NCBI GenBank assembly: GCA_009885845.1
Contig: VFJW01000010.1
Location: forward strand, 1-58,223
DNA from: Geobacter sp.
GTDB taxonomy: Bacteria; Desulfobacterota; Desulfuromonadia; Geobacterales; Pseudopelobacteraceae
Reading direction: 5' to 3'
Length of the DNA stretch: 58,223 bases
Position numbers and translations under genes: made by a program. This document shows positions 1 through 58,223 of this stretch, in pieces (the first letter of the stretch is position 1; each line of letters starts with the position of its first letter). The notes beneath the pieces are model-generated. The model did not search any database and had not been told where the DNA came from. It saw nothing but the letters and a program-made list of their open reading frames with translations.

Positions 1-182
1 CCGATATCAACGAGGACCGTATCAACATCCACGCGCACTACAGTTCCCTCTATGATTTTATCCCGTTCGGGACGATCTTTTAAACTTTCAGTGAAAAGCG
101 CTGCAAATTCACTGCTTTGCTGATCGCCGTCGAGCTCTTCATTCTCTTCTCCGGCAGCGTCAAGCCTTTTAAAATCAACCAT
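1..182 (-). CDS. rpsA: 30S ribosomal protein S1, N-terminal part (truncated by window edge)
   Basis: The minus-strand reading frame opens with an ATG at 182-180 and runs off the window after about 60 codons. The opening residues MVDFKRLDAAGEENEELDG are acidic. They are followed by DKIIEGTVVRVDVDTVLVDI, the typical first S1/OB-fold strand pattern (G-x-V-x-x-V). S1 binds mRNA on the 30S subunit and helps unfold and start translation. The start is supported by a purine-rich AGGGGG about 5 bases upstream. The position directly after ispH matches the common cmk-ispH-rpsA order. Only the first S1 repeat is visible, so repeat number cannot be judged. Confidence 0.88.
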   Translation of the reverse strand, partial: MVDFKRLDAAGEENEELDGDQQSSEFAALFTESLKDRPERDKIIEGTVVRVDVDTVLVDI

Positions 183-259
183 TACACCATACCCCCTGGA
201 CGTTTATCGTTCTTCTATTTTTATTAAGCTTGGCAATGTAGCAATATGATGGAAATATT

Positions 260-1102
260 TCAATCGCTTTTATTCAATTCCTCAATTTTGTTCATAACTT
301 CATCAATAATCCACTTCGGTGTCGACGCTCCGGCGGTGACTCCTACCAGTTCGACTCCTTCAAACCAGACCGGATTTATCTCTGTCGCAGTTTCAATATG
401 GTAGGTTCGCGGCTGAAGTTCGGCGCATACTTCAAGCAACCGACGGGTATTGGCACTGTTAAACCCGCCAATCACCAGCATACAGTCAACCTGCGCGGCC
501 AACTCTTTTGCCTCATCCTGACGAACGGTGGTAGCATCACAGATCGTGTTGTACACCCGGATTTCGCCGCCCCGCAGCAGACATTCACACACAACATTTT
601 TCAGATTTTCAAATGACTGGGTCGTCTGCGCCACCACACCTATTTTTTTCATTATTGGAAGTTTTTTGACGTCTTCTCCGAGCGCAACGACAAAGACATT
701 ATCGCCACCGTAGGAGACGATCCCCTGCACTTCGGGGTGTTCTGCATCCCCGACCACGATAACACCATATCCAGAATCAGAAAGGCTCTTCACATATTTC
801 TGTGCTTTTGTGACAAACGGACAGGTTGCATCGAGAATATGAAGGTTCTTCTGCTTTGCATCGTTGATATCTTTCAGTTCAACGCCATGTGAGCGGATAA
901 TAATGGTCCCGTGATCCAGACCATCAAGAGAATCAAGGGCCCGGATTCCTAAATTTTCAAGCTTGCCGACAACCTGCGGAGAATGAATAATCGGCCCGAG
1001 CGTGTATGTGTCCTGATCTTTGCCGACCGCCTCAAAAGCCAACTGTGTCGCCCGTTTTACGCCAAAACAAAACCCGGCTTTTTTTGCAAGAATAACCTTC
1101 AT
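260..1102 (-). CDS. ispH: 4-hydroxy-3-methylbut-2-enyl diphosphate reductase (IspH/LytB)
   Basis: IspH is a [4Fe-4S] enzyme that makes IPP and DMAPP from HMBPP in the last step of the non-mevalonate isoprenoid pathway. The three cluster cysteines are visible in AGFCFGVKRA near residue 12, DATCPFV near 92 and NTICDAT near 185. The substrate-binding HPE, QTTQS and GGFNSANT motifs are also present. The frame is open upstream to 1138, but MKVILAKKAGFCFGV is the family N-terminus. Its ATG at 1102-1100 overlaps the cmk stop in an ATGA arrangement, which implies translational coupling. From this start the protein is 280 aa, a normal length. Confidence 0.95.
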   Translation of the reverse strand: MKVILAKKAGFCFGVKRATQLAFEAVGKDQDTYTLGPIIHSPQVVGKLENLGIRALDSLDGLDHGTIIIRSHGVELKDINDAKQKNLHILDATCPFVTKAQKYVKSLSDSGYGVIVVGDAEHPEVQGIVSYGGDNVFVVALGEDVKKLPIMKKIGVVAQTTQSFENLKNVVCECLLRGGEIRVYNTICDATTVRQDEAKELAAQVDCMLVIGGFNSANTRRLLEVCAELQPRTYHIETATEINPVWFEGVELVGVTAGASTPKWIIDEVMNKIEELNKSD

Positions 1103-1800
1103 GGCAATGATTCCAGAGTCACTATTTTGTTTCGACACAGAGTAATCATTCCGGTCAGTACCTCTTCAACAGTAAGTCGTGATGAATCAACTAAAATGGC
1201 GTCATCCGCCTGTCTGAGCGGTGCGATATCCCTCTCGGAATCCTGCCGGTCCCGCTCGGTTACATCGGCAATTGTTTCCGTGAGCGAAACAATCTCCCCG
1301 GCACGGGTTAATTCATCACAACGTCTCCGGGCTCGCTCTTCCACAGAAGCACTCAGATAAAATTTTATTTCCGCATCAGGGAACACCACTGTGCCGATAT
1401 CACGCCCTTCGAGAACAACACCGCCCCGACTGCCCATCTTTTGTTGCGCTTGTAACAACGCATCCCGCACAGGTTTGAGTGATGATGTCCGTGAAGTCAA
1501 AAGCGACATCTCCGGAGTACGGATCTGATCGGTAACATCCAGACCGTTGGCGTAGACAAACTGCTTGCCGGATATCACTTCGAGCCGTATGTCAAGATTC
1601 CGGCAAAATTGTTCGAGAGCCGAGTAATCATCAAGTTCGATCCCGGCGCGGGAAAGCAGAAAAGAGGCGGCCCGATACATTGCCCCGGTATCGATCTGGA
1701 TATATCCGAGACGTTCAGCCAACAAACGGGCAATAGTACTTTTCCCGGCACCGGATGGGCCGTCTATGGCGATGACTATGCCGTCGGGTCGTGAAGGCAT
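1099..1800 (-). CDS. cmk: Cytidylate kinase
   Basis: Phosphorylates CMP and dCMP to the diphosphates using ATP. The P-loop GPSGAGKS lies at residues 14-21. The CMP-binding segment IDTGAMYRA follows near 37, then the family signature LEGRDIGTVVFPDA near 130 and an arginine-rich lid (RARRRCDEL). At 233 aa it is of usual length. It begins 3 bp after the aroA stop and overlaps ispH by 4 bp, so aroA-cmk-ispH form a tightly packed, probably cotranscribed unit. Confidence 0.95.
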   Translation of the reverse strand: MPSRPDGIVIAIDGPSGAGKSTIARLLAERLGYIQIDTGAMYRAASFLLSRAGIELDDYSALEQFCRNLDIRLEVISGKQFVYANGLDVTDQIRTPEMSLLTSRTSSLKPVRDALLQAQQKMGSRGGVVLEGRDIGTVVFPDAEIKFYLSASVEERARRRCDELTRAGEIVSLTETIADVTERDRQDSERDIAPLRQADDAILVDSSRLTVEEVLTGMITLCRNKIVTLESLP

Positions 1801-1803
1801 GAG

Positions 1804-3093
1804 TTATTTCGAGGAAACTTTTTCCAGCAGCGGGAAAAAGGTTGGAAATGAGGTTGCAACACATCCGATATCTGTCACCATGATTGCACCGGACGCAACC
1901 AGCGCGGCAACGGACAGGGACATGGCAATGCGATGATCTCCACAGCTGTCGACTGTCCCGCCGAGCAGGCGCTCGGAACCGGTAATATCCATGCCGTCTT
2001 CGGTCTCGGTAACCGTGATGCCCAGTTTTCTGAGATTATTTGCCATGGCGGTGATCCGGTCGGTCTCTTTCACCCGCAGCTCCCGGGCATCCCTGACCGA
2101 GGTAACACCTTCAGCACGAGCGGCAGCGATACAGATCGCAGGAAATTCGTCAATGGCACGGGGAACAACACTGCCGGAAATAGCAATTCCTTTGAGACGG
2201 GATGAGCGCACCAGAATATCGGCTACCGGTTCACCCGAAACTTCCCGTTCGTCCTGCAGTTGAATGTCGCCACCCATAGCCAGAAGGATATCGATCACAC
2301 CGGTACGGGAACGGTTAACACCGACATTTCGTATCAGCAGTTCGGAATCAGGGGTGATCAGGGCAGCGACGATAAAAAATGCGGCTGATGATATGTCTCC
2401 CGGCACCGTTACTTCCCTGGCGGTCAATTCAAATCCGCCGCGCACAGCGACACCATCGGAATGAACGTCAAGCGATGCGCCGAAGTGACGGAACATTCGC
2501 TCTGAATGGTCCCGGGAGAGGCTCGGTTCGCTCACTCTCGTTTCACCATCAGCATAGAGTCCGGCCAGCATGATCGATGACTTGATCTGGGCGCTTGACA
2601 CCGGAGATTGATACTCTACCCCTTTCAGAAAACCGCCATTGATTGCAAGCGGAGCTAACGTCCCGTCATTGCGGCCCGATATCCGCGCTCCCATGCGGGA
2701 AAGCGGTTCAACAACCCGTTTCATAGGGCGCTTGCGCAGGTATTTATCACCGGTAACAACAGAAAAAAATGACTGGCCCGAAAGGAGGCCGGTGATCAGC
2801 CTGATAGTTGTGCCGGAGTTACCACAGTCGAGAATATCGCCAGGTTCCTTCAACCCGTGCAAACCACGGCCGGTGATCCGGATCGTTTCGCCGTCGTCAT
2901 CGATATCGACCCCCATGGCACGAAAGGCATGCATGGTGGACATGTTGTCCTCACCTCGGAGAAAACCGCGAACGGTAGTGATGCCGTTTGCTATTGCTCC
3001 AAGCATGATGGAGCGGTGAGAAATCGACTTGTCACCCGGAACGGTGATTACGCCCCTTACAGCAGCAGCTGGTTGTATGGTAATTGAATTCAC
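1804..3093 (-). CDS. aroA: 3-phosphoshikimate 1-carboxyvinyltransferase (EPSP synthase)
   Basis: Transfers the enolpyruvyl group of PEP to shikimate-3-phosphate, the sixth step to chorismate. Motifs visible are PGDKSISHRSIML at the N-terminus, DCGNSGTTIRLITGLLSG, KRPMKRVVEPL, SSAQIKSSIMLAGL and the C-terminal DHRIAMSLSVAAL. The frame stays open to a TTG at 3117. The better start is the GTG at 3093-3091, preceded by GGAGAA at normal spacing, giving 429 aa. The upstream TTG also lies inside the terminal repeat of a 181-bp inverted-repeat element. The gene is followed after 3 bp by cmk. Confidence 0.94.
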   Translation of the reverse strand: MNSITIQPAAAVRGVITVPGDKSISHRSIMLGAIANGITTVRGFLRGEDNMSTMHAFRAMGVDIDDDGETIRITGRGLHGLKEPGDILDCGNSGTTIRLITGLLSGQSFFSVVTGDKYLRKRPMKRVVEPLSRMGARISGRNDGTLAPLAINGGFLKGVEYQSPVSSAQIKSSIMLAGLYADGETRVSEPSLSRDHSERMFRHFGASLDVHSDGVAVRGGFELTAREVTVPGDISSAAFFIVAALITPDSELLIRNVGVNRSRTGVIDILLAMGGDIQLQDEREVSGEPVADILVRSSRLKGIAISGSVVPRAIDEFPAICIAAARAEGVTSVRDARELRVKETDRITAMANNLRKLGITVTETEDGMDITGSERLLGGTVDSCGDHRIAMSLSVAALVASGAIMVTDIGCVATSFPTFFPLLEKVSSK

Positions 3094-3114
3094 AAATTCT
3101 CCAGACGCCGATTC

Positions 3115-3295
3115 CAATTCAAGGCGCTATCTTCGATGGCTTGTTCTAGTAAGTTACGAATTAGTTTCTGTGTTGTCATGCAGAAAATAATTCGGCTAAC
3201 GCACTATCCTGCTTGTCCGGGCCGGCTCCTCAACATACTGACTTGTATGCCTTCGTCGCCTCGATCTTCGCCATCTTGATTTCATCCTTGAATTG
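3115..3295. repeat. 181-bp element with terminal inverted repeats and an internal hairpin
   Basis: The ends are a perfect 10-bp inverted repeat: CAATTCAAGG at 3115-3124 and its complement at 3286-3295. Inside, 3157-3170 pairs with 3181-3194 (13 of 14 bp) across a 10-nt loop. No ORF of note lies within it, and it sits between tyrA and aroA. The layout resembles a MITE or a REP-like non-coding mobile element. No second copy was seen in this window, so mobility is inferred from structure only. Confidence 0.5.
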
Positions 3296-3310
3296 AAATT
3301 GGCTATAACA

Positions 3311-4174
3311 TCAGATTATGCCGTCACGAAACAGTTTTGCTGTGGTAAAAAACTCACTCAACCCCTCGCCATCTCCAGCAGCGATGCGCCGTCGCAGCTC
3401 AGCCATGCTGGTTGAAAATCCGTCGATGCTTTGCAGGAGTGAATTCCGGTTCATCAAGGCGATGTCGCGCCACATAGCCGGGTCGGATGAGGCTATACGG
3501 GTGAAGTCCCGGAAACCGCCGGCTGTGTAGGAGAGGACGTTTTCCCCTTCCACGTCCGCCGTCCCCACGGCATGCACCAAAGCATAGGCAGCCATATGAG
3601 GCAGGTGCGAAATCTCGGCAAAGATCCGGTCGTGATGTCCGGGCTCCATGAGACAGACGTCGGCACCGGCTAACCGCCACATGCGGGAGACCCGCTCCAG
3701 GGCCGCAACGTCGGTTCGTTCCGTTGGTGTCAGGATGCAGCGTCTGCCACGGTAGAGAGTGGCGAAGGAGGCGGCAGCCCCGGTGTGCTCGGTACCGGCA
3801 ATCGGGTGGCCACCGACAAAGAAACAACCGGGTGGCATGAGCGCCTCGCACTCGCTGACAATCGCACTCTTGACGCTTCCTCCGTCAGTAACGATACAGC
3901 CCGGAGCCAGAGCCGGAGCGATCCCGGCAACCACACCGGGAATAGCACAGACCGGCACAGAGATGAACACCACATCTGCGCCCCGCACCCCTTCGACCAG
4001 GTCCTGGGTTATCTCGTCGCAGATCCCCAGAGAGAGAGCCTCCTCAAGATTTGGAAGGGACCTGCCAATGCCGACAACACTCTTCAAGGCCCCGGCTTCG
4101 CGCAGAGCGCGCACAAGAGAGCCTCCGATCAAACCTACCCCGATAATTGCCAGACGTTCTATTTTCACGTTCAT
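3311..4174 (-). CDS. tyrA: Prephenate dehydrogenase
   Basis: Oxidatively decarboxylates prephenate to 4-hydroxyphenylpyruvate on the tyrosine branch. The Rossmann dinucleotide motif GVGLIGGSLVRAL lies at residues 12-24. The family motifs GGHPIAGTEHTGAAAS and HDRIFAEISHLPHMAAYAL, with the catalytic His region, follow. At 287 aa this is a stand-alone enzyme, not fused to chorismate mutase or an ACT domain. It starts 11 bp after the pheA stop, so pheA and tyrA are probably cotranscribed. A non-coding repeat element separates it from aroA. Confidence 0.94.
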   Translation of the reverse strand: MNVKIERLAIIGVGLIGGSLVRALREAGALKSVVGIGRSLPNLEEALSLGICDEITQDLVEGVRGADVVFISVPVCAIPGVVAGIAPALAPGCIVTDGGSVKSAIVSECEALMPPGCFFVGGHPIAGTEHTGAAASFATLYRGRRCILTPTERTDVAALERVSRMWRLAGADVCLMEPGHHDRIFAEISHLPHMAAYALVHAVGTADVEGENVLSYTAGGFRDFTRIASSDPAMWRDIALMNRNSLLQSIDGFSTSMAELRRRIAAGDGEGLSEFFTTAKLFRDGII

Positions 4175-4185
4175 CCGATCCCCTT

Positions 4186-5277
4186 CTACATCGAACGCGG
4201 ATAGGATCCGAGAACTTTAAGGAACTGGCAACACCCCTTCAGTTCCTCCAGTGCTTCAGAAACATCAGGATCTGAGACATGACCAAAGAGATCGAGGAAA
4301 AAGATGTATTCCCAGGCCTTACTCTTGTAGGGCCGCGATTCGATCTTGGTCAGGTTAATGCCTCGCTTGGCAAAGGGCTCCAACATACGGCAGAGGATTC
4401 CCGGCTCATCCTTGACCGAAAAGAGCACAGAAGTTTTATCACTCCCCGAACGGTCACACCCTTTTCGGGAAATTACCAGAAACCGGGTAAAATTATTGAC
4501 CTGATCCTCAATCCTGCTCCTGACAACTTTGAGATCGTAGAGAGAGGCCGCCAATTCACTGGCAATTGCGGCTGCGGTATAATCCTCGCTGACAATCTGG
4601 GCGGCAACAGCAGTAGAAGCCACATCAACCAGAGGCACGCCGGGGAGATTATCATCGAGCCACTGGCGACACTGGGCAATCGGCTGTGCATGCGAATATA
4701 CCTTTTTGATATCCTCCAACCTGCCGGTACGAGACAGAAGGTCGTGATGCACTTCCAGAAGGATTTCGGCGGTGATTTGCAGTTTACTTTCCACAAACAT
4801 GTCGAGCGTATGCGAGATGACCCCTTCCGTCGAATTCTCGACCGGCACCACTCCGTACAACGCCTTCCCCTTCTCCACCTCTTCATAGACAGAAGGGATT
4901 GATTTCATGGGGACCAGTTCAGCCGATAGGCCAAACTGCTGCATAGTCGCCAGGTGGCTGAACGTTGCTTTGGGGCCCAGAAAAGCGACCTTCATCGGCG
5001 ATTCCAGCGCCAGACATGCCGAAATTATTTCGCGGTAAATATTTTTAAGGGCATCATTCGGGAATGGGCCGGGATTTTGACTCAGCAGGCGCTCATAGAT
5101 CTGGCGCTCGCGGCCGGGGACGTGAAAATCAAGCTTGTTCCCGGATTTGAGGCGGCCTACTTCCAGAACAACCTGTGACCGTTCATTTAAAAGGCCAAGA
5201 ATGGCATCATCAATGCCGTCGATACGTGTACGAAGCTCCTCGATGGGTAACGCATTTGTCTGCAAGGGAATCTGCAA
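4186..5277 (-). CDS. pheA: Bifunctional chorismate mutase / prephenate dehydratase (P-protein)
   Basis: Converts chorismate to prephenate and then to phenylpyruvate. Domains in order: an AroQ-type chorismate mutase (about residues 8-95, ELRTRIDGIDDAILGLLNER), a prephenate dehydratase (FLGPKATFSHLA through the NNFTRFLVI motif) and a C-terminal ACT domain with the Phe-binding ESRP motif. The frame is open to 5415 inside the upstream HD gene. No ATG precedes the family N-terminus, so a TTG is likely: 5277 (AGGCGG 6 bases upstream) or 5265. From 5277 the protein is 363 aa, normal for P-proteins. The exact start is uncertain. The ACT domain implies feedback inhibition by phenylalanine. Confidence 0.9.
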   Translation of the reverse strand: MQIPLQTNALPIEELRTRIDGIDDAILGLLNERSQVVLEVGRLKSGNKLDFHVPGRERQIYERLLSQNPGPFPNDALKNIYREIISACLALESPMKVAFLGPKATFSHLATMQQFGLSAELVPMKSIPSVYEEVEKGKALYGVVPVENSTEGVISHTLDMFVESKLQITAEILLEVHHDLLSRTGRLEDIKKVYSHAQPIAQCRQWLDDNLPGVPLVDVASTAVAAQIVSEDYTAAAIASELAASLYDLKVVRSRIEDQVNNFTRFLVISRKGCDRSGSDKTSVLFSVKDEPGILCRMLEPFAKRGINLTKIESRPYKSKAWEYIFFLDLFGHVSDPDVSEALEELKGCCQFLKVLGSYPRSM

Positions 5278-5362
5278 GGGAAACCGCCTGGTGGGTAGCC
5301 GTGATAGAGATGCTAAAAGGGATGGATACAATAAATCAAGGGACAATAAAATGCAACCGCTT

Positions 5363-5908
5363 TTAGCTGAATTTCGCGAGCCAGACATCAAAAACAGCGG
5401 CTTTTTCTGCACCAAAGGGGAGTAGTTTTTTTCTCACCTTTTCAACGCTCTTGCGCTCAGCCAATCGCCCCGGAGTCTTCGAATAAAACAAATCAGCAAA
5501 ACAGATTATCTGCTCCGAAAGTGATTGCGGACACATGTCCCGATGCGGCAGCGGCAAACCCTGGCGAACAATGTCTTCGGAAGTCAGGCCGACTCCGGTA
5601 TGGCGCTCACATACCAGCGCATGAAGTGGATACCCCTCTCCTTCCAGAATTTCACGACCGAGAACACCGTGCATGATATACGGATGCTTCCCGTGCAGCC
5701 CGAGTCCGGGCGCACGCACCTGGGAGACACCGATGTCGTGCAACAGCGCCGCTTCCTCAATAAAGATGCGGGTCTCTTCCGGCAACGCCAGACGGTCGGC
5801 GACCTCCAGCGCAAGATCTGCAACGTACCGGCTGTGTTCAGTAACAATTTTAAGGGGATCACCTTCAAGGTAACGGGCCAGCAATGTTGTTGTCCAGGTA
5901 CAGTTCAC
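5363..5908 (-). CDS. HD-domain (HDIG) phosphohydrolase of unknown substrate
   Basis: A compact 181-aa protein with the HD metal-binding signature: H near residue 25, LLHDIG near 55, and further His residues in HPYIMHGVLG and ERHTGVGL. These match the H...HD...H...D pattern of HDIG-type hydrolases. The substrate cannot be read from sequence. The start is GTG at 5908 with GAGG 9 bases upstream. It lies upstream of pheA on the same strand and could be the first gene of the pheA-tyrA unit. No direct link to aromatic biosynthesis is evident. Confidence 0.8.
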   Translation of the reverse strand: MNCTWTTTLLARYLEGDPLKIVTEHSRYVADLALEVADRLALPEETRIFIEEAALLHDIGVSQVRAPGLGLHGKHPYIMHGVLGREILEGEGYPLHALVCERHTGVGLTSEDIVRQGLPLPHRDMCPQSLSEQIICFADLFYSKTPGRLAERKSVEKVRKKLLPFGAEKAAVFDVWLAKFS

Positions 5909-5961
5909 TTGAGCTTACCTCTTATTTACATATCCCGATTTAACCTGAAAACGGCAATTTC

Positions 5962-6140
5962 AAACACAGAGCCACAGAGTACACAGAGAATACATTGAAG
6001 GAAATACAGGTCGAAAGATCACCTTTTGGGTGAATCTGAAAATTGTTGCAACCCAATCAAAAAGCATAAGACGAACCGTTTACATATTGCCTCTGTGCCC
6101 TCGCTTAGAAGCGCCTACTTTTGGCTGTGCCTCTGTGTTT
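5962..6140. repeat. Dispersed hairpin repeat, copy A
   Basis: Terminal inverted arms AAACACAGAG (5962-5971) and CTCTGTGTTT (6131-6140) bound a 179-bp non-coding segment. Near the right end lies the palindrome CGCTTAGAAGCG (6102-6113), overlapping GCGCCTACTTTTGGC (6111-6125). The same core occurs at 53994-54017 with a compensatory T-A to C-G change. Together with its flanks this fills the 433-bp gap between the HD gene and the PP-loop gene. Nothing else was recognised in that gap. Confidence 0.65.
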
Positions 6141-6341
6141 AAAAGTCTTTTAAAGGTTTAAAAATTGAGGCCGAACTGTCACCTCTCTAAATATCAGAAA
6201 TCCGGCCCGGTTCCAAGAGTCTTGATTTCCACATACCGCTTTACATTCGTTTGCACGGCATGCTAGCCTTAATGAAAATCGGTCCTGTGACGGTCACCAC
6301 TTATTCTGATCGTTCTCGTCATGGAGCCCCAGGAGTAAAAA

Positions 6342-7349
6342 ATGAAACGAAAAGCAATCGCCCTCCTCTCGGGAGGCCTCGACTCTACTCTGGCCGTCAA
6401 AATGATGCTTGATCTGGGCATCGAAGTCGAAGCCCTCAATTTTACCTCCCCTTTCTGTACCTGTACCGGGAAAAACGCCGGCTGTAAATCTGAGGCAGTC
6501 CGGGTTGCCCAGGAATACAACATTCCAATCAAAGTTGTACACAAGGGTCTGGATTATCTTGAAATAGTCCGGAATCCGGTTCATGGCTACGGAAAAGGGG
6601 TCAATCCCTGTGTGGACTGCCGGATCTATCTGCTCAAAAAAGCCAAAGAATACATGCTTGAGAGTGGCGCTGACTTTGTGTTTACCGGTGAAGTTCTCGG
6701 TCAGCGGCCGATGAGTCAGCGGCGCGATACGCTGCGGGTTATTGAGCGGGACAGCGGATTGGAAGGGCTTCTGCTCCGCCCGCTTTCCGCCCGTCATTTT
6801 GAACCGACTATTCCTGAAAAAGAGGGGTGGGTTGACCGGAGTAAAATGCTCTCGATCGAAGGTCGTTCGCGCTCGGTGCAGATGCAGATGGCAGATGATC
6901 TGGATGTCAAAAACTACCCCTGTCCAGCCGGCGGCTGCCTGCTGACTGAATTGTCATTCGTACCGAAAATCAAGGATGTTTTTGCTCATTCAGAAGAACT
7001 CAACCTGCGTGATTTTCGGCTTCTCAAGACCGGAAGGCACTTCCGCATCGCTCCGCAAAGTAAAGCGGTCATGGGGCGCAGCGAGGGTGACAACAATCAG
7101 CTTGAACTCGCCCGCCAGCCGGGAGAGGCTGCCCTGACCTGGCTGGACGGCAACACCCCGGTTGCCATTATTATCGGCGACCATACTGATGATCTCTACC
7201 GTCTCAGCGCCAGAATTATGCTCCGCTATACGAAAGCGGAATTCGGCGCTGAATGCAGGATTGAAATGCGACTCAATGATTCGAAGCAGATTTTTTCAGT
7301 GGTTAATGACATGGCGCCGGAAGCGGTGGAGAAATATCTGGTGGCGTGA
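6342..7349 (+). CDS. PP-loop ATPase, ThiI/MnmA-like tRNA thiolation protein with cysteine motifs
   Basis: The N-terminal PP-loop SGGLDS (residues 10-15) marks an ATP-pyrophosphatase that adenylates tRNA uridines or similar targets. Cysteines occur as C39/C41/C48, C90-V-D-C93 and C194-x4-C199, suggesting sulfur relay or an Fe-S cluster. The last ~130 residues (RDFRLLKTGRHFRI, RLSARIMLRYTKAE) resemble the NFACT-R-type RNA-binding tail found in this ThiI-like family. It has an AGGAG 6 bases before the ATG. The gene stands alone. A sulfur-transferring tRNA modification role is inferred; the exact base is unknown. Confidence 0.75.
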   Translation: MKRKAIALLSGGLDSTLAVKMMLDLGIEVEALNFTSPFCTCTGKNAGCKSEAVRVAQEYNIPIKVVHKGLDYLEIVRNPVHGYGKGVNPCVDCRIYLLKKAKEYMLESGADFVFTGEVLGQRPMSQRRDTLRVIERDSGLEGLLLRPLSARHFEPTIPEKEGWVDRSKMLSIEGRSRSVQMQMADDLDVKNYPCPAGGCLLTELSFVPKIKDVFAHSEELNLRDFRLLKTGRHFRIAPQSKAVMGRSEGDNNQLELARQPGEAALTWLDGNTPVAIIIGDHTDDLYRLSARIMLRYTKAEFGAECRIEMRLNDSKQIFSVVNDMAPEAVEKYLVA

Positions 7350-7534
7350 TCGAAACGTGACAGATACGTGCCTATAATGAAATGCAAGTCCCTGGTAACC
7401 ACATCGGGGGTCTGTTGATTTGGAATTGAGGCAACAAAAAGGGGACATCATCAATATTCATTTGCTCAACCGATTGATTCGATCTCAAATCCCTCATAGC
7501 TTTCTCCTCGCCATGATAATCTCCTACAACATTG

Positions 7535-7978
7535 TCATTTCTTCGCCATCGGTTCAGTTATACTTCCGATATTCTGCTCAATTTCAGAAATGAATTTTGA
7601 CCAAACTCCCGGGATATTATCCACCAGAGATTCTAATGGCGCTTCTTCAAGCATGAAACCATAAGCATGCACAAAAAAGTGCCTGAACGTCAGGTACTCA
7701 TAAAGCTCATCTGATAACTCCGGGCTTATTACCGAATGAACAACGGCAAGGTTCAGCAATTCTTTATGCCAGTTGTCTCCATTGGTAATCTGGATATCTT
7801 TAATCTTCAGGCTCTGCTTCAGAATATTCTCAATCCCGTTATAAACATTGTGCAGAAAGGTACCCATAGCCAGTTCAACAACAGTTTTAACCTTGCGATC
7901 CATAGTTTCTTCGAGATTTTTGAGGGCCGCCTCGACATTTTCTATTTCAGCGATAATCTGTCTCGGCAAGTTATCCAT
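7535..7978 (-). CDS. HEPN-domain toxin, HepT-like (HEPN/MNT system)
   Basis: A 147-aa, largely helical protein with the HEPN RNase motif RHFFVHAY: R99, then four residues, H104, one residue and Y106 (Rx4HxY). In described HepT toxins this is the catalytic centre, and the Tyr is the site AMPylated by the partner antitoxin. The ATG at 7978 overlaps the end of the upstream nucleotidyltransferase gene by 8 bp, the usual pairing. The frame extends further upstream, but those residues read through the partner gene. Base composition is AT-richer than the neighbours, suggesting acquisition. Confidence 0.8.
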   Translation of the reverse strand: MDNLPRQIIAEIENVEAALKNLEETMDRKVKTVVELAMGTFLHNVYNGIENILKQSLKIKDIQITNGDNWHKELLNLAVVHSVISPELSDELYEYLTFRHFFVHAYGFMLEEAPLESLVDNIPGVWSKFISEIEQNIGSITEPMAKK

Positions 7979-8240
7979 AAATCTGAATCCCTGATTCTTC
8001 CACAAGATCGTTGAAAAGCGTTTTTCTGGTAATGTCAACAAGATCAACCGGTTTTGACAAATGCTTGAATAATTCGGCATAAAATTTAAAAAATTGTCTG
8101 GGATCAAGACCTTTCACACCGAGATCAATGTCGTGTGCTTCAACGTTGTCATTAAGAGAAGATCCGAATACAACGACAGACGTTACATGATATTTTTTTG
8201 CACACTGCAATATAACCGCTTTGTCTTCTTCAGTAATCAT
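7971..8240 (-). CDS. Minimal nucleotidyltransferase antitoxin, MntA-like
   Basis: An 89-aa MNT-type nucleotidyltransferase fold with VVVFGSSL and the metal site DID (residues 37-39), giving GSx9DxD. This is close to the GSx10DxD of MntA antitoxins. Such proteins neutralise HepT toxins by attaching AMP to the HEPN tyrosine. The gene precedes and overlaps the HEPN gene by 8 bp, so the two are translationally coupled. ATG at 8240 follows GGAAG at 5 bases. Confidence 0.8.
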   Translation of the reverse strand: MITEEDKAVILQCAKKYHVTSVVVFGSSLNDNVEAHDIDLGVKGLDPRQFFKFYAELFKHLSKPVDLVDITRKTLFNDLVEESGIQIYG

Positions 8241-8320
8241 ATTGACTTCCCGTTCATAAGTTACTTCCGGTCCTTATCCGATGACGAACCATGCCCAAAA
8301 CATGCTGATTTGTCAACGAT

Positions 8321-8379
8321 TCTAATCAATCAGGCCTCGGGGACAGGCACCTGCGGAGCCAGTCCCCGTCTAATCAATC
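8321..8379. repeat. REP-like palindrome between 11-bp direct repeats
   Basis: 8338-8348 pairs with 8358-8368 (10 of 11 bp, one A.A mismatch) around a 9-nt loop. The motif GGGGAC(A)GGC...GCC(A)GTCCCC resembles palindromes linked to REP-associated transposases. It is flanked by identical 11-bp direct repeats TCTAATCAATC at 8321-8331 and 8369-8379. It lies 36 bp from the 3' end of a decayed transposase of that family, consistent with a common origin. Confidence 0.7.
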
Positions 8380-8403
8380 GGGAGGGAAAAAAACAGTGAA
8401 TCA

Positions 8404-8650
8404 CTATTCCTGTTTTTTCGGTCTCCCCTTCGCCTTGATTGTCGATTCAAGACCCAATTCACCGCAGATTCTACTCCTCCACTCCTGATTGCCGAACGGG
8501 GAACACCTGTCAATGCTTTGCTGCATCCTCTCCGACTCGCTGTCTGTCAGTGGAGTATTGACATTCACAAAATACCTGCTGGCGGCAGTTTCCACGATTA
8601 ATAATGTGGTAGATCATGCCATCTGCCAATCCCCTGGCTACCCGTGGCAT
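8404..8650 (-). pseudogene. Remnant of a REP-associated tyrosine transposase (RAYT, IS200-like)
   Basis: Two frames keep opposite ends of one protein. From ATG 8650 the frame reads MPRVARGLADGMIYHIINRG, the RAYT N-terminus, ending near 8570. A second frame (about 8580-8404) reads VNVNTPLTDSESERM, then CSPFGNQEWRSRI and LGLESTIKAKGRPKK, the RAYT C-terminus. Full-length members are about 220-240 aa. Here some 140-150 central residues, including the catalytic His and Tyr region, are missing and the frame shifts at the junction. It cannot encode an active enzyme. Confidence 0.8.
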
Positions 8651-8985
8651 ACACGGACCCCGCAAAAAACGAAAAGCAGCTTTTGCAATTTTGAGCAAAA
8701 GCTGTACGCTGTGGGACAATATATTGTGGTACAAAATTGTTCAAGGCATTGCCTGGAAGAAAAACACAACGAAGAGGGCAGATTGATCAGCGAGGAATCT
8801 GGGTGGATCAGCAAAACAGGGGGACCGGAAAGGCAGTTGTAGTATAGCGACGTCACCCCATATCAAATTGTCTCTTGTTTTCTGCGGGAATTGTGCATTT
8901 ATACATGAGAGTTGTTTCTTAAGTCAATGGGAATAAAGTAGTTGAAATAGTGCGTTTTTTACAATATGTGCATCAATGCATTTAC
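8651..8985. other. 335-bp non-coding gap with one perfect hairpin
   Basis: No convincing gene. An open frame on the plus strand at 8489-8842 is only the antisense of the transposase remnant. The one structure is a perfect 10-bp stem, CAGCTTTTGC (8677-8686) with its complement (8695-8704), and an 8-nt loop. It lies just upstream of the transposase start, where a promoter or transposase-recognised hairpin could sit. Nothing else was recognised. Confidence 0.5.
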
Positions 8986-9591
8986 TCACCCCAGATTTAA
9001 CTCATCCAGTGACAGCCGATATCCAGGGAGAAGTTTTTCCAGAAAGTAGATCACTTCCGGTTGCCGACTGGCAGACAACTGTTCGAAATGCTCTGCCTCC
9101 GCCCGGCGGAACTCATGGTTTCCGCTTTTTCCCTCTTCAATACATTTCGTCAACGCCGCAATCTTGTCAGCTGCTTTTACCAGCTGAACATATTCTTCCT
9201 GATCTTCGAAAAAGAACAGCGGTTCATATTCTTTGGCAAGTTCCGGCGGCAGCATTGCCAGGAGTTTCCTCCGGGCTTTATCCTCAAGTTGATGGAATGA
9301 ACGCTTGAAATTGGGGTTGAAGTGCTTGACAGGAGTCGGCATGTCTCCGGTGAATATTTCGCTGGCGTCATGAAAAATACCGTACATCGCCGCTCGGGAA
9401 GGGTCAAGAGAACCGCAAAAATACGTATTGCGGATCATAGCCAATGCGTGTGCGATAACAGCAACATCGAGGCTGTGCTCCTGAATGTTTTCCGGGACAG
9501 TATTACGCATCAATCCCCAGCGACTGATATAGCGCATGCGGGAAAGAAAGGCAAAAAAGTCAAATTGTTCCGGTTTTATAGTCTTTTTCAT
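8986..9591 (-). CDS. yfbR: HD-family 5'-deoxynucleotidase, YfbR-like
   Basis: A 201-aa HD-superfamily phosphohydrolase matching YfbR, which removes the 5' phosphate from dNMPs. Family residues are visible: FLSRMRYISRWGLMRN with the substrate Arg/Trp, NIQEHSLDVAVIAHAL (first His), IFHDASEIFTGDMPTPVK (HD pair) and AADKIAAL (last Asp). It starts 2 bp after the dgt stop. The two enzymes are almost certainly cotranscribed and act together on deoxynucleotides. Confidence 0.88.
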   Translation of the reverse strand: MKKTIKPEQFDFFAFLSRMRYISRWGLMRNTVPENIQEHSLDVAVIAHALAMIRNTYFCGSLDPSRAAMYGIFHDASEIFTGDMPTPVKHFNPNFKRSFHQLEDKARRKLLAMLPPELAKEYEPLFFFEDQEEYVQLVKAADKIAALTKCIEEGKSGNHEFRRAEAEHFEQLSASRQPEVIYFLEKLLPGYRLSLDELNLG

Positions 9592-9593
9592 TG

Positions 9594-10736
9594 CTATACT
9601 CTTTCATATGGATCGAACAGTCGTTTATATTCATCAAGCGCAAACCGGTCTGTCATACCGGCGATGTAATCACAAACAACACGCTGAAGCCCGAAATGTT
9701 CACATCGAGACTGGTATTTCGGCGGCAGCAGATTAGGGTAACGCAGATATGTTTCGAATAAACGGGAGATGAACAGTTCCGATTTAACCCGCATTTTTTC
9801 AACTTTGTAATGGCGATACAGATTCTGGAACAGAAACTTTTTGAGCACGCGGTTACGTTCGGTTATATCATCATTAAAATGAACAACGACCCGATTTACC
9901 CGCAAGAGGTCAGCTCGGGACGCTATATTGAACTTTTGAAGATTAGATGCTGTCGTCGCACAAAGATCACCAATCAACAATCCGATCAGAGCACTGATTG
10001 TCTGATAGACGAGTCGTTTATCATCGATTGCCGGATATTTCCGGCGCACCCCCGAACAGACATCACGCCATAAATCTACCTGCCCCAACATCTCAAGTGT
10101 TATGTAGCCCGATTTCAGTCCGTCATCAATATCGTGGTTATTATACGCAATTTCATCAGCGTAATTAATAATCTGTCCCTCGATGGAGGGGACAGTCCCC
10201 GGCAGGAATTCAGCCATTATTTCGTTTGCAGCATCATAGGGTGTTGAGTGTTTAATTATTCCTTCGCGTACCTCCCATGTCAGGTTCAGTCCATTAAAAC
10301 CGGGATACCTCTCTTCCAGTTCGTCTACGACACGAAAAGACTGCATGTTATGCTCAAAACCTCCATAACCCTGCATAAGTCGATTCAAAACCTCCTCCCC
10401 TGTATGCCCGAACGGGGTGTGACCCAGATCATGAGATAATGCGAGAGCCTCCGTCAACTCCTCGTTCAAATGCAATTTCCGGGCAATGGCTCTGCCGATC
10501 TGTGCCACCTCAAGTGAATGTGTCAACCGGGTGCGATAATAATCGCCTTCATGATTGACAAAAACCTGCGTCTTGTACTCCAGTCGCCTGAAAGCGGCAC
10601 AATGAATAATGCGGTCACGGTCGCGTTCAAAGACGGGTCGATTATCACGATGTTCTTCAGGATATTTACGACCACGCGAAGAATTACTGGTACAGGCATA
10701 TCCGGCCAGATCGCTTCGTTCAGTTGAGTCATTCAT
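9594..10736 (-). CDS. dgt: dNTP triphosphohydrolase (dGTPase-like)
   Basis: A 380-aa enzyme of the Dgt family that hydrolyses dNTPs to deoxynucleoside and tripolyphosphate. The order RDRDRIIHCAAFRRLEYKTQVF, then RLTHSLEVAQIGRAIAR, LSHDLGHTPFGHTGEEVL and NYADEIAYNNHDIDDGL contains the H...HD...D metal site. Length fits the shorter dGTPase-like class rather than the ~500-aa E. coli enzyme. It is the first gene of a dgt-yfbR pair. A housekeeping role in dNTP balance is most likely. Confidence 0.92.
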   Translation of the reverse strand: MNDSTERSDLAGYACTSNSSRGRKYPEEHRDNRPVFERDRDRIIHCAAFRRLEYKTQVFVNHEGDYYRTRLTHSLEVAQIGRAIARKLHLNEELTEALALSHDLGHTPFGHTGEEVLNRLMQGYGGFEHNMQSFRVVDELEERYPGFNGLNLTWEVREGIIKHSTPYDAANEIMAEFLPGTVPSIEGQIINYADEIAYNNHDIDDGLKSGYITLEMLGQVDLWRDVCSGVRRKYPAIDDKRLVYQTISALIGLLIGDLCATTASNLQKFNIASRADLLRVNRVVVHFNDDITERNRVLKKFLFQNLYRHYKVEKMRVKSELFISRLFETYLRYPNLLPPKYQSRCEHFGLQRVVCDYIAGMTDRFALDEYKRLFDPYERV

Positions 10737-10790
10737 ATTTTTTCCCCGGTGGGTGCAATGTGATGCTGATGTATGGCCATTCCAAGTGTA

Positions 10791-11273
10791 TCAGGGATAA
10801 ATTTTCTTTGGGTGAAGTTTTGTTCCGCTCTTTTTTTTGCCCGTCACCCCGGCGATAGAAAAGACATCCGCAAGCTGCATCTTCCAGACCCTTTCCTGGT
10901 GTGTCATCTTAAATTCGCGGGTTGTTGACTCAACTCCGCCAGTCGTCCCCTCCAATCCGATTTTAACGTACACAGTAGCTTCCGTACGTTTTTCGTTCAA
11001 AACCTTGAAGCGCTCCATTTTCTGCCAGCAGCAGGCCGGACGGATAGAGGAGTCACGCATTTTATGCACAAACGTTTCGCGAGAGGTTTTACCGCGATGT
11101 GCCAGCAGCTCGAATAGTTGTTCGTATCGACCTTCGCGCCAGATATCAAGTGTATCGGACATGCTTTTTTCAAGTGCAACTGCAGCAGGGGTTTCTACCG
11201 CTCTTCCCGTTCCGGTTCCAATCAGAATAACAATTATAACAACTGCTGCAGCAAGACAGTATCTGATATTCAT
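10791..11273 (-). CDS. Secreted protein of unknown function
   Basis: 160 aa with a clear Sec signal peptide: basic start, hydrophobic stretch LAAAVVIIVILIGTGTG, and likely cleavage after GRA. The mature part begins VETPAAVALEKSMSDTLDIWREGRYEQLFELL, then alternates beta-like stretches (EATVYVKIGLEG, REFKMTHQERVWKMQ). This suggests a small NTF2-like or DUF4878-like fold, which is a guess. The C-terminus is lysine-rich. It lies 54 bp upstream of dgt on the same strand. No specific function can be assigned. Confidence 0.65.
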   Translation of the reverse strand: MNIRYCLAAAVVIIVILIGTGTGRAVETPAAVALEKSMSDTLDIWREGRYEQLFELLAHRGKTSRETFVHKMRDSSIRPACCWQKMERFKVLNEKRTEATVYVKIGLEGTTGGVESTTREFKMTHQERVWKMQLADVFSIAGVTGKKKSGTKLHPKKIYP

Positions 11274-11430
11274 GGCTTGTCACCCCCTGTAAAAAATAGA
11301 AGCATCGTAGAGTAAATACTGTCACCGTGCAACGTCAAAAACATTAAATGATCTTCCTCTGTACTGATATTTGATTATCGACTGCAAATACTGTAGTATG
11401 TGCAGTTACTGGCGTTCAAAAGGGGATATT

Positions 11431-12669
11431 ATGGCGAGTCAGGAAGAAAAACTCCGCAAGATAATCGATCTTGGCTTTGAAATTTCCCAGATCAAGGACA
11501 TTGATCTTCTTCTGGAGAAAATTCTGCGCGAAGCACGCGGTTTTACCAACTGCGATGCCGGCTCAATATATGTCCGTGAGGGTAACAAGCTGATCTTTCG
11601 CTATGCCCAGAACGACACCATGCAGCGGCAACTGCCGCCAGGCAAAAAGCTTCCTTATTCGACTTTCAGCATACCGATCAGCAACAGTTCAATTGCCGGC
11701 TATGTTGCATCCAACGGCTCTATTCTGAACATTGCAGACGTGTATGAAGTCAACAGCAATTTCCCGTTTTCCTTTAATCGCTCATATGATGATCTTACCG
11801 GTTACCGGACCTGCTCCATGCTGACCATTCCCCTGCAGAATTTTCGCGGAGACGTCATCGGCATCCTTCAACTTATTAACGCGCTCGACAGTCAGGGCGA
11901 CGCTTTTCCCTTTGCTCATGATGATGAAGAAATCATACTGTACTTTGCCAACAATGCCGCAAATGCTATCGAACGTGCAAAAATGACCCGGGAAATTATC
12001 CTGCGCATGAACAAGATGGCCGAACTTCGCGACCCAAAAGAAACCGGCCCCCACGTTAACCGGGTTGCCGCGTATTCGGTTGCCCTGTACGAGGCCTGGG
12101 CTTTTAAACATGAACTGCCGCAGCCGGAAATAGATAGAAACAGGGATGTACTGCGCATGTCCGCCATGCTGCACGATGTCGGTAAAGTTGCCATTTCGGA
12201 CAATATTTTGAAAAAACCGGGGCGTTTTACTCCTGAAGAATTTCAGGTTATGAAGCTTCATACCCTTTACGGTGCGAATCTTTTTTCAGATATTTATTCT
12301 GATTTTGACGAATCAGCCGCTATCGTTGCAATAAGCCACCACGAACGTTGGGACGGCAACGGATATCCCGGACATATTGATCCGCTGACACAGAAAGCAC
12401 TGCCGGGGTATGAGAAGGAAGATGGCTTGGCACGAGGAAAGCGCGGCGAGGAAATCCCGTTTTTCGGGAGAGTTGTTGCTCTGGCTGACGTCTATGACGC
12501 CCTTTCCTGCAGGCGATGTTACAAAGAGGCCTGGGACGAGAGTGAAGTGTTTGAGAACATTCTCAGTGAGGCTGGAAAGCAGTTTGATCCTGAACTGGTT
12601 GAGGTGTTTTCGGAATGCATCGACACGTTCCGCCAGATTGAAAAGCTATATCCCGACCATTCCGAATAA
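11431..12669 (+). CDS. GAF domain / HD-GYP phosphodiesterase
   Basis: 413 aa from the ATG at 11431, which has GGGG 6 bases upstream; an in-frame start at 11371 lacks a ribosome site. Residues about 15-180 form a GAF sensor domain (NCDAGSIYVREGNKL, SIAGYVASNG, VIGILQLINAL). The C-terminal half is HD-GYP: MLHDVGKVAISD with the HD at about 248-249, and HHERWDGNGYPG, followed by RVVALADVYDAL. The family degrades cyclic di-GMP, or in some Geobacter proteins 3',3'-cGAMP. Without a membrane segment it should be a cytoplasmic sensor. The ligand is unknown. Confidence 0.88.
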   Translation: MASQEEKLRKIIDLGFEISQIKDIDLLLEKILREARGFTNCDAGSIYVREGNKLIFRYAQNDTMQRQLPPGKKLPYSTFSIPISNSSIAGYVASNGSILNIADVYEVNSNFPFSFNRSYDDLTGYRTCSMLTIPLQNFRGDVIGILQLINALDSQGDAFPFAHDDEEIILYFANNAANAIERAKMTREIILRMNKMAELRDPKETGPHVNRVAAYSVALYEAWAFKHELPQPEIDRNRDVLRMSAMLHDVGKVAISDNILKKPGRFTPEEFQVMKLHTLYGANLFSDIYSDFDESAAIVAISHHERWDGNGYPGHIDPLTQKALPGYEKEDGLARGKRGEEIPFFGRVVALADVYDALSCRRCYKEAWDESEVFENILSEAGKQFDPELVEVFSECIDTFRQIEKLYPDHSE

Positions 12670-12680
12670 TCTGGCTGATA

Positions 12681-12733
12681 GCTGAAGGCTGAAGACAGTT
12701 GGGAGAACCAATGAATCTTCTTCAACCTTCAAC
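12681..12733 (-). terminator. Hairpin in the convergent HD-GYP/aroF intergenic gap
   Basis: 12681-12695 and 12719-12733 are imperfect inverted repeats. In minus-strand RNA all 15 positions pair, two as G.U, which favours a role at the 3' end of the aroF transcript. There is no U-run, so it may be a 3'-stabilising hairpin rather than an intrinsic terminator. Confidence 0.4.
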
Positions 12734-12745
12734 TTTCAACCTGTA

Positions 12746-13765
12746 TTACAGCGTCCTTCCGTCCGCCTCTGCGAACAATCGCAATTTCTCCATCATTTTT
12801 TCGAATTTCACCGGTTTTAATGACTGGGCACCGTCAGACGAAGCATGTTCCGGGTCCGGGTGCACCTCGATGATCAATCCATCAGCCCCAGCGGCAACAG
12901 CCGCATAGCTCATCGGAGCAACGTAATGATGATTGCCGGTACCGTGAGAAGGGTCGATTACAACGGGGAGATGTGTCTTTCCTTTCAGCACCGGAATCGC
13001 AGATAAATCAAGAGTATTGCGGGTGGCTGTTTCAAAGGTACGGATACCCCGTTCACAGAGAATCACAGACTGGTTGCCTTCACTCATGATATATTCGGCA
13101 CTCATCAGGAGCTCCTGGATTGTCATCGCCATGCCCCTTTTAAGCAGCACCGGTTTACCGATCTGACCGACTTTTTTCAGTAGCGCAAAGTTCTGTGAAT
13201 TGCGTGCGCCAATCTGCAGGATATCGGCATATGCTGCTACCATATCGACCGTTTCCGGGTTGATTACCTCCGTTACAAAAGGAAGTCCGGTCAACTCACG
13301 AGCTTTGGCCAGCAGTTTTAACCCCTCCTCTTCAAGCCCCTGAAAAGAATAGGGAGAAGTACGCGGCTTGAATGCACCGCCTCTCAGAATATGGGCTCCG
13401 GCTTTTTTTACCGCGAGTGCTGATTCTATAATCTGCTCTTCACTCTCCACCGAGCACGGACCTGCCATAATGACGACCTGCGGCCCACCAATTACAACGG
13501 TGTCACTGATCCGCACGACACTCGACTCTTTCTTGACTTCCAGTGAAGCCAGTTTATACGGCTGCAGTATGGGAACAACATTTTCCACCCCATGCAGAGA
13601 CTCCAGCGCCTGCAAAGCAGACTTGCCCCGTTCGTCACCGATTGCCCCGATCACGTCACGCGTCGTGCCATGTATTACGTGCGACGTGTACCCCAACTCC
13701 TTGATCCGCCTGAGAACTTCATCCTTGTCTTTCTTTACAGCTCCCGCCTTCATTACAATAATCAT
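12746..13765 (-). CDS. aroF: 3-deoxy-7-phosphoheptulonate synthase (DAHP synthase, type I-beta)
   Basis: Condenses PEP and erythrose-4-phosphate, the entry step of the shikimate pathway. Residues 1-70 are a ferredoxin-like/ACT-type regulatory domain ([20 protein letters not shown]). The catalytic barrel follows, with [49 protein letters not shown] and [13 protein letters not shown]. The 339-aa length and N-terminal domain fit the Thermotoga/Bacillus-like type. The ATG follows AAAGGA at about 8 bases. Upstream lies an aromatic-rich leader peptide plus terminator, so expression is probably controlled by attenuation. Confidence 0.95.
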
Positions 13766-13793
13766 CTCTTGATCCTTTCCCGCAAACAGCTAA

Positions 13794-13814
13794 GGCCGGA
13801 AGTTTCCCCCGGCC
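13794..13814 (-). promoter_or_regulatory. Second leader hairpin between attenuator and aroF
   Basis: A 6-bp GC stem (GGCCGG 13794-13799 with CCGGCC 13809-13814) and 9-nt loop, just downstream of the attenuator terminator in the aroF leader and about 28 bp before the aroF ATG. It lacks a U-run. It may insulate the ribosome site or stabilise the read-through mRNA. Confidence 0.4.
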
Positions 13815-13840
13815 CTGGCTGAACTGAGTACACAGACAGC

Positions 13841-13873
13841 AAAAAACCGGGGAGACTTTCGTCTGCCCCGGTT
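13841..13873 (-). terminator. Attenuator terminator of aroF
   Basis: On the minus strand AACCGGGG (13873-13866) and its complement (13852-13845) plus inner GAC/GTC pairs form a strong GC stem capped by GAAA. A run of six Us follows, of which the last two bases of the stem form part. It starts 28 nt after the leader-peptide stop codon and lies before aroF, the classic position of a transcription attenuator. Its 5' arm can alternatively pair with 13913-13922 inside the leader ORF. Confidence 0.88.
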
Positions 13874-13900
13874 TGTGGTGTCGTGTGATAGCTTCCTCGC

Positions 13901-13987
13901 TTACACCTGTACCCGGGCAGACAGCCTGAAATAAAAGCCGAACCAAAAGTAAAAGCTGAATGCGATAGAGAAGCGGTTAGTGTTCAT
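13901..13987 (-). CDS. aroF leader peptide rich in Phe, Tyr and Trp
   Basis: A 28-codon ORF starting ATG 13987-13985 and ending TAA 13903-13901. Residues 6-20 read FSIAFSFYFWFGFYF: seven Phe, two Tyr and one Trp in 15 residues. Codons 22-25 contain GTCTGCCCGG (13922-13913), which pairs with the 5' arm of the downstream terminator over 10 bp with one bulged G. Ribosome stalling at the aromatic codons would free this segment, form the antiterminator and allow aroF transcription. With charged tRNAs the ribosome covers it and the terminator forms. No Shine-Dalgarno is visible. Confidence 0.85.
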   Translation of the reverse strand: MNTNRFSIAFSFYFWFGFYFRLSARVQV

Positions 13988-13996
13988 ACATCAGTA

Positions 13997-14025
13997 ATTA
14001 ATCACAACGACCTTCCTGTTGTCAA
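13997..14025 (-). promoter_or_regulatory. Predicted sigma-70-type promoter of the aroF leader
   Basis: Minus-strand TTGACA (14025-14020, perfect -35) is 17 bp from ATTAAT (14002-13997, 4 of 6 to the -10 consensus). Transcription would begin near 13990, only a few bases before the leader-peptide ATG at 13987, giving a nearly leaderless peptide mRNA. Confidence 0.6.
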
Positions 14026-14054
14026 GACCAAATGCTGGGTAATTTTGGCTGAAC

Positions 14055-14083
14055 TTGACTCTCCGCAGTCCCTGTGGTAGTTT
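14055..14083 (+). promoter_or_regulatory. Predicted promoter of trpEG
   Basis: TTGACT (14055-14060), a 17-bp spacer and a weak -10 TAGTTT (14078-14083). This would give a 5' leader of about 20-25 nt before the trpE ATG at 14113, too short for an attenuator. It is divergent from the aroF promoter about 30 bp away. Confidence 0.45.
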
Positions 14084-14112
14084 TCCCCCGATTTCCAACT
14101 TTGAGGTACACG

Positions 14113-15588
14113 ATGTTTTCCCCACGACGCGACACATTTTATTCACTTGCTGAAAAAGGTAACCTGATTCCGGTTTATCGTGAAATCATGGCAGACATGG
14201 ATACTCCGGTCTCAGCTTTTAAGAAGCTTGATGACGGGCAGTTTTCATATCTCCTTGAAAGCATCGAGGGGGGTGAAAAATGGGGGCGTTACAGCTTTCT
14301 CGGTTCAACGCCTTCTGTCATCATTCGCTCAAAAGGGAATCTGGTTGAGACCATTTCGGATGGAATCACGATTCAACAGGAGTCGCCTGATCCGCTTGAA
14401 TGCGTAAAAGCACTTCTGGCACAGTTCACTCCGGTAGAGGTTGATGGTCTGCCCCGTTTTTTTGGCGGGGCAGTCGGCTACCTTGGGTATGATATGGTAC
14501 GCCACTTTGAATCGCTGACATCGGAAAAACCGGCTCTGCTTGATGCCTATGATTCATATTTTCTTATCACCGATACTATCGTGATTTTCGACACCATGCG
14601 TCAAAAAATCAAAGTGGTTTCAAATGCCCATATTTCCGAAAATGTCTTACCTGCCGAGGCATATGATCGTGCAACAAAGAAAATCGACGCCATCATAGAC
14701 CGGCTACGCGCACCTCTTCCAGCGCAAGCAGCTTCAATTTTGGAAAAACCGGTACAGTTCCTCTCCAACATGTCCCGTGTATCTTATGAGAGTGCTGTCG
14801 AGAAAGCCAAGGAATATGTACGATCAGGCGATATCATTCAGGTTGTGCTTTCCCAGCGATTCAGCGGAGAATTGAGCGCCGATCCTCTTGATATTTACCG
14901 GGTACTGAGGACTCTCAATCCTTCCCCGTATATGTTTTTCCTGCGTCTTGACGACACGGTGATCGCCGGCGCCTCTCCGGAAGTAATGGTTCGCAAGGAG
15001 GGAGACCGTGTTGAATTACGTCCCATTGCCGGAACCAGGCCACGCGGTGCTACCCTTGAGGAGGACAATAGTCTGGCAGATGAACTTCTTGCTGATCCGA
15101 AAGAGTGTGCCGAACACGTCATGCTTGTCGATCTCGGCAGAAATGATCTGGGGCGGGTCTGCACTACCGGTTCTGTTATAGTATCGGAATTGATGCTCAT
15201 TGAACGCTATTCTCATGTCATGCATATTGTTTCAAACGTTCAGGGACAATTATCAACCGACTGCGATGCTTTTGATCTGGTTCGGGCCACCTTTCCTGCC
15301 GGCACCTTGTCGGGAGCCCCGAAAGTCCGTGCCATGCAAATCATAGACGAACTTGAACCGGTACGCCGTGAAATCTACGGCGGTGCCGTTGGCTACTTTT
15401 CTTTTTCAGGGAATATGGATCTTGCCATTGCCATCCGTACTCTGGTGATAAAAGACGGAAAAGTTCATCTGCAGGCGGGTGCCGGGATTGTAGCCGATTC
15501 TGATCCGGCAACTGAGTGGCAGGAAACTGTTAATAAGGGAATGGCTGTCATGCGGGCGGTAGAAATCGCTGAGAAAGGTCTGGTCTGA
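14113..15588 (+). CDS. trpE: Anthranilate synthase component I
   Basis: Converts chorismate plus ammonia (from TrpG) to anthranilate, the first step to tryptophan. The start is the ATG at 14113 with GAGG 6 bases before; an upstream GTG frame start at 14074 lacks a site. N-terminal domain motifs include [17 protein letters not shown], near the LLES-type Trp-feedback site. The chorismate-binding domain has [46 protein letters not shown] and [11 protein letters not shown]. 491 aa, normal. It is directly followed by trpG. Confidence 0.96.
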
Positions 15589-15589
15589 C

Positions 15590-16162
15590 ATGTTACTCAT
15601 GATCGACAATTACGACTCCTTTACGTACAATATCGTCCAGTATTTCGGGCAGTTGGGCGAGGAGGTGCAGGTTCGACGCAATGACAAAATATCACTGGCT
15701 GAGATTGAAACTTTGCGACCGGAACGACTTGTCATATCTCCCGGACCCTGCTCTCCCGAGGAAGCCGGCATTTCCGTATCGGCCATTACACATTTCTCCG
15801 GGAAAATTCCGATTTTAGGTGTCTGCCTCGGGCACCAGTCAATCGGATATGCCTTTGGCGGCAAAATACTTCGGAGCGCATCTCTCATGCACGGCAAAAC
15901 ATCACCTATTCTTCACGACGGACAGGAATTGTTTGCCGGGCTTGCGAATCCTTTTCCGGCCACCCGCTACCACTCCCTGATTGTGGATCGACCTACTCTT
16001 CCTGATTGTCTGCAGGTAACTGCCTGGGTCGAGAATGGAGAAATAATGGGGTTACGTCATAGGGAACTGCCGGTCTGGGGAGTACAATTCCACCCGGAAT
16101 CTATCCTGACTGAGGGGGGCATGGATCTACTCAGAAACTTTTTATCAATCAGCAGCAACTGA
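15590..16162 (+). CDS. trpG: Anthranilate synthase component II (glutamine amidotransferase)
   Basis: Class I glutamine amidotransferase of 190 aa supplying ammonia to TrpE. The catalytic Cys is in [17 protein letters not shown], and the His/Glu pair in [14 protein letters not shown]. The N-terminus [19 protein letters not shown] is typical. The ATG begins one base after the trpE TGA, so the pair is translationally coupled. No trpD or other trp gene follows, so the remaining pathway must be encoded elsewhere. It could in principle also serve aminodeoxychorismate synthase. Confidence 0.95.
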
Positions 16163-16213
16163 TTTTTTTTACGCACCCCTCCCCAAACAGTCCGGATTAA
16201 CGTCATTTTTACG

Positions 16214-16243
16214 TTGACTTTTCCCGGCATGAATTGCTAAAGT
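16214..16243 (+). promoter_or_regulatory. Predicted promoter of the PxxKW protein gene
   Basis: TTGACT (16214-16219), an 18-bp spacer and TAAAGT (16238-16243), about 30 bp before the GGAGGA ribosome site of the next gene. Matches are moderate. Confidence 0.45.
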
Positions 16244-16280
16244 AGTAATTCATTCAAGAACAAATTCAGGAGGAAGAAGC

Positions 16281-16574
16281 ATGAAGTGTCAGACCGTACT
16301 TGCAGGTACCGAGTGTACCTTTTGGGGAAAACAGGGATGTATATTTCCTGATGGCTCCTGCCAGACTATTGCAGAAAACTGTGAAGGATGTGAACGTGTT
16401 GTGACCGGCAGCATTGGCCAGGTATGCAGCGCATATCCTGCTCCAGCAAAGAAATGGATTGGCGGAATCTGCAATTTTGCTTCCCACGTAAAAGTAGATC
16501 TCTCGATAGCTGAGCTGAAAGTCAACCCGCTCAAAGCTTCCAAAAAAGCAGCCGGTGCCAAGAAAAAGAAATAA
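16281..16574 (+). CDS. PxxKW family cysteine-rich protein
   Basis: A 97-aa protein with eight cysteines (including C3, C12, C20, C27, C34, C37) and the PAKKWIGGICNFASH signature that names the family. This family is known mainly from Deltaproteobacteria and its function is unknown. The pattern suggests a metal or Fe-S site. The C-terminus is lysine-rich (KKAAGAKKKK). GGAGGA lies upstream of the ATG, a promoter precedes it and a strong terminator follows, so this is a monocistronic, probably well-expressed gene. Confidence 0.82.
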   Translation: MKCQTVLAGTECTFWGKQGCIFPDGSCQTIAENCEGCERVVTGSIGQVCSAYPAPAKKWIGGICNFASHVKVDLSIAELKVNPLKASKKAAGAKKKK

Positions 16575-16600
16575 GTACCTGCTTAAATGTTGTTTTGATC

Positions 16601-16631
16601 AAAGGGGGAATTTCTATTCCCCCTTTTTTTT
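16601..16631 (+). terminator. Intrinsic terminator of the PxxKW gene
   Basis: AAAGGGGGAA (16601-16610) pairs perfectly with 16617-16626 across a 6-nt loop and runs into eight Ts (16624-16631). It closes the PxxKW transcript. The Nudix ATG is only 16 bp further on. Confidence 0.9.
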
Positions 16632-16646
16632 ATGCTAGGGGGAAAC

Positions 16647-17141
16647 ATGTCATTCACCACCCTCACCTGCCCCACCTGTGGTTCCGGCGTGAAACAGTAT
16701 CGAAATCCATTTCCAACGGTAGATATTATTATTGAGCTGGAAAATGGGATTGTGCTGATTGAACGAAAGAACGATCCGATTGGCTGGGCTTTGCCTGGCG
16801 GTTTTGTAGACTATGGCGAATCACTGGAATCTGCTGCTGTTCGGGAAGCCCGGGAAGAAACGTCACTGGATATTTCAAATCTGCGGTTATTGGGATGTTA
16901 TTCCGATCCGGCTCGTGACGCCCGGATGCATACCATTTCAACGGTATTCGTTGCATCAGCTCACGGCATTCCACGTGCAGCAGATGATGCCCTGAGTCTG
17001 GCAACGTTTAGTCATGCTACCCTGCCGAAGGCTCTCTGTTTTGACCATGCCCGAATTCTTGCCGATTATTATACCATGCTTAAAGCACTGCAAAATTCAG
17101 TGCAGGAACCGCAGGGATCAAGCCACTCTCAACACACTTAG
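16647..17141 (+). CDS. Nudix hydrolase
   Basis: 164 aa from the ATG at 16647 (AGGGGGA just upstream; an in-frame ATG at 16632 lies in the terminator tail). The Nudix box reads [18 protein letters not shown] then REETSLDI, matching Gx5Ex7REUxEE with Ser in place of the usual Gly near the end. A CPTCG motif lies near the N-terminus. The family cleaves nucleoside diphosphates linked to another moiety; the substrate is unknown. The 3' end overlaps the convergent mqnA gene by 62 bp. Confidence 0.88.
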
Positions 17142-17898
17142 CAAAATAAAGCATCAAACCTGCTTGAGCGCGATCATCAAGTTGATATGAGATGTTGTCC
17201 CGCCAATATGACAATAATCGATCATGCCCCATCCAGGCGACATCATTCGCAGGCATCTCTATCTTATCCAACAGTGCAGGAACAAGATTTTTAGCTTCAA
17301 TCAAATGCCGGGCAAGAGTCCTCAGTTCCAGTCCTTCAGCAACTTCATTTCGACAGAGCCAGAGGGCAAAAACGAACGGATATCCTGTCCATGTGTACCA
17401 CATCTCACCGAGGTCATACACAAACATGTCTGTTTTTTCCAGAGATGCCCTCAATGCAGAATCACCGATAAGCAATATGGCAGATGATTCACCATATGGT
17501 GAAGTTGCGCCCGGAAGAGCTTTTTTGTAGGTACATAAGCAATTGAACCGCTGGTGAAGCAGAATCTTGAGCAGATTTACGGAGGTGGCGGATTCGGAGC
17601 TGAGCAGGATACTCCGGCCATTCAGCTTTTCAACAGGAACTTTGGAAAAGAGCAGCACACTTGCAACTGCGCCGATGCTTGAAATGGAAAGCTGCGGTAA
17701 TATTGTGTAGCGATCAGGATGCAAGGCGTACTCAATTGAAGATGAAGGGCAAACATCAATCTCGCCGGCAAGAAGCATCCTGTTCAACTCAGTCGGAAAG
17801 CCGGTTACAAATTCGTAGCCTGAACTGGGGAAATTCTCTCGCAGGACATGAAAGAGAGGGATGCAATTTGCATACTCAATCTGTCCAATTTTCAGCAT
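17080..17898 (-). CDS. mqnA: Chorismate dehydratase of the futalosine menaquinone pathway
   Basis: 272 aa of the MqnA family, a periplasmic-binding-protein-like fold that converts chorismate to 3-enolpyruvylbenzoate. Recognisable parts are [16 protein letters not shown] at the N-terminus, [43 protein letters not shown] and [20 protein letters not shown]. It implies menaquinone is made through futalosine rather than MenF-MenD. The ATG overlaps the stop of the upstream TolC-type gene by one base (TGATG). The 3' end overlaps the Nudix gene on the other strand. Confidence 0.92.
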
Positions 17899-19382
17899 CA
17901 GTGAGTTGCTGAGTATAGTTTATCGGCTTCAGCTTCTACAACCCGGACTCTTTCCCGGTCCAGTAGCTCACCGGTTACCTGCCAATAAATGGTCAGGGCA
18001 TTTGCATACCCGACAACAGCCTTGATCTGGTTACTCTTGGACACTGCCAGATCATTCTCTACATCCAGAACATCTTTGGTCGTAGCCAAGCCGACCTCAT
18101 TTTTACGGATAAACGCTCTCAGGCGCTCTTCAGCAAAAACTTTCCCTCGATCAGCCACTTCAATCTGTTTAAAACCGACAACAACTCCTCGAATTGCAGC
18201 TTTGACTTCTTTTGTCGTATTTTCCTCCAGACTGCGCAACTGCAGTGAAATCTGCTCAGTTTTGAGCCTGCTTTTGCGATATTCGTTTTCTGCCGCATCA
18301 TTTCCCAGCGGATAACTAAGATTAAGTCCGATACTCCAGACGGGGTAATCAAATGAAAAAGCCCTGTCCAGGTTCCGCTGATACGTTGTATCCAGACCGG
18401 TTAACTGGGCTGAGGCTGTCAAAGTGAGTTCGGGACGGGTCTTTTGTTTAAAATATTTTGTTTGAAGTTCATTCAGCTCAAGATTACGCTTCTGCTCTCG
18501 TACATCTGGACGGTTGAGGGCTTTTTGGATCGCTTCACTCTCGATCGCGTCAAAACGTTCACGAGAAGGCTGATCGACAGTCTGCATAGAGCCTACGCCG
18601 GGATCCAACTGCAGCAACAGGTGTAAGACATCACTCTGATCACTCACAGCACGCTCTGCGTCAATTAGTTCTTTTTCACGGGTAACGGCGCCAAATTCCG
18701 CATTAAGTACTTCCATAGCGGGCAAAACACCCGCCTTGACACGCGCCTGAGTATCGGAGAGTATTTTTTTCGCCAATTCCAACGATACTTTTTTCACATC
18801 TCGTTCTTCCCGCAGACTGTGGAGCTTGTAATATTCAGTACGTACCTGAGCCACAGTTGACATCAGCCTGGAATTAAACCGTTCGAGTGAAGCATCCTTA
18901 GACAATCTCGACACATTAATATTGACCTCAGTAGCTTCCCGTCCCAGACCTTTTAGAAGAGGCTGCGTCAGAGTCACTCCCAGACTCGATTGCCAGTAAT
19001 CATACGTGAGTTTGTCATTTTTATTATGTACGTTGGTAAAACCGGCTGTGGCGGTAGCGCCCGTCCAAAGCAACTGGCTCAGACCAGCGTTCAGTTGAAA
19101 AGCACTCGCCACAGTTGAAACCGGAGTACTTGTACCAGCCGTACGGGTTGTAGAATCGGAATAATTGGTTTGGGCAGTAAACAACGGGTTATAAATAGCG
19201 CGGTTACGATTGATATCTGCTTCAAACTGTGCTGAATTGTACAATTCCGCTCGTACATCAAGGTTTTTCTCAACCGCCATACGGATGGCTTCGTTCAGAG
19301 TCAGCGAAAGTGGTGTCTCCGCAGAATGTACAACAACCGGAAGGATAAGCATCGTAATTGCCAACAATACAGGTAAGCGCAC
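17898..19382 (-). CDS. TolC-family outer membrane efflux protein
   Basis: 494 aa with a Sec signal peptide (LPVLLAITMLILPVVVHSAE). Two outer-membrane-efflux repeats follow: LTLNEAIRMAVEKNLDVRAE at the start, and long helices such as LHSLREERDVKKVSLELAKK and ERLRAFIRKNEVGLATTKDVLDVENDL. Such proteins form trimeric outer-membrane tunnels for RND, ABC or type I systems. No inner-membrane partner lies nearby, so its pump is elsewhere. Start is GTG at 19382 with AAAGGA upstream. It is translationally coupled to mqnA, an unexpected pairing. Confidence 0.88.
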   Translation of the reverse strand: MRLPVLLAITMLILPVVVHSAETPLSLTLNEAIRMAVEKNLDVRAELYNSAQFEADINRNRAIYNPLFTAQTNYSDSTTRTAGTSTPVSTVASAFQLNAGLSQLLWTGATATAGFTNVHNKNDKLTYDYWQSSLGVTLTQPLLKGLGREATEVNINVSRLSKDASLERFNSRLMSTVAQVRTEYYKLHSLREERDVKKVSLELAKKILSDTQARVKAGVLPAMEVLNAEFGAVTREKELIDAERAVSDQSDVLHLLLQLDPGVGSMQTVDQPSRERFDAIESEAIQKALNRPDVREQKRNLELNELQTKYFKQKTRPELTLTASAQLTGLDTTYQRNLDRAFSFDYPVWSIGLNLSYPLGNDAAENEYRKSRLKTEQISLQLRSLEENTTKEVKAAIRGVVVGFKQIEVADRGKVFAEERLRAFIRKNEVGLATTKDVLDVENDLAVSKSNQIKAVVGYANALTIYWQVTGELLDRERVRVVEAEADKLYSATH

Positions 19383-19401
19383 GTCTGGATTCCTTTCAAA
19401 T

Positions 19402-19435
19402 AAAACAGGGCGAGATCACTTCATGACCCCGCCCT
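19402..19435 (-). terminator. Probable terminator downstream of gcvH
   Basis: AGGGCG/CGCCCT arms (19407-19412 and 19430-19435), with partial inner pairing, are followed on the minus strand by GTTTTATTT. The hairpin lies between gcvH and the TolC-type gene and probably ends the accB-accC-gcvH transcript. Confidence 0.55.
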
Positions 19436-19457
19436 TATACCACAGTTTGGTGAAAAT

Positions 19458-19844
19458 TTAATCCCTGTTTTCGATATAATCAGCATAATCATCTGCTGAC
19501 AGGAGATTTTTTAATTCTTCAGGATCGTCAAGCGAGACCTCCACCAGCCAGGCGCCGTCGTATGGATCGTCATTGAGCAGTTCCGGGTTGTCCAGCGCTT
19601 CATGATTGACACTCCGGACCGTCCCGCTGAACGGCGCATAAAGAGAGGCTACCGTTTTTTGAGCTTCTATTGAACCGATTGAATCGTCCTGTTCAATTTC
19701 ATCACCTTCTTCAGGGAGTTCCACGCATCTGATTGTGCCCAACTCCTCCTGAGCAAAATCTGTAATGCCTATAACTGCTGATCCGTTTTCGATCCTGACC
19801 CAGATATGCTCTTTCGAATATTTCAGTTCATCAGGAAAGTCCAT
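19458..19844 (-). CDS. gcvH: Glycine cleavage system H protein
   Basis: 128-aa lipoyl carrier. YSKEHIWVRIENGSAVIGITDFAQEELG and the lipoylation site SIEAQKTVASLYAPFSG (Lys in QKT) identify it. The family signature is usually E(S/T)VKA; here it is EAQKTVAS, with the lysine retained. The start is 5 bp after the accC stop, so it is read with the fatty-acid carboxylase genes. No gcvT or gcvP is nearby. A stand-alone H protein may act as a lipoate relay or serve a distant glycine cleavage operon. Confidence 0.9.
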   Translation of the reverse strand: MDFPDELKYSKEHIWVRIENGSAVIGITDFAQEELGTIRCVELPEEGDEIEQDDSIGSIEAQKTVASLYAPFSGTVRSVNHEALDNPELLNDDPYDGAWLVEVSLDDPEELKNLLSADDYADYIENRD

Positions 19845-19849
19845 GGTAA

Positions 19850-21190
19850 TTACTCCAGCACAATTCTTTCTAGAAAAGAGGTATCGATATCACCTTCTAT
19901 AAAATCTTTGTGAGCCATGATACGCTTATGAAAGAATATAGTCGTCTTAATTCCTTCAATTCGATATTCGTCGAGAGCACGCGCCATACGCTTGATTGCT
20001 TCCTCACGCGTATCTGCGTGAACGATCAGCTTGCCGATCAGTGAATCGTAATTGGGCACGACGGAATACTGGTCGTATACGAACGAATCTACGCGAACAC
20101 CAAAACCACCGGGAGGATGATACGCAGTTATTTTACCCGGACAGGGGGTAAATTTGAAAGGATCCTCGGCGTTGATGCGGCATTCAATTGCGTGTCCCCT
20201 GATCTGGATATCCTCCTGTTTGTAGCGCAGGGGAATACCTGCTGCCGAACGGATCTGCTCACGGACCAGATCCACCCCGGTAATCATTTCCGTCACCGGG
20301 TGTTCAACCTGTATGCGGGTATTCATCTCCATGAAGAAAAAGTTATTCTGTTTATCAACCAGAAACTCGACGGTTCCTGCACTGTTATAGCCTACTGCAG
20401 CGGCAGCCCTGACTGCAGCGTCCCCCATAGCCTTGCGGATTTCAGGGGTAACAACGGTTGAAGGCGCTTCTTCGATCAATTTCTGGTGGCGGCGCTGGAT
20501 TGAGCAATCACGCTCTCCCAGATGAATGACGTTACCATGTTTGTCACCAAGAATCTGAATCTCAACGTGACGCGGTTTTTCGCAGTATCGCTCGATATAT
20601 ACTTCCGGGTTACCGAATCCAGACTGGGCTTCAGCACGAGCAGTCGCAAAAGCATTCGGAAGAGCTGCTTGAGAATGGACAATTTTCATGCCGCGTCCGC
20701 CACCGCCTGCAGTTGCCTTTATGATAACCGGAAATCCGATTTCCTTGGCAACTTTAACCGCTTCCTCCACCGAATGAACACCCTCTTTGGTTCCGGGGAG
20801 AATTGGTACTCCCTGTTTGATTACCGCCTGACGCGCACTTATTTTATCGCCCATAATGCGCATACTTTCAGCGGTCGGTCCGATAAATGTTATACCGCAC
20901 TTTTCACAGACTTCAGCAAATTTCGGGTTTTCAGACAGGAAGCCATAGCCCGGATGGATCGCTTCGGCATCGGTCAATTCGGCTGCGCTGATGATAGCAT
21001 TGATGTTGAGATAACTCAGTGCACTGGGAGCAGGGCCGATACAAACACTTTCGTCAGCCAGTTTGACATGGAGCGAATGGATATCTGCCTGGGAATAGAC
21101 AGCAACAGTCTTGATGCCCAACTCTTTGCAAGCCCTGATAATCCTGACGGCAATTTCGCCGCGATTGGCAATAAGTACTTTATGAAACAT
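19850..21190 (-). CDS. accC: Biotin carboxylase subunit of acetyl-CoA carboxylase
   Basis: 446-aa ATP-grasp enzyme that carboxylates biotin on AccB. Motifs: [35 protein letters not shown], the glycine-rich ATP loop [40 protein letters not shown] and [18 protein letters not shown]. It starts 27 bp after accB and is followed by gcvH after 5 bp. Confidence 0.97.
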
Positions 21191-21217
21191 GACGGCGAAC
21201 CCCGCTCTAAAAAGAAA

Positions 21218-21700
21218 TTATAGTTTTTGGATGACGAACAATGCGTCGCCGTATTCTACCGCTTGAGCGTTATCTTTGCAAATCTTCAGGATCTTGCATT
21301 TACACTCGGCTTCTATCTCGTTCATCAATTTCATTGCCTCCACGATACAGAGTACCTGCCCTTTTTCTACGACCTGACCAACGGTAACGTAGGGAGCCGC
21401 CTCCGGACCGGGAGCTTCATAAAAAGTTCCGACAATCGGGGAATTAAGTGTATCGCCCGTTTCAGATACCGCTACTGCAGAAGCAGCAGAAGCAATTGGG
21501 GCAGCAACAGGAGCCGCTGCAGGGGCATGCTGATAACCTTGGGGGGCGTACTGGTGAGCCGCCGGAGCAGCAACCGTAACATATTCCGTTTTCTGTCCGC
21601 GTTTGATGACTATTTTCTCATCAGAATTATCCATTTCAAATTCGGTGATGTCTGTTTCTGTTACAAGTTTGATCAGCAGTTTCAGGTCTTTGATATCCAT
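21218..21700 (-). CDS. accB: Biotin carboxyl carrier protein
   Basis: 160 aa. N-terminal residues DIKDLKLLIKLVTETDITEFEM are typical of BCCP, followed by an Ala/Pro-rich linker (about residues 42-80). A C-terminal biotinyl domain has the modified lysine in VEAMKLMNEIEAE near residue 122. It lies directly before accC. In many genomes efp sits just upstream; here only 70 bp separates it from a peptidase gene, so efp is absent from this spot. Confidence 0.96.
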   Translation of the reverse strand: MDIKDLKLLIKLVTETDITEFEMDNSDEKIVIKRGQKTEYVTVAAPAAHQYAPQGYQHAPAAAPVAAPIASAASAVAVSETGDTLNSPIVGTFYEAPGPEAAPYVTVGQVVEKGQVLCIVEAMKLMNEIEAECKCKILKICKDNAQAVEYGDALFVIQKL

Positions 21701-21770
21701 TGCGGTTCGTCTCCTTTTACAGTCAGTCTGATATTAATGAATTAAAAAATGTGTGACATACTTCAAAAAC

Positions 21771-22841
21771 CTACAGGACCAGTAATTGCTTATCCGCACT
21801 GGTAATGACGTGGCATCCCGCTCCAGTAACCACCACGGTGTCTTCAATCCTGACACCACCAAATCCCGGAATATATATGCCCGGCTCAATAGTAATGACC
21901 ATCCCCTCTTCAAGCACTGCAGCACTGCGCGGAGAAAGTGTTGGCGCTTCGTGTATCTCCAGGCCAATGCCATGCCCTAAGCCATGCCCGAAATAGTCTC
22001 CGAAGCCTTTATCCCGGATGAATGATCGTGCAACCTCATCCAGATCCTTACAGCTGATACCCGGCCTGACAGCCTGAATGGCAAGATCGTGAGCCGTCCT
22101 TACGATTGAATGAATTTCCTGGGCCCGAAGCTCAGGTTTCCCACAGGAGACAGTAACAGTTTCATCAGAATGATAGCCGTCCCGTAATGCGCCAAAATCA
22201 ATTGTTACCAGTTCACCTGACTGAATGATCTTGTCGCTGGCCCTGCCATGGGGCATGGCACCTCGCTCTCCGGAAGCAACGATAAAATCAAACGCCTTGC
22301 CATCAGCACCGCGCCGCCGTATTTCAAGCTCAAGCGCCAGGGCAATGTCAACCTCACAAACTCCAGGTTTGATTTCCGCCAGCACCGAAGTAAGAGCCAG
22401 TGACGAAAGCGTGGCAACCGAGGTGAGCAGCTCAATTTCAGAGAGGTCTTTACAACAACGGATCTCGTCGAGATCGGAACCAAGATCAACCAGTTCAAAG
22501 CCGTTCAGTTTTTCAGACATTCGCCGATAGGCGCTGACCGTTGTGTGAGTTGCTTCGAATCCAATCCGGTCGAGGCCGTATTCATTGGCTAAAGCGACAA
22601 TTGTATCGCTGCGAACAGCACCGCATTCCATGATTTCAGCATTCTGAATTTCTTCAGCAGCCTGAGCAGTATAACGCGAATCACATAAAAACCATGTGTG
22701 ATCCTGGGATATCAGCAAAGCTGCTTCCGAGCCGCTAAAACCGGTCAGATAACGGATATTCCTGAGATCAGTGAATAATACGGCTTTAAGAGAATATTCT
22801 GCAAAGAACCGTTTCAGACGAGAACGTCTGTTTTTTAGCAT
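21771..22841 (-). CDS. M24-family Xaa-Pro aminopeptidase/dipeptidase
   Basis: 356 aa with an N-terminal creatinase-like domain (VLFTDLRNIRYLTGFSGSEAAL) and a C-terminal pita-bread metallopeptidase domain. Five metal ligands can be placed: two Asp in TIDFGALRDGYHSDETVTV, His in GHGLGHGIGLEIHE, Glu in ITIEPGIYIP and Glu in VRIEDTVVV. The family removes N-terminal residues before proline, or splits Xaa-Pro dipeptides, in the cytoplasm. It is commonly found beside aroQ and accB. Confidence 0.92.
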   Translation of the reverse strand: MLKNRRSRLKRFFAEYSLKAVLFTDLRNIRYLTGFSGSEAALLISQDHTWFLCDSRYTAQAAEEIQNAEIMECGAVRSDTIVALANEYGLDRIGFEATHTTVSAYRRMSEKLNGFELVDLGSDLDEIRCCKDLSEIELLTSVATLSSLALTSVLAEIKPGVCEVDIALALELEIRRRGADGKAFDFIVASGERGAMPHGRASDKIIQSGELVTIDFGALRDGYHSDETVTVSCGKPELRAQEIHSIVRTAHDLAIQAVRPGISCKDLDEVARSFIRDKGFGDYFGHGLGHGIGLEIHEAPTLSPRSAAVLEEGMVITIEPGIYIPGFGGVRIEDTVVVTGAGCHVITSADKQLLVL

Positions 22842-22862
22842 AAATGAAACCCAGACTACAAA

Positions 22863-22889
22863 CTGTTTTTACAATGCACTGTAAAACAG
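22863..22889 (-). other. Hairpin between aroQ and the peptidase gene
   Basis: CTGTTTTTACA (22863-22873) and TGTAAAACAG (22880-22889) pair over 10 bp with one bulge. No U-run follows on the minus strand, so this is at most a partial terminator or mRNA-stabilising structure. Confidence 0.35.
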
Positions 22890-22913
22890 CTGAGATTGAC
22901 CTATAGAAATTTA

Positions 22914-23348
22914 TCAATTTTTAACGTAATTAAATAACGCCCGCAAGCCGAGCAGATAGCTGTCACGACCAAATCCACATATCTGACCAATTGCAATCGG
23001 AGCTACCAGACTGGAATGTCGAAACGTTTCCCGACTGTGAATATTTGAGAGATGAACTTCAACGCAGGGAATACCAACAGCCGACAAGGCATCTCGAATT
23101 GCAATACTGGTGTGAGTATAAGCGGCGGGATTGATAAGGATACCGTGACAATTCTGTGCAGCAGCTTGGATTGCATTGATCAACTCACCCTCTGCATTTG
23201 ACTGAAAAAAAGAAAGCTCACACTCTAACTCAGCAGACAGCTTTTCCAGAGCAGAATTAATTTCTGCAAGCGTTTCACTCCCATAGATCGCAGGTTCACG
23301 CTTTCCAAGCAGATTCAAGTTAGGTCCATGCAGTACCAAAAAATTCAT
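22914..23348 (-). CDS. aroQ: 3-dehydroquinate dehydratase, type II
   Basis: 144-aa class II dehydroquinase, a dodecameric enzyme making 3-dehydroshikimate. Signature segments are [19 protein letters not shown] with the active-site Tyr and Arg, [17 protein letters not shown] and [19 protein letters not shown]. It starts 2 bp after the roadblock gene and belongs to the aroC-aroK-aroB run. This is step three of the shikimate pathway. Confidence 0.96.
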
Positions 23349-23350
23349 AG

Positions 23351-23713
23351 TTAAGAAAGCTCCCTGAGCACTTCAAAAGACTTAAGTTTGAGCATATAGC
23401 GCCCCTTGCCGATATTTCCATCACGTTTCATTATAAGGGCAACAAAAAGATCATCGTTTAGCACTCTGACAACGACACAGGTTCGGGACGTTGCTATGGA
23501 GACCTCTTCAAGATCGCCCATTTTTATAACGTCAACAGCTCGTTTGATCTCTTTAAGAACGGTAGCATATTCAACTGAAAGGAGCTGCATATCGAACTCC
23601 GACTGGTCTCCAATGACTTCATCAATCGGTATGCCGTCGTAGGCCATGATTACTGCAGCCAGGGAGCCTTCAACGCTCTGGACAATACTGTTCAGTGCAT
23701 CTCTTAGCGACAT
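23351..23713 (-). CDS. Roadblock/LC7-domain protein (MglB-like)
   Basis: 120 aa consisting of one roadblock/LC7 fold: [32 protein letters not shown] at the start, then [17 protein letters not shown] and a [25 protein letters not shown] strand pair. Roadblock proteins in bacteria dimerise and often regulate small Ras-like GTPases such as MglA. No GTPase gene lies in the window. It overlaps the end of the TPR gene by 10 bp, so the two are coupled within the aro operon. Confidence 0.85.
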
Positions 23714-24768
23714 GATTTTATCCTCCTGATATTTTCAAGCCATCCATCCAGCGTAACAAGTGTCTTATCAGCAACACCACTCGGAGTCATCACAGGAGCA
23801 GCACTATCATGCCAGAAGACATCTTCTTCGGGTTGCTGATTTTCAAACTCGGAAACAGTAGATTCCAGCAAAGCAACCGGTTCGGGTTCCAGATGAAACT
23901 CTTCAGACGGCATGCTGAAAATGGCCTCTGCCTCTGCCTCTGCCTCTGCCTCTGCCTCTGCCTCTGCCTCTGCCTCTGCCTCTGCCTCTGCCTCAACTTC
24001 CACTTCAAATGAATCTTCCATGCGTAACTCAGGGTCCGACTGATCAGCAATCTGTTCCTCAAGCTTGGCTATACGCCCAGCGGTTAAACTATCTGCAGGG
24101 TTTTCGGCCAGAATGGCCCGATAAATTTCGAGGGCCTTTTGAATAAATCCCTGGGTGACATATAGCTCCGCCAAAGTACCGGTTGAAAGAGGATCGTGAT
24201 TCGAAGCCGCCGGGATTTCCGGTTCAGAAGGAGTCACCTGGAATTGGAGTTCCGTTTCCGGCTCGTCTTCCTCAATTATATCGATCTCCTCCAGAATTTC
24301 CAGATCTTCTATTATCTCGTCGTCATCATCCTCATCCGGCTCAATTTCACGGGCTGATCGTTCAAGATGTTCCAGTTCAAGCCGACATTCAATATCGTCA
24401 GGCGCAAACTCCAGTGCAGTTCGGAACGCAATAACGGCAGCATCAAGATCGCCCGCATCAACGCTGAGACGACCAAGCAGTTTTTGCGATGGCAGATCTT
24501 CAGGTAACGACGCTACAACCAAATGCAAAGCCGTCAAAGCTTCATCATGCAATCCTTTGGCATGGCATGCCAGAGCAAGGGATCTTTGACCAGCAAGATA
24601 ACCGGGATGTTTCGTTACTCCCTGGCGGGCAATATGAAGAGCATCATCAATCAACCCAACTTTGAGGTACACATCCGAAAGCCGGGCGAAGCAGAACGAG
24701 TCCGGCGTTTTGGCAAGGTATTCCTCAAGGTTTTTGATATCCGTCCAGAATGAAGCAGTATCCTGCAT
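23704..24768 (-). CDS. TPR protein with a long Glu-Ala repeat
   Basis: 354 aa from the ATG at 24768, which has GGAGG 7 bases before; a GTG six bases earlier is poorly spaced. N-terminal TPR motifs include DSFCFARLSDVYLKVGLIDDALHIAR and ALACHAKGLHDEALTALHLV. An acidic region (EPDEDDDDEIIEDLEILEEID) follows, then another TPR (TLAELYVTQGFIQKALEIYRAIL) and an (Glu-Ala) run encoded by a hexanucleotide repeat. The protein likely scaffolds other proteins. Pairing with a roadblock protein suggests a shared regulatory or motility-like module, which is an inference. Confidence 0.82.
   Translation of the reverse strand: MQDTASFWTDIKNLEEYLAKTPDSFCFARLSDVYLKVGLIDDALHIARQGVTKHPGYLAGQRSLALACHAKGLHDEALTALHLVVASLPEDLPSQKLLGRLSVDAGDLDAAVIAFRTALEFAPDDIECRLELEHLERSAREIEPDEDDDDEIIEDLEILEEIDIIEEDEPETELQFQVTPSEPEIPAASNHDPLSTGTLAELYVTQGFIQKALEIYRAILAENPADSLTAGRIAKLEEQIADQSDPELRMEDSFEVEVEAEAEAEAEAEAEAEAEAEAEAEAIFSMPSEEFHLEPEPVALLESTVSEFENQQPEEDVFWHDSAAPVMTPSGVADKTLVTLDGWLENIRRIKSCR
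23924..23994. repeat. Hexanucleotide tandem repeat (about 12 units) inside the TPR gene
   Basis: GCCTCT is repeated without interruption over 71 bp on the plus strand. On the coding strand it gives alternating GAG-GCA codons, i.e. poly(Glu-Ala). As the unit is 6 bp, slippage changes protein length by two residues without breaking the frame. Confidence 0.95.
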
Positions 24769-24770
24769 GG

Positions 24771-25850
24771 TCACGCCTCCAGACCGCTCAGCCTGAGCAG
24801 CTCTTCGGAAGTATGCTGCGACATGGCATACATGCCGATGCCCTTGTTACAAATAAAGGTAATACTACCGCTTTTTGATTTTTTGTCGGCGGCAACCGTA
24901 TTCAAAAGCTGCTGACGGTCATAGGGCGGAATATCAACCGGAAGTCCGCAGCGGGAAATAAGGGCACAGATTCTTGCAGCATCATCCCGACTGCAGATCC
25001 CTTTGGCAACCGATATTCTGGATGCCAGCACCATACCGATCGCAACTGCTTCGCCATGTACCAGGCACTGATATCCAGAAAGCGTTTCAAAAGCATGCCC
25101 GAGTGTGTGGCCGTAATTCAGAATGGCACGCAAACCAGCTTCTTTTTCGTCCATCTCTACTACCTGCGCTTTTATGTGACAGGATCGCAAGATAATATCT
25201 ATCAGGACATCCGGCTTCATCTCCAGAATTGCAGCACAGTTTGACTCTACGAATTCAAAAAAAGGACGATCTATAACCACCCCGTATTTAATTACTTCAG
25301 CAAGCCCTGCTCGAAACTGACGCCGGTCAAGAGTAGTGAGGGTATTAATATCAATCAACACCAGACGTGGCTGATAAAAGGCACCAATCAGGTTTTTGCC
25401 TTTCGGGTGATCAATCCCTGTCTTACCGCCAACACTGCTGTCAACCTGAGCTAAAAGAGTTGTTGGCACCTGTACGAACGGAATACCCCTCATCCATGTT
25501 GCGGCAGCATAACCGGCTACGTCACCAACAACACCGCCACCAAGTGCGACTATGAAGGACCCCCGATCAACGCCTGCCGCAAGAAGATCATCGTAAAGCC
25601 GGTTCAGTGTTGTACTGTTTTTAAATTCTTCGCCGTCCGGTATGTCTATCAAAACGACAGAAAATCCAGCCGTCACAAGAGACTTTTTCACCTCTGCGCC
25701 ATACAATGCAGAGACAGTCGGGTTTGATATAACTGCCGCAACGCCTTTCAGCCCGACTTCACGGCACCGGTTGCCAAGCGAGACCAGAGCACCATGCTCA
25801 ATAACAATATCATAACCGTTCTCAGCAAGATTAACTGACAGTACGCTCAC
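24771..25850 (-). CDS. aroB: 3-dehydroquinate synthase
   Basis: NAD-dependent cyclisation of DAHP to 3-dehydroquinate, step two of the pathway. Core motifs: ALGGGVVGDVAGYAAATWMR, VQVPTTLLAQVDSSVGGKTG, HPKGKNLIGAFYQPRLVLID and NYGHTLGHAFE with the zinc His residues. The frame is open to 25874, but the GTG at 25850-25848 overlaps the aroK stop as GTGA and gives 359 aa, the normal length. It is followed after 2 bp by the TPR gene. Confidence 0.95.
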   Translation of the reverse strand: MSVLSVNLAENGYDIVIEHGALVSLGNRCREVGLKGVAAVISNPTVSALYGAEVKKSLVTAGFSVVLIDIPDGEEFKNSTTLNRLYDDLLAAGVDRGSFIVALGGGVVGDVAGYAAATWMRGIPFVQVPTTLLAQVDSSVGGKTGIDHPKGKNLIGAFYQPRLVLIDINTLTTLDRRQFRAGLAEVIKYGVVIDRPFFEFVESNCAAILEMKPDVLIDIILRSCHIKAQVVEMDEKEAGLRAILNYGHTLGHAFETLSGYQCLVHGEAVAIGMVLASRISVAKGICSRDDAARICALISRCGLPVDIPPYDRQQLLNTVAADKKSKSGSITFICNKGIGMYAMSQHTSEELLRLSGLEA

Positions 25851-26368
25851 GCCGCAAACCCCTTCAAACAGCACAGAATCTCTGTCGCGACATCTTCCAC
25901 GGATTTTCCATCCGTGTCAATTCTAATATCGGCGGCGGCATAAAATTGTTCACGTTCATCCATCAGTGTTTCTGCGCGCTTCACAGCATCCTCACCGGCA
26001 AGCAAAGGCCGGTCACTACATCCCTTCAGACGAGCCATTACCTGCTCAAGCGTCACCTTCAGGTTAACGACAACACCTCTGCGGCGCATCAAACTACGAT
26101 TCGCTGCGGCTATTACCGCCCCACCTCCGGTGGCAACAACACTCCCCTCACCTGCTGACAGAATCTTCTCCAGCTGGGAACTTTCCATATTTCGAAACGA
26201 CTGTTCACCATCGTGGGCAAATATATCGTTAATTGAACATCCAGCGGCAGCAATGATTTCAGTATCCATGTCGACAAACCGACATCCAAGCCGCTCTGCA
26301 ACTATTTTCCCGACAGAGCTTTTACCGCTTCCCATAAAGCCGGTCAAAATAACTACAATCTCAGGCAT
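25847..26368 (-). CDS. aroK: Shikimate kinase
   Basis: Phosphorylates shikimate with ATP. Walker [10 protein letters not shown] lies near residues 10-18. The shikimate-binding [16 protein letters not shown] and ATGGGAV segments and the lid RPLLAG follow. The frame extends to 26467, but the family start [10 protein letters not shown] is the ATG at 26368, overlapping the aroC end by 8 bp. 173 aa. Together with aroB it is a tightly coupled set. Confidence 0.95.
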
Positions 26369-27521
26369 TGCAAATCTGCTCCAGATATCCGTCCAGATTA
26401 CGCCGAATTTCAACAATCGAATCTCCGCCAAACTTTTCCAGGAGAGCATTGGCAATTTCGATAGCAACTACAGCCTCCGCTACAACGAGAGCCGCAGGAA
26501 CTGCACAGGTGTCTGAACGTTCAACAGTGGCTTCAAACGGCTCATGTGTACGAATATCTACCGAACGGAGAGGCGAGTACAAGGTTGGTATCGGTTTCAT
26601 GGCGGCGCGGACAACAATCGGTTCACCATTTGACATCCCTCCTTCGATACCACCAGCGTTATTACTCGTGCGGCAATAGCCGTTCTGGTAAAAGATTTCA
26701 TCATGCACTCGAGATCCTGGCCTGCGGGCAGCTTCAAAACCGATGCCGACTTCGACACCTTTAATGGCCTGTACGCTCATCAACGCCATTGCAAGACGCG
26801 CATCAAGCTTTCGATCCCACTGCACATAGCTTCCCAAGCCAGGGGGAACACCTGTCACCTGAACCTCAACAACACCACCCAACGTATCGCCACCGGACTG
26901 CGCAGCGTCAACCGCTCGCTTCATTTCAAGTTCAGCCGACGGATCACAGCAGGATGTTTCTGATGCAGCCGCACGTTGCCATAGCGCTTCAATCGGTTCC
27001 GAAGGAGTGGCTGCACGAATACCCCCAAGTTCAACAACAAAACCACCCACCTTGATACCGAACTCAGCCAGAAGCGCTTTTGCGACACCACCAACAGCTA
27101 CCCGAACTGCTGTTTCACGACCACTTGAACGTTCCAGTACATTACGCACGTCTTTGTGGTGATATTTCATGGCGCCGGACAAATCCGCATGACCAGGACG
27201 AGGACGGGTCACTGCGCTGGAATCATCACGGAATTCAGGAAGTGGCGACATCTTCTCGCACCAGTTTTCCCAATCACGATTCGTGACGACCAGAGTCACT
27301 GGAGATCCGATAGTTTCTCCCCAACGGACACCGGAAAGAATCTGAGCCGTATCCTTTTCAATCTTCATCCGTTCTCCGCGCCCATATCCCTGCTGCCGCC
27401 GAGCCAAATCATGATTCAATGTTTCAACAGAAAGGGGCATCCCGGCCGGGAGCCCTTCAATAACAGCACTTAACTGGGGGCCGTGAGACTCTCCGGCCGT
27501 CAGATAACGAAATATACTCAC
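26361..27521 (-). CDS. aroC: Chorismate synthase
   Basis: 386 aa. The FMN-dependent final step, EPSP to chorismate. Signatures: [87 protein letters not shown] and [16 protein letters not shown]. The start is GTG at 27521. Its ribosome site GGAGG is separated from the GTG by seven Us and can pair with an upstream CCTCC, which may limit translation or cause partial termination. It is first in the aroC-aroK-aroB run. Confidence 0.96.
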
Positions 27522-27554
27522 AAAAAAACCTCCGCAGACGATTCAAAGTGGAGG
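27522..27554 (-). promoter_or_regulatory. Hairpin sequestering the aroC ribosome-binding site
   Basis: On the minus strand CCTCC (27554-27550) can pair with the aroC Shine-Dalgarno GGAGG (27533-27529) across a 16-nt loop. U7 (27528-27522) follows and then the GTG start. It could act as a weak terminator or a translational block. The stem is only 5 bp plus a G.U, so the effect may be small. Confidence 0.4.
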
Positions 27555-27663
27555 CAAAATAACATTTCAGAAGGGATTACGGCAAGATAAAAGAGGGCAC
27601 AACAGAGTGTTCGTGAGTTGTTCAACAGGGCGCGATACGGCTCCGCTTTTTGGCACATATAAA

Positions 27664-28101
27664 TCAAAATTTAATGTCAAGTCCTATACCGAGAGATTGC
27701 GGAGGTGATCTGGGATCACCATGTGCCTGTTCGGGCGATACGGTGAGATATTTGTAGTCCAGCTTTAATGTTGAGTTTGTGCCGAGGAGATAATTAAAAC
27801 CAATCTGGGCCGCCATTCCTGTTTTAAGCCTTATAACATCACCCGTCTTCATGTCCGGTTGGTACGTATATGCCAGACCCGTCCCAATATACGGAATGAA
27901 ATCTTTCGCAATTTTAAAGCCGTATTTGGCAGTTACAACTCCAGGCTCCGGGGCTTTAGCATCAGCAGGTGCTGTAGTAAGACTCCCGCTACCCAGTGAA
28001 AATTGGCGATAAAGCTCCTCTGCAGAAATCAATGGCACGCTACATAGCATGCAAACAGCTGTGACAAACAGTACCGCAGATTTTTTTCGAATAAACATCA
28101 T
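27664..28101 (-). CDS. Small outer-membrane beta-barrel-like protein
   Basis: 145 aa with a signal peptide (KKSAVLFVTAVCMLCSVPLISA, cleavage before EE). The mature part shows alternating strand patterns (VVTAKYGFKIAKDFIPYIGTG, GMAAQIGFNYLL, STLKLDYKYLTV) and ends in GIGLDIKF. A terminal Phe is the hallmark of BAM-assembled outer-membrane proteins. It may be a small OmpA/OmpW-like barrel. No function can be given. It lies downstream of the RIO kinase gene on the same strand with a 36-bp gap. Confidence 0.65.
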   Translation of the reverse strand: MMFIRKKSAVLFVTAVCMLCSVPLISAEELYRQFSLGSGSLTTAPADAKAPEPGVVTAKYGFKIAKDFIPYIGTGLAYTYQPDMKTGDVIRLKTGMAAQIGFNYLLGTNSTLKLDYKYLTVSPEQAHGDPRSPPQSLGIGLDIKF

Positions 28102-28137
28102 TTTAATTCAGGCATTATTCAATGTCTCAGGCATTCG

Positions 28138-28986
28138 TCAGGTAAGTTGAGAAGCTCTGGCAAGTGTGCGTTCGTGGAGAATCCGGGCGTAGTCGATCTC
28201 ACGCATAACTCCTTTTACGTCTGCCGGCCGATCACTCTGGACAAAAAGTCCGGTCAGTTCAGTCGCTGGGTTGAGTGCACCGCTCGCGTACAATTTCCAG
28301 ATTTCTCTCCCATAATCTGTTGTGAGCAATTCCGGGGCGAAACGGCCGAAATAGGCGGTTATGTTTTCAACGTCACGTTCAAGCATACTGCGCGCATTGT
28401 TATTTCCGGCAGCATTAACCGCCTGGGGCAGATCAATGACAACCATGCCATCGCGGTCGACCAGAACATTATATTCAGACAGGTCACCATGAATAAAACC
28501 GGCACAAAGCATGAGGACAACCGTTCGAATCAACTCGCGATGTAATTCCCGAGCCTTTGTCGCCGTTAACCGGATGTCATTAAGCCGGGGAGCAGGATTC
28601 CCGTCTGCATCAACTACCAGCTCCATAAGCAGAATTCCGGCAGTATACTCAAACACCTGCGGAACCCTTACACCTGCCTCTGCAAGCGTTTTCAATACAT
28701 CTACTTCAGTATTCTTCCAGGCGTCTTCAGTTTCCCTGCGTCCGTATCTGGTGTTTTTTTGCATAGCACGAGCCTGACGACTGTTACGCCCCTTACGCCC
28801 TTCCTGATACTGAGCCATCTGACTGAAACTACGCGTGCGGATGTCCTTATATACCTTGGCACAGCAAAGCTCACCCTTTGACTGCACAACATACACGTCA
28901 GCTTCTTTGCCGCTCATCAGTCGCGACACAACCTCATCAACCTGTCCGTTTAATATAAGTATTTCAAAACATTCCGGAGATTTCAT
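28138..28986 (-). CDS. RIO-family serine kinase
   Basis: 282 aa. RIO-kinase elements visible: an ATP-binding region LMSGKEADVYVVQSKGELCCAKVYKD with the Ala-Lys pair, a catalytic loop FIHGDLSEYNVLVD and a metal-binding strand MVVIDLPQAV. Flexible-loop-like residues (RSFSQMAQYQEGRKGRNSRQARAM) resemble RIO1 proteins, which act in ribosome maturation in archaea and eukaryotes. The role of bacterial members is not established. ATG at 28986. Confidence 0.85.
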   Translation of the reverse strand: MKSPECFEILILNGQVDEVVSRLMSGKEADVYVVQSKGELCCAKVYKDIRTRSFSQMAQYQEGRKGRNSRQARAMQKNTRYGRRETEDAWKNTEVDVLKTLAEAGVRVPQVFEYTAGILLMELVVDADGNPAPRLNDIRLTATKARELHRELIRTVVLMLCAGFIHGDLSEYNVLVDRDGMVVIDLPQAVNAAGNNNARSMLERDVENITAYFGRFAPELLTTDYGREIWKLYASGALNPATELTGLFVQSDRPADVKGVMREIDYARILHERTLARASQLT

Positions 28987-29153
28987 GATTGGAATTGTGA
29001 AACAGCAATTTTCTCAAATTGACGCATAACGAAATCCTCTATATTGACTCTTTAACATACCTGTCGTTATCTGCTCTTATTTCTACACATTATCATTACT
29101 TTATTGATTACAGCAAGAGCGTTGAATACTATACAGGTGACGACCTACTATAT

Positions 29154-29184
29154 AAAAAGAGCCCGATGCCTATGCACCGGGCCC
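29154..29184 (-). terminator. Terminator of the kor operon
   Basis: On the minus strand GGGCCCGGTGC (29184-29174) pairs with GCATCGGGCTC (29169-29159) over 11 bp, two of them G.U, across a 4-nt loop. Five Us follow. It lies 30 bp after the korC stop and closes the operon. Confidence 0.85.
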
Positions 29185-29213
29185 TCCGTACTACAGAATG
29201 TAACGTATCGATT

Positions 29214-29759
29214 CTATGCGCTGGCTGCGAGAGCCTTTTCATACCCGATGCTGAATGCTTTTCTGTTTAACTCAATAAACGCTTCTGGAACACTTGAAAG
29301 AACTGCTTTCTCGGCATTTTCGCGAGTTACCTGCCCAGTCAACGCAACCATTGCTCCAAGAGCAACAATATTGGCAACAATTTCCCGACCGACATCATTC
29401 TTTGCTGTGTTGATGATAGGAAACGCCACTGTTTTAAAGTTTCCAGCTGGAATAGAAGTTACCATATCGGAGTCAATCAATAGTACGCCACCATCTTTAA
29501 GATCGTGAGAATACTTATCAGCGGCCTCCTGAGTCATGGCAAGCAATGCATCACATTGGGTAACCTTAGGATAATCAATCGGACCGTCCGAAATGATTAC
29601 TTCTGATTTTGATGAGCCACCACGTGCTTCCGGTCCGTAGCTTTGCGACTGAACGGCCTGCTTCCCTTCATAAATCGAAGCAGCTTTGGCCATAATAATT
29701 CCGGCGGTGATCAGACCCTGCCCACCTGAACCGGAAAACCTGAGTTCATATCTTGACAT
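29214..29759 (-). CDS. korC: 2-oxoacid:ferredoxin oxidoreductase, gamma subunit
   Basis: 181 aa from ATG 29759 (AAGGAG upstream); the frame is open to 29813 without a site. The gamma-domain motif YELRFSGSGGQGLITAGIIMAKAA and QSYGPEARGGSSKSEV are characteristic. It forms part of the four-subunit enzyme that interconverts 2-oxoglutarate and succinyl-CoA with ferredoxin. Last gene of korDABC. Confidence 0.93.
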   Translation of the reverse strand: MSRYELRFSGSGGQGLITAGIIMAKAASIYEGKQAVQSQSYGPEARGGSSKSEVIISDGPIDYPKVTQCDALLAMTQEAADKYSHDLKDGGVLLIDSDMVTSIPAGNFKTVAFPIINTAKNDVGREIVANIVALGAMVALTGQVTRENAEKAVLSSVPEAFIELNRKAFSIGYEKALAASA

Positions 29760-29787
29760 GAATATATCGCTCCTTTTCCTGTAATTA

Positions 29788-30606
29788 TTACTTGGCTGCT
29801 TTGGCACGCTCAATAACTTTTGCGTACTCTTCGATGTACTCCGGTTTTACCTCTTTGTAGAGAACACCGGTTAAAACTTTACCCTGCAGCTGTTCAGCGG
29901 TCATTTTCTCGGCAGCCTTAACCGGCACAGCGACTTCTTTCAGACGGTTCATCATTTCGATGACCGACTTGTACTTATTACGTCGGCCGTAAGTTGTCGG
30001 GCAGTCATCAAGAATTTCAACTACCGAGAACCCTTTATGCTGAATCGCTTCTACAATCAGTTTATCAATCTGGTTGGCATGAAATGCAGTTCCACGGGCA
30101 ACAAACGTTGCGCCGGCGCCAATTGCCAGTTTGGCAATATCAAAGCCGGGATCAGGGTTGCCGTATGGCGTGGTGGACGCCTTGTGGCCGGTAGGCGTAC
30201 ATGGCGAGAACTGTCCTCCTGTCATGCCGTAGATATAGTTGTTCATGATGATGTAGGTCATATCAATATTACGACGGCAAGCATGAATGAAGTGGTTACC
30301 ACCGATTGCAGTGCCATCGCCATCTCCGCCAACCAGAATAACATTCATTTCCGGCCTTGCCATTTTAACGCCGGTTGCAAAGGCAGCGGCACGGCCATGG
30401 GCTGTATGCAGTGTGCAGCAGTCGATATACCCGGGAAGACGAGAGGCACAACCGATACCGGAGACGACTGCGGTCTCTTCTTTTTTAAGTTGTAGTGTTT
30501 CCATCGCACGAATAAGACCCTTCATGACGATGCCGTGTCCGCAACCGGGGCACCAGATGTGAGGAAGCTTTCCGGGGCGAATCCATTTATCATAATCAAA
30601 TGCCAT
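29788..30606 (-). CDS. korB: 2-oxoacid:ferredoxin oxidoreductase, beta subunit
   Basis: 272 aa from ATG 30606; GGAGG lies inside the end of korA. Thiamine-diphosphate and Fe-S binding subunit: HIWCPGCGHGIVMKGL, SGIGCASRLPGY, HTAHGRAAAFATGVKMARP and the GGDGDGTAIGGNHFIHACRRN TPP-binding region followed by NNYIYGMTGGQ. The specificity call to 2-oxoglutarate rests on the neighbours icd and mdh. Confidence 0.94.
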   Translation of the reverse strand: MAFDYDKWIRPGKLPHIWCPGCGHGIVMKGLIRAMETLQLKKEETAVVSGIGCASRLPGYIDCCTLHTAHGRAAAFATGVKMARPEMNVILVGGDGDGTAIGGNHFIHACRRNIDMTYIIMNNYIYGMTGGQFSPCTPTGHKASTTPYGNPDPGFDIAKLAIGAGATFVARGTAFHANQIDKLIVEAIQHKGFSVVEILDDCPTTYGRRNKYKSVIEMMNRLKEVAVPVKAAEKMTAEQLQGKVLTGVLYKEVKPEYIEEYAKVIERAKAAK

Positions 30607-30607
30607 G

Positions 30608-31741
30608 TTATTTAACCTCCTTAATCTTAGCAAGAATCTGATCCGGATTGATCGGTTCTCCGTCAACACGGAAAATCCCGAGGACCGGAACCTTGCCTTG
30701 CGCACAACGCTCAAGTTCAAGTGAACACATCCCCAGATTCATTTCAGGTATTACGATGCCCTTGACCTTACCGGCCAACGCCTTGATCTGCTTGTCAGGA
30801 AAAGGCCAGAATGTCTTGATACGGAACATGCCGGCTTTAATACCCTGTTCACGGGCAACGTTAACCGCATAGCGTGCCGAACGTGAGGTGGAACCGTACG
30901 CTACGACAACTACGTCTGCATCTTCCAGCATATACTCTTCAAACGTAACAATATCGTCGACGTTCGCATCAACCTTGCGAACCTGACGTTCTTCCTCAGC
31001 CTGAACGATCTGGGCTTTAGTGGTTGGAAAACCGTCCTGCATCTTGTTAAGTCCTGTGACATGGAACTTGTAACCGGAACCAAAAGCGGCCAACGGTGGT
31101 ACATCCCCAAAGCTGGTGTCATAGGGTTTGTACTGTTCAGGCGGGACGGTTGGTGATTTACGCGGAGTTACTGCAATCTCACCCGGTTCCGGAAAGACGA
31201 TGCGCTCACGCATATGAGCAACGATCTCGTCCGGCATAACCATAACTGGAGTACGATATTTTTCAGACAGGTTAAAGGCACGAATTACCTCTTCGTAGGT
31301 TTCCTGAACAGAGGCTGGGACGAGACAGATCGCAGGATGATCACCATGTGTTCCCCATTTTGCGCACATGACGTCCGACTGAGAAGGACCAGTAGGCATG
31401 CCGGTTGAAGGACCGCCACGCATAACGTTATACACAACACAGGGTATTTCGGCGATGCAGCCGTAACCAATCAGTTCCTGCTTAAGCGACAACCCGGGAC
31501 CAGATGTGGAAGTAAGTACCTTGGCACCTGCCAGTGATGCACCAAGAATGGCCGCCATAGCACCAATCTCGTCTTCCATCTGAATAAATTTACCGCCAAC
31601 TTTTGGCAGTTCAATTGACATTACCTCGGCAACTTCGGTCGAGGGGGTGATAGGGTATCCACCGAAGAAATCGCACCCGGCGTATAATGCACCATGTGCG
31701 GCGGCTTCATTACCCTGAAGAAACGCTACTTTTTTGGACAC
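30608..31741 (-). CDS. korA: 2-oxoacid:ferredoxin oxidoreductase, alpha subunit
   Basis: 377 aa starting at GTG 31741 with AGGAGG upstream. Motifs: LQGNEAAAHGALYAGCDFFGGYPITPSTE, EDEIGAMAAILGASLAGAKVLTSTSGPGLSL and VYNVMRGGPSTGMPTGPSQSD, which bind substrate and the TPP pyrimidine. Its stop is 1 bp from the korB start. In Geobacter-type metabolism this enzyme works in the oxidative TCA cycle for acetate oxidation and can run in reverse. Confidence 0.95.
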   Translation of the reverse strand: MSKKVAFLQGNEAAAHGALYAGCDFFGGYPITPSTEVAEVMSIELPKVGGKFIQMEDEIGAMAAILGASLAGAKVLTSTSGPGLSLKQELIGYGCIAEIPCVVYNVMRGGPSTGMPTGPSQSDVMCAKWGTHGDHPAICLVPASVQETYEEVIRAFNLSEKYRTPVMVMPDEIVAHMRERIVFPEPGEIAVTPRKSPTVPPEQYKPYDTSFGDVPPLAAFGSGYKFHVTGLNKMQDGFPTTKAQIVQAEEERQVRKVDANVDDIVTFEEYMLEDADVVVVAYGSTSRSARYAVNVAREQGIKAGMFRIKTFWPFPDKQIKALAGKVKGIVIPEMNLGMCSLELERCAQGKVPVLGIFRVDGEPINPDQILAKIKEVK

Positions 31742-31762
31742 TGTTCATTTCCTCCTGTAAAT

Positions 31763-31960
31763 TTATTCGGTTATGACTTTAATAGCGAAGTCAGGACAAC
31801 GCAATTCGCACTGCATGCATTTGATGCAGGCTTCAAGATTTTTGACAGAGACATAAAAACCCTTCATTTCAAGTACATCTTTAGGGCAGAATTCAACACA
31901 TATATGACACCCCTTGCAGTACTTCTCGATAATCTCAATTTTTGGCAATGTTTTTTCCAT
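31763..31960 (-). CDS. korD: 2x[4Fe-4S] ferredoxin subunit of the kor complex
   Basis: 65 aa with two full cluster-binding motifs, CKGCHICVEFCP and CIKCMQCELRCP. It delivers electrons from the oxidoreductase. Placed 21 bp before korA. The family is the delta subunit of 2-oxoacid:ferredoxin oxidoreductases. Confidence 0.93.
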   Translation of the reverse strand: MEKTLPKIEIIEKYCKGCHICVEFCPKDVLEMKGFYVSVKNLEACIKCMQCELRCPDFAIKVITE

Positions 31961-32016
31961 CTTAGAAAGACTCCTTTATTCCGTATTAAAAGGTGGTAAA
32001 TTCAGGGTTCAAATGT

Positions 32017-32054
32017 GGCGAAAGAAGGGCGCACACTCCAACCCTTCTTTCGCC
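32017..32054 (-). other. Intercistronic 13-bp hairpin between mdh and korD
   Basis: GGCGAAAGAAGGG (32017-32029) pairs perfectly with 32042-32054 around a 12-nt loop. It lies 26 bp after the mdh stop. No U-run follows, so it looks like an mRNA-stability or partial-termination element that sets mdh against kor expression. Confidence 0.7.
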
Positions 32055-32080
32055 GACATCCAGGCACCTGGAATTAAACA

Positions 32081-33061
<981 letters not shown>

Positions 33062-33106
33062 TTAAGGCTGAAGCTGTAACTCCGGCCCCTGCTAATTGCA
33101 ACGTAA

Positions 33107-34519
33107 CTACATATTCTCGATCAGAGCATCGGCAAAACCAGAACAGGAAAGTAACGTTGCTCCCTGCATCATCCGTTCAAAATCATAGGTAACCCGTTTT
33201 TGACCGATCGTTCTGTTGAGCGTTTTTACAATAAGATCCGCAGCGTCCTGCCACCCGAGATATTCAAACATCATCACACCTGAAAGGATAACCGACCCCG
33301 GGTTGACTTTATCAAGATTTGCATATTTAGGGGCAGTGCCATGGGTTGCTTCAAAAATTGCGTGGCCGGTTACATAATTGATATTCGCACCGGGTGCGAT
33401 ACCAATACCGCCAACCTGTGCAGCCAAGGCATCTGAGAGGAAATCACCCTCAAGATTCATGGTGGCGACAACATCAAACTCCTTGGCTCTGGTCAAAACC
33501 TGCTGAAGAGTAATATCAAAGATCGCATCCTTAATCATCAGCAATTTTTTCAGTTGGCCGTTACCATGAGTAGGGAGCAAGGTTAGTGCCGCTTCCACTT
33601 CACTTCTGATATCATCCTGCTGCTGCGGCGACATCATATCATAGCCGGGATCAATCATCCTTGCATTTTCTTTAACTGAAAGAACAGGATTTCGATCCTG
33701 GTTATTGATGATCCATGACTCCCGCTCTGTAACAACCCGCGACCGGAATTCGGAAGTAGCTAATGCGTATCCCCAGTCTTTGAAAGCTCCCTCAGTGAAC
33801 TTCATGATATTGCCCTTGTGGACAATCGTCACTGTTTTTCGCTTGTGGTCGAGTGCATACTGTATGGCGGCACGAATCAGACGCTGGGAGCCATCTCGAG
33901 AGATCGGCTTGATTCCAATTGAAGAACTCTCCGGAAAACGAATTTTATTAACACCCATTTCAGAGATCAGAAAGCGAACAACTTTTTCACAATCAGCAGT
34001 ACCGGTCATCCATTCAATACCGGCATAAATATCTTCACAGTTCTCACGAAAGATCACTACATCAACATCTTCCGGTTTTTTTACTGGGGTAGGAACTCCT
34101 TGAAAATAACGAATCGGCCGGAGACACGTATACAGGTCAAGTAACTGACGAAGTGCAACATTGAGGGAACGGAACCCTCCGCCGACAGGAGTTGTTAACG
34201 GCCCTTTTATACCAACCAGAAAATCCCTGAATGCTTCAACAGTCTCATCAGGCAACCAGGCTTTATCGCCCATCTTTTCACGGAAAAGATTGAACGGCTT
34301 TTCACCGGCGTAAACCTCCATCCAGCTTATCTTCTTTTTACCTTCATACGCTTTCTCAACGGCAGCATTAAAGACGCGTACCGAGGCCTTCCAGATATCA
34401 ACCCCGGTACCGTCGCCCTCAATAAATGGAATAATCGGGTTGTCCGGCACTACCAACTTCCCGTTACTCCCCATACTGATTTTTTCCCCGAGAGGAACTG
34501 TTACGTACGAGTAAGACAA
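33107..34519 (-). CDS. icd: Isocitrate dehydrogenase, NADP-type, homodimeric
   Basis: 470 aa, E. coli Icd-like. [11 protein letters not shown] near residue 35, [13 protein letters not shown] (Ser118 matches the AceK-phosphorylated serine of E. coli), [34 protein letters not shown] and [15 protein letters not shown] at 34519 is the likely start because the N-terminal VTVPLGEKI aligns with the E. coli N-terminus; an ATG at 34474 would cut it. Residues about 270-325 are an extra segment absent from the 416-aa E. coli enzyme. Preceded by a second, unrelated IDH. Confidence 0.94.
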
Positions 34520-34575
34520 TCCATACTCACTTTCGCGGGTAAGTCGTTATAAAAAGAACGGCAGAGTACTTTATA

Positions 34576-36849
<2,274 letters not shown>

Positions 36850-36994
36850 TTACCGGAATCTGTAACCGGACATCTGCAACTGTTGTTTTTTCATGATATC
36901 AATTCATTTAATTGTAAATCCGGGCAACAACATGCAGGGCTTTTTTGATAAGACTATATGTTGCAATGAAACTTTACAGTCACGGTAAAAATTC

Positions 36995-37028
36995 TGTATA
37001 CAGTATACAAAACACGATTCACTGTCAA
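36995..37028 (-). promoter_or_regulatory. Predicted promoter and 15-nt operator-like palindrome upstream of monomeric IDH
   Basis: TGTATACAGTATACA (36995-37009) is a perfect palindrome around a central base. On the minus strand a consensus TTGACA (37028-37023) precedes TATACT (37007-37002, 15-bp spacer) or TACTGT (17-bp spacer), both inside the palindrome. A bound regulator would block RNA polymerase. The leader to the IDH ATG would be about 190 nt; the rest of this 279-bp gap shows no gene. Confidence 0.6.
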
Positions 37029-37080
37029 GAAAAAATCGGTTTAAGTCAACTGGTTATGTATGAGAAATCAGAAGGAACAA

Positions 37081-37782
37081 TTAATTTTTCTTATTTGAAT
37101 ATTTACGCGCCTCAACGGCTTCATCACGGCTGAAATTTCGCGGAATGACAAAGACCTGACCGGGCCAGAGTCGCTTGGGATCACGAATTTGATCACGATT
37201 GGCGCGATAAATGAGCGGCCATAACGTTGAGTCGTTATAAATTTCTGTCCGCGCGGAAATCTGCGGTAGCGTTTCGCCGCGGCGAACCGTATAAGACGAC
37301 GGCAGAGCTGGCTGGGATTCTTTGGATTTTTTCTGGACAGATTGGACAGACTGCAGAGTTTCAGAGGATTTGGCCAACTGCTGCGATCTTAAACGTATTT
37401 CAGCTTCTGCAGCTGCACGCATTAATTGTTCTTCTTTTGCTTTTGCCGCGAGTTCATCTATGCGCAGCTGCTTCTCGGCAGCAAGTCGTTTTTTTGCACT
37501 GTGAAGTTCTGACTGCAGCATTTCCGCTTTTTGAAATGCCCGTTGATAATACGCATCAGCACCGGGATCATCTTCACGAACGTGATAGAGCTTTTCGCCA
37601 AGTCCGAACGTTTCCAACATACTCCGGTACTCTTGTGGAAACAATAACGGAGCTTCCCGGCGGGCAAGATCTGCAATCAGGGGAGCTGCTTTGCTTCGCC
37701 AGGTAGAAGTCGGCGTTGAACAACCCGCCAGGGCAGCACTAAATAACAGTATGAAAACTGCCTGGCGGTACATTCCGGGCAT
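37081..37782 (-). CDS. LysM-domain lipoprotein
   Basis: 233 aa with a lipoprotein signal peptide: hydrophobic stretch and lipobox LAGC (Cys near residue 21). A long charged helical, probably coiled-coil region spans about residues 80-150 (AEMLQSELHSAKKRLAAEKQ). A C-terminal LysM domain follows (YTVRRGETLPQISARTEIYND through WPGQVFVIP), expected to bind peptidoglycan. It starts 2 bp after aspS. A role at the cell envelope is inferred. Confidence 0.87.
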   Translation of the reverse strand: MPGMYRQAVFILLFSAALAGCSTPTSTWRSKAAPLIADLARREAPLLFPQEYRSMLETFGLGEKLYHVREDDPGADAYYQRAFQKAEMLQSELHSAKKRLAAEKQLRIDELAAKAKEEQLMRAAAEAEIRLRSQQLAKSSETLQSVQSVQKKSKESQPALPSSYTVRRGETLPQISARTEIYNDSTLWPLIYRANRDQIRDPKRLWPGQVFVIPRNFSRDEAVEARKYSNKKN

Positions 37783-37784
37783 GA

Positions 37785-39569
37785 TCAGCCTTGCTTTTCT
37801 GCCAGACGGATACCCAGCTCACGGAGTTGTTTCGTGTCAACCGGAGAGGGAGCCTCAGACATCATGCAGGTACCTTTCTGGGTTTTAGGGAAAGCGATAA
37901 CATCGCGAATGGATTCACTGCCGGTCAGCAGCATTATCAGGCGATCCATGCCAAATGCGATCCCGCCATGCGGTGGTGTGCCGAACTCAAGAGCATCAAG
38001 CAGAAAGCCAAACTTGCTGCGGGCATCCTCGACGGTCATGCCCAGCAGTTTGAACATGAGAGATTGAACGTGCTCCTGATGAATTCTGATGGAACCACCA
38101 CCAATTTCATTACCGTTCAAAACCAGATCATAAGCTTTTGCGCGACAGCGGCCCGGATCTGATTCAACAAACTCGACATCTTCGTCCATTGGAGCGGTAA
38201 AAGGGTGGTGAACCGCACACCAGCGCTTATCCTCGTCATCCCACTCGAGAAGAGGAAATTCGGTTATCCATACAAAACGGAACTCATCCTTACTGGTCAA
38301 CTTGAGAAGGTTTGCCAGGTGGTTACGCAGCTTACCTAGTGAGTCATTTACAACCTTCGGTTTGTCAGCCACGAAGAAAAGCAGGTCTCCCTCTTCTGCG
38401 CCGAAAGCAGTATTCATGGTGGCTATTTCTTCCGCAGTAAAGAACTTGGCAATCGGAGAGTGCCACTCACCATTTTCGATCTTGACGTAGGCAAGTCCCT
38501 TGGCACCATAAATTTTAACAAAATCTGTCAGGCCGTCGATATCCTTACGGGAAAACTTCGCGCATCCTTTGGCATTGATACCTTTGATTATCCCCCCTTT
38601 GGCAGATACATCGGCAAAAACTTTAAAGCCGGAGGTTTTGACGATGTCCGTCAGATCGCACAGCTCCATACCGAAACGAAGGTCCGGATTATCAAGGCCG
38701 AAACGGCGAATTGCTTCGGCGTAGGTAAGGCGTTCAATCGGCAACTGAACAAAAACGCCCTTCGCTTCAGCAAAAACACGCGAAATCAGCCCTTCCATAA
38801 CCGTAATAATATCCTCCTGGTCAATGAAAGACATCTCACAGTCGATCTGGGTGAACTCCGGCTGGCGGTCTGCCCGCAAATCCTCATCCCGGAAACAACG
38901 GACAACCTGGAAATATTTGTCAAAGCCGGAAATCATAAGAATCTGTTTAAAAATCTGGGGTGACTGCGGCAGTGCATAAAAATGTCCCTGATTGATACGG
39001 GACGGCACCAGAAAATCACGCGCACCTTCCGGGGTCGATTTGGTAAGGAACGGAGTTTCCAGCTCTAAAAAGCCGTTGTCTGTCAGGTATGAGCGAGTCA
39101 GCTGGGCGACCTTCGAACGGAGGATCAGGTTATACTGCAGCTGAGGGCGACGGAGATCGAGATAGCGATACTTCAGACGGATATTTTCATTGATATCGCT
39201 ATGTTCGTCGAGCATAAATGGAAGTGGTTTGGAGCGGTTGAGCAGCTTACACTCCAGCACCTGAATTTCAACCTCACCGGTCTTCATATTCGGGTTGACG
39301 GTACCTTCCGGACGGGGAATGACCGTACCCCGAACCGCAAGTACGAATTCACTACGTACTGATTCGGCAACTGCGTGCCCTGACGGATTAACTTCAGGAT
39401 CGAACACTACCTGAGCGATCCCTTCCCGGTCGCGCAGATCGATAAAGATGAGTCCGCCATGATCGCGGCGACGCAGCGCCCACCCCATAAGTATCACTTC
39501 ACTGCCGATGTCGGAGGCACGCAGATCACCACAGTACTGAGTTCGTTTCCAGCTTCCAAGAGTATCCAT
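37785..39569 (-). CDS. aspS: Aspartyl-tRNA synthetase
   Basis: 594-aa class II synthetase of the bacterial type. Anticodon-binding OB fold at the N-terminus ([29 protein letters not shown]). Motif 2 is [18 protein letters not shown]. The bacterial GAD insertion spans about residues 290-420. Motif 3 is [16 protein letters not shown]. Whether it is discriminating or also charges tRNA-Asn depends on gatCAB, not in this window. Confidence 0.97.
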
Positions 39570-39607
39570 ACTATCCTCCGGTTTTTCTATTGAGTTAAAA
39601 TTGCATT

Positions 39608-40273
39608 TCAGTTTATTACTCTGCCGATGTTCCCGAACCGCGGCCTGAGTTTTTCATGATCCCACGACCAGTACTTGATAAATGCCAGCCCCTTGATCTG
39701 ATCTCGACGGACAAATTTCCAGAAACGACTGTCATAGGAGCGATCACGGTTGTCACCCATCACAAAGTAAGAACCTGCCGGCACGGTAACCGGACCAAAC
39801 GTATCACGCGGATTCATCTCTTTCGGAATAACATCCTTTTCCTTGTGCACCTCATGCGGGTTTTCATACGGCTTGCCGTTAACGTAGACCTTCTTCTCTT
39901 TCCCCTCTACCACATCTCCCGGGACACCGATAACCCGTTTGATAAAATCTTTGCTCGGATCCTCGGGATATTCGAAAACGATCACATCACCCTGACGCGG
40001 GTCACGAATCGTCAATACACGCTTGTCAACAAAGGGGATTTTGGTGCCGTAGGTAAACTTGCTGACCAGCAGATGATCACCGATCGCCAGCGTATCCTCC
40101 ATTGAACCGGACGGAATTTTAAACGCCTGGACCAGATACGTACGGATTACCAGAGCCAGCAGTATTGCAATTATAATCGACTCGGCATACTCCCGGATCA
40201 GACCCTTCTTTTTAAACGGCTCCTGTTGAGGCGAAGATGACTCAGCCTGAGATGATTCCTGATGCTCTTCCAT
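39608..40273 (-). CDS. lepB: Signal peptidase I
   Basis: 221 aa. A Gln/Ser-rich cytoplasmic tail is followed by one membrane segment ([17 protein letters not shown]). The catalytic Ser lies in [12 protein letters not shown] and the general-base Lys in [14 protein letters not shown]. The box [14 protein letters not shown] completes the family pattern. Removes signal peptides from exported proteins. It starts 26 bp after lepA, the classic lepA-lepB order. Confidence 0.96.
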
Positions 40274-40299
40274 GCGGTTTCCTTTTTAAATAGAGACTG

Positions 40300-42096
40300 T
40301 CAGTCGACTTTCAAAATTGCCAGAAATGCTTCCTGCGGCAACTCGACATTACCGACATTTTTCATCCGTTTTTTGCCTTCTTTCTGTTTTTCAAGCAGCT
40401 TCCGTTTACGGGTTATATCGCCGCCGTAACATTTCGCCAGGACATCCTTACGCATCGCCTTAACCGTTTCACGGGCAATAATCCGGTTGCCGATGGCTGC
40501 CTGAATTGCCACCTCAAACATTTGCCGCGAAATCAACTCTTTCATCTTGGAGACAAGATCACGACCCCGGAAATAGGCTTTTTCACGGTGCAGGATCAGC
40601 GACAGGGCATCAACGACCTCTCCGTTGATCATGACATTCATACGGACCAGATCGCTCTGCCGGTATTCAAGATGTTCATAATCCAGAGAAGCATACCCTT
40701 TGGTGATCGATTTAAGTCGGTCGTAAAAATCCAGCACTATTTCGTTCAACGGCAGTTCGTAGATAATCATGACACGTGTCGGAGTCAGATATTTTATCTC
40801 TCGCTGCACGCCGCGTTTGTCTTCACAGAGTGCCAAAACACCACCGACAAATTCATTCGGCACATGGATATGCGCCAGAATAAAGGGTTCTTCCAGAAAC
40901 TCCGTGCTTTGCAGTTCAGGCATCTGATTGGCACTCTGAATGGAATACACTTCGCCATTTATCTTATGCACACGATAGACAACCGTCGGAGCGGTGGTAA
41001 TCAGTTCGAGCGCAAATTCGCGCTCCAGCCGTTCCTGAATAATTTCCATATGCAGGAGTCCGAGAAAACCGCAACGGAATCCGAAACCGAGTGCCAGTGA
41101 TGTCTCCGGCTCGAAACTGAACGATGAATCGTTGAGTTTCAACTTGGCCAGGGCATCGCGCAGCTGCTCGTACTGGACGGTATCGATCGGATACAAACCG
41201 GAGAAAACCATCGGTTTTACTTCCTTAAATCCATCCAGCGCCTTCAGACACTGGCGATGCAGCAGAGTTACCGTGTCCCCTACCTTGGCATCGGCAACAT
41301 CCTTGATGCCGGCGATTATGAAACCGACCTCCCCTGCCGCAAGCTCCGACACTTCAACCATTGCCGGCGCAAAAACCCCGACCTTAAGTGCTTCGAACGC
41401 GCTGTTGGTCGACATTAACTGGATTTTGTCACCTTTTTTAAGTGTGCCGTCAAAAATGCGCACCAGAATGATGACCCCCTGGTACTGATCATACCAGGAG
41501 TCGAACAGCAGTGCCTTGAGCGGAGCCTCGGCGTCCCCGACGGGCGGTGGAATTTTTGTAACGATCTGCTCGAGAATCTCGTGTGTGCCGATGCCCTCTT
41601 TGGCACTGGCCAGAACCGCATCGTGAGCATCGATGCCGATAATGTCCTCGATCTCCTGCTTCACCCGCTCCGGGTCCGCGGCGGGAAGGTCGATCTTGTT
41701 CAGTACCGGAAAAACCTCCAGATTTATATCCAGAGCGAGATACACGTTAGCCAGAGTCTGCGCTTCGACCCCCTGGGATGCGTCAACCACCAGCAATCCC
41801 CCTTCACAGGCGGCCAGCGAACGGGAAACCTCATAAGTGAAGTCAACATGACCGGGAGTGTCAATCAGGTTGAGAACATAATCGATACCGGCATCAGAAC
41901 GATAATTAAGACGCACCGTCTGGGCCTTGATGGTAATGCCCCGTTCCCGCTCCAGATCCATTTTATCAAGGAACTGATTCTGCTTATCCCGGTCGGAAAC
42001 CGTACCGGTATATTCAAGAAGGCGGTCAGCCAGGGTAGATTTGCCGTGATCGATGTGTGCAATAATGGAGAAGTTGCGGATTCTGCTGATTTCCAT
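40300..42096 (-). CDS. lepA: Elongation factor 4 (LepA), ribosome-associated GTPase
   Basis: 598 aa, full length. G1 [16 protein letters not shown], switch region [11 protein letters not shown]3 [10 protein letters not shown] and G4 NKIDLP are in place, and the LepA-specific C-terminal domain ends in the basic [17 protein letters not shown]. The protein back-translocates or aids ribosome biogenesis in known species. First gene of lepA-lepB. Confidence 0.97.
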
Positions 42097-42276
42097 GAAT
42101 TCCTTCGTACTCTCAAAATTAGGACTGTGAAGGATAAATAAAGATGGCGGGAAAGTAAAGGGGAAAAGGGGTGAATGCTAAGCGTTTGGGTGTGTCCAGT
42201 CAGGAACTATGGTTACCGCGCCCCATCATCTGGTAAAACTTGGTCTTGGAGCGGACCAGCTTGAAAAATGTAGAAA

Positions 42277-42311
42277 CGCCGTGAAACCCTGGAATGGAAG
42301 ATTTCACGGCG
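42277..42311 (-). terminator. Hairpin after the UspA gene
   Basis: CGCCGTGAAA (42277-42286) and its exact complement (42302-42311) form a 10-bp stem with a 15-nt loop, followed on the minus strand by TTTCTACATTTTT. It lies 50 bp after the UspA stop. A plausible terminator with an imperfect U-tract. The rest of the 42097-42361 gap holds nothing recognisable. Confidence 0.55.
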
Positions 42312-42361
42312 ATTTATGTAAATGCTTCTATTTATTCTGAAATTGTTCAGGCTGATGCGTC

Positions 42362-42787
42362 TTACTTTACCAGTGTCACCGGCAGATGAGACATTCGTAC
42401 AACCTCAGATGCTATCGAACCGAGCACCAAATGCATCAGGGCTGACCGGCCATGCGTACCCATAACAATCTCATCGAACCCCTTTTCCTGGGCAAACCTG
42501 ACAATCGTTTCAGAAACATGGCCAACCAGCACATGCCGTGAATAGGCTATGTGGGCATCATCAAGTTTTTTCCCCGCTTCTTCGAGTGCAATAACCCCCT
42601 CTGCCTGATGGTAGTCGTGGAGAGCCTCCTCACTGACAAACATCCGGGCGTGGCCGGAGTCAACCGGGAACTGGACATTCAACAGGTGAATCTCCGCTTG
42701 CATATCATTTTCGCGTCGGCTGAGAACGACGTCGAGCGCCCTCATCGAATGTAGAGAACCATCAATCGGCACCAGAATCTTGCGCAT
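42362..42787 (-). CDS. Universal stress protein (UspA family)
   Basis: 141 aa. Single Usp domain: ILVPIDGSLHSMRALDVVL with the nucleotide-binding Asp, and the ATP-binding pattern MGTHGRSALMHLVLGSIAS (Gx2Gx9GS). Such ATP-binding Usps act under stress or growth arrest. It starts 22 bp after the TerC gene, so they may be cotranscribed. Confidence 0.92.
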   Translation of the reverse strand: MRKILVPIDGSLHSMRALDVVLSRRENDMQAEIHLLNVQFPVDSGHARMFVSEEALHDYHQAEGVIALEEAGKKLDDAHIAYSRHVLVGHVSETIVRFAQEKGFDEIVMGTHGRSALMHLVLGSIASEVVRMSHLPVTLVK

Positions 42788-42809
42788 GAATACCCTTTCC
42801 TCTATTTGC

Positions 42810-43550
42810 TTAATCAGTAGCAGGTGTCTCTTCAGCTGGCTGTTGAATTGCGAGATCGATCAATTGACGCCTTTCGCCCATTGTCCTCTTCGCAAGAAAC
42901 TTTCCGACAGCCACTACCATCAATGCGCCAAAAATTGCTGTTACATAGTGCAGCCAGCCGGGAACTCCCTGTAAATATGGTTGCAGTGCCTTGTCGGAAA
43001 CCAGCATCCCGCCGGCAATCCAACCCAGCAGTGCTCCCCCCAGAGTAATAACAACCGGAAAGCGGTCCATCAATGTAAGGACAATCCTGCTCCCCCAGAC
43101 GATGATCGGCACACTGAAAAGAATCCCGAACACCACCAGCCCCAGCTCCCCTTTTGCGGCACCGGCGACCGCAATGACATTATCCATGCTCATGACCACA
43201 TCGGCGATAATGACAGTTCTTATGGCTCCAAGTAGATTGGTTGATTCTTCAATAGATCCGTGTCCATCTTCCGCTTCGGGCTGAAGAAGCTTGATACCGA
43301 TCCATAAAAGCAGAAGTGCTCCGGCAATCTTGAGGTACGGCAGAGATAAAAGCTGGAGAGCAAAAAAGATCAGCATGATGCGCAGTATGATTGCCCCGAC
43401 GACACCCCAGAAGATCCCTTTTTTCCGTTGCTGTTCAGGGAGTTTGCGGCAGGCCAGAGCAATCACTACCGCATTGTCGCCCCCCAATAGAACGTCAATG
43501 GTGATAATCTGGAGTACAGCCAGGTAAAATTGTGGGCTCGTGATATCCAT
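42810..43550 (-). CDS. TerC/YjbE-family integral membrane protein
   Basis: 246 aa with about seven hydrophobic segments and the conserved acidic residues of the family: TIDVLLGGDNAVVIALACR near the N-terminus and VIIADVVMSMDNVIAVAGA in the middle. Both Asp-Asn pairs are thought to bind metal. TerC-type proteins export manganese or calcium, or assist membrane-protein metalation; the role here is unproven. Confidence 0.87.
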   Translation of the reverse strand: MDITSPQFYLAVLQIITIDVLLGGDNAVVIALACRKLPEQQRKKGIFWGVVGAIILRIMLIFFALQLLSLPYLKIAGALLLLWIGIKLLQPEAEDGHGSIEESTNLLGAIRTVIIADVVMSMDNVIAVAGAAKGELGLVVFGILFSVPIIVWGSRIVLTLMDRFPVVITLGGALLGWIAGGMLVSDKALQPYLQGVPGWLHYVTAIFGALMVVAVGKFLAKRTMGERRQLIDLAIQQPAEETPATD

Positions 43551-43583
43551 GGAAATCTACTCTTCTCCTGAAAACTTCTTCTA

Positions 43584-45086
43584 TCATTCCTCGCGGAAAG
43601 CCTCTTCGCGTTTCCTGTACAGAGCCGGAATGCTCGCAACTACGATAGCCAGTACACCAACCGCAAGCAGAGTGGCACTGATCGGACGCGTTAAAAAGAC
43701 CATCGGATCACCGCGCGAGAGCAACAGCGCACGGCGCAGATACTCTTCCATCATAGGACCGAGGATAAAGGCGAGAAGCATCGGCGCCGGTTCGCAGTCC
43801 AGTTTGGTAAACATATATCCAAGCGCTCCGAATATCGCCATGAAGTAGATGTCGAACTGAGTGTTCTTCAAGCTAAATACGCCGATAGAACAAAAGACAA
43901 GAATCGCCGGAAAAAGATACTGGTAGGGTATCGTCACTATCTTCACCCACATCCCGACCATAGGCAGGTTGAGTATGATGAGGAACAGGTTGCCGATCCA
44001 CATGGAAACAATGATTCCCCAAAAGAGCGCCGGCTGTTCCACCATCACCGAGGGGCCCGGCTGAATGCCCTGGATGATCATCGCTCCGACCATGAGCGCC
44101 ATGACAGGGTTGGATGGGATTCCCATGGTCAGCATGGGAATGAATGAGGTCTGGGCACCGGCGTTATTGGCTGATTCGGGAGCAGCGACGCCTTCAATGG
44201 CTCCCTTGCCGAATTCCGCCGAATTTTTCGAGATTTTCTTTTCGATGGAGTATGCCGCGAAGGCGCCCAGAATGGATCCGCTTCCGGGAAGGATGCCGAG
44301 GGCCGAGCCAATGGCGGTCCCGCGCAGGATCGGCCCCACCATGCGCCTCCAATCGTCACGGCTCGGCATCAGGCTGGTGATTTTGGTCACCGCCGACGTT
44401 CGATCTTCATTGTGCTCAAGGTTGCGTATAATCTCGGCCAGTCCGAACATACCCATGGCAACGACCACAAAACCAATACCGTCGGCAAGCTCGGGCATAC
44501 CAAAGGTATACCGCTGCGCACCGGAATTGACATCGGTGCCGGCCAACCCCAGGAGCAGACCGAGCACAACCATGCCGATGGCATGAAGCAGGGATCCCTG
44601 GGCAAGCACCACCGAGGCGAGCAGTCCCAGCACCATCAGTGAAAAATAATCGGCTGGTCCGAACTTGAGTGCAAACTCCGCAAGAGGCGGTGCGAACAGA
44701 GCGAGCAGTAAAGTTGCTACTGTGCCGGCGAAAAAGGACCCGACGGCAGCCGTTGTCAGGGCCACACCGGCCCGCCCCTTGCGCGCCATCTGATACCCGT
44801 CCAGCGCAGTGACCACCGAGGCGGCCTCGCCCGGCACATTGATCAGAATGGACGTCGTGGAACCGCCATACTGGGAACCATAGTAAATGCCCGCCAGCAT
44901 GATAAGGGCGGATACAGGCGGCAGGGTGAATGTAATTGGAAGCAGCATTGCGATGGTGGCGGTCGGTCCGAGTCCGGGCAGCACCCCGATAAGAGTGCCG
45001 AGAAAAACTCCTGCCAGACAGTACAGCAAATTACCCGGAGTGATTGCAACCGAAAATCCCAGGCTGAGGTTAGATAGAAGTTCCAT
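43584..45086 (-). CDS. tctA: Tripartite tricarboxylate transporter, large permease (TctA)
   Basis: 500 aa, about 12 membrane segments. Family motifs: GVFLGTLIGVLPGLGPTATIAML, GIYYGSQYGGSTTSILINVPGE, LGILPGSGSILGAFAAYSIEKK and FIPMLTMGIPSNPVMAL. Works with TctB and the periplasmic receptor TctC to import tricarboxylates or related organic acids using an ion gradient. ATG follows GGGGAACCT. Confidence 0.95.
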   Translation of the reverse strand: MELLSNLSLGFSVAITPGNLLYCLAGVFLGTLIGVLPGLGPTATIAMLLPITFTLPPVSALIMLAGIYYGSQYGGSTTSILINVPGEAASVVTALDGYQMARKGRAGVALTTAAVGSFFAGTVATLLLALFAPPLAEFALKFGPADYFSLMVLGLLASVVLAQGSLLHAIGMVVLGLLLGLAGTDVNSGAQRYTFGMPELADGIGFVVVAMGMFGLAEIIRNLEHNEDRTSAVTKITSLMPSRDDWRRMVGPILRGTAIGSALGILPGSGSILGAFAAYSIEKKISKNSAEFGKGAIEGVAAPESANNAGAQTSFIPMLTMGIPSNPVMALMVGAMIIQGIQPGPSVMVEQPALFWGIIVSMWIGNLFLIILNLPMVGMWVKIVTIPYQYLFPAILVFCSIGVFSLKNTQFDIYFMAIFGALGYMFTKLDCEPAPMLLAFILGPMMEEYLRRALLLSRGDPMVFLTRPISATLLAVGVLAIVVASIPALYRKREEAFREE

Positions 45087-45111
45087 AGGTTCCCCTGTAA
45101 TCGTCTTTCGG

Positions 45112-45573
45112 TTATCTGCCGAACCATGATCCCAGAATCGGAAGCGGCACTCCCAATCCCTTCAGGAATATCAGAATACAGAACATGGTGAGTCCGGCAG
45201 CCATTCCGAGTGAGTACTTCCAATGGAACTGTTTGCTGGCATAAGAACTGATGATCACCAGCAGCGGCAACGCGATTACCAGGCCGGCGCCACGGACGAT
45301 AAAGCCGAACAGAAGTGTGGAAAAAGTCACCAGAATGAGTCCTTTAAACGCGTACCCGCTTACAGGACTGCCGTGCTGGATGAAAGAACGGACAAAAGAA
45401 ATGATCCCGATCAGGATCAGGAGACCGCTGAGAACCGTGGGGAAATAAGCGGGGCCCATCTTGACGGCGGTGCCCATCTTGAAGTCGCTAATGAAGAAGA
45501 TCGCCGCAATTCCGATAGCGATATAGATGATGCCGGTCCAGAAATCCTTCGTACCGCGAACGATTGAGGCCAA
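45112..45573 (-). CDS. tctB: Tripartite tricarboxylate transporter, small subunit (TctB)
   Basis: 153 aa with four predicted membrane helices (IIYIAIGIAAIFFI, VLSGLLILIGIISFV, LILVTFSTLLFGFIV, MAAGLTMFCILIFL). The PAYFPTVLSGLLIL segment matches the family. The likely start is TTG at 45573 with GGAG 6 bases upstream. Sits 25 bp before tctA. Confidence 0.88.
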   Translation of the reverse strand: MASIVRGTKDFWTGIIYIAIGIAAIFFISDFKMGTAVKMGPAYFPTVLSGLLILIGIISFVRSFIQHGSPVSGYAFKGLILVTFSTLLFGFIVRGAGLVIALPLLVIISSYASKQFHWKYSLGMAAGLTMFCILIFLKGLGVPLPILGSWFGR

Positions 45574-45629
45574 GACGATCTCCAGAAGAAGAGGAATGGT
45601 GAAAACGTGTAATATGTATGGTGATAAAT

Positions 45630-45660
45630 GCTGAGGCCGGGATCAACTCCCGGCCTCAGC
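45630..45660 (-). other. Intercistronic 13-bp hairpin between tctC and tctB
   Basis: GCTGAGGCCGGGA (45630-45642) pairs perfectly with 45648-45660 around a 5-nt loop. No U-run follows. Placed 17 bp after the tctC stop, it would protect the receptor mRNA and reduce read-through, matching the need for more receptor than permease. Confidence 0.8.
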
Positions 45661-45677
45661 AGCAGCTAATAGAACGC

Positions 45678-46652
45678 TTAATCTGCGTAGACGCCGGCCT
45701 TTTTGATGATCGGGGCCCATTTGTCTATTTCAGATTTGAGGTGTTTGCGTAATGCCGCCGGGGTAGCGCTCTCTTTCGAGGCAGGGTCGGTCCCCAACTC
45801 CACAAAACGCTTCTTCAGGGCGGGATCGGCCAGTGCCGTCTGCAGGGCCTTGACAAGTGTGTCAATGATCGGCTTCGGCGTTCCCTTCGGCACGTACAAC
45901 CCCTGCCACACGGAAACCTCAAATCCGGGCAGTCCGGCTTCATGCAACGTCGGTACGTCGGGCAGCACCGACACCCGAGACTTGGTCGTCACTCCGTAAA
46001 CCTTGACCTTGCCGGCCTTGATCTGGCTGATGGTATTGGAAGTCTGGTCGCACATGAAGTCAACTTGGCCTCCGAGCAGGTCGTTCATTGCCGGGCCGGT
46101 TCCTTTATAGGGAATGGTGGTGAAATCTGTCTGGATCGCCGACATGAAGAGCATGCCGCACAAGTGCGACGCAGCGCCCAATCCGGCGTTGGCCAAATTG
46201 ACCTTATCCTTGTTGGCTTTGACATACGTAACTAGTTCCTTAAGATCCCTGGCCGGGAAATCCTTTCGAGCAACCAGCGTCATCGCCACATCACCGATCA
46301 GTCCGATCGGCTCAAAATCCCGGATCGTATCATAAGGCAGCTTTCGGTAGAGAGAGGGTGCGGTCGAAAAACCGATGTGGTGAAAAAAAACCGTATACCC
46401 GTCAGGGGCGGATTTAGCCACCCTGGCGGCTGCAATTGTACCTCCGGCACCGGCCACATTCTCTACTATCATCTGGGTCTTAAGCGCGTCGCCCATTGTC
46501 TTGCCAAGCAGGCGTGCAGACGTATCAGTCGGACCGCCCGCAGAGAAAGGCACTACGATGGTAATCACTTTTGACGGATACTGTTCAGCATTCGCCAGCG
46601 ACACACCAAAAAACGTAAAACAGACCAGCACTCGTACAATTTTGTCGATCAC
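45678..46652 (-). CDS. tctC: Tripartite tricarboxylate transporter substrate-binding protein (TctC/Bug family)
   Basis: 324 aa with a signal peptide (VLVCFTFFGVSLANA, then EQYPSK). Bug-family motifs: ITIVVPFSAGGPTDTSARLL, VENVAGAGGTIAAARVAKSAPDGYT and DFEPIGLIGD. The periplasmic receptor that captures the acid for TctAB; the ligand is not predictable. GTG start at 46652 with GGAGG at 6 bases. First gene of tctCBA. No TctDE-type two-component regulator is adjacent. Confidence 0.94.
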   Translation of the reverse strand: MIDKIVRVLVCFTFFGVSLANAEQYPSKVITIVVPFSAGGPTDTSARLLGKTMGDALKTQMIVENVAGAGGTIAAARVAKSAPDGYTVFFHHIGFSTAPSLYRKLPYDTIRDFEPIGLIGDVAMTLVARKDFPARDLKELVTYVKANKDKVNLANAGLGAASHLCGMLFMSAIQTDFTTIPYKGTGPAMNDLLGGQVDFMCDQTSNTISQIKAGKVKVYGVTTKSRVSVLPDVPTLHEAGLPGFEVSVWQGLYVPKGTPKPIIDTLVKALQTALADPALKKRFVELGTDPASKESATPAALRKHLKSEIDKWAPIIKKAGVYAD

Positions 46653-46890
46653 AGTCCACCTCCAGAAGTATTGGATTATGCTGCACAGCTTTTTTCAGTC
46701 AGAACCGGCCTTCAAAGCGTTGGAGACATAGCATGCAAACAGGTAATTATCAACACAAAAACCGCCCACAAAAACCGCTCTTTTCCGGAGCAGCCTGCGG
46801 AGTCAGGTTCAAACTTTATTAAACCAGGTAATTAGGTCAAGGCGTACACAAGCTGGGTTATTTACCAATACTTATTGTCAAATATGCTAA

Positions 46891-47451
46891 GTGCGCTTAT
46901 TGTCTGACACAAACCACCGCACTAAAGGACTCTTATTTATTTCACACTTCAGCTCCCATGAAAAACCAGCCCCGCCGCACACCCACGAAGAGTGGATGCG
47001 CCGTGCCATCACTGAAGCCGGCAAGGCACAAGCCAGGGAGGAGGTGCCGATCGGCTGCGTTATTGTCCGGAACAACAAAATCATCGCCCGCGGCCATAAC
47101 CTGCGTGAATCAAACCAGGACCCAACGGGCCACGCCGAATTGATCGCCATCAGAAAAGCCGCCCGGAAACTCGGCTCCTGGCGACTCCTTGACACCGTTC
47201 TGTATGTCACCCTGGAACCCTGTACGATGTGCATGGGAGCAATCATCCTCGCCCGTATCCCTACCGTTGTCTTCGGCTGTTATGACCCGAAAGGAGGAGC
47301 TGCCGGTTCGCTTTACGACTTCTCAAACGATCCCCGCCTTAATCACTGTGTCGAACTTCTGCCGCGTGTTCTTGAAAGTGAGTGTTCCAACCTGCTGAGT
47401 ACCTTCTTTACTGAATTGCGCAGACGCAAACAAAAAGAGCGCACTCCCTGA
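46891..47451 (+). CDS. tadA: tRNA-specific adenosine deaminase
   Basis: Converts A34 of the tRNA-Arg anticodon to inosine. The zinc and catalytic residues are in GHAELIAIRKA (HAE) and LEPCTMCMGAI (PCxxC). The protein is 186 aa if started at GTG 46891, which has no ribosome site. The family normally starts just before EEWMRRAITEAGKAQ, and the first in-frame ATG is 46996, inside that segment. An AAAGGA near 46922 stands about 9 bases before an ATT codon. The true start is uncertain. Confidence 0.9.
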   Translation: MRLLSDTNHRTKGLLFISHFSSHEKPAPPHTHEEWMRRAITEAGKAQAREEVPIGCVIVRNNKIIARGHNLRESNQDPTGHAELIAIRKAARKLGSWRLLDTVLYVTLEPCTMCMGAIILARIPTVVFGCYDPKGGAAGSLYDFSNDPRLNHCVELLPRVLESECSNLLSTFFTELRRRKQKERTP

Positions 47452-47480
47452 CGAGACACATCTTCGTTGAATTTCAGACA

Positions 47481-47514
47481 AAAACGGGGTGGAACAATTA
47501 ACTGTTCCACCCCG
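47481..47514 (-). terminator. Terminator of lysC, shared with the tadA end
   Basis: CGGGGTGGAACA (47485-47496) pairs perfectly with 47503-47514 over 12 bp with a 6-nt loop. On the minus strand it is followed by TTTTTGTCTG, a good tail for lysC; on the plus side the tail AATAATTCTT is weak. Lies between convergent tadA and lysC. Confidence 0.85.
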
Positions 47515-47544
47515 AATAATTCTTGGTGCATCTGCGAAAATGCT

Positions 47545-48759
47545 TCACCCGGCCATGTCAAAAGTTTCGTGCATGACGCGTACGGCCAATTCGGTGTATT
47601 TCTCATCAATCACCACCGATATTTTTATTTCCGATGTTGAGATCATCTGGATATTGATGTTGTTTTGGGAGAGTGCCGTGAACATTTGAGTTGCTACACC
47701 GGCATGACTCCGCATCCCGAGACCGACGATTGAAATTTTACTGATATTTTCGTCAGAAAGCACCTGTTTGGCTTCAACCTCCCTGGCAACTCCGTTCGTA
47801 ATCAAAAGGGCCTGTTTCAGGTCAGCCTTGGTAACGGTGAAGGTGAAGTCGGTCAAGCCGTTGTCACTGACATTTTGAACAATCATATCAACCGAGATGG
47901 CGGCATCAGACAGCGGAGTGAGAATTTTCGCGGCAATACCGGGTTTGTCAGGCACCCCTTTGACCGAGATTTTGGCTTCATTTTTATCGTACGCAACTCC
48001 TGAAACAAGTATTCCTTCCATATCCGAATCCTCCCTGGTAACCATTGTACCGGTATTTTCATTAAGACTTGAGCGGACGTGCACGTCCACATTATATTTT
48101 TTGGCAAACTCAACCGAACGAATCTGAAGAACCTTGGCACCAAGACTCGCCAGTTCGAGCATCTCGTCATACGATATTTTTTCGATTTTGCGGGCCTCTT
48201 TACAAACATTGGGATCGGTCGTGTACACTCCGTCAACATCGGTGTAGATCTCGCAGACATCCGCTTTGAGTGCCGCTGCGATAGCAACCGCAGAAGTATC
48301 GGACCCGCCCCGCCCAAGAGTTGTTACATTCCCGGCGGCATCTACCCCCTGAAAACCTGCCAGAACAATAATGGTTCCTTCTTTGAGATCGGCACGGATG
48401 TTTTTGTCACCTATGCTCTCGATACGGGCTTTCGTGGCAGTTGAGTCGGTAATGATCGGGACCTGCCACCCCTGATAGGATTTTGCCTTATATCCCTGTG
48501 ACTTGAGATACATGGAGAGCAGACCGATAGTGACCTGTTCGCCGGTTGCCACCAGTACGTCATATTCGCGTCCGTCCGGGATTTCACACATTTCATTGGC
48601 AAGTGCAACCAGCTTGTTGGTTTCACCCGACATGGCAGAGACCACCACTATCACGTCGTTTCCCGCGTCATAAGTTTTGATAATGCGCCTGGCAACATTT
48701 TTGATTCGATCAGGTGTGCCGACCGAAGTGCCGCCGTACTTCTGTACTACAAGTGCCAT
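47545..48759 (-). CDS. lysC: Aspartate kinase
   Basis: 404 aa from ATG 48759; the frame is open to 48882 through the tsaE end. KYGGTSVGTPDRIKNVARR at the start, the catalytic domain with TLGRGGSDTSAVAIAAAL and EIYTDVDGVYTTDP, then two ACT domains (SVKGVPDKPGIAAKI and KISIVGLGMRSHAGVATQMF). First step of lysine, threonine and methionine synthesis; the ACT pair implies allosteric inhibition. No lysine riboswitch is seen in the short upstream gap. Last gene of the glmM-pdxJ-acpS-nnr-CBS-tsaE-lysC run. Confidence 0.95.
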   Translation of the reverse strand: MALVVQKYGGTSVGTPDRIKNVARRIIKTYDAGNDVIVVVSAMSGETNKLVALANEMCEIPDGREYDVLVATGEQVTIGLLSMYLKSQGYKAKSYQGWQVPIITDSTATKARIESIGDKNIRADLKEGTIIVLAGFQGVDAAGNVTTLGRGGSDTSAVAIAAALKADVCEIYTDVDGVYTTDPNVCKEARKIEKISYDEMLELASLGAKVLQIRSVEFAKKYNVDVHVRSSLNENTGTMVTREDSDMEGILVSGVAYDKNEAKISVKGVPDKPGIAAKILTPLSDAAISVDMIVQNVSDNGLTDFTFTVTKADLKQALLITNGVAREVEAKQVLSDENISKISIVGLGMRSHAGVATQMFTALSQNNINIQMISTSEIKISVVIDEKYTELAVRVMHETFDMAG

Positions 48760-48814
48760 ACTGCTCTCCTTATGTAATAATGTGTTGAAGAGATGTTCCC
48801 GATTAGCGCTTGGT

Positions 48815-49330
48815 CTATAACAGATTACCTGACTTCGGGTCAAAGTTTTTTTGTTGCGAAAGCCTTTCTGCCAACTGTTCAAGTACCTTGCAGGATGATT
48901 GCCCGGAACCGGCGATAGTAATCAGTCGGCGATCCTCGCCGGCATATTCAAACAGAAGAGTCAGCACATCCGGTGGCAACAATTCCACAAGACGCTCAGA
49001 CCATTCAACCACACAGACACCATCCCCATAAAAAAAATCTTCAAATCCGAGCTCTTCTATGTCGTTATCGCCGGGTAAGCGGTAGAAATCGAAATGATAT
49101 ACCGGAGTAGTGCCGGGATAACAATTCATAATCGCATACGTCGGGCTTGCCACAAGATGGACACTTTGAGGGGCCAGCGAAGCAACCACTCCCCTCGTCA
49201 GACAAGTCTTCCCTCCACCAAGATCACCGCGTAACGCCAGAAACGAACCGACCGGAAGAAGTGAGCCGATGCTGGCTCCGAGCTCCTCAGTTTCGCCGGG
49301 AGAACCGGATGAAACCTGCAATACAGACAC
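48815..49330 (-). CDS. tsaE: tRNA threonylcarbamoyladenosine biosynthesis ATPase TsaE
   Basis: 171 aa. P-loop LRGDLGGGKTCLTRGVV near residues 33-49, SPTYAIMNCY, and the Walker B-like YHFDFYRL. VVEWSERLVELLPPD also matches. Partner of TsaB and TsaD in making t6A37 in tRNAs. GTG start at 49330, overlapping the CBS gene stop by one base (TAGTG). Confidence 0.93.
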   Translation of the reverse strand: MSVLQVSSGSPGETEELGASIGSLLPVGSFLALRGDLGGGKTCLTRGVVASLAPQSVHLVASPTYAIMNCYPGTTPVYHFDFYRLPGDNDIEELGFEDFFYGDGVCVVEWSERLVELLPPDVLTLLFEYAGEDRRLITIAGSGQSSCKVLEQLAERLSQQKNFDPKSGNLL

Positions 49331-49779
49331 TACAGGTTCATTGAGCGGATAATGTCAATCCGCGATACCATGCCGACCAGTTTTTTACCTTCGACAACAG
49401 GAAGTGCATGCAGTTTTTTGCTGCTCATGATTTCGGCAGCACTACTGACAGAATCAGAAGGTGCAACGGTGACAACATTCGTTGATGCCAATTCTGCAGC
49501 GGTTTGTGCTGTTATTTTATCCAGTTCCCTCTGCAGGGAGCCCTCCCCTTCAATCGGTATAATCCAGTCAAAAAGGGATATAACCGTCGGCATATGCAGA
49601 GGCCGATCCCGTTCAACCAGATCGGATGCGGTAACAATTCCTTTCAGATTTCCGGCGTCATCAACGATTGGAAGCGTTCCAAAGCGCATGGTGTCAAAAA
49701 TAGCGGCCATTTCGCGCACAGTGGTTGTCGACTTGATGGAAACTACACTTTGGGACATAATATCAGCAACAGTCAGCAT
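49330..49779 (-). CDS. CBS-domain pair protein
   Basis: 149 aa from ATG 49779 (AGGAGA upstream). Two CBS motifs, MLTVADIMSQSVVSIKSTTTV through LKGIVTASDLVERD, and VVTVAPSDSVSSAAEIM through KKLVGMVSRIDIIRSM, form one Bateman module. Such modules sense adenine nucleotides. No catalytic domain. Coupled to tsaE. Confidence 0.88.
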   Translation of the reverse strand: MLTVADIMSQSVVSIKSTTTVREMAAIFDTMRFGTLPIVDDAGNLKGIVTASDLVERDRPLHMPTVISLFDWIIPIEGEGSLQRELDKITAQTAAELASTNVVTVAPSDSVSSAAEIMSSKKLHALPVVEGKKLVGMVSRIDIIRSMNL

Positions 49780-49824
49780 GGCAGTTCTCCTTTTATTATT
49801 GATAACGAACATCTGTCAGGTTCG

Positions 49825-51375
49825 TCAGCAGGGTATTTGTAATAATTTATTATAGGCGTGAGGAAGTTGTTCAACTACATCCGAAGCATTTATACCAATT
49901 TCACCTTTTTCTTCCGCAACCATGTCCGCAGCAAATCCATGCAGGAACACCCCCAGTCGGCAGGCATCCCAGGCGTCATACCCCTGCCCCAGCAGGGACA
50001 CGATGATGCCGGTCAGCACATCGCCCATACCGCCGGTAGCCATGCCCGGATTGCCGCTGCCGTTAATTGCAGCGGTTCCGGCAGGAGAAGCAATGATGGT
50101 GCGCGATCCTTTGAGCACCAGAAAAACACCGTAGTTTCGGGCAAATTCCTGAGCGACTGAAATACGAATTGCCTCCACATCCGGTATCGAAGCACCGAGA
50201 AGGCGTGACATTTCACCAGGATGCGGTGTGAGGATCACCTGCTTCGATTTTTTTCGTTTTAATACCGTAATGTCTTCTGCTATTGCATTCAGGCCGTCTG
50301 CATCGATAACCAGCGGCAACGCAACCGTCTCAACCAGCTTTTGAACCAGAGCATACGTCCCGGGACGACGGTCGAGACCGGGGCCGATCGCCACGGCATC
50401 CTTATCAACAAGGTGTTTTTCAATTGCCGGAAAGGCGCTGTTTGTCAGGTGGCCACTGCCGGAATCGGGAAGTGGAACCGTCATTGCTTCTGTCGTCTTT
50501 ATCTCTAGAATACTATGTATGCTTTCGGCCACCGCCAGGGTTACCATCCCGGAGCCGGCCCGCACCGCACTGTTAGCAGCCAGTGACGCAGCACCGGTTT
50601 TCCCGGTTGAGCCAGCGATGATGAGACAATGCCCGAAATGCCCTTTGTGAGCGAGGCGATCACGTCGCTGCACCATGGGGGCCATCGTATCTGCATTTAA
50701 AAAATCGTAACCGGGCGCCGATTCCATCAGATTTTTCGGGATCCCGATGTCAGCGACCACCAGTCGTCCGGTATGTTCGGCTCCCGGGTAGAGCACATGT
50801 CCCAGTTTGGCAAAAGCAAATGCAACGGTTATATCTGCCTTGACGGCGTCCCCCATCACCCTGCCGGTCGTGCCATGTATGCCGGACGGGATGTCAACCG
50901 AAAGAACGGGACGACCGGACGTATTTATCAGGCCAATCGCTTCAAGGTACATACCGCTGATATTACTGCGCAGTCCGGTTCCAAAAAGTGCGTCGACGAT
51001 TACGTCAGCCTGAAAAAGATCTTCTATATGTCGGGCAGACAACTGACCTTCCCCGGCACAATAATCAACAACTGAACCGGGGAGTTTTTCCAGATTTGCC
51101 GCCGCATCTCCGGTGATTTGTTCACGATCGGCAAGGATAACAACTTTGACATTCCACCCTTTCTGAATAAGCAGGCGGGCGATGACACACCCATCTCCAC
51201 CGTTGTTGCCTTTACCGGCAATAACAACTGACCGGCCTTGCAATCCGAACCCGGCGATTATCTCTTCAACGCAGCTTCTCCCCGCATTTTCCATCATGTG
51301 CAGACCGGAAATCCCCGCCTCTTCGATAGCCTGCCGGTCGATATCCTGCATGGTATGTGCGGTAACCACTCTCAT
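49825..51375 (-). CDS. nnr: Bifunctional NAD(P)H-hydrate epimerase / ADP-dependent dehydratase
   Basis: 516 aa. Residues 1-215: YjeF_N epimerase ([44 protein letters not shown]). Residues 230-500: dehydratase ([66 protein letters not shown]). Repairs damaged NAD(P)H hydrates. The ATG overlaps the acpS end by 4 bp. Confidence 0.96.
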
Positions 51376-51752
51376 ATTGACTCCAAAACCACCATCGCTG
51401 CGGCACTGCCACCATCGTGAGACAGGGAAAGATGTGCTCTGAGCAGCCCATTACTCTGAAACTGCTCTGCCGCTTTTCCGGACAGCACCAGCTCAGGTTT
51501 TCCCAGATCGGTATTTGATATTTCCATATCCTGCCATGAAATGCCGTCCCGGAGGCCGGTTCCCAGCGCCTTCAAAAAAGCTTCCTTTGCTGCAAACCGT
51601 GCCGACAGACATGAAGCGGTATCTTTTCTGTTGCCGCACCGGGAACGTTCCACCTGCGTAAACAGGCGTTCAATGATGGCTGAATTGCCGGAATCAATAA
51701 AACGCTGAAAACGCTCTATTGCAACAATATCAATGCCGATTCCGTAAATCAT
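51372..51752 (-). CDS. acpS: Holo-[acyl-carrier-protein] synthase
   Basis: 126 aa. Motifs [19 protein letters not shown] with the Mg-binding Asp, and [17 protein letters not shown] with the Glu and Lys. Transfers phosphopantetheine from CoA to ACP. Overlaps pdxJ by 4 bp on one side and nnr by 4 bp on the other. Confidence 0.96.
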
Positions 51753-52468
51753 GCGTATTTGAGCAGTTCAACCATGTCGCGCACCGCCCGGTCCAACCCG
51801 ACCAACATGGCACGGGCTATGATGGAGTGCCCGATGTTATACTCCTCGATACCTCCCAGCGCAGCAATTGCCTTGATATTAACATAATTAAGACCATGTC
51901 CGGCATTCACTCCCAAACCTACTTTACGGGCCAACTTGATGGCTGTATCGATATGTTCAAGTTCATGCTGCTGCTCGTCCCATGTAACCGCTTCGGCATA
52001 AGCACCGGTGTGGATCTCGATATAATCTGTACCGGTTTTTTTGGACGCTTTGATCTGTTCCTGGCTTGGATCAACAAACAGACTGACTACTATTCCACCA
52101 TCTTTTAACCTTTTAATCGTATCTGCAATCAGTTTGGCATTTACAATGACGTCCAGGCCGCCTTCAGTCGTCAGTTCCTGACGCTTTTCCGGCACCAGCG
52201 TTACCTGTTCCGGCTTGACGGCAAGCGCTATTCGCACCATTTCCTGAGTAGCCGCCATCTCGAGATTAAGCTTGCTCTTTACGGTGCGCCGCAGTATTTC
52301 AAGATCGCGGTTCTGGATGTGGCGGCGATCCTCACGAAGATGAATGGTTATTCCCTCGGCTCCGGCCATTTCGCCAATTGCAGCAGCTATCACAGGATCC
52401 GGCTCAACACCGCCGCGCGCCTGGCGGACCGTGGCTATATGATCTATATTAAGTCCCAGTTTTGCCAT
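51749..52468 (-). CDS. pdxJ: Pyridoxine 5'-phosphate synthase
   Basis: 239-aa TIM barrel. [23 protein letters not shown] with the conserved His, [39 protein letters not shown] and [11 protein letters not shown] are diagnostic. Builds PNP from 1-deoxyxylulose-5-phosphate in the DXP-dependent vitamin B6 route. The ATG overlaps the glmM stop by one base. Confidence 0.97.
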
Positions 52469-53826
52469 TATTTCTCTCCGATATGTTTCTTTACGAGATC
52501 ACAAATCTCATTGGCCCATGTGGTGATCTCGTATTTGTCCTGCCCCTCTATCATAACTCTGAGCAGCGGTTCGGTACCGGAATAACGTATCAGCACCCGC
52601 CCTTCTTTGCCAAGTTTCTCCTCGACATCCTTGATTTTTGCTGCCACATCTCTGATTGAATAAATGTCGATTTTTTCCCGTACACGCGCATTGCAGAGCA
52701 CCTGCGGCAGGGGAATCATAATTTCAGCCAGCTCAGAGAGCGTTTTTTCCTCACGGCGCATAACTGCCAGAAGTTGTAAGGCCGACAGTATCCCGTCCCC
52801 GGTTGTATTGTAGTCGAGGAAGATCATATGTCCGGACTGCTCACCTCCCAGGTTGTAGCCGCCTGCGCGCATAGCCTCGACAACATATCGATCACCGACA
52901 TCAGTTTTGATTATTTTACCGCCGCATTTACGAAGGGCAATATCAAGCCCCATATTGCTCATAACTGTTGCCACGAGCGTTTTCTTCTTGAGAAGTTTGC
53001 GCTTCAGCATGTCGCTGGCACAAATGGCCATGATGTGATCTCCATCGACTTCATTGCCGAATTCATCACAGACGATTACACGATCGGCGTCGCCGTCCAG
53101 AGCAATGCCGATATCGGCTCGATGCAGCTTAACCGCTTCACTGATAACAGACGGACAGGTTGAACCGCACCCGGCATTGATATTCGTACCGTTAGGCTTG
53201 ACTCCGTAGGGGATTACCTCTGCCCCCAACTCTTCAAACACGGCCGGAGCAACTTTGTAGGCCGCACCGTTGGCACAATCAAGAACTATTTTCAGGCCGG
53301 AAAGGTCCATTTCCTGAGGAAATGTGTTTTTGAGATAGACGATATAACGACCGGCGGCATCTTCGATACGATACGCTTTACCGACTTCAGTCGCGGTAGG
53401 CCGGAGGGCATCAATTTTTTTTGATTCGATAAGTTTTTCAATTTTCAGCTCCAGTTCGTCCGGTAACTTGAAACCATCGGCCGAGAAGAACTTTATGCCG
53501 TTGTCCTGGAAGGCATTATGCGAAGCAGAAATAACAACTCCGGCATCAGCGCGCATGGATGTCGTAATGTTGGCGATACCCGGGGTCGGCAACGGCCCAA
53601 CCTGCAGGACATCGACTCCCATTGAGCAGATACCGGCAACCAGCGCGTTTTCCAGCATATACCCGGAGAGGCGAGTATCTTTACCAATCACGATGCGGTG
53701 GCGGCGATTTCTCCCCCCCTTGAAAATATAGGCAGCCGCTCGACCAAGCTGCATTGCCATTTCGGTAGTCATGGGATGCACATTGGCTACGCCGCGAACG
53801 CCGTCAGTACCAAACAGTTTTTTCAT
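52468..53826 (-). CDS. glmM: Phosphoglucosamine mutase
   Basis: 452 aa. [19 protein letters not shown] at the start, catalytic serine in [19 protein letters not shown], metal-binding [21 protein letters not shown] and the phosphate-binding [12 protein letters not shown]. Makes glucosamine-1-phosphate for peptidoglycan and LPS. In firmicutes and others GlmM is linked to CdaA. Here the genes are separated only by a 224-bp repeat-bearing gap. Confidence 0.97.
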
Positions 53827-53872
53827 TTTCGAATATCTCCTTAGAGCTCTTCATTGAAACGACAGATCGAAT

Positions 53873-54032
53873 AACACAGAGCAACGAAGCAACAGAGAAA
53901 TCATTGTGTTACATCAAAACATCATTCACCAAAAAAGTGCGTCTCTAAAAGGCTTTTTCAATAAGATTCTTCTTTGTTTTTTACTCCGTTGCTCGCCTAG
54001 AGGCGCCTACTTTTGGCAGTTGCTCCGTGTTT
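53873..54032. repeat. Dispersed hairpin repeat, copy B
   Basis: Arms AACACAGAGCAAC (53873-53885) and GTTGCTCCGTGTT (54019-54031) pair in 12 of 13 positions. Near the right end, CGCCTAGAGGCG (53994-54005) overlaps GCGCCTACTTTTGGC (54003-54017). It matches copy A at 5962-6140 in layout and core, with different outer arms that still pair with each other. Fills most of the cdaA-glmM gap. Confidence 0.65.
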
Positions 54033-54050
54033 CAAATGCTTATTTTAGGC

Positions 54051-54839
54051 TTAATGTTCCGGCGTGGCAGTGACTCTCGGAGCACGCCTTCCTTCTATCG
54101 CTTTGCGGGAAAGCCGCCGGATTTCGGCCGGATCGGCATCATAGGTAATTTTCCCTTCATGAACGATTGATATTTTCCCGGTTTCCTCGGAAACAACCAG
54201 CACCAGAACATCTGTTTGTTCAGATATGCCAAGCGCGGCGCGATGGCGGGTTCCGAAGCTTTTTGAAATATCCGGATTTTGAGAAAGCGGCAGGATACAA
54301 CCGGCCGAAGTTATCTTTTCCCGTTGAATAATAACTGCACCGTCATGAATCGGAGAATACGGAAGAAAAATAGAATTGAGTAATTCACTGGTAACCTTGG
54401 CATCGATCTCGGTTCCGACCTGGATCAGGTGATCAATCGACATCTGGCGGATAATAACGATCAAGGCGCCGATTCTTCGTTCAGCCAGATCGTGAAGTCC
54501 TTTGGACAATTCATCGACGGTCGATGTCACATCAGGACTGTCACCTTCACCTGACTTATGACGCTTCCAGAATGAAAAAAGTGCCCGCTTAATATCACTC
54601 TGAAAGATGATTACCAGTATAATCGGCGCAGAGGAAATCAGTAAATGCAAGAAGGATGCGGTTGCGGTAAGCCCAAGAGCATGTGAGCAGAACTCGGCCG
54701 CAAAGAGGGTAGTTAAAACTGCAAGAAAGCGAAGTGCCGCCTCTTTTTTGAGGATCAGCGTGCAGCCGTAAACAAGAGCAACAACAAGAAGCTTGTCGAA
54801 TAAGCCGAGCAGGGTGGCGCTGTCGAAAAATGGAGCCAT
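54051..54839 (-). CDS. cdaA: Diadenylate cyclase CdaA (membrane, c-di-AMP synthesis)
   Basis: 262 aa from ATG 54839 with AGAGGA upstream; the frame is open further through the folP end. About three N-terminal membrane segments (LLVVALVYGCTLIL, FLAVLTTLFAAEF, LLISSAPIILVIIF), then the DAC domain with the catalytic DGA (SPIHDGAVII) and RHR (FGTRHRAALGISE). Makes cyclic di-AMP from two ATP. The CdaR/YbbR regulator gene that usually follows is missing; a repeat lies there. Confidence 0.94.
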   Translation of the reverse strand: MAPFFDSATLLGLFDKLLVVALVYGCTLILKKEAALRFLAVLTTLFAAEFCSHALGLTATASFLHLLISSAPIILVIIFQSDIKRALFSFWKRHKSGEGDSPDVTSTVDELSKGLHDLAERRIGALIVIIRQMSIDHLIQVGTEIDAKVTSELLNSIFLPYSPIHDGAVIIQREKITSAGCILPLSQNPDISKSFGTRHRAALGISEQTDVLVLVVSEETGKISIVHEGKITYDADPAEIRRLSRKAIEGRRAPRVTATPEH

Positions 54840-54870
54840 GCTTCCTCTTTGAAACGGGCATTCATTCTGT

Positions 54871-56076
54871 TCAGGTGTGCATAACGGCGTACGCCATATC
54901 AGCAACGTCACGCATTGCCCTGACATCATGCACGCGCACGATTGAAGCGCCATGAGATACAGAGAGAGCTACCGTTGCGGCGGTGCCGAAAAGCCTGTCA
55001 TCAGTGCGATCCCGCCCCAAAGCCTTGCCGATGAATGACTTGCGGGACGGACCGGTCAGGATCGGCAGACCGAAGCCTGACAATTCAGCCAGTCTCCGTA
55101 ACAGTTCCAGGTTGCCCGAAGCATCCTTACCGAAACCGATCCCGGGATCTATTGCAATACAGTCACCGGAAACACCGGCTTCACGAGCACGGACAATCGA
55201 CGTGTGCAGACCGGTAATTATTTCCCCCATAAGGTCGTCATACTTCGTATTCTGCTGCATGGTACCGGGCGTGCCCCGTGTGTGCATCAGCACAACACCG
55301 GCTCCGCTTGAGGCAGCTAATCCGGACATGTGCGGGTCAAAATTGAAGCCGCTAATGTCATTGATGATTTCCGCACCGGCGATGAGTGCTCTGTCGGCAA
55401 CAGCACTTTTCCAGGTATCGACCGAGATGGCACATTTAAGAGTACCGGCAAGTCGTTCGATAACCGGAATTATGCGGTCCATCTCCTCATGTACCGACAC
55501 TGGTGCTGCGCCGGGGCGGGTACTCTCACCACCGACATCAATGATATCAGCGCCTTCTGCTTCCATCTGCACGGCTTTTTCATACGCGCGTTCAGGGTCG
55601 AAGGTATGGCCACCATCAAAAAATGAGTCCGGGGTAATATTCAGGATTCCCATAATCAACGGGCGCTTGAGTGGAAACGAACGTCGGGATGTTTTCCACA
55701 CGGTCGGTGCCAGGGCAACCCGTGCCAGCAGACGATCCAATTCCCCTGCCAGTTCCGGCAATCCGAACGGCTGAGCTTTTAACTTCTGACAGAGACGTTT
55801 CAGCTGTTTGGGCGTTCCGATCAGAACACAATCAGTGCTGACAATACTGCAGGCTACTGTGCCGCGTGCAACAGCAGCATCCCCCCCAAGAGACAGCATC
55901 TCCTGTTTAAGAATATTAGCCTGTCGACACTCCAGCTGAGAGAACTGGACACAGAGCGTCAGCATCTTGGAGGCCATTTCAACAATGCCGTAGTTGTCAA
56001 CTGACATACGCAGCAATTCACGGGCGGCAAGCTCAGGAGTCGGAACATGCAGCAATCGAGGCACATAACGTGACAT
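54871..56076 (-). CDS. folP: Dihydropteroate synthase with N-terminal extension
   Basis: 401 aa. The DHPS barrel starts about residue 138: RPLIMGILNITPDSFFDGG, DIIDVGGESTRPGA, EIINDISGF, VLMHTRGTPGTMQ, DPGIGFGKDASGNLELL and LTGPSRKSFIGKAL. The first ~135 residues (LLHVPTPELAARELLRM to LLARVALAPTVW) form an extra domain of unknown role absent from the ~280-aa E. coli enzyme. Condenses pABA with the pterin diphosphate in folate synthesis. It starts 2 bp after ftsH. Confidence 0.95.
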   Translation of the reverse strand: MSRYVPRLLHVPTPELAARELLRMSVDNYGIVEMASKMLTLCVQFSQLECRQANILKQEMLSLGGDAAVARGTVACSIVSTDCVLIGTPKQLKRLCQKLKAQPFGLPELAGELDRLLARVALAPTVWKTSRRSFPLKRPLIMGILNITPDSFFDGGHTFDPERAYEKAVQMEAEGADIIDVGGESTRPGAAPVSVHEEMDRIIPVIERLAGTLKCAISVDTWKSAVADRALIAGAEIINDISGFNFDPHMSGLAASSGAGVVLMHTRGTPGTMQQNTKYDDLMGEIITGLHTSIVRAREAGVSGDCIAIDPGIGFGKDASGNLELLRRLAELSGFGLPILTGPSRKSFIGKALGRDRTDDRLFGTAATVALSVSHGASIVRVHDVRAMRDVADMAYAVMHT

Positions 56077-56078
56077 GT

Positions 56079-57947
56079 CTACTCTTTGGTATCGACCTGT
56101 TCCGCTACCGGCTCAACAGGTATCAACAAAGGCGGTTCCCGGTTGATTAATGTGCCTGTAGCAATGATTTCATCAACCTGGTCTCCGGTCAGATTTTCCT
56201 TCTCAACCAGGCATTCAGAAAGATCATGGAGCTTCTGGGTGTTATCACGCAAAAGCCCGAGTGCCCGCTCATATGATTCATCGACGATGCGCTTGATTTC
56301 ATCATCGATATGCTCGGCGGTCTTTTCGCTGAAATTCTTGTGCATAGCCATTTCACGCCCGAGGAAGATCGACTCATCCTTCTTGCCGAAGGAAAGCGGT
56401 CCCATCTTGTCACTCATACCCCATTCACAGACCATTTTGCGGGCCATATCGGTAGCGCGCTCTATATCATTGCCGGCGCCGGTGGTGAAGGTGTCGAAGA
56501 TCAGTTTTTCGGCTGCGCGCCCTCCCATCAGGACAGCCAGACGTGCCAGCAGAGATTCCCGTGAATAACTGTGCTTATCTTCGATCGGAAGCTGCATGGT
56601 AACGCCCAGTGCACGGCCGCGAGGGATAATGGAAACCTTGTGAATAGGGTCAGTGCCCGGAACCAGCTTGGCCACCAGTGTATGACCGGCTTCGTGATAG
56701 GCGGTGCTCTTTTTCTCTTCATCAGAGATCACCATACTGCGCCGTTCAACACCCATCAGAACCTTATCCTTGGCGCTGTCGAAATCACTCGGTTCTGCAA
56801 CTGTTTTATTCAGACGGGCAGCCAGCAGGGCCGCTTCATTGACCAGATTAGCCAGATCAGCACCTGAAAAGCCGGGGGTGCCCCGGGCGATGACCGCCAG
56901 ATCGACTTCGGGAGAGAGCGGAACCTTTTTGGAGTGGACTTTCAGAATCATTTCGCGACCCTTGACATCAGGACGCGGTACAACTACCTGACGGTCAAAA
57001 CGTCCCGGACGGAGCAGAGCCGGATCAAGAACGTCGGGGCGGTTGGTGGCGGCAATCAGGATTACACCTTCATTGGACTCAAAGCCGTCCATCTCAACCA
57101 GCAGCTGGTTAAGAGTCTGCTCGCGCTCGTCGTGCCCTCCTCCCATACCGGCACCACGATGCCGACCGACCGCATCAATTTCATCAATAAAGATAATACA
57201 GGGAGCACTCTTTTTCCCCTGTAAAAACAGATCGCGCACCCGGCTTGCACCGACACCGACAAACATCTCGACAAAGTCAGAACCGGAAATCGAAAAGAAA
57301 GGGACACCCGCCTCACCGGCAACAGCACGGGCCAGCAACGTTTTACCCGTTCCCGGAGGACCAACCAGCAGCACTCCTTTGGGGATTTTTCCACCCAGAG
57401 CAGTGAATTTCTTCGGTTCCTTCAAAAAGGCGATGATTTCTTCGAGCTCTTCCTTTGCTTCTTCAATACCTGCAACATCTTCAAAGGTAATTTTCCCCTG
57501 TGTCTCAGTCAACAGCTTGGCGCGGCTCTTGCCGAACGACATCGCCTTACCGCCACCCATCTGCATTTGACGCATGAAGAAAATCCAGACACCGACCAGT
57601 AGAATCAGCGGGAACCAGGAGATAAATATTGAAAACCAGGAAAATTTTTCTTCTTCCGGTTTGGCATTGATCGTCACCTTCTTCTCAAGCAGCTTCTTGG
57701 TCAGGTCTGCATCCGAATAGGGTTTGTAGGTGTGAAATTCCTTGCCGTCCTTCCCATCGAACTTCCCGGTAATATCGTTACCCTGGATAACGACGGCGGT
57801 GATTTTTCCTGTTTCAACCTGAGTCATAAAGTCGCTGAAGTTCAGCTTCTCTGCGGTCGGACGCGGTTTGTTAAACATGTTGAAAAGCAGGATCATCATC
57901 AAGCTGATAACCAGCCAGAGTGAGAGATTCTTATAAAACTGGTTCAA
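56079..57947 (-). CDS. ftsH: ATP-dependent zinc metalloprotease FtsH
   Basis: 622 aa from TTG 57947 (GGGG 7 bases before, giving the family start [17 protein letters not shown]); the frame is open to 58025. Two membrane segments flank a periplasmic domain. The AAA module has Walker A GPPGTGKT, Walker [13 protein letters not shown] and the second region of homology [19 protein letters not shown]. The zinc site is [11 protein letters not shown]. Degrades unassembled membrane proteins and regulators. Precedes folP. Confidence 0.97.
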
Positions 57948-58038
57948 AATAAACCCCCGAGTGATTGTTTGTATCTGTGACGTTGAAAATTTTGTAAAGC
58001 TAGCATACCAGGGGGGGATTGACAAGCTGAATTGCGTA

Positions 58039-58223
58039 TCAGTGCCGCATATAGGTTACTTTTATAAGGGAGTACACGTGATCGCGTAGTCGATTCAACT
58101 CAGAAGAACAAACTCCGGCGAGCCAGATCAGATTGGTTCCGCAAAACAGGAGTGGAACTCTCGAACGCACTGATATTGGCACTTTCCGATCGATAAAAAT
58201 GTCTTTGACTTTTTTCCTGCCGC
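58039..58223 (-). CDS. tilS: tRNA(Ile)-lysidine synthase, C-terminal part (truncated by window edge)
   Basis: 60 codons plus TGA (58041-58039), entering at the window edge. [20 protein letters not shown] followed by [15 protein letters not shown] is the C-terminal TilS domain. The enzyme makes lysidine at C34 of tRNA-Ile. Its place before ftsH matches the common tilS-ftsH order. The catalytic N-terminal part is outside the window. Confidence 0.85.

Follow-up and report, generated by a model that had tools for sequence, protein, structure and literature searches.

In enterobacteria the trp and phe leader attenuators combine control codons with three pairings of the leader RNA, named 1:2, 2:3 and 3:4; each of these leaders senses one amino acid, and a Shine-Dalgarno sequence stands before the leader. 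In the same bacteria the first shikimate step is divided among isozymes with separate end-product control. The leader described here, which precedes the DAHP synthase gene aroF in a Geobacter genome, resembles the enterobacterial Trp_leader and Phe_leader in layout, but has the codons of three amino acids and no match in Rfam: at the gathering threshold no family, these two included, was found in the window (the whole stretch of DNA analysed, 58,223 nt). When E-values up to 1 were admitted for 13 loci, the sole leader family to appear was Phe_leader, which matched L056 with 29.9 bits (gathering 55) and an E-value of 0.53; we treat this as a chance match below gathering, and the same holds for RcsR1, a rhizobial sRNA, whose match lies just 5' of aroF in another locus (L048:2859-2959, E 0.29).

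Closer in function is the aroR attenuator of aroF reported in Corynebacterium glutamicum (Neshat 2014, via PMC11802643; a candidate in PMC4046766). There, as here, a leader peptide with aromatic codons lies 5' of a DAHP synthase gene, and ribosome stalling is reported to raise transcription (PMC11802643, PMC4046766). The passages on aroR in these sources describe a Phe-Tyr-Phe sequence and mention neither Trp nor anything like the second hairpin and long-range helix discussed below (P3 and P1), and the organism belongs to another phylum; the comparison is one of descriptions only. A further case is the uORFC-13-1 motif before aroF in Acholeplasma, which has been proposed as an attenuator (PMC8632094). 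Like our leader, it joins a candidate upstream ORF with Phe codon(s) to a terminator before aroF, but in the parts of that report devoted to it the motif has a ribosome-binding site, at least one Phe codon, and 24 representatives, from Acholeplasma and environmental sequences only (PMC8632094). Transcripts starting at the leader ATG have been reported for trpL of Sinorhizobium meliloti (PMC7298713) and for leuL, trpL and ilvL of Streptomyces lividans (PMC8079986); as described there, these leaders serve other genes and amino acids, and their starts come from transcript data, whereas ours is deduced from promoter spacing. In a search of mainly freely readable papers, we found no described DAHP-synthase attenuator in Geobacter or the deltaproteobacteria. 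One study scanned a Geobacter genome for RNA motifs and presents Geobacter motifs (PMC11109978), and neither aroF nor DAHP occurs in its main text; the main text of PMC2965389 contains neither of these terms nor Geobacter. As far as this search reaches, the original prediction, which knew of no such attenuator in this group, holds for the group, but DAHP-synthase attenuators as such are known or proposed in Corynebacterium and Acholeplasma. What appears to be new is that one sensor joins three amino acids, that the leader is probably leaderless, and that P3 and the long-range helix are conserved.

The leader, its putative promoter and the gene it would regulate are arranged as follows:

13901 to 13987, minus strand: leader ORF, MNTNRFSIAFSFYFWFGFYFRLSARVQV, 28 codons and TAA, predicted to be leaderless
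14020 to 14025, minus strand: -35 element TTGACA, with an exact match in 123 of 128 relatives
13997 to 14002, minus strand: -10-like element ATTAAT, 17-nt spacer, 9 nt 5' of the leader ATG
12746 to 13765, minus strand: aroF, DAHP synthase, the putatively regulated gene (NF006421, TIGR01361, PF00793, PF18152)
13773 to 13778, minus strand: aroF Shine-Dalgarno sequence AAAGGA, read by eye

Ten Phe, Tyr or Trp residues occupy codons 6, 10, 12-16 and 18-20 of the leader, just as had been claimed for a 28-codon ORF with ten aromatics among codons 6-20, and the sole other match of the peptide has an E-value of 0.67. The aroF product is a DAHP synthase with a ferredoxin-like domain at its N-terminus. 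A second DAHP synthase of the same genome is 54% identical to it, and the region upstream of that gene (L002) is without such a leader.

The promoter elements keep their distance from the leader ATG in relatives. The exact TTGACA lies 35-38 nt 5' of this ATG in the relatives counted above, while in control windows drawn at random an exact match within a 21-position range occurred in 8 of 2540. The best -10 match falls 6-9 nt 5' of the leader ATG in 120 of 128, and the preceding base is a pyrimidine in 126 of 128. Judged from these positions, the transcript would start on the leader AUG or no more than a few nt away from it. A Shine-Dalgarno-like core was found 5' of the leader ATG in 2 of 128 relatives, versus 128 of 128 for aroF. 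Since the TTGACA spacing is conserved and a Shine-Dalgarno sequence is almost absent, the leader mRNA is probably leaderless.

Conservation was followed in 141 genomes of the order, from 29 genera, 28 of which gave a usable leader. A protein match to aroF was present in all 141, though not in every case as an ortholog; 11 genomes were dropped because the match was weak, partial or broken and the ortholog start unusable, which left 130 upstream regions (L001, L004-L032 and L113-L212). These come from uncultured Geobacteraceae, Geobacter, Oryzomonas, Geomonas and Trichlorobacter, among others. An equivalent leader lies 5' of the aroF ortholog in 129 of the 130, and in 128 an aromatic-rich leader ORF ends 129-170 nt 5' of the gene start; L211 has the leader too, but its aroF start is incomplete. 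The sole ortholog without a leader is L116, in genome G069. Most counts therefore refer to 128 leaders, with L116 and L211 left out. At L116 itself aroF directly abuts the end of the upstream gene, which by reading resembles a response-regulator domain. Elsewhere in the sample, two aroF-like matches (G050:C16:6655-7539 and G112:C372:104-844) contain internal stops and are possibly pseudogenes or assembly errors.

When the 420 nt upstream of aroF were scanned for at least six aromatic residues in an 11-residue window, 128 of 129 regions of the order passed; of 252 control windows placed farther upstream, 9 did. The prediction that the aromatic codons would be kept in relatives was borne out: Trp occurs in all 128 leaders (once in 124 of them), Phe in all 128 and Tyr in 126. 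Counted from the automatically chosen ATG, Trp is codon 15 in 121 of 128. Around it an aromatic residue is found at positions -3, -2, -1 and 0 in 89, 79, 98 and 100% of leaders, and at +1, +3, +4 and +5 in 77, 100, 95 and 93%; at these positions Phe and Tyr are exchanged for one another and synonymous codons are exchanged as well. This is how a sensor for any of the three aromatic amino acids would be expected to look, and since nearly every related genome in the sample keeps the device, one switch for all three end products is suggested.

The RNA elements downstream of and within the leader ORF are the following:

13935 to 13940, minus strand: region 1 (CGGCTT), which pairs with 13927-13922 as the 5' arm of the 1:2 hairpin
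13912 to 13922, minus strand: region 2 (GTCTGCCCGGG), within the leader ORF, antiterminator partner of region 3
13861 to 13873, minus strand: 5' arm of the terminator (P2), containing region 3 (13871-13861)
13845 to 13856, minus strand: 3' arm of the terminator, that is region 4, from the fold and comparison with relatives
13841 to 13846, minus strand: terminator U tract (T6), from reading of the sequence

The terminator, AACCGGGGCAGAC-GAAA-GTCTCCCCGGTT followed by T6, spans 13873-13845 and folds at -20.5 kcal/mol, with none of 200 shuffles equally stable. It had been placed 28 nt after the leader; the terminator is there, and the distance from the stop codon to the stem at 13873 is 27 nt. The aroF start lies 75 nt beyond the U tract. 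In the predicted 2:3 pairing, 13922-13912 join 13871-13861 through eight pairs, one mismatch and three pairs; the 63-nt stretch that holds both strands has a predicted fold of -27.8 kcal/mol, a stability that 0 of 200 shuffles reached, and the exact 2:3 pattern has a single occurrence in the genome. The ability of leader bases to pair with the 5' arm of the terminator, a central point of the original prediction, is thus confirmed at the level of folding. The 1:2 hairpin of the window, which shares the first base of region 2, is no stabler than shuffled sequences (-4.6 kcal/mol; 44 of 200 equally stable). The Trp codon (13945) stands 23 nt ahead of region 2 (13922); for the Trp codons of E. coli trpL this spacing is about 17-20 nt.

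Do the relatives keep these alternative stems? Since RNAalifold arrived at no useful structure from 134 leaders in a single MAFFT alignment, the families were aligned separately. Alignment A1 holds 54 sequences of family f1 without genus g7, and A2 holds 60 of the 62 sequences of families f2-f4 (L181 and L198 were left out, their automatic segments being off); the 12 sequences of g7 are in neither alignment and entered the genus-level comparisons. In A2 the eight pairs of the 2:3 stem are formed in 90.1% of cells, five of the eight show changes on both sides, and covariation as high was reached by 0 of 500 shuffles, which, like the permutations below, are uncorrected for shared ancestry. In A1 the stem is 97.5% paired and almost invariant, so this alignment is silent on covariation. 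The alternative stems are therefore kept in relatives, with compensatory changes in 2:3 in f2-f4 and hardly any variation in f1. Individual lineages illustrate how the pairing is maintained. In L203 (genus g15) the RPSAR codons are replaced, yet regions 2 and 3, both altered, have kept their pairing; in two rows of genus g14 (L179 and L197) a G-C pair is flipped to C-G; and in g28 a GGC to GGT change in region 1 is matched by a change in region 2.

The genus-level comparison used one representative per genus (n = 28), and the strands of one genus paired better with each other than with those of other genera. Permutations as low as the observed value numbered 3 of 5000 for 1:2, 0 for 2:3 and 0 for 3:4, as against 1455, 815 and 3705 of 5000 for control combinations of strands; shared ancestry is uncorrected in all of these. 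Throughout the order, then, an aromatic leader ORF is joined to two conserved, mutually exclusive pairings, 2:3 and 3:4, and to a 1:2 protector hairpin over the control codons, which is weak in the window.

A U tract after the terminator stem completes the picture in most lineages. Counted over the 9 nt that follow P2, the number of T averages 5.0-8.0 in 27 of 28 genera but 2.9 in g21, whose 19 genomes have no U tract there; in g27 (one genome) the tract is, by reading, broken, which makes it doubtful. With the tract missing or broken, plain intrinsic termination is not the whole story in these two genera, and if the device works there another output must be used. Some further peculiarities of g21 may be mentioned. 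In loci such as L151, L161 and L163, P2 is extended by arms of the kind CGAACCG...CGGTTCG, and in predicted folds a CGCTTTC before the aroF start is able to base-pair around the Shine-Dalgarno sequence, a hint of translational control.

By its sequence features the aroF leader is of the attenuator type, and the conserved codons and alternative stems support that reading. We are confident that it acts by ribosome-mediated transcription attenuation, governed by the joint supply of charged tRNA-Phe, tRNA-Tyr and tRNA-Trp. Transcription would begin at or beside the leader AUG, and with such a start a ribosome could load on the 5' end of the leader mRNA as it emerges. When charged tRNA is ample, the ribosome would reach the stop codon and cover region 2, so that 3:4 pairs and RNA polymerase halts at the U tract. 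When any one of the three charged tRNAs is short, it would stall in the F-Y-F-W-(F/Y) block of codons 12-16, masking region 1 and keeping region 2 available for region 3; with region 3 so engaged the terminator could not form, and aroF would be transcribed. By our estimate, a ribosome stalled at any of the Phe, Tyr and Trp codons of 12-16 would mask region 1 without covering region 2, one stalled at codons 18-20 would lie partly over region 2, and one at codon 6 or 10 may miss region 1. The last two cases count against the mechanism, as do the U tracts missing in g21 and broken in g27, the near-invariance of 2:3 in f1, the weak 1:2 hairpin of the window and the absence of a leader at L116. In this group of Geobacter relatives a single RNA before one DAHP synthase seems to sense all three end products, and the compensatory changes within leader codons mean that RNA structure and codon sensor evolve in the same bases.

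Leaders rich in aromatic codons are also found outside the order. The sample consisted of named loci and a phylum sample, all picked for a related DAHP synthase, so that its figures are not a census; the initial 128 loci were reduced to 118 (five had no match, two were too short, L253 duplicated L063, and L050 and L086 proved to be members of the order). Six or more aromatics in 11 residues occur in 50 of these 118 upstream regions (23 of 62 named loci and 27 of 56 in the phylum sample), versus 3 of 230 controls, or 11 of 234 in an earlier random draw. Examples come from Syntrophobacterales, Rokubacteria, Planctomycetes and a Deferribacteraceae locus. Elsewhere in the phylum the leader peptides have mostly aromatic richness in common, not sequence. 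TTGAC at 35-38 nt was found in 0 of the 50 aromatic leaders outside the order; it lies at 39-43 nt in L066, L067, L070, L071 and L106, and at 48-59 nt in several others. In 75 of 79 loci, the order included, the leader was followed by an assigned hairpin of -9 kcal/mol or below. In distant loci the automatic assignment was often interleaved or wrong, and two hairpin sets were made; in the second, P2 was chosen with a weight on region 2, leaving the first as the only one unbiased for 2:3. With that first set, 36 loci outside the order gave -17.4 for their own 2:3 strands and -13.2 for swapped strands (0 of 2000 permutations).

It is worth pointing out that the conserved structure does not end with the terminator. 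In addition to the promoter spacing of leaderless type and the 1:2 hairpin, our analysis adds two elements to what had been predicted, both between the U tract and aroF or reaching into that interval:

13792 to 13816, minus strand: P3, second conserved hairpin, arms 13816-13806 with 13802-13792, compensatory changes in several pairs
13872 to 13878, minus strand: 5' strand of P1 (CCACAAA), the last two A shared with the base of P2
13780 to 13786, minus strand: 3' strand of P1 (TTTGCGG), just 5' of the aroF Shine-Dalgarno sequence

P3 is present in most sequences of the order, with L203 as a clear exception; its cells are 96% paired in A2 and 94% in A1, and 0 of 5000 genus permutations were as low. 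Unsupervised RNAalifold runs returned 2:3 with P3 in A1 and P2 with P3 in A2. Taken jointly, P1, P2 and P3 are 92.3% paired in A2, with both-side changes in eight pairs (reached by 3 of 500 shuffles), and 90.7% paired in A1, with nine such pairs (6 of 500). Control pairings of region 2 with the 3' arm of P3 or the 3' strand of P1 gave no signal in the genus comparison. P3 and P1 may tune the read-through transcript.

The conservation of P3, with its compensatory changes, speaks for a reading in which the first switch is linked to a second. Under starvation 2:3 would form and release region 4 for pairing with the 5' arm of P3 (4:5), while under sufficiency 3:4 would coexist with P3 itself (5:6), and the output would be set at P3 or the ribosome site besides the first terminator. 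Such a linked double hairpin would extend the attenuation mechanism set out above and is compatible with it. Within the order, 4:5 is better within than between genera (6 of 5000 permutations as low), but the signal is small, at -17.4 versus -16.9. With the second hairpin set, own and swapped strands give -15.8 and -13.2 over 58 loci of the wider set, and -13.1 and -11.4 over the 32 outside the order (0 of 2000 in both), and the Rokubacteria loci L066 and L071 carry a T7 tract after P3 and none after P2. Against this, the hairpins were assigned automatically, several of them wrongly, kinship is uncorrected, and the first hairpin set yields no signal for 4:5 outside the order (15 loci; 400 of 2000). 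Moreover, 3:6 gives a signal similar to that of 4:5, so P2 and P3 may merely share a core sequence. We regard the linked switch as possible, if on balance doubtful.

P1 raises the question of translation. The bases before P2 (CCACAAA, CCGAAA, CCAAAA or CCGGAA) match TTTGTGG, TTTCGG, TTTTGG or TTCCGG before the aroF ribosome site in a lineage-specific manner; 0 of 5000 genus permutations were as low, and the strands of a genus pair better with each other than with swapped ones in 26 of 28 genera. The window genome has one A.C mismatch in P1, and pairing is poor in certain genera, g10, g11 and g13 among them. Within f2-f4 the covariation score was reached by 17 of 500 shuffles, and the helix remains 79-83% paired when slid by one column; RNAalifold, run unsupervised on A1 and A2, never predicted it. 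Support for P1 is accordingly good between genera and modest within f2-f4. The helix would enclose P2 and P3 in a junction, and with its 3' strand 15-21 nt 5' of the aroF start this junction could limit translation of the read-through RNA. Stalling would then break P2 and P1 and free translation, and attenuation might be mainly translational, this being the only level in g21, which retains the leader, 2:3, P1 and P3 while lacking the U tract. That the Shine-Dalgarno sequence itself is left uncovered by P1, that the helix is modestly supported within f2-f4, and that U tracts are retained nearly everywhere outside g21 speak against this, and we consider a mainly translational device rather unlikely.

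A functional small protein, with the hairpin as an ordinary terminator of its gene and aroF served by another promoter, could account for the good conservation of the peptide in the order, non-aromatic residues included, but is highly improbable, since the best-kept non-aromatic residues are encoded by regions 1 and 2 and co-vary with their pairing partners, and since the peptides elsewhere in the phylum share little sequence beyond their aromatic richness.

Transcription attenuation by the three aromatic tRNAs thus remains our preferred reading, and a bolder form of it may be sketched: an order-wide leaderless attenuator that senses the three tRNAs in one codon block, drives a linked cascade of two hairpins (2:3 with 4:5 versus 3:4 with 5:6), and is coupled to aroF translation by the long-range helix, its output having moved among P2, P3 and the ribosome site by lineage. 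In that full form we think the proposal unlikely. As similar leaders are found in part of the phylum and beyond, their origin, their loss and the swapping of outputs between termination and translation are testable.

Finally, a few words on the neighbouring genes. Genes for tryptophan synthesis adjoin the locus in the form of trpE (ATG 14113, plus strand), which is divergent from the aroF leader; the two gene starts are 348 bp apart, with window positions 13988-14113 between leader and trpE. Of 36 genomes with a trpE match, 30 loci of the order were checked for a leader upstream of that gene, and none reached six aromatics in 11 residues. In G077, G079, G071 and G093 the starts of trpE and aroF lie about 1.4 kb apart, and the intervening stretch is therefore different in the window genome. 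On the other side, positions 11371-12669 encode a protein with GAF and HD domains, on the strand opposite to aroF and convergent with it.
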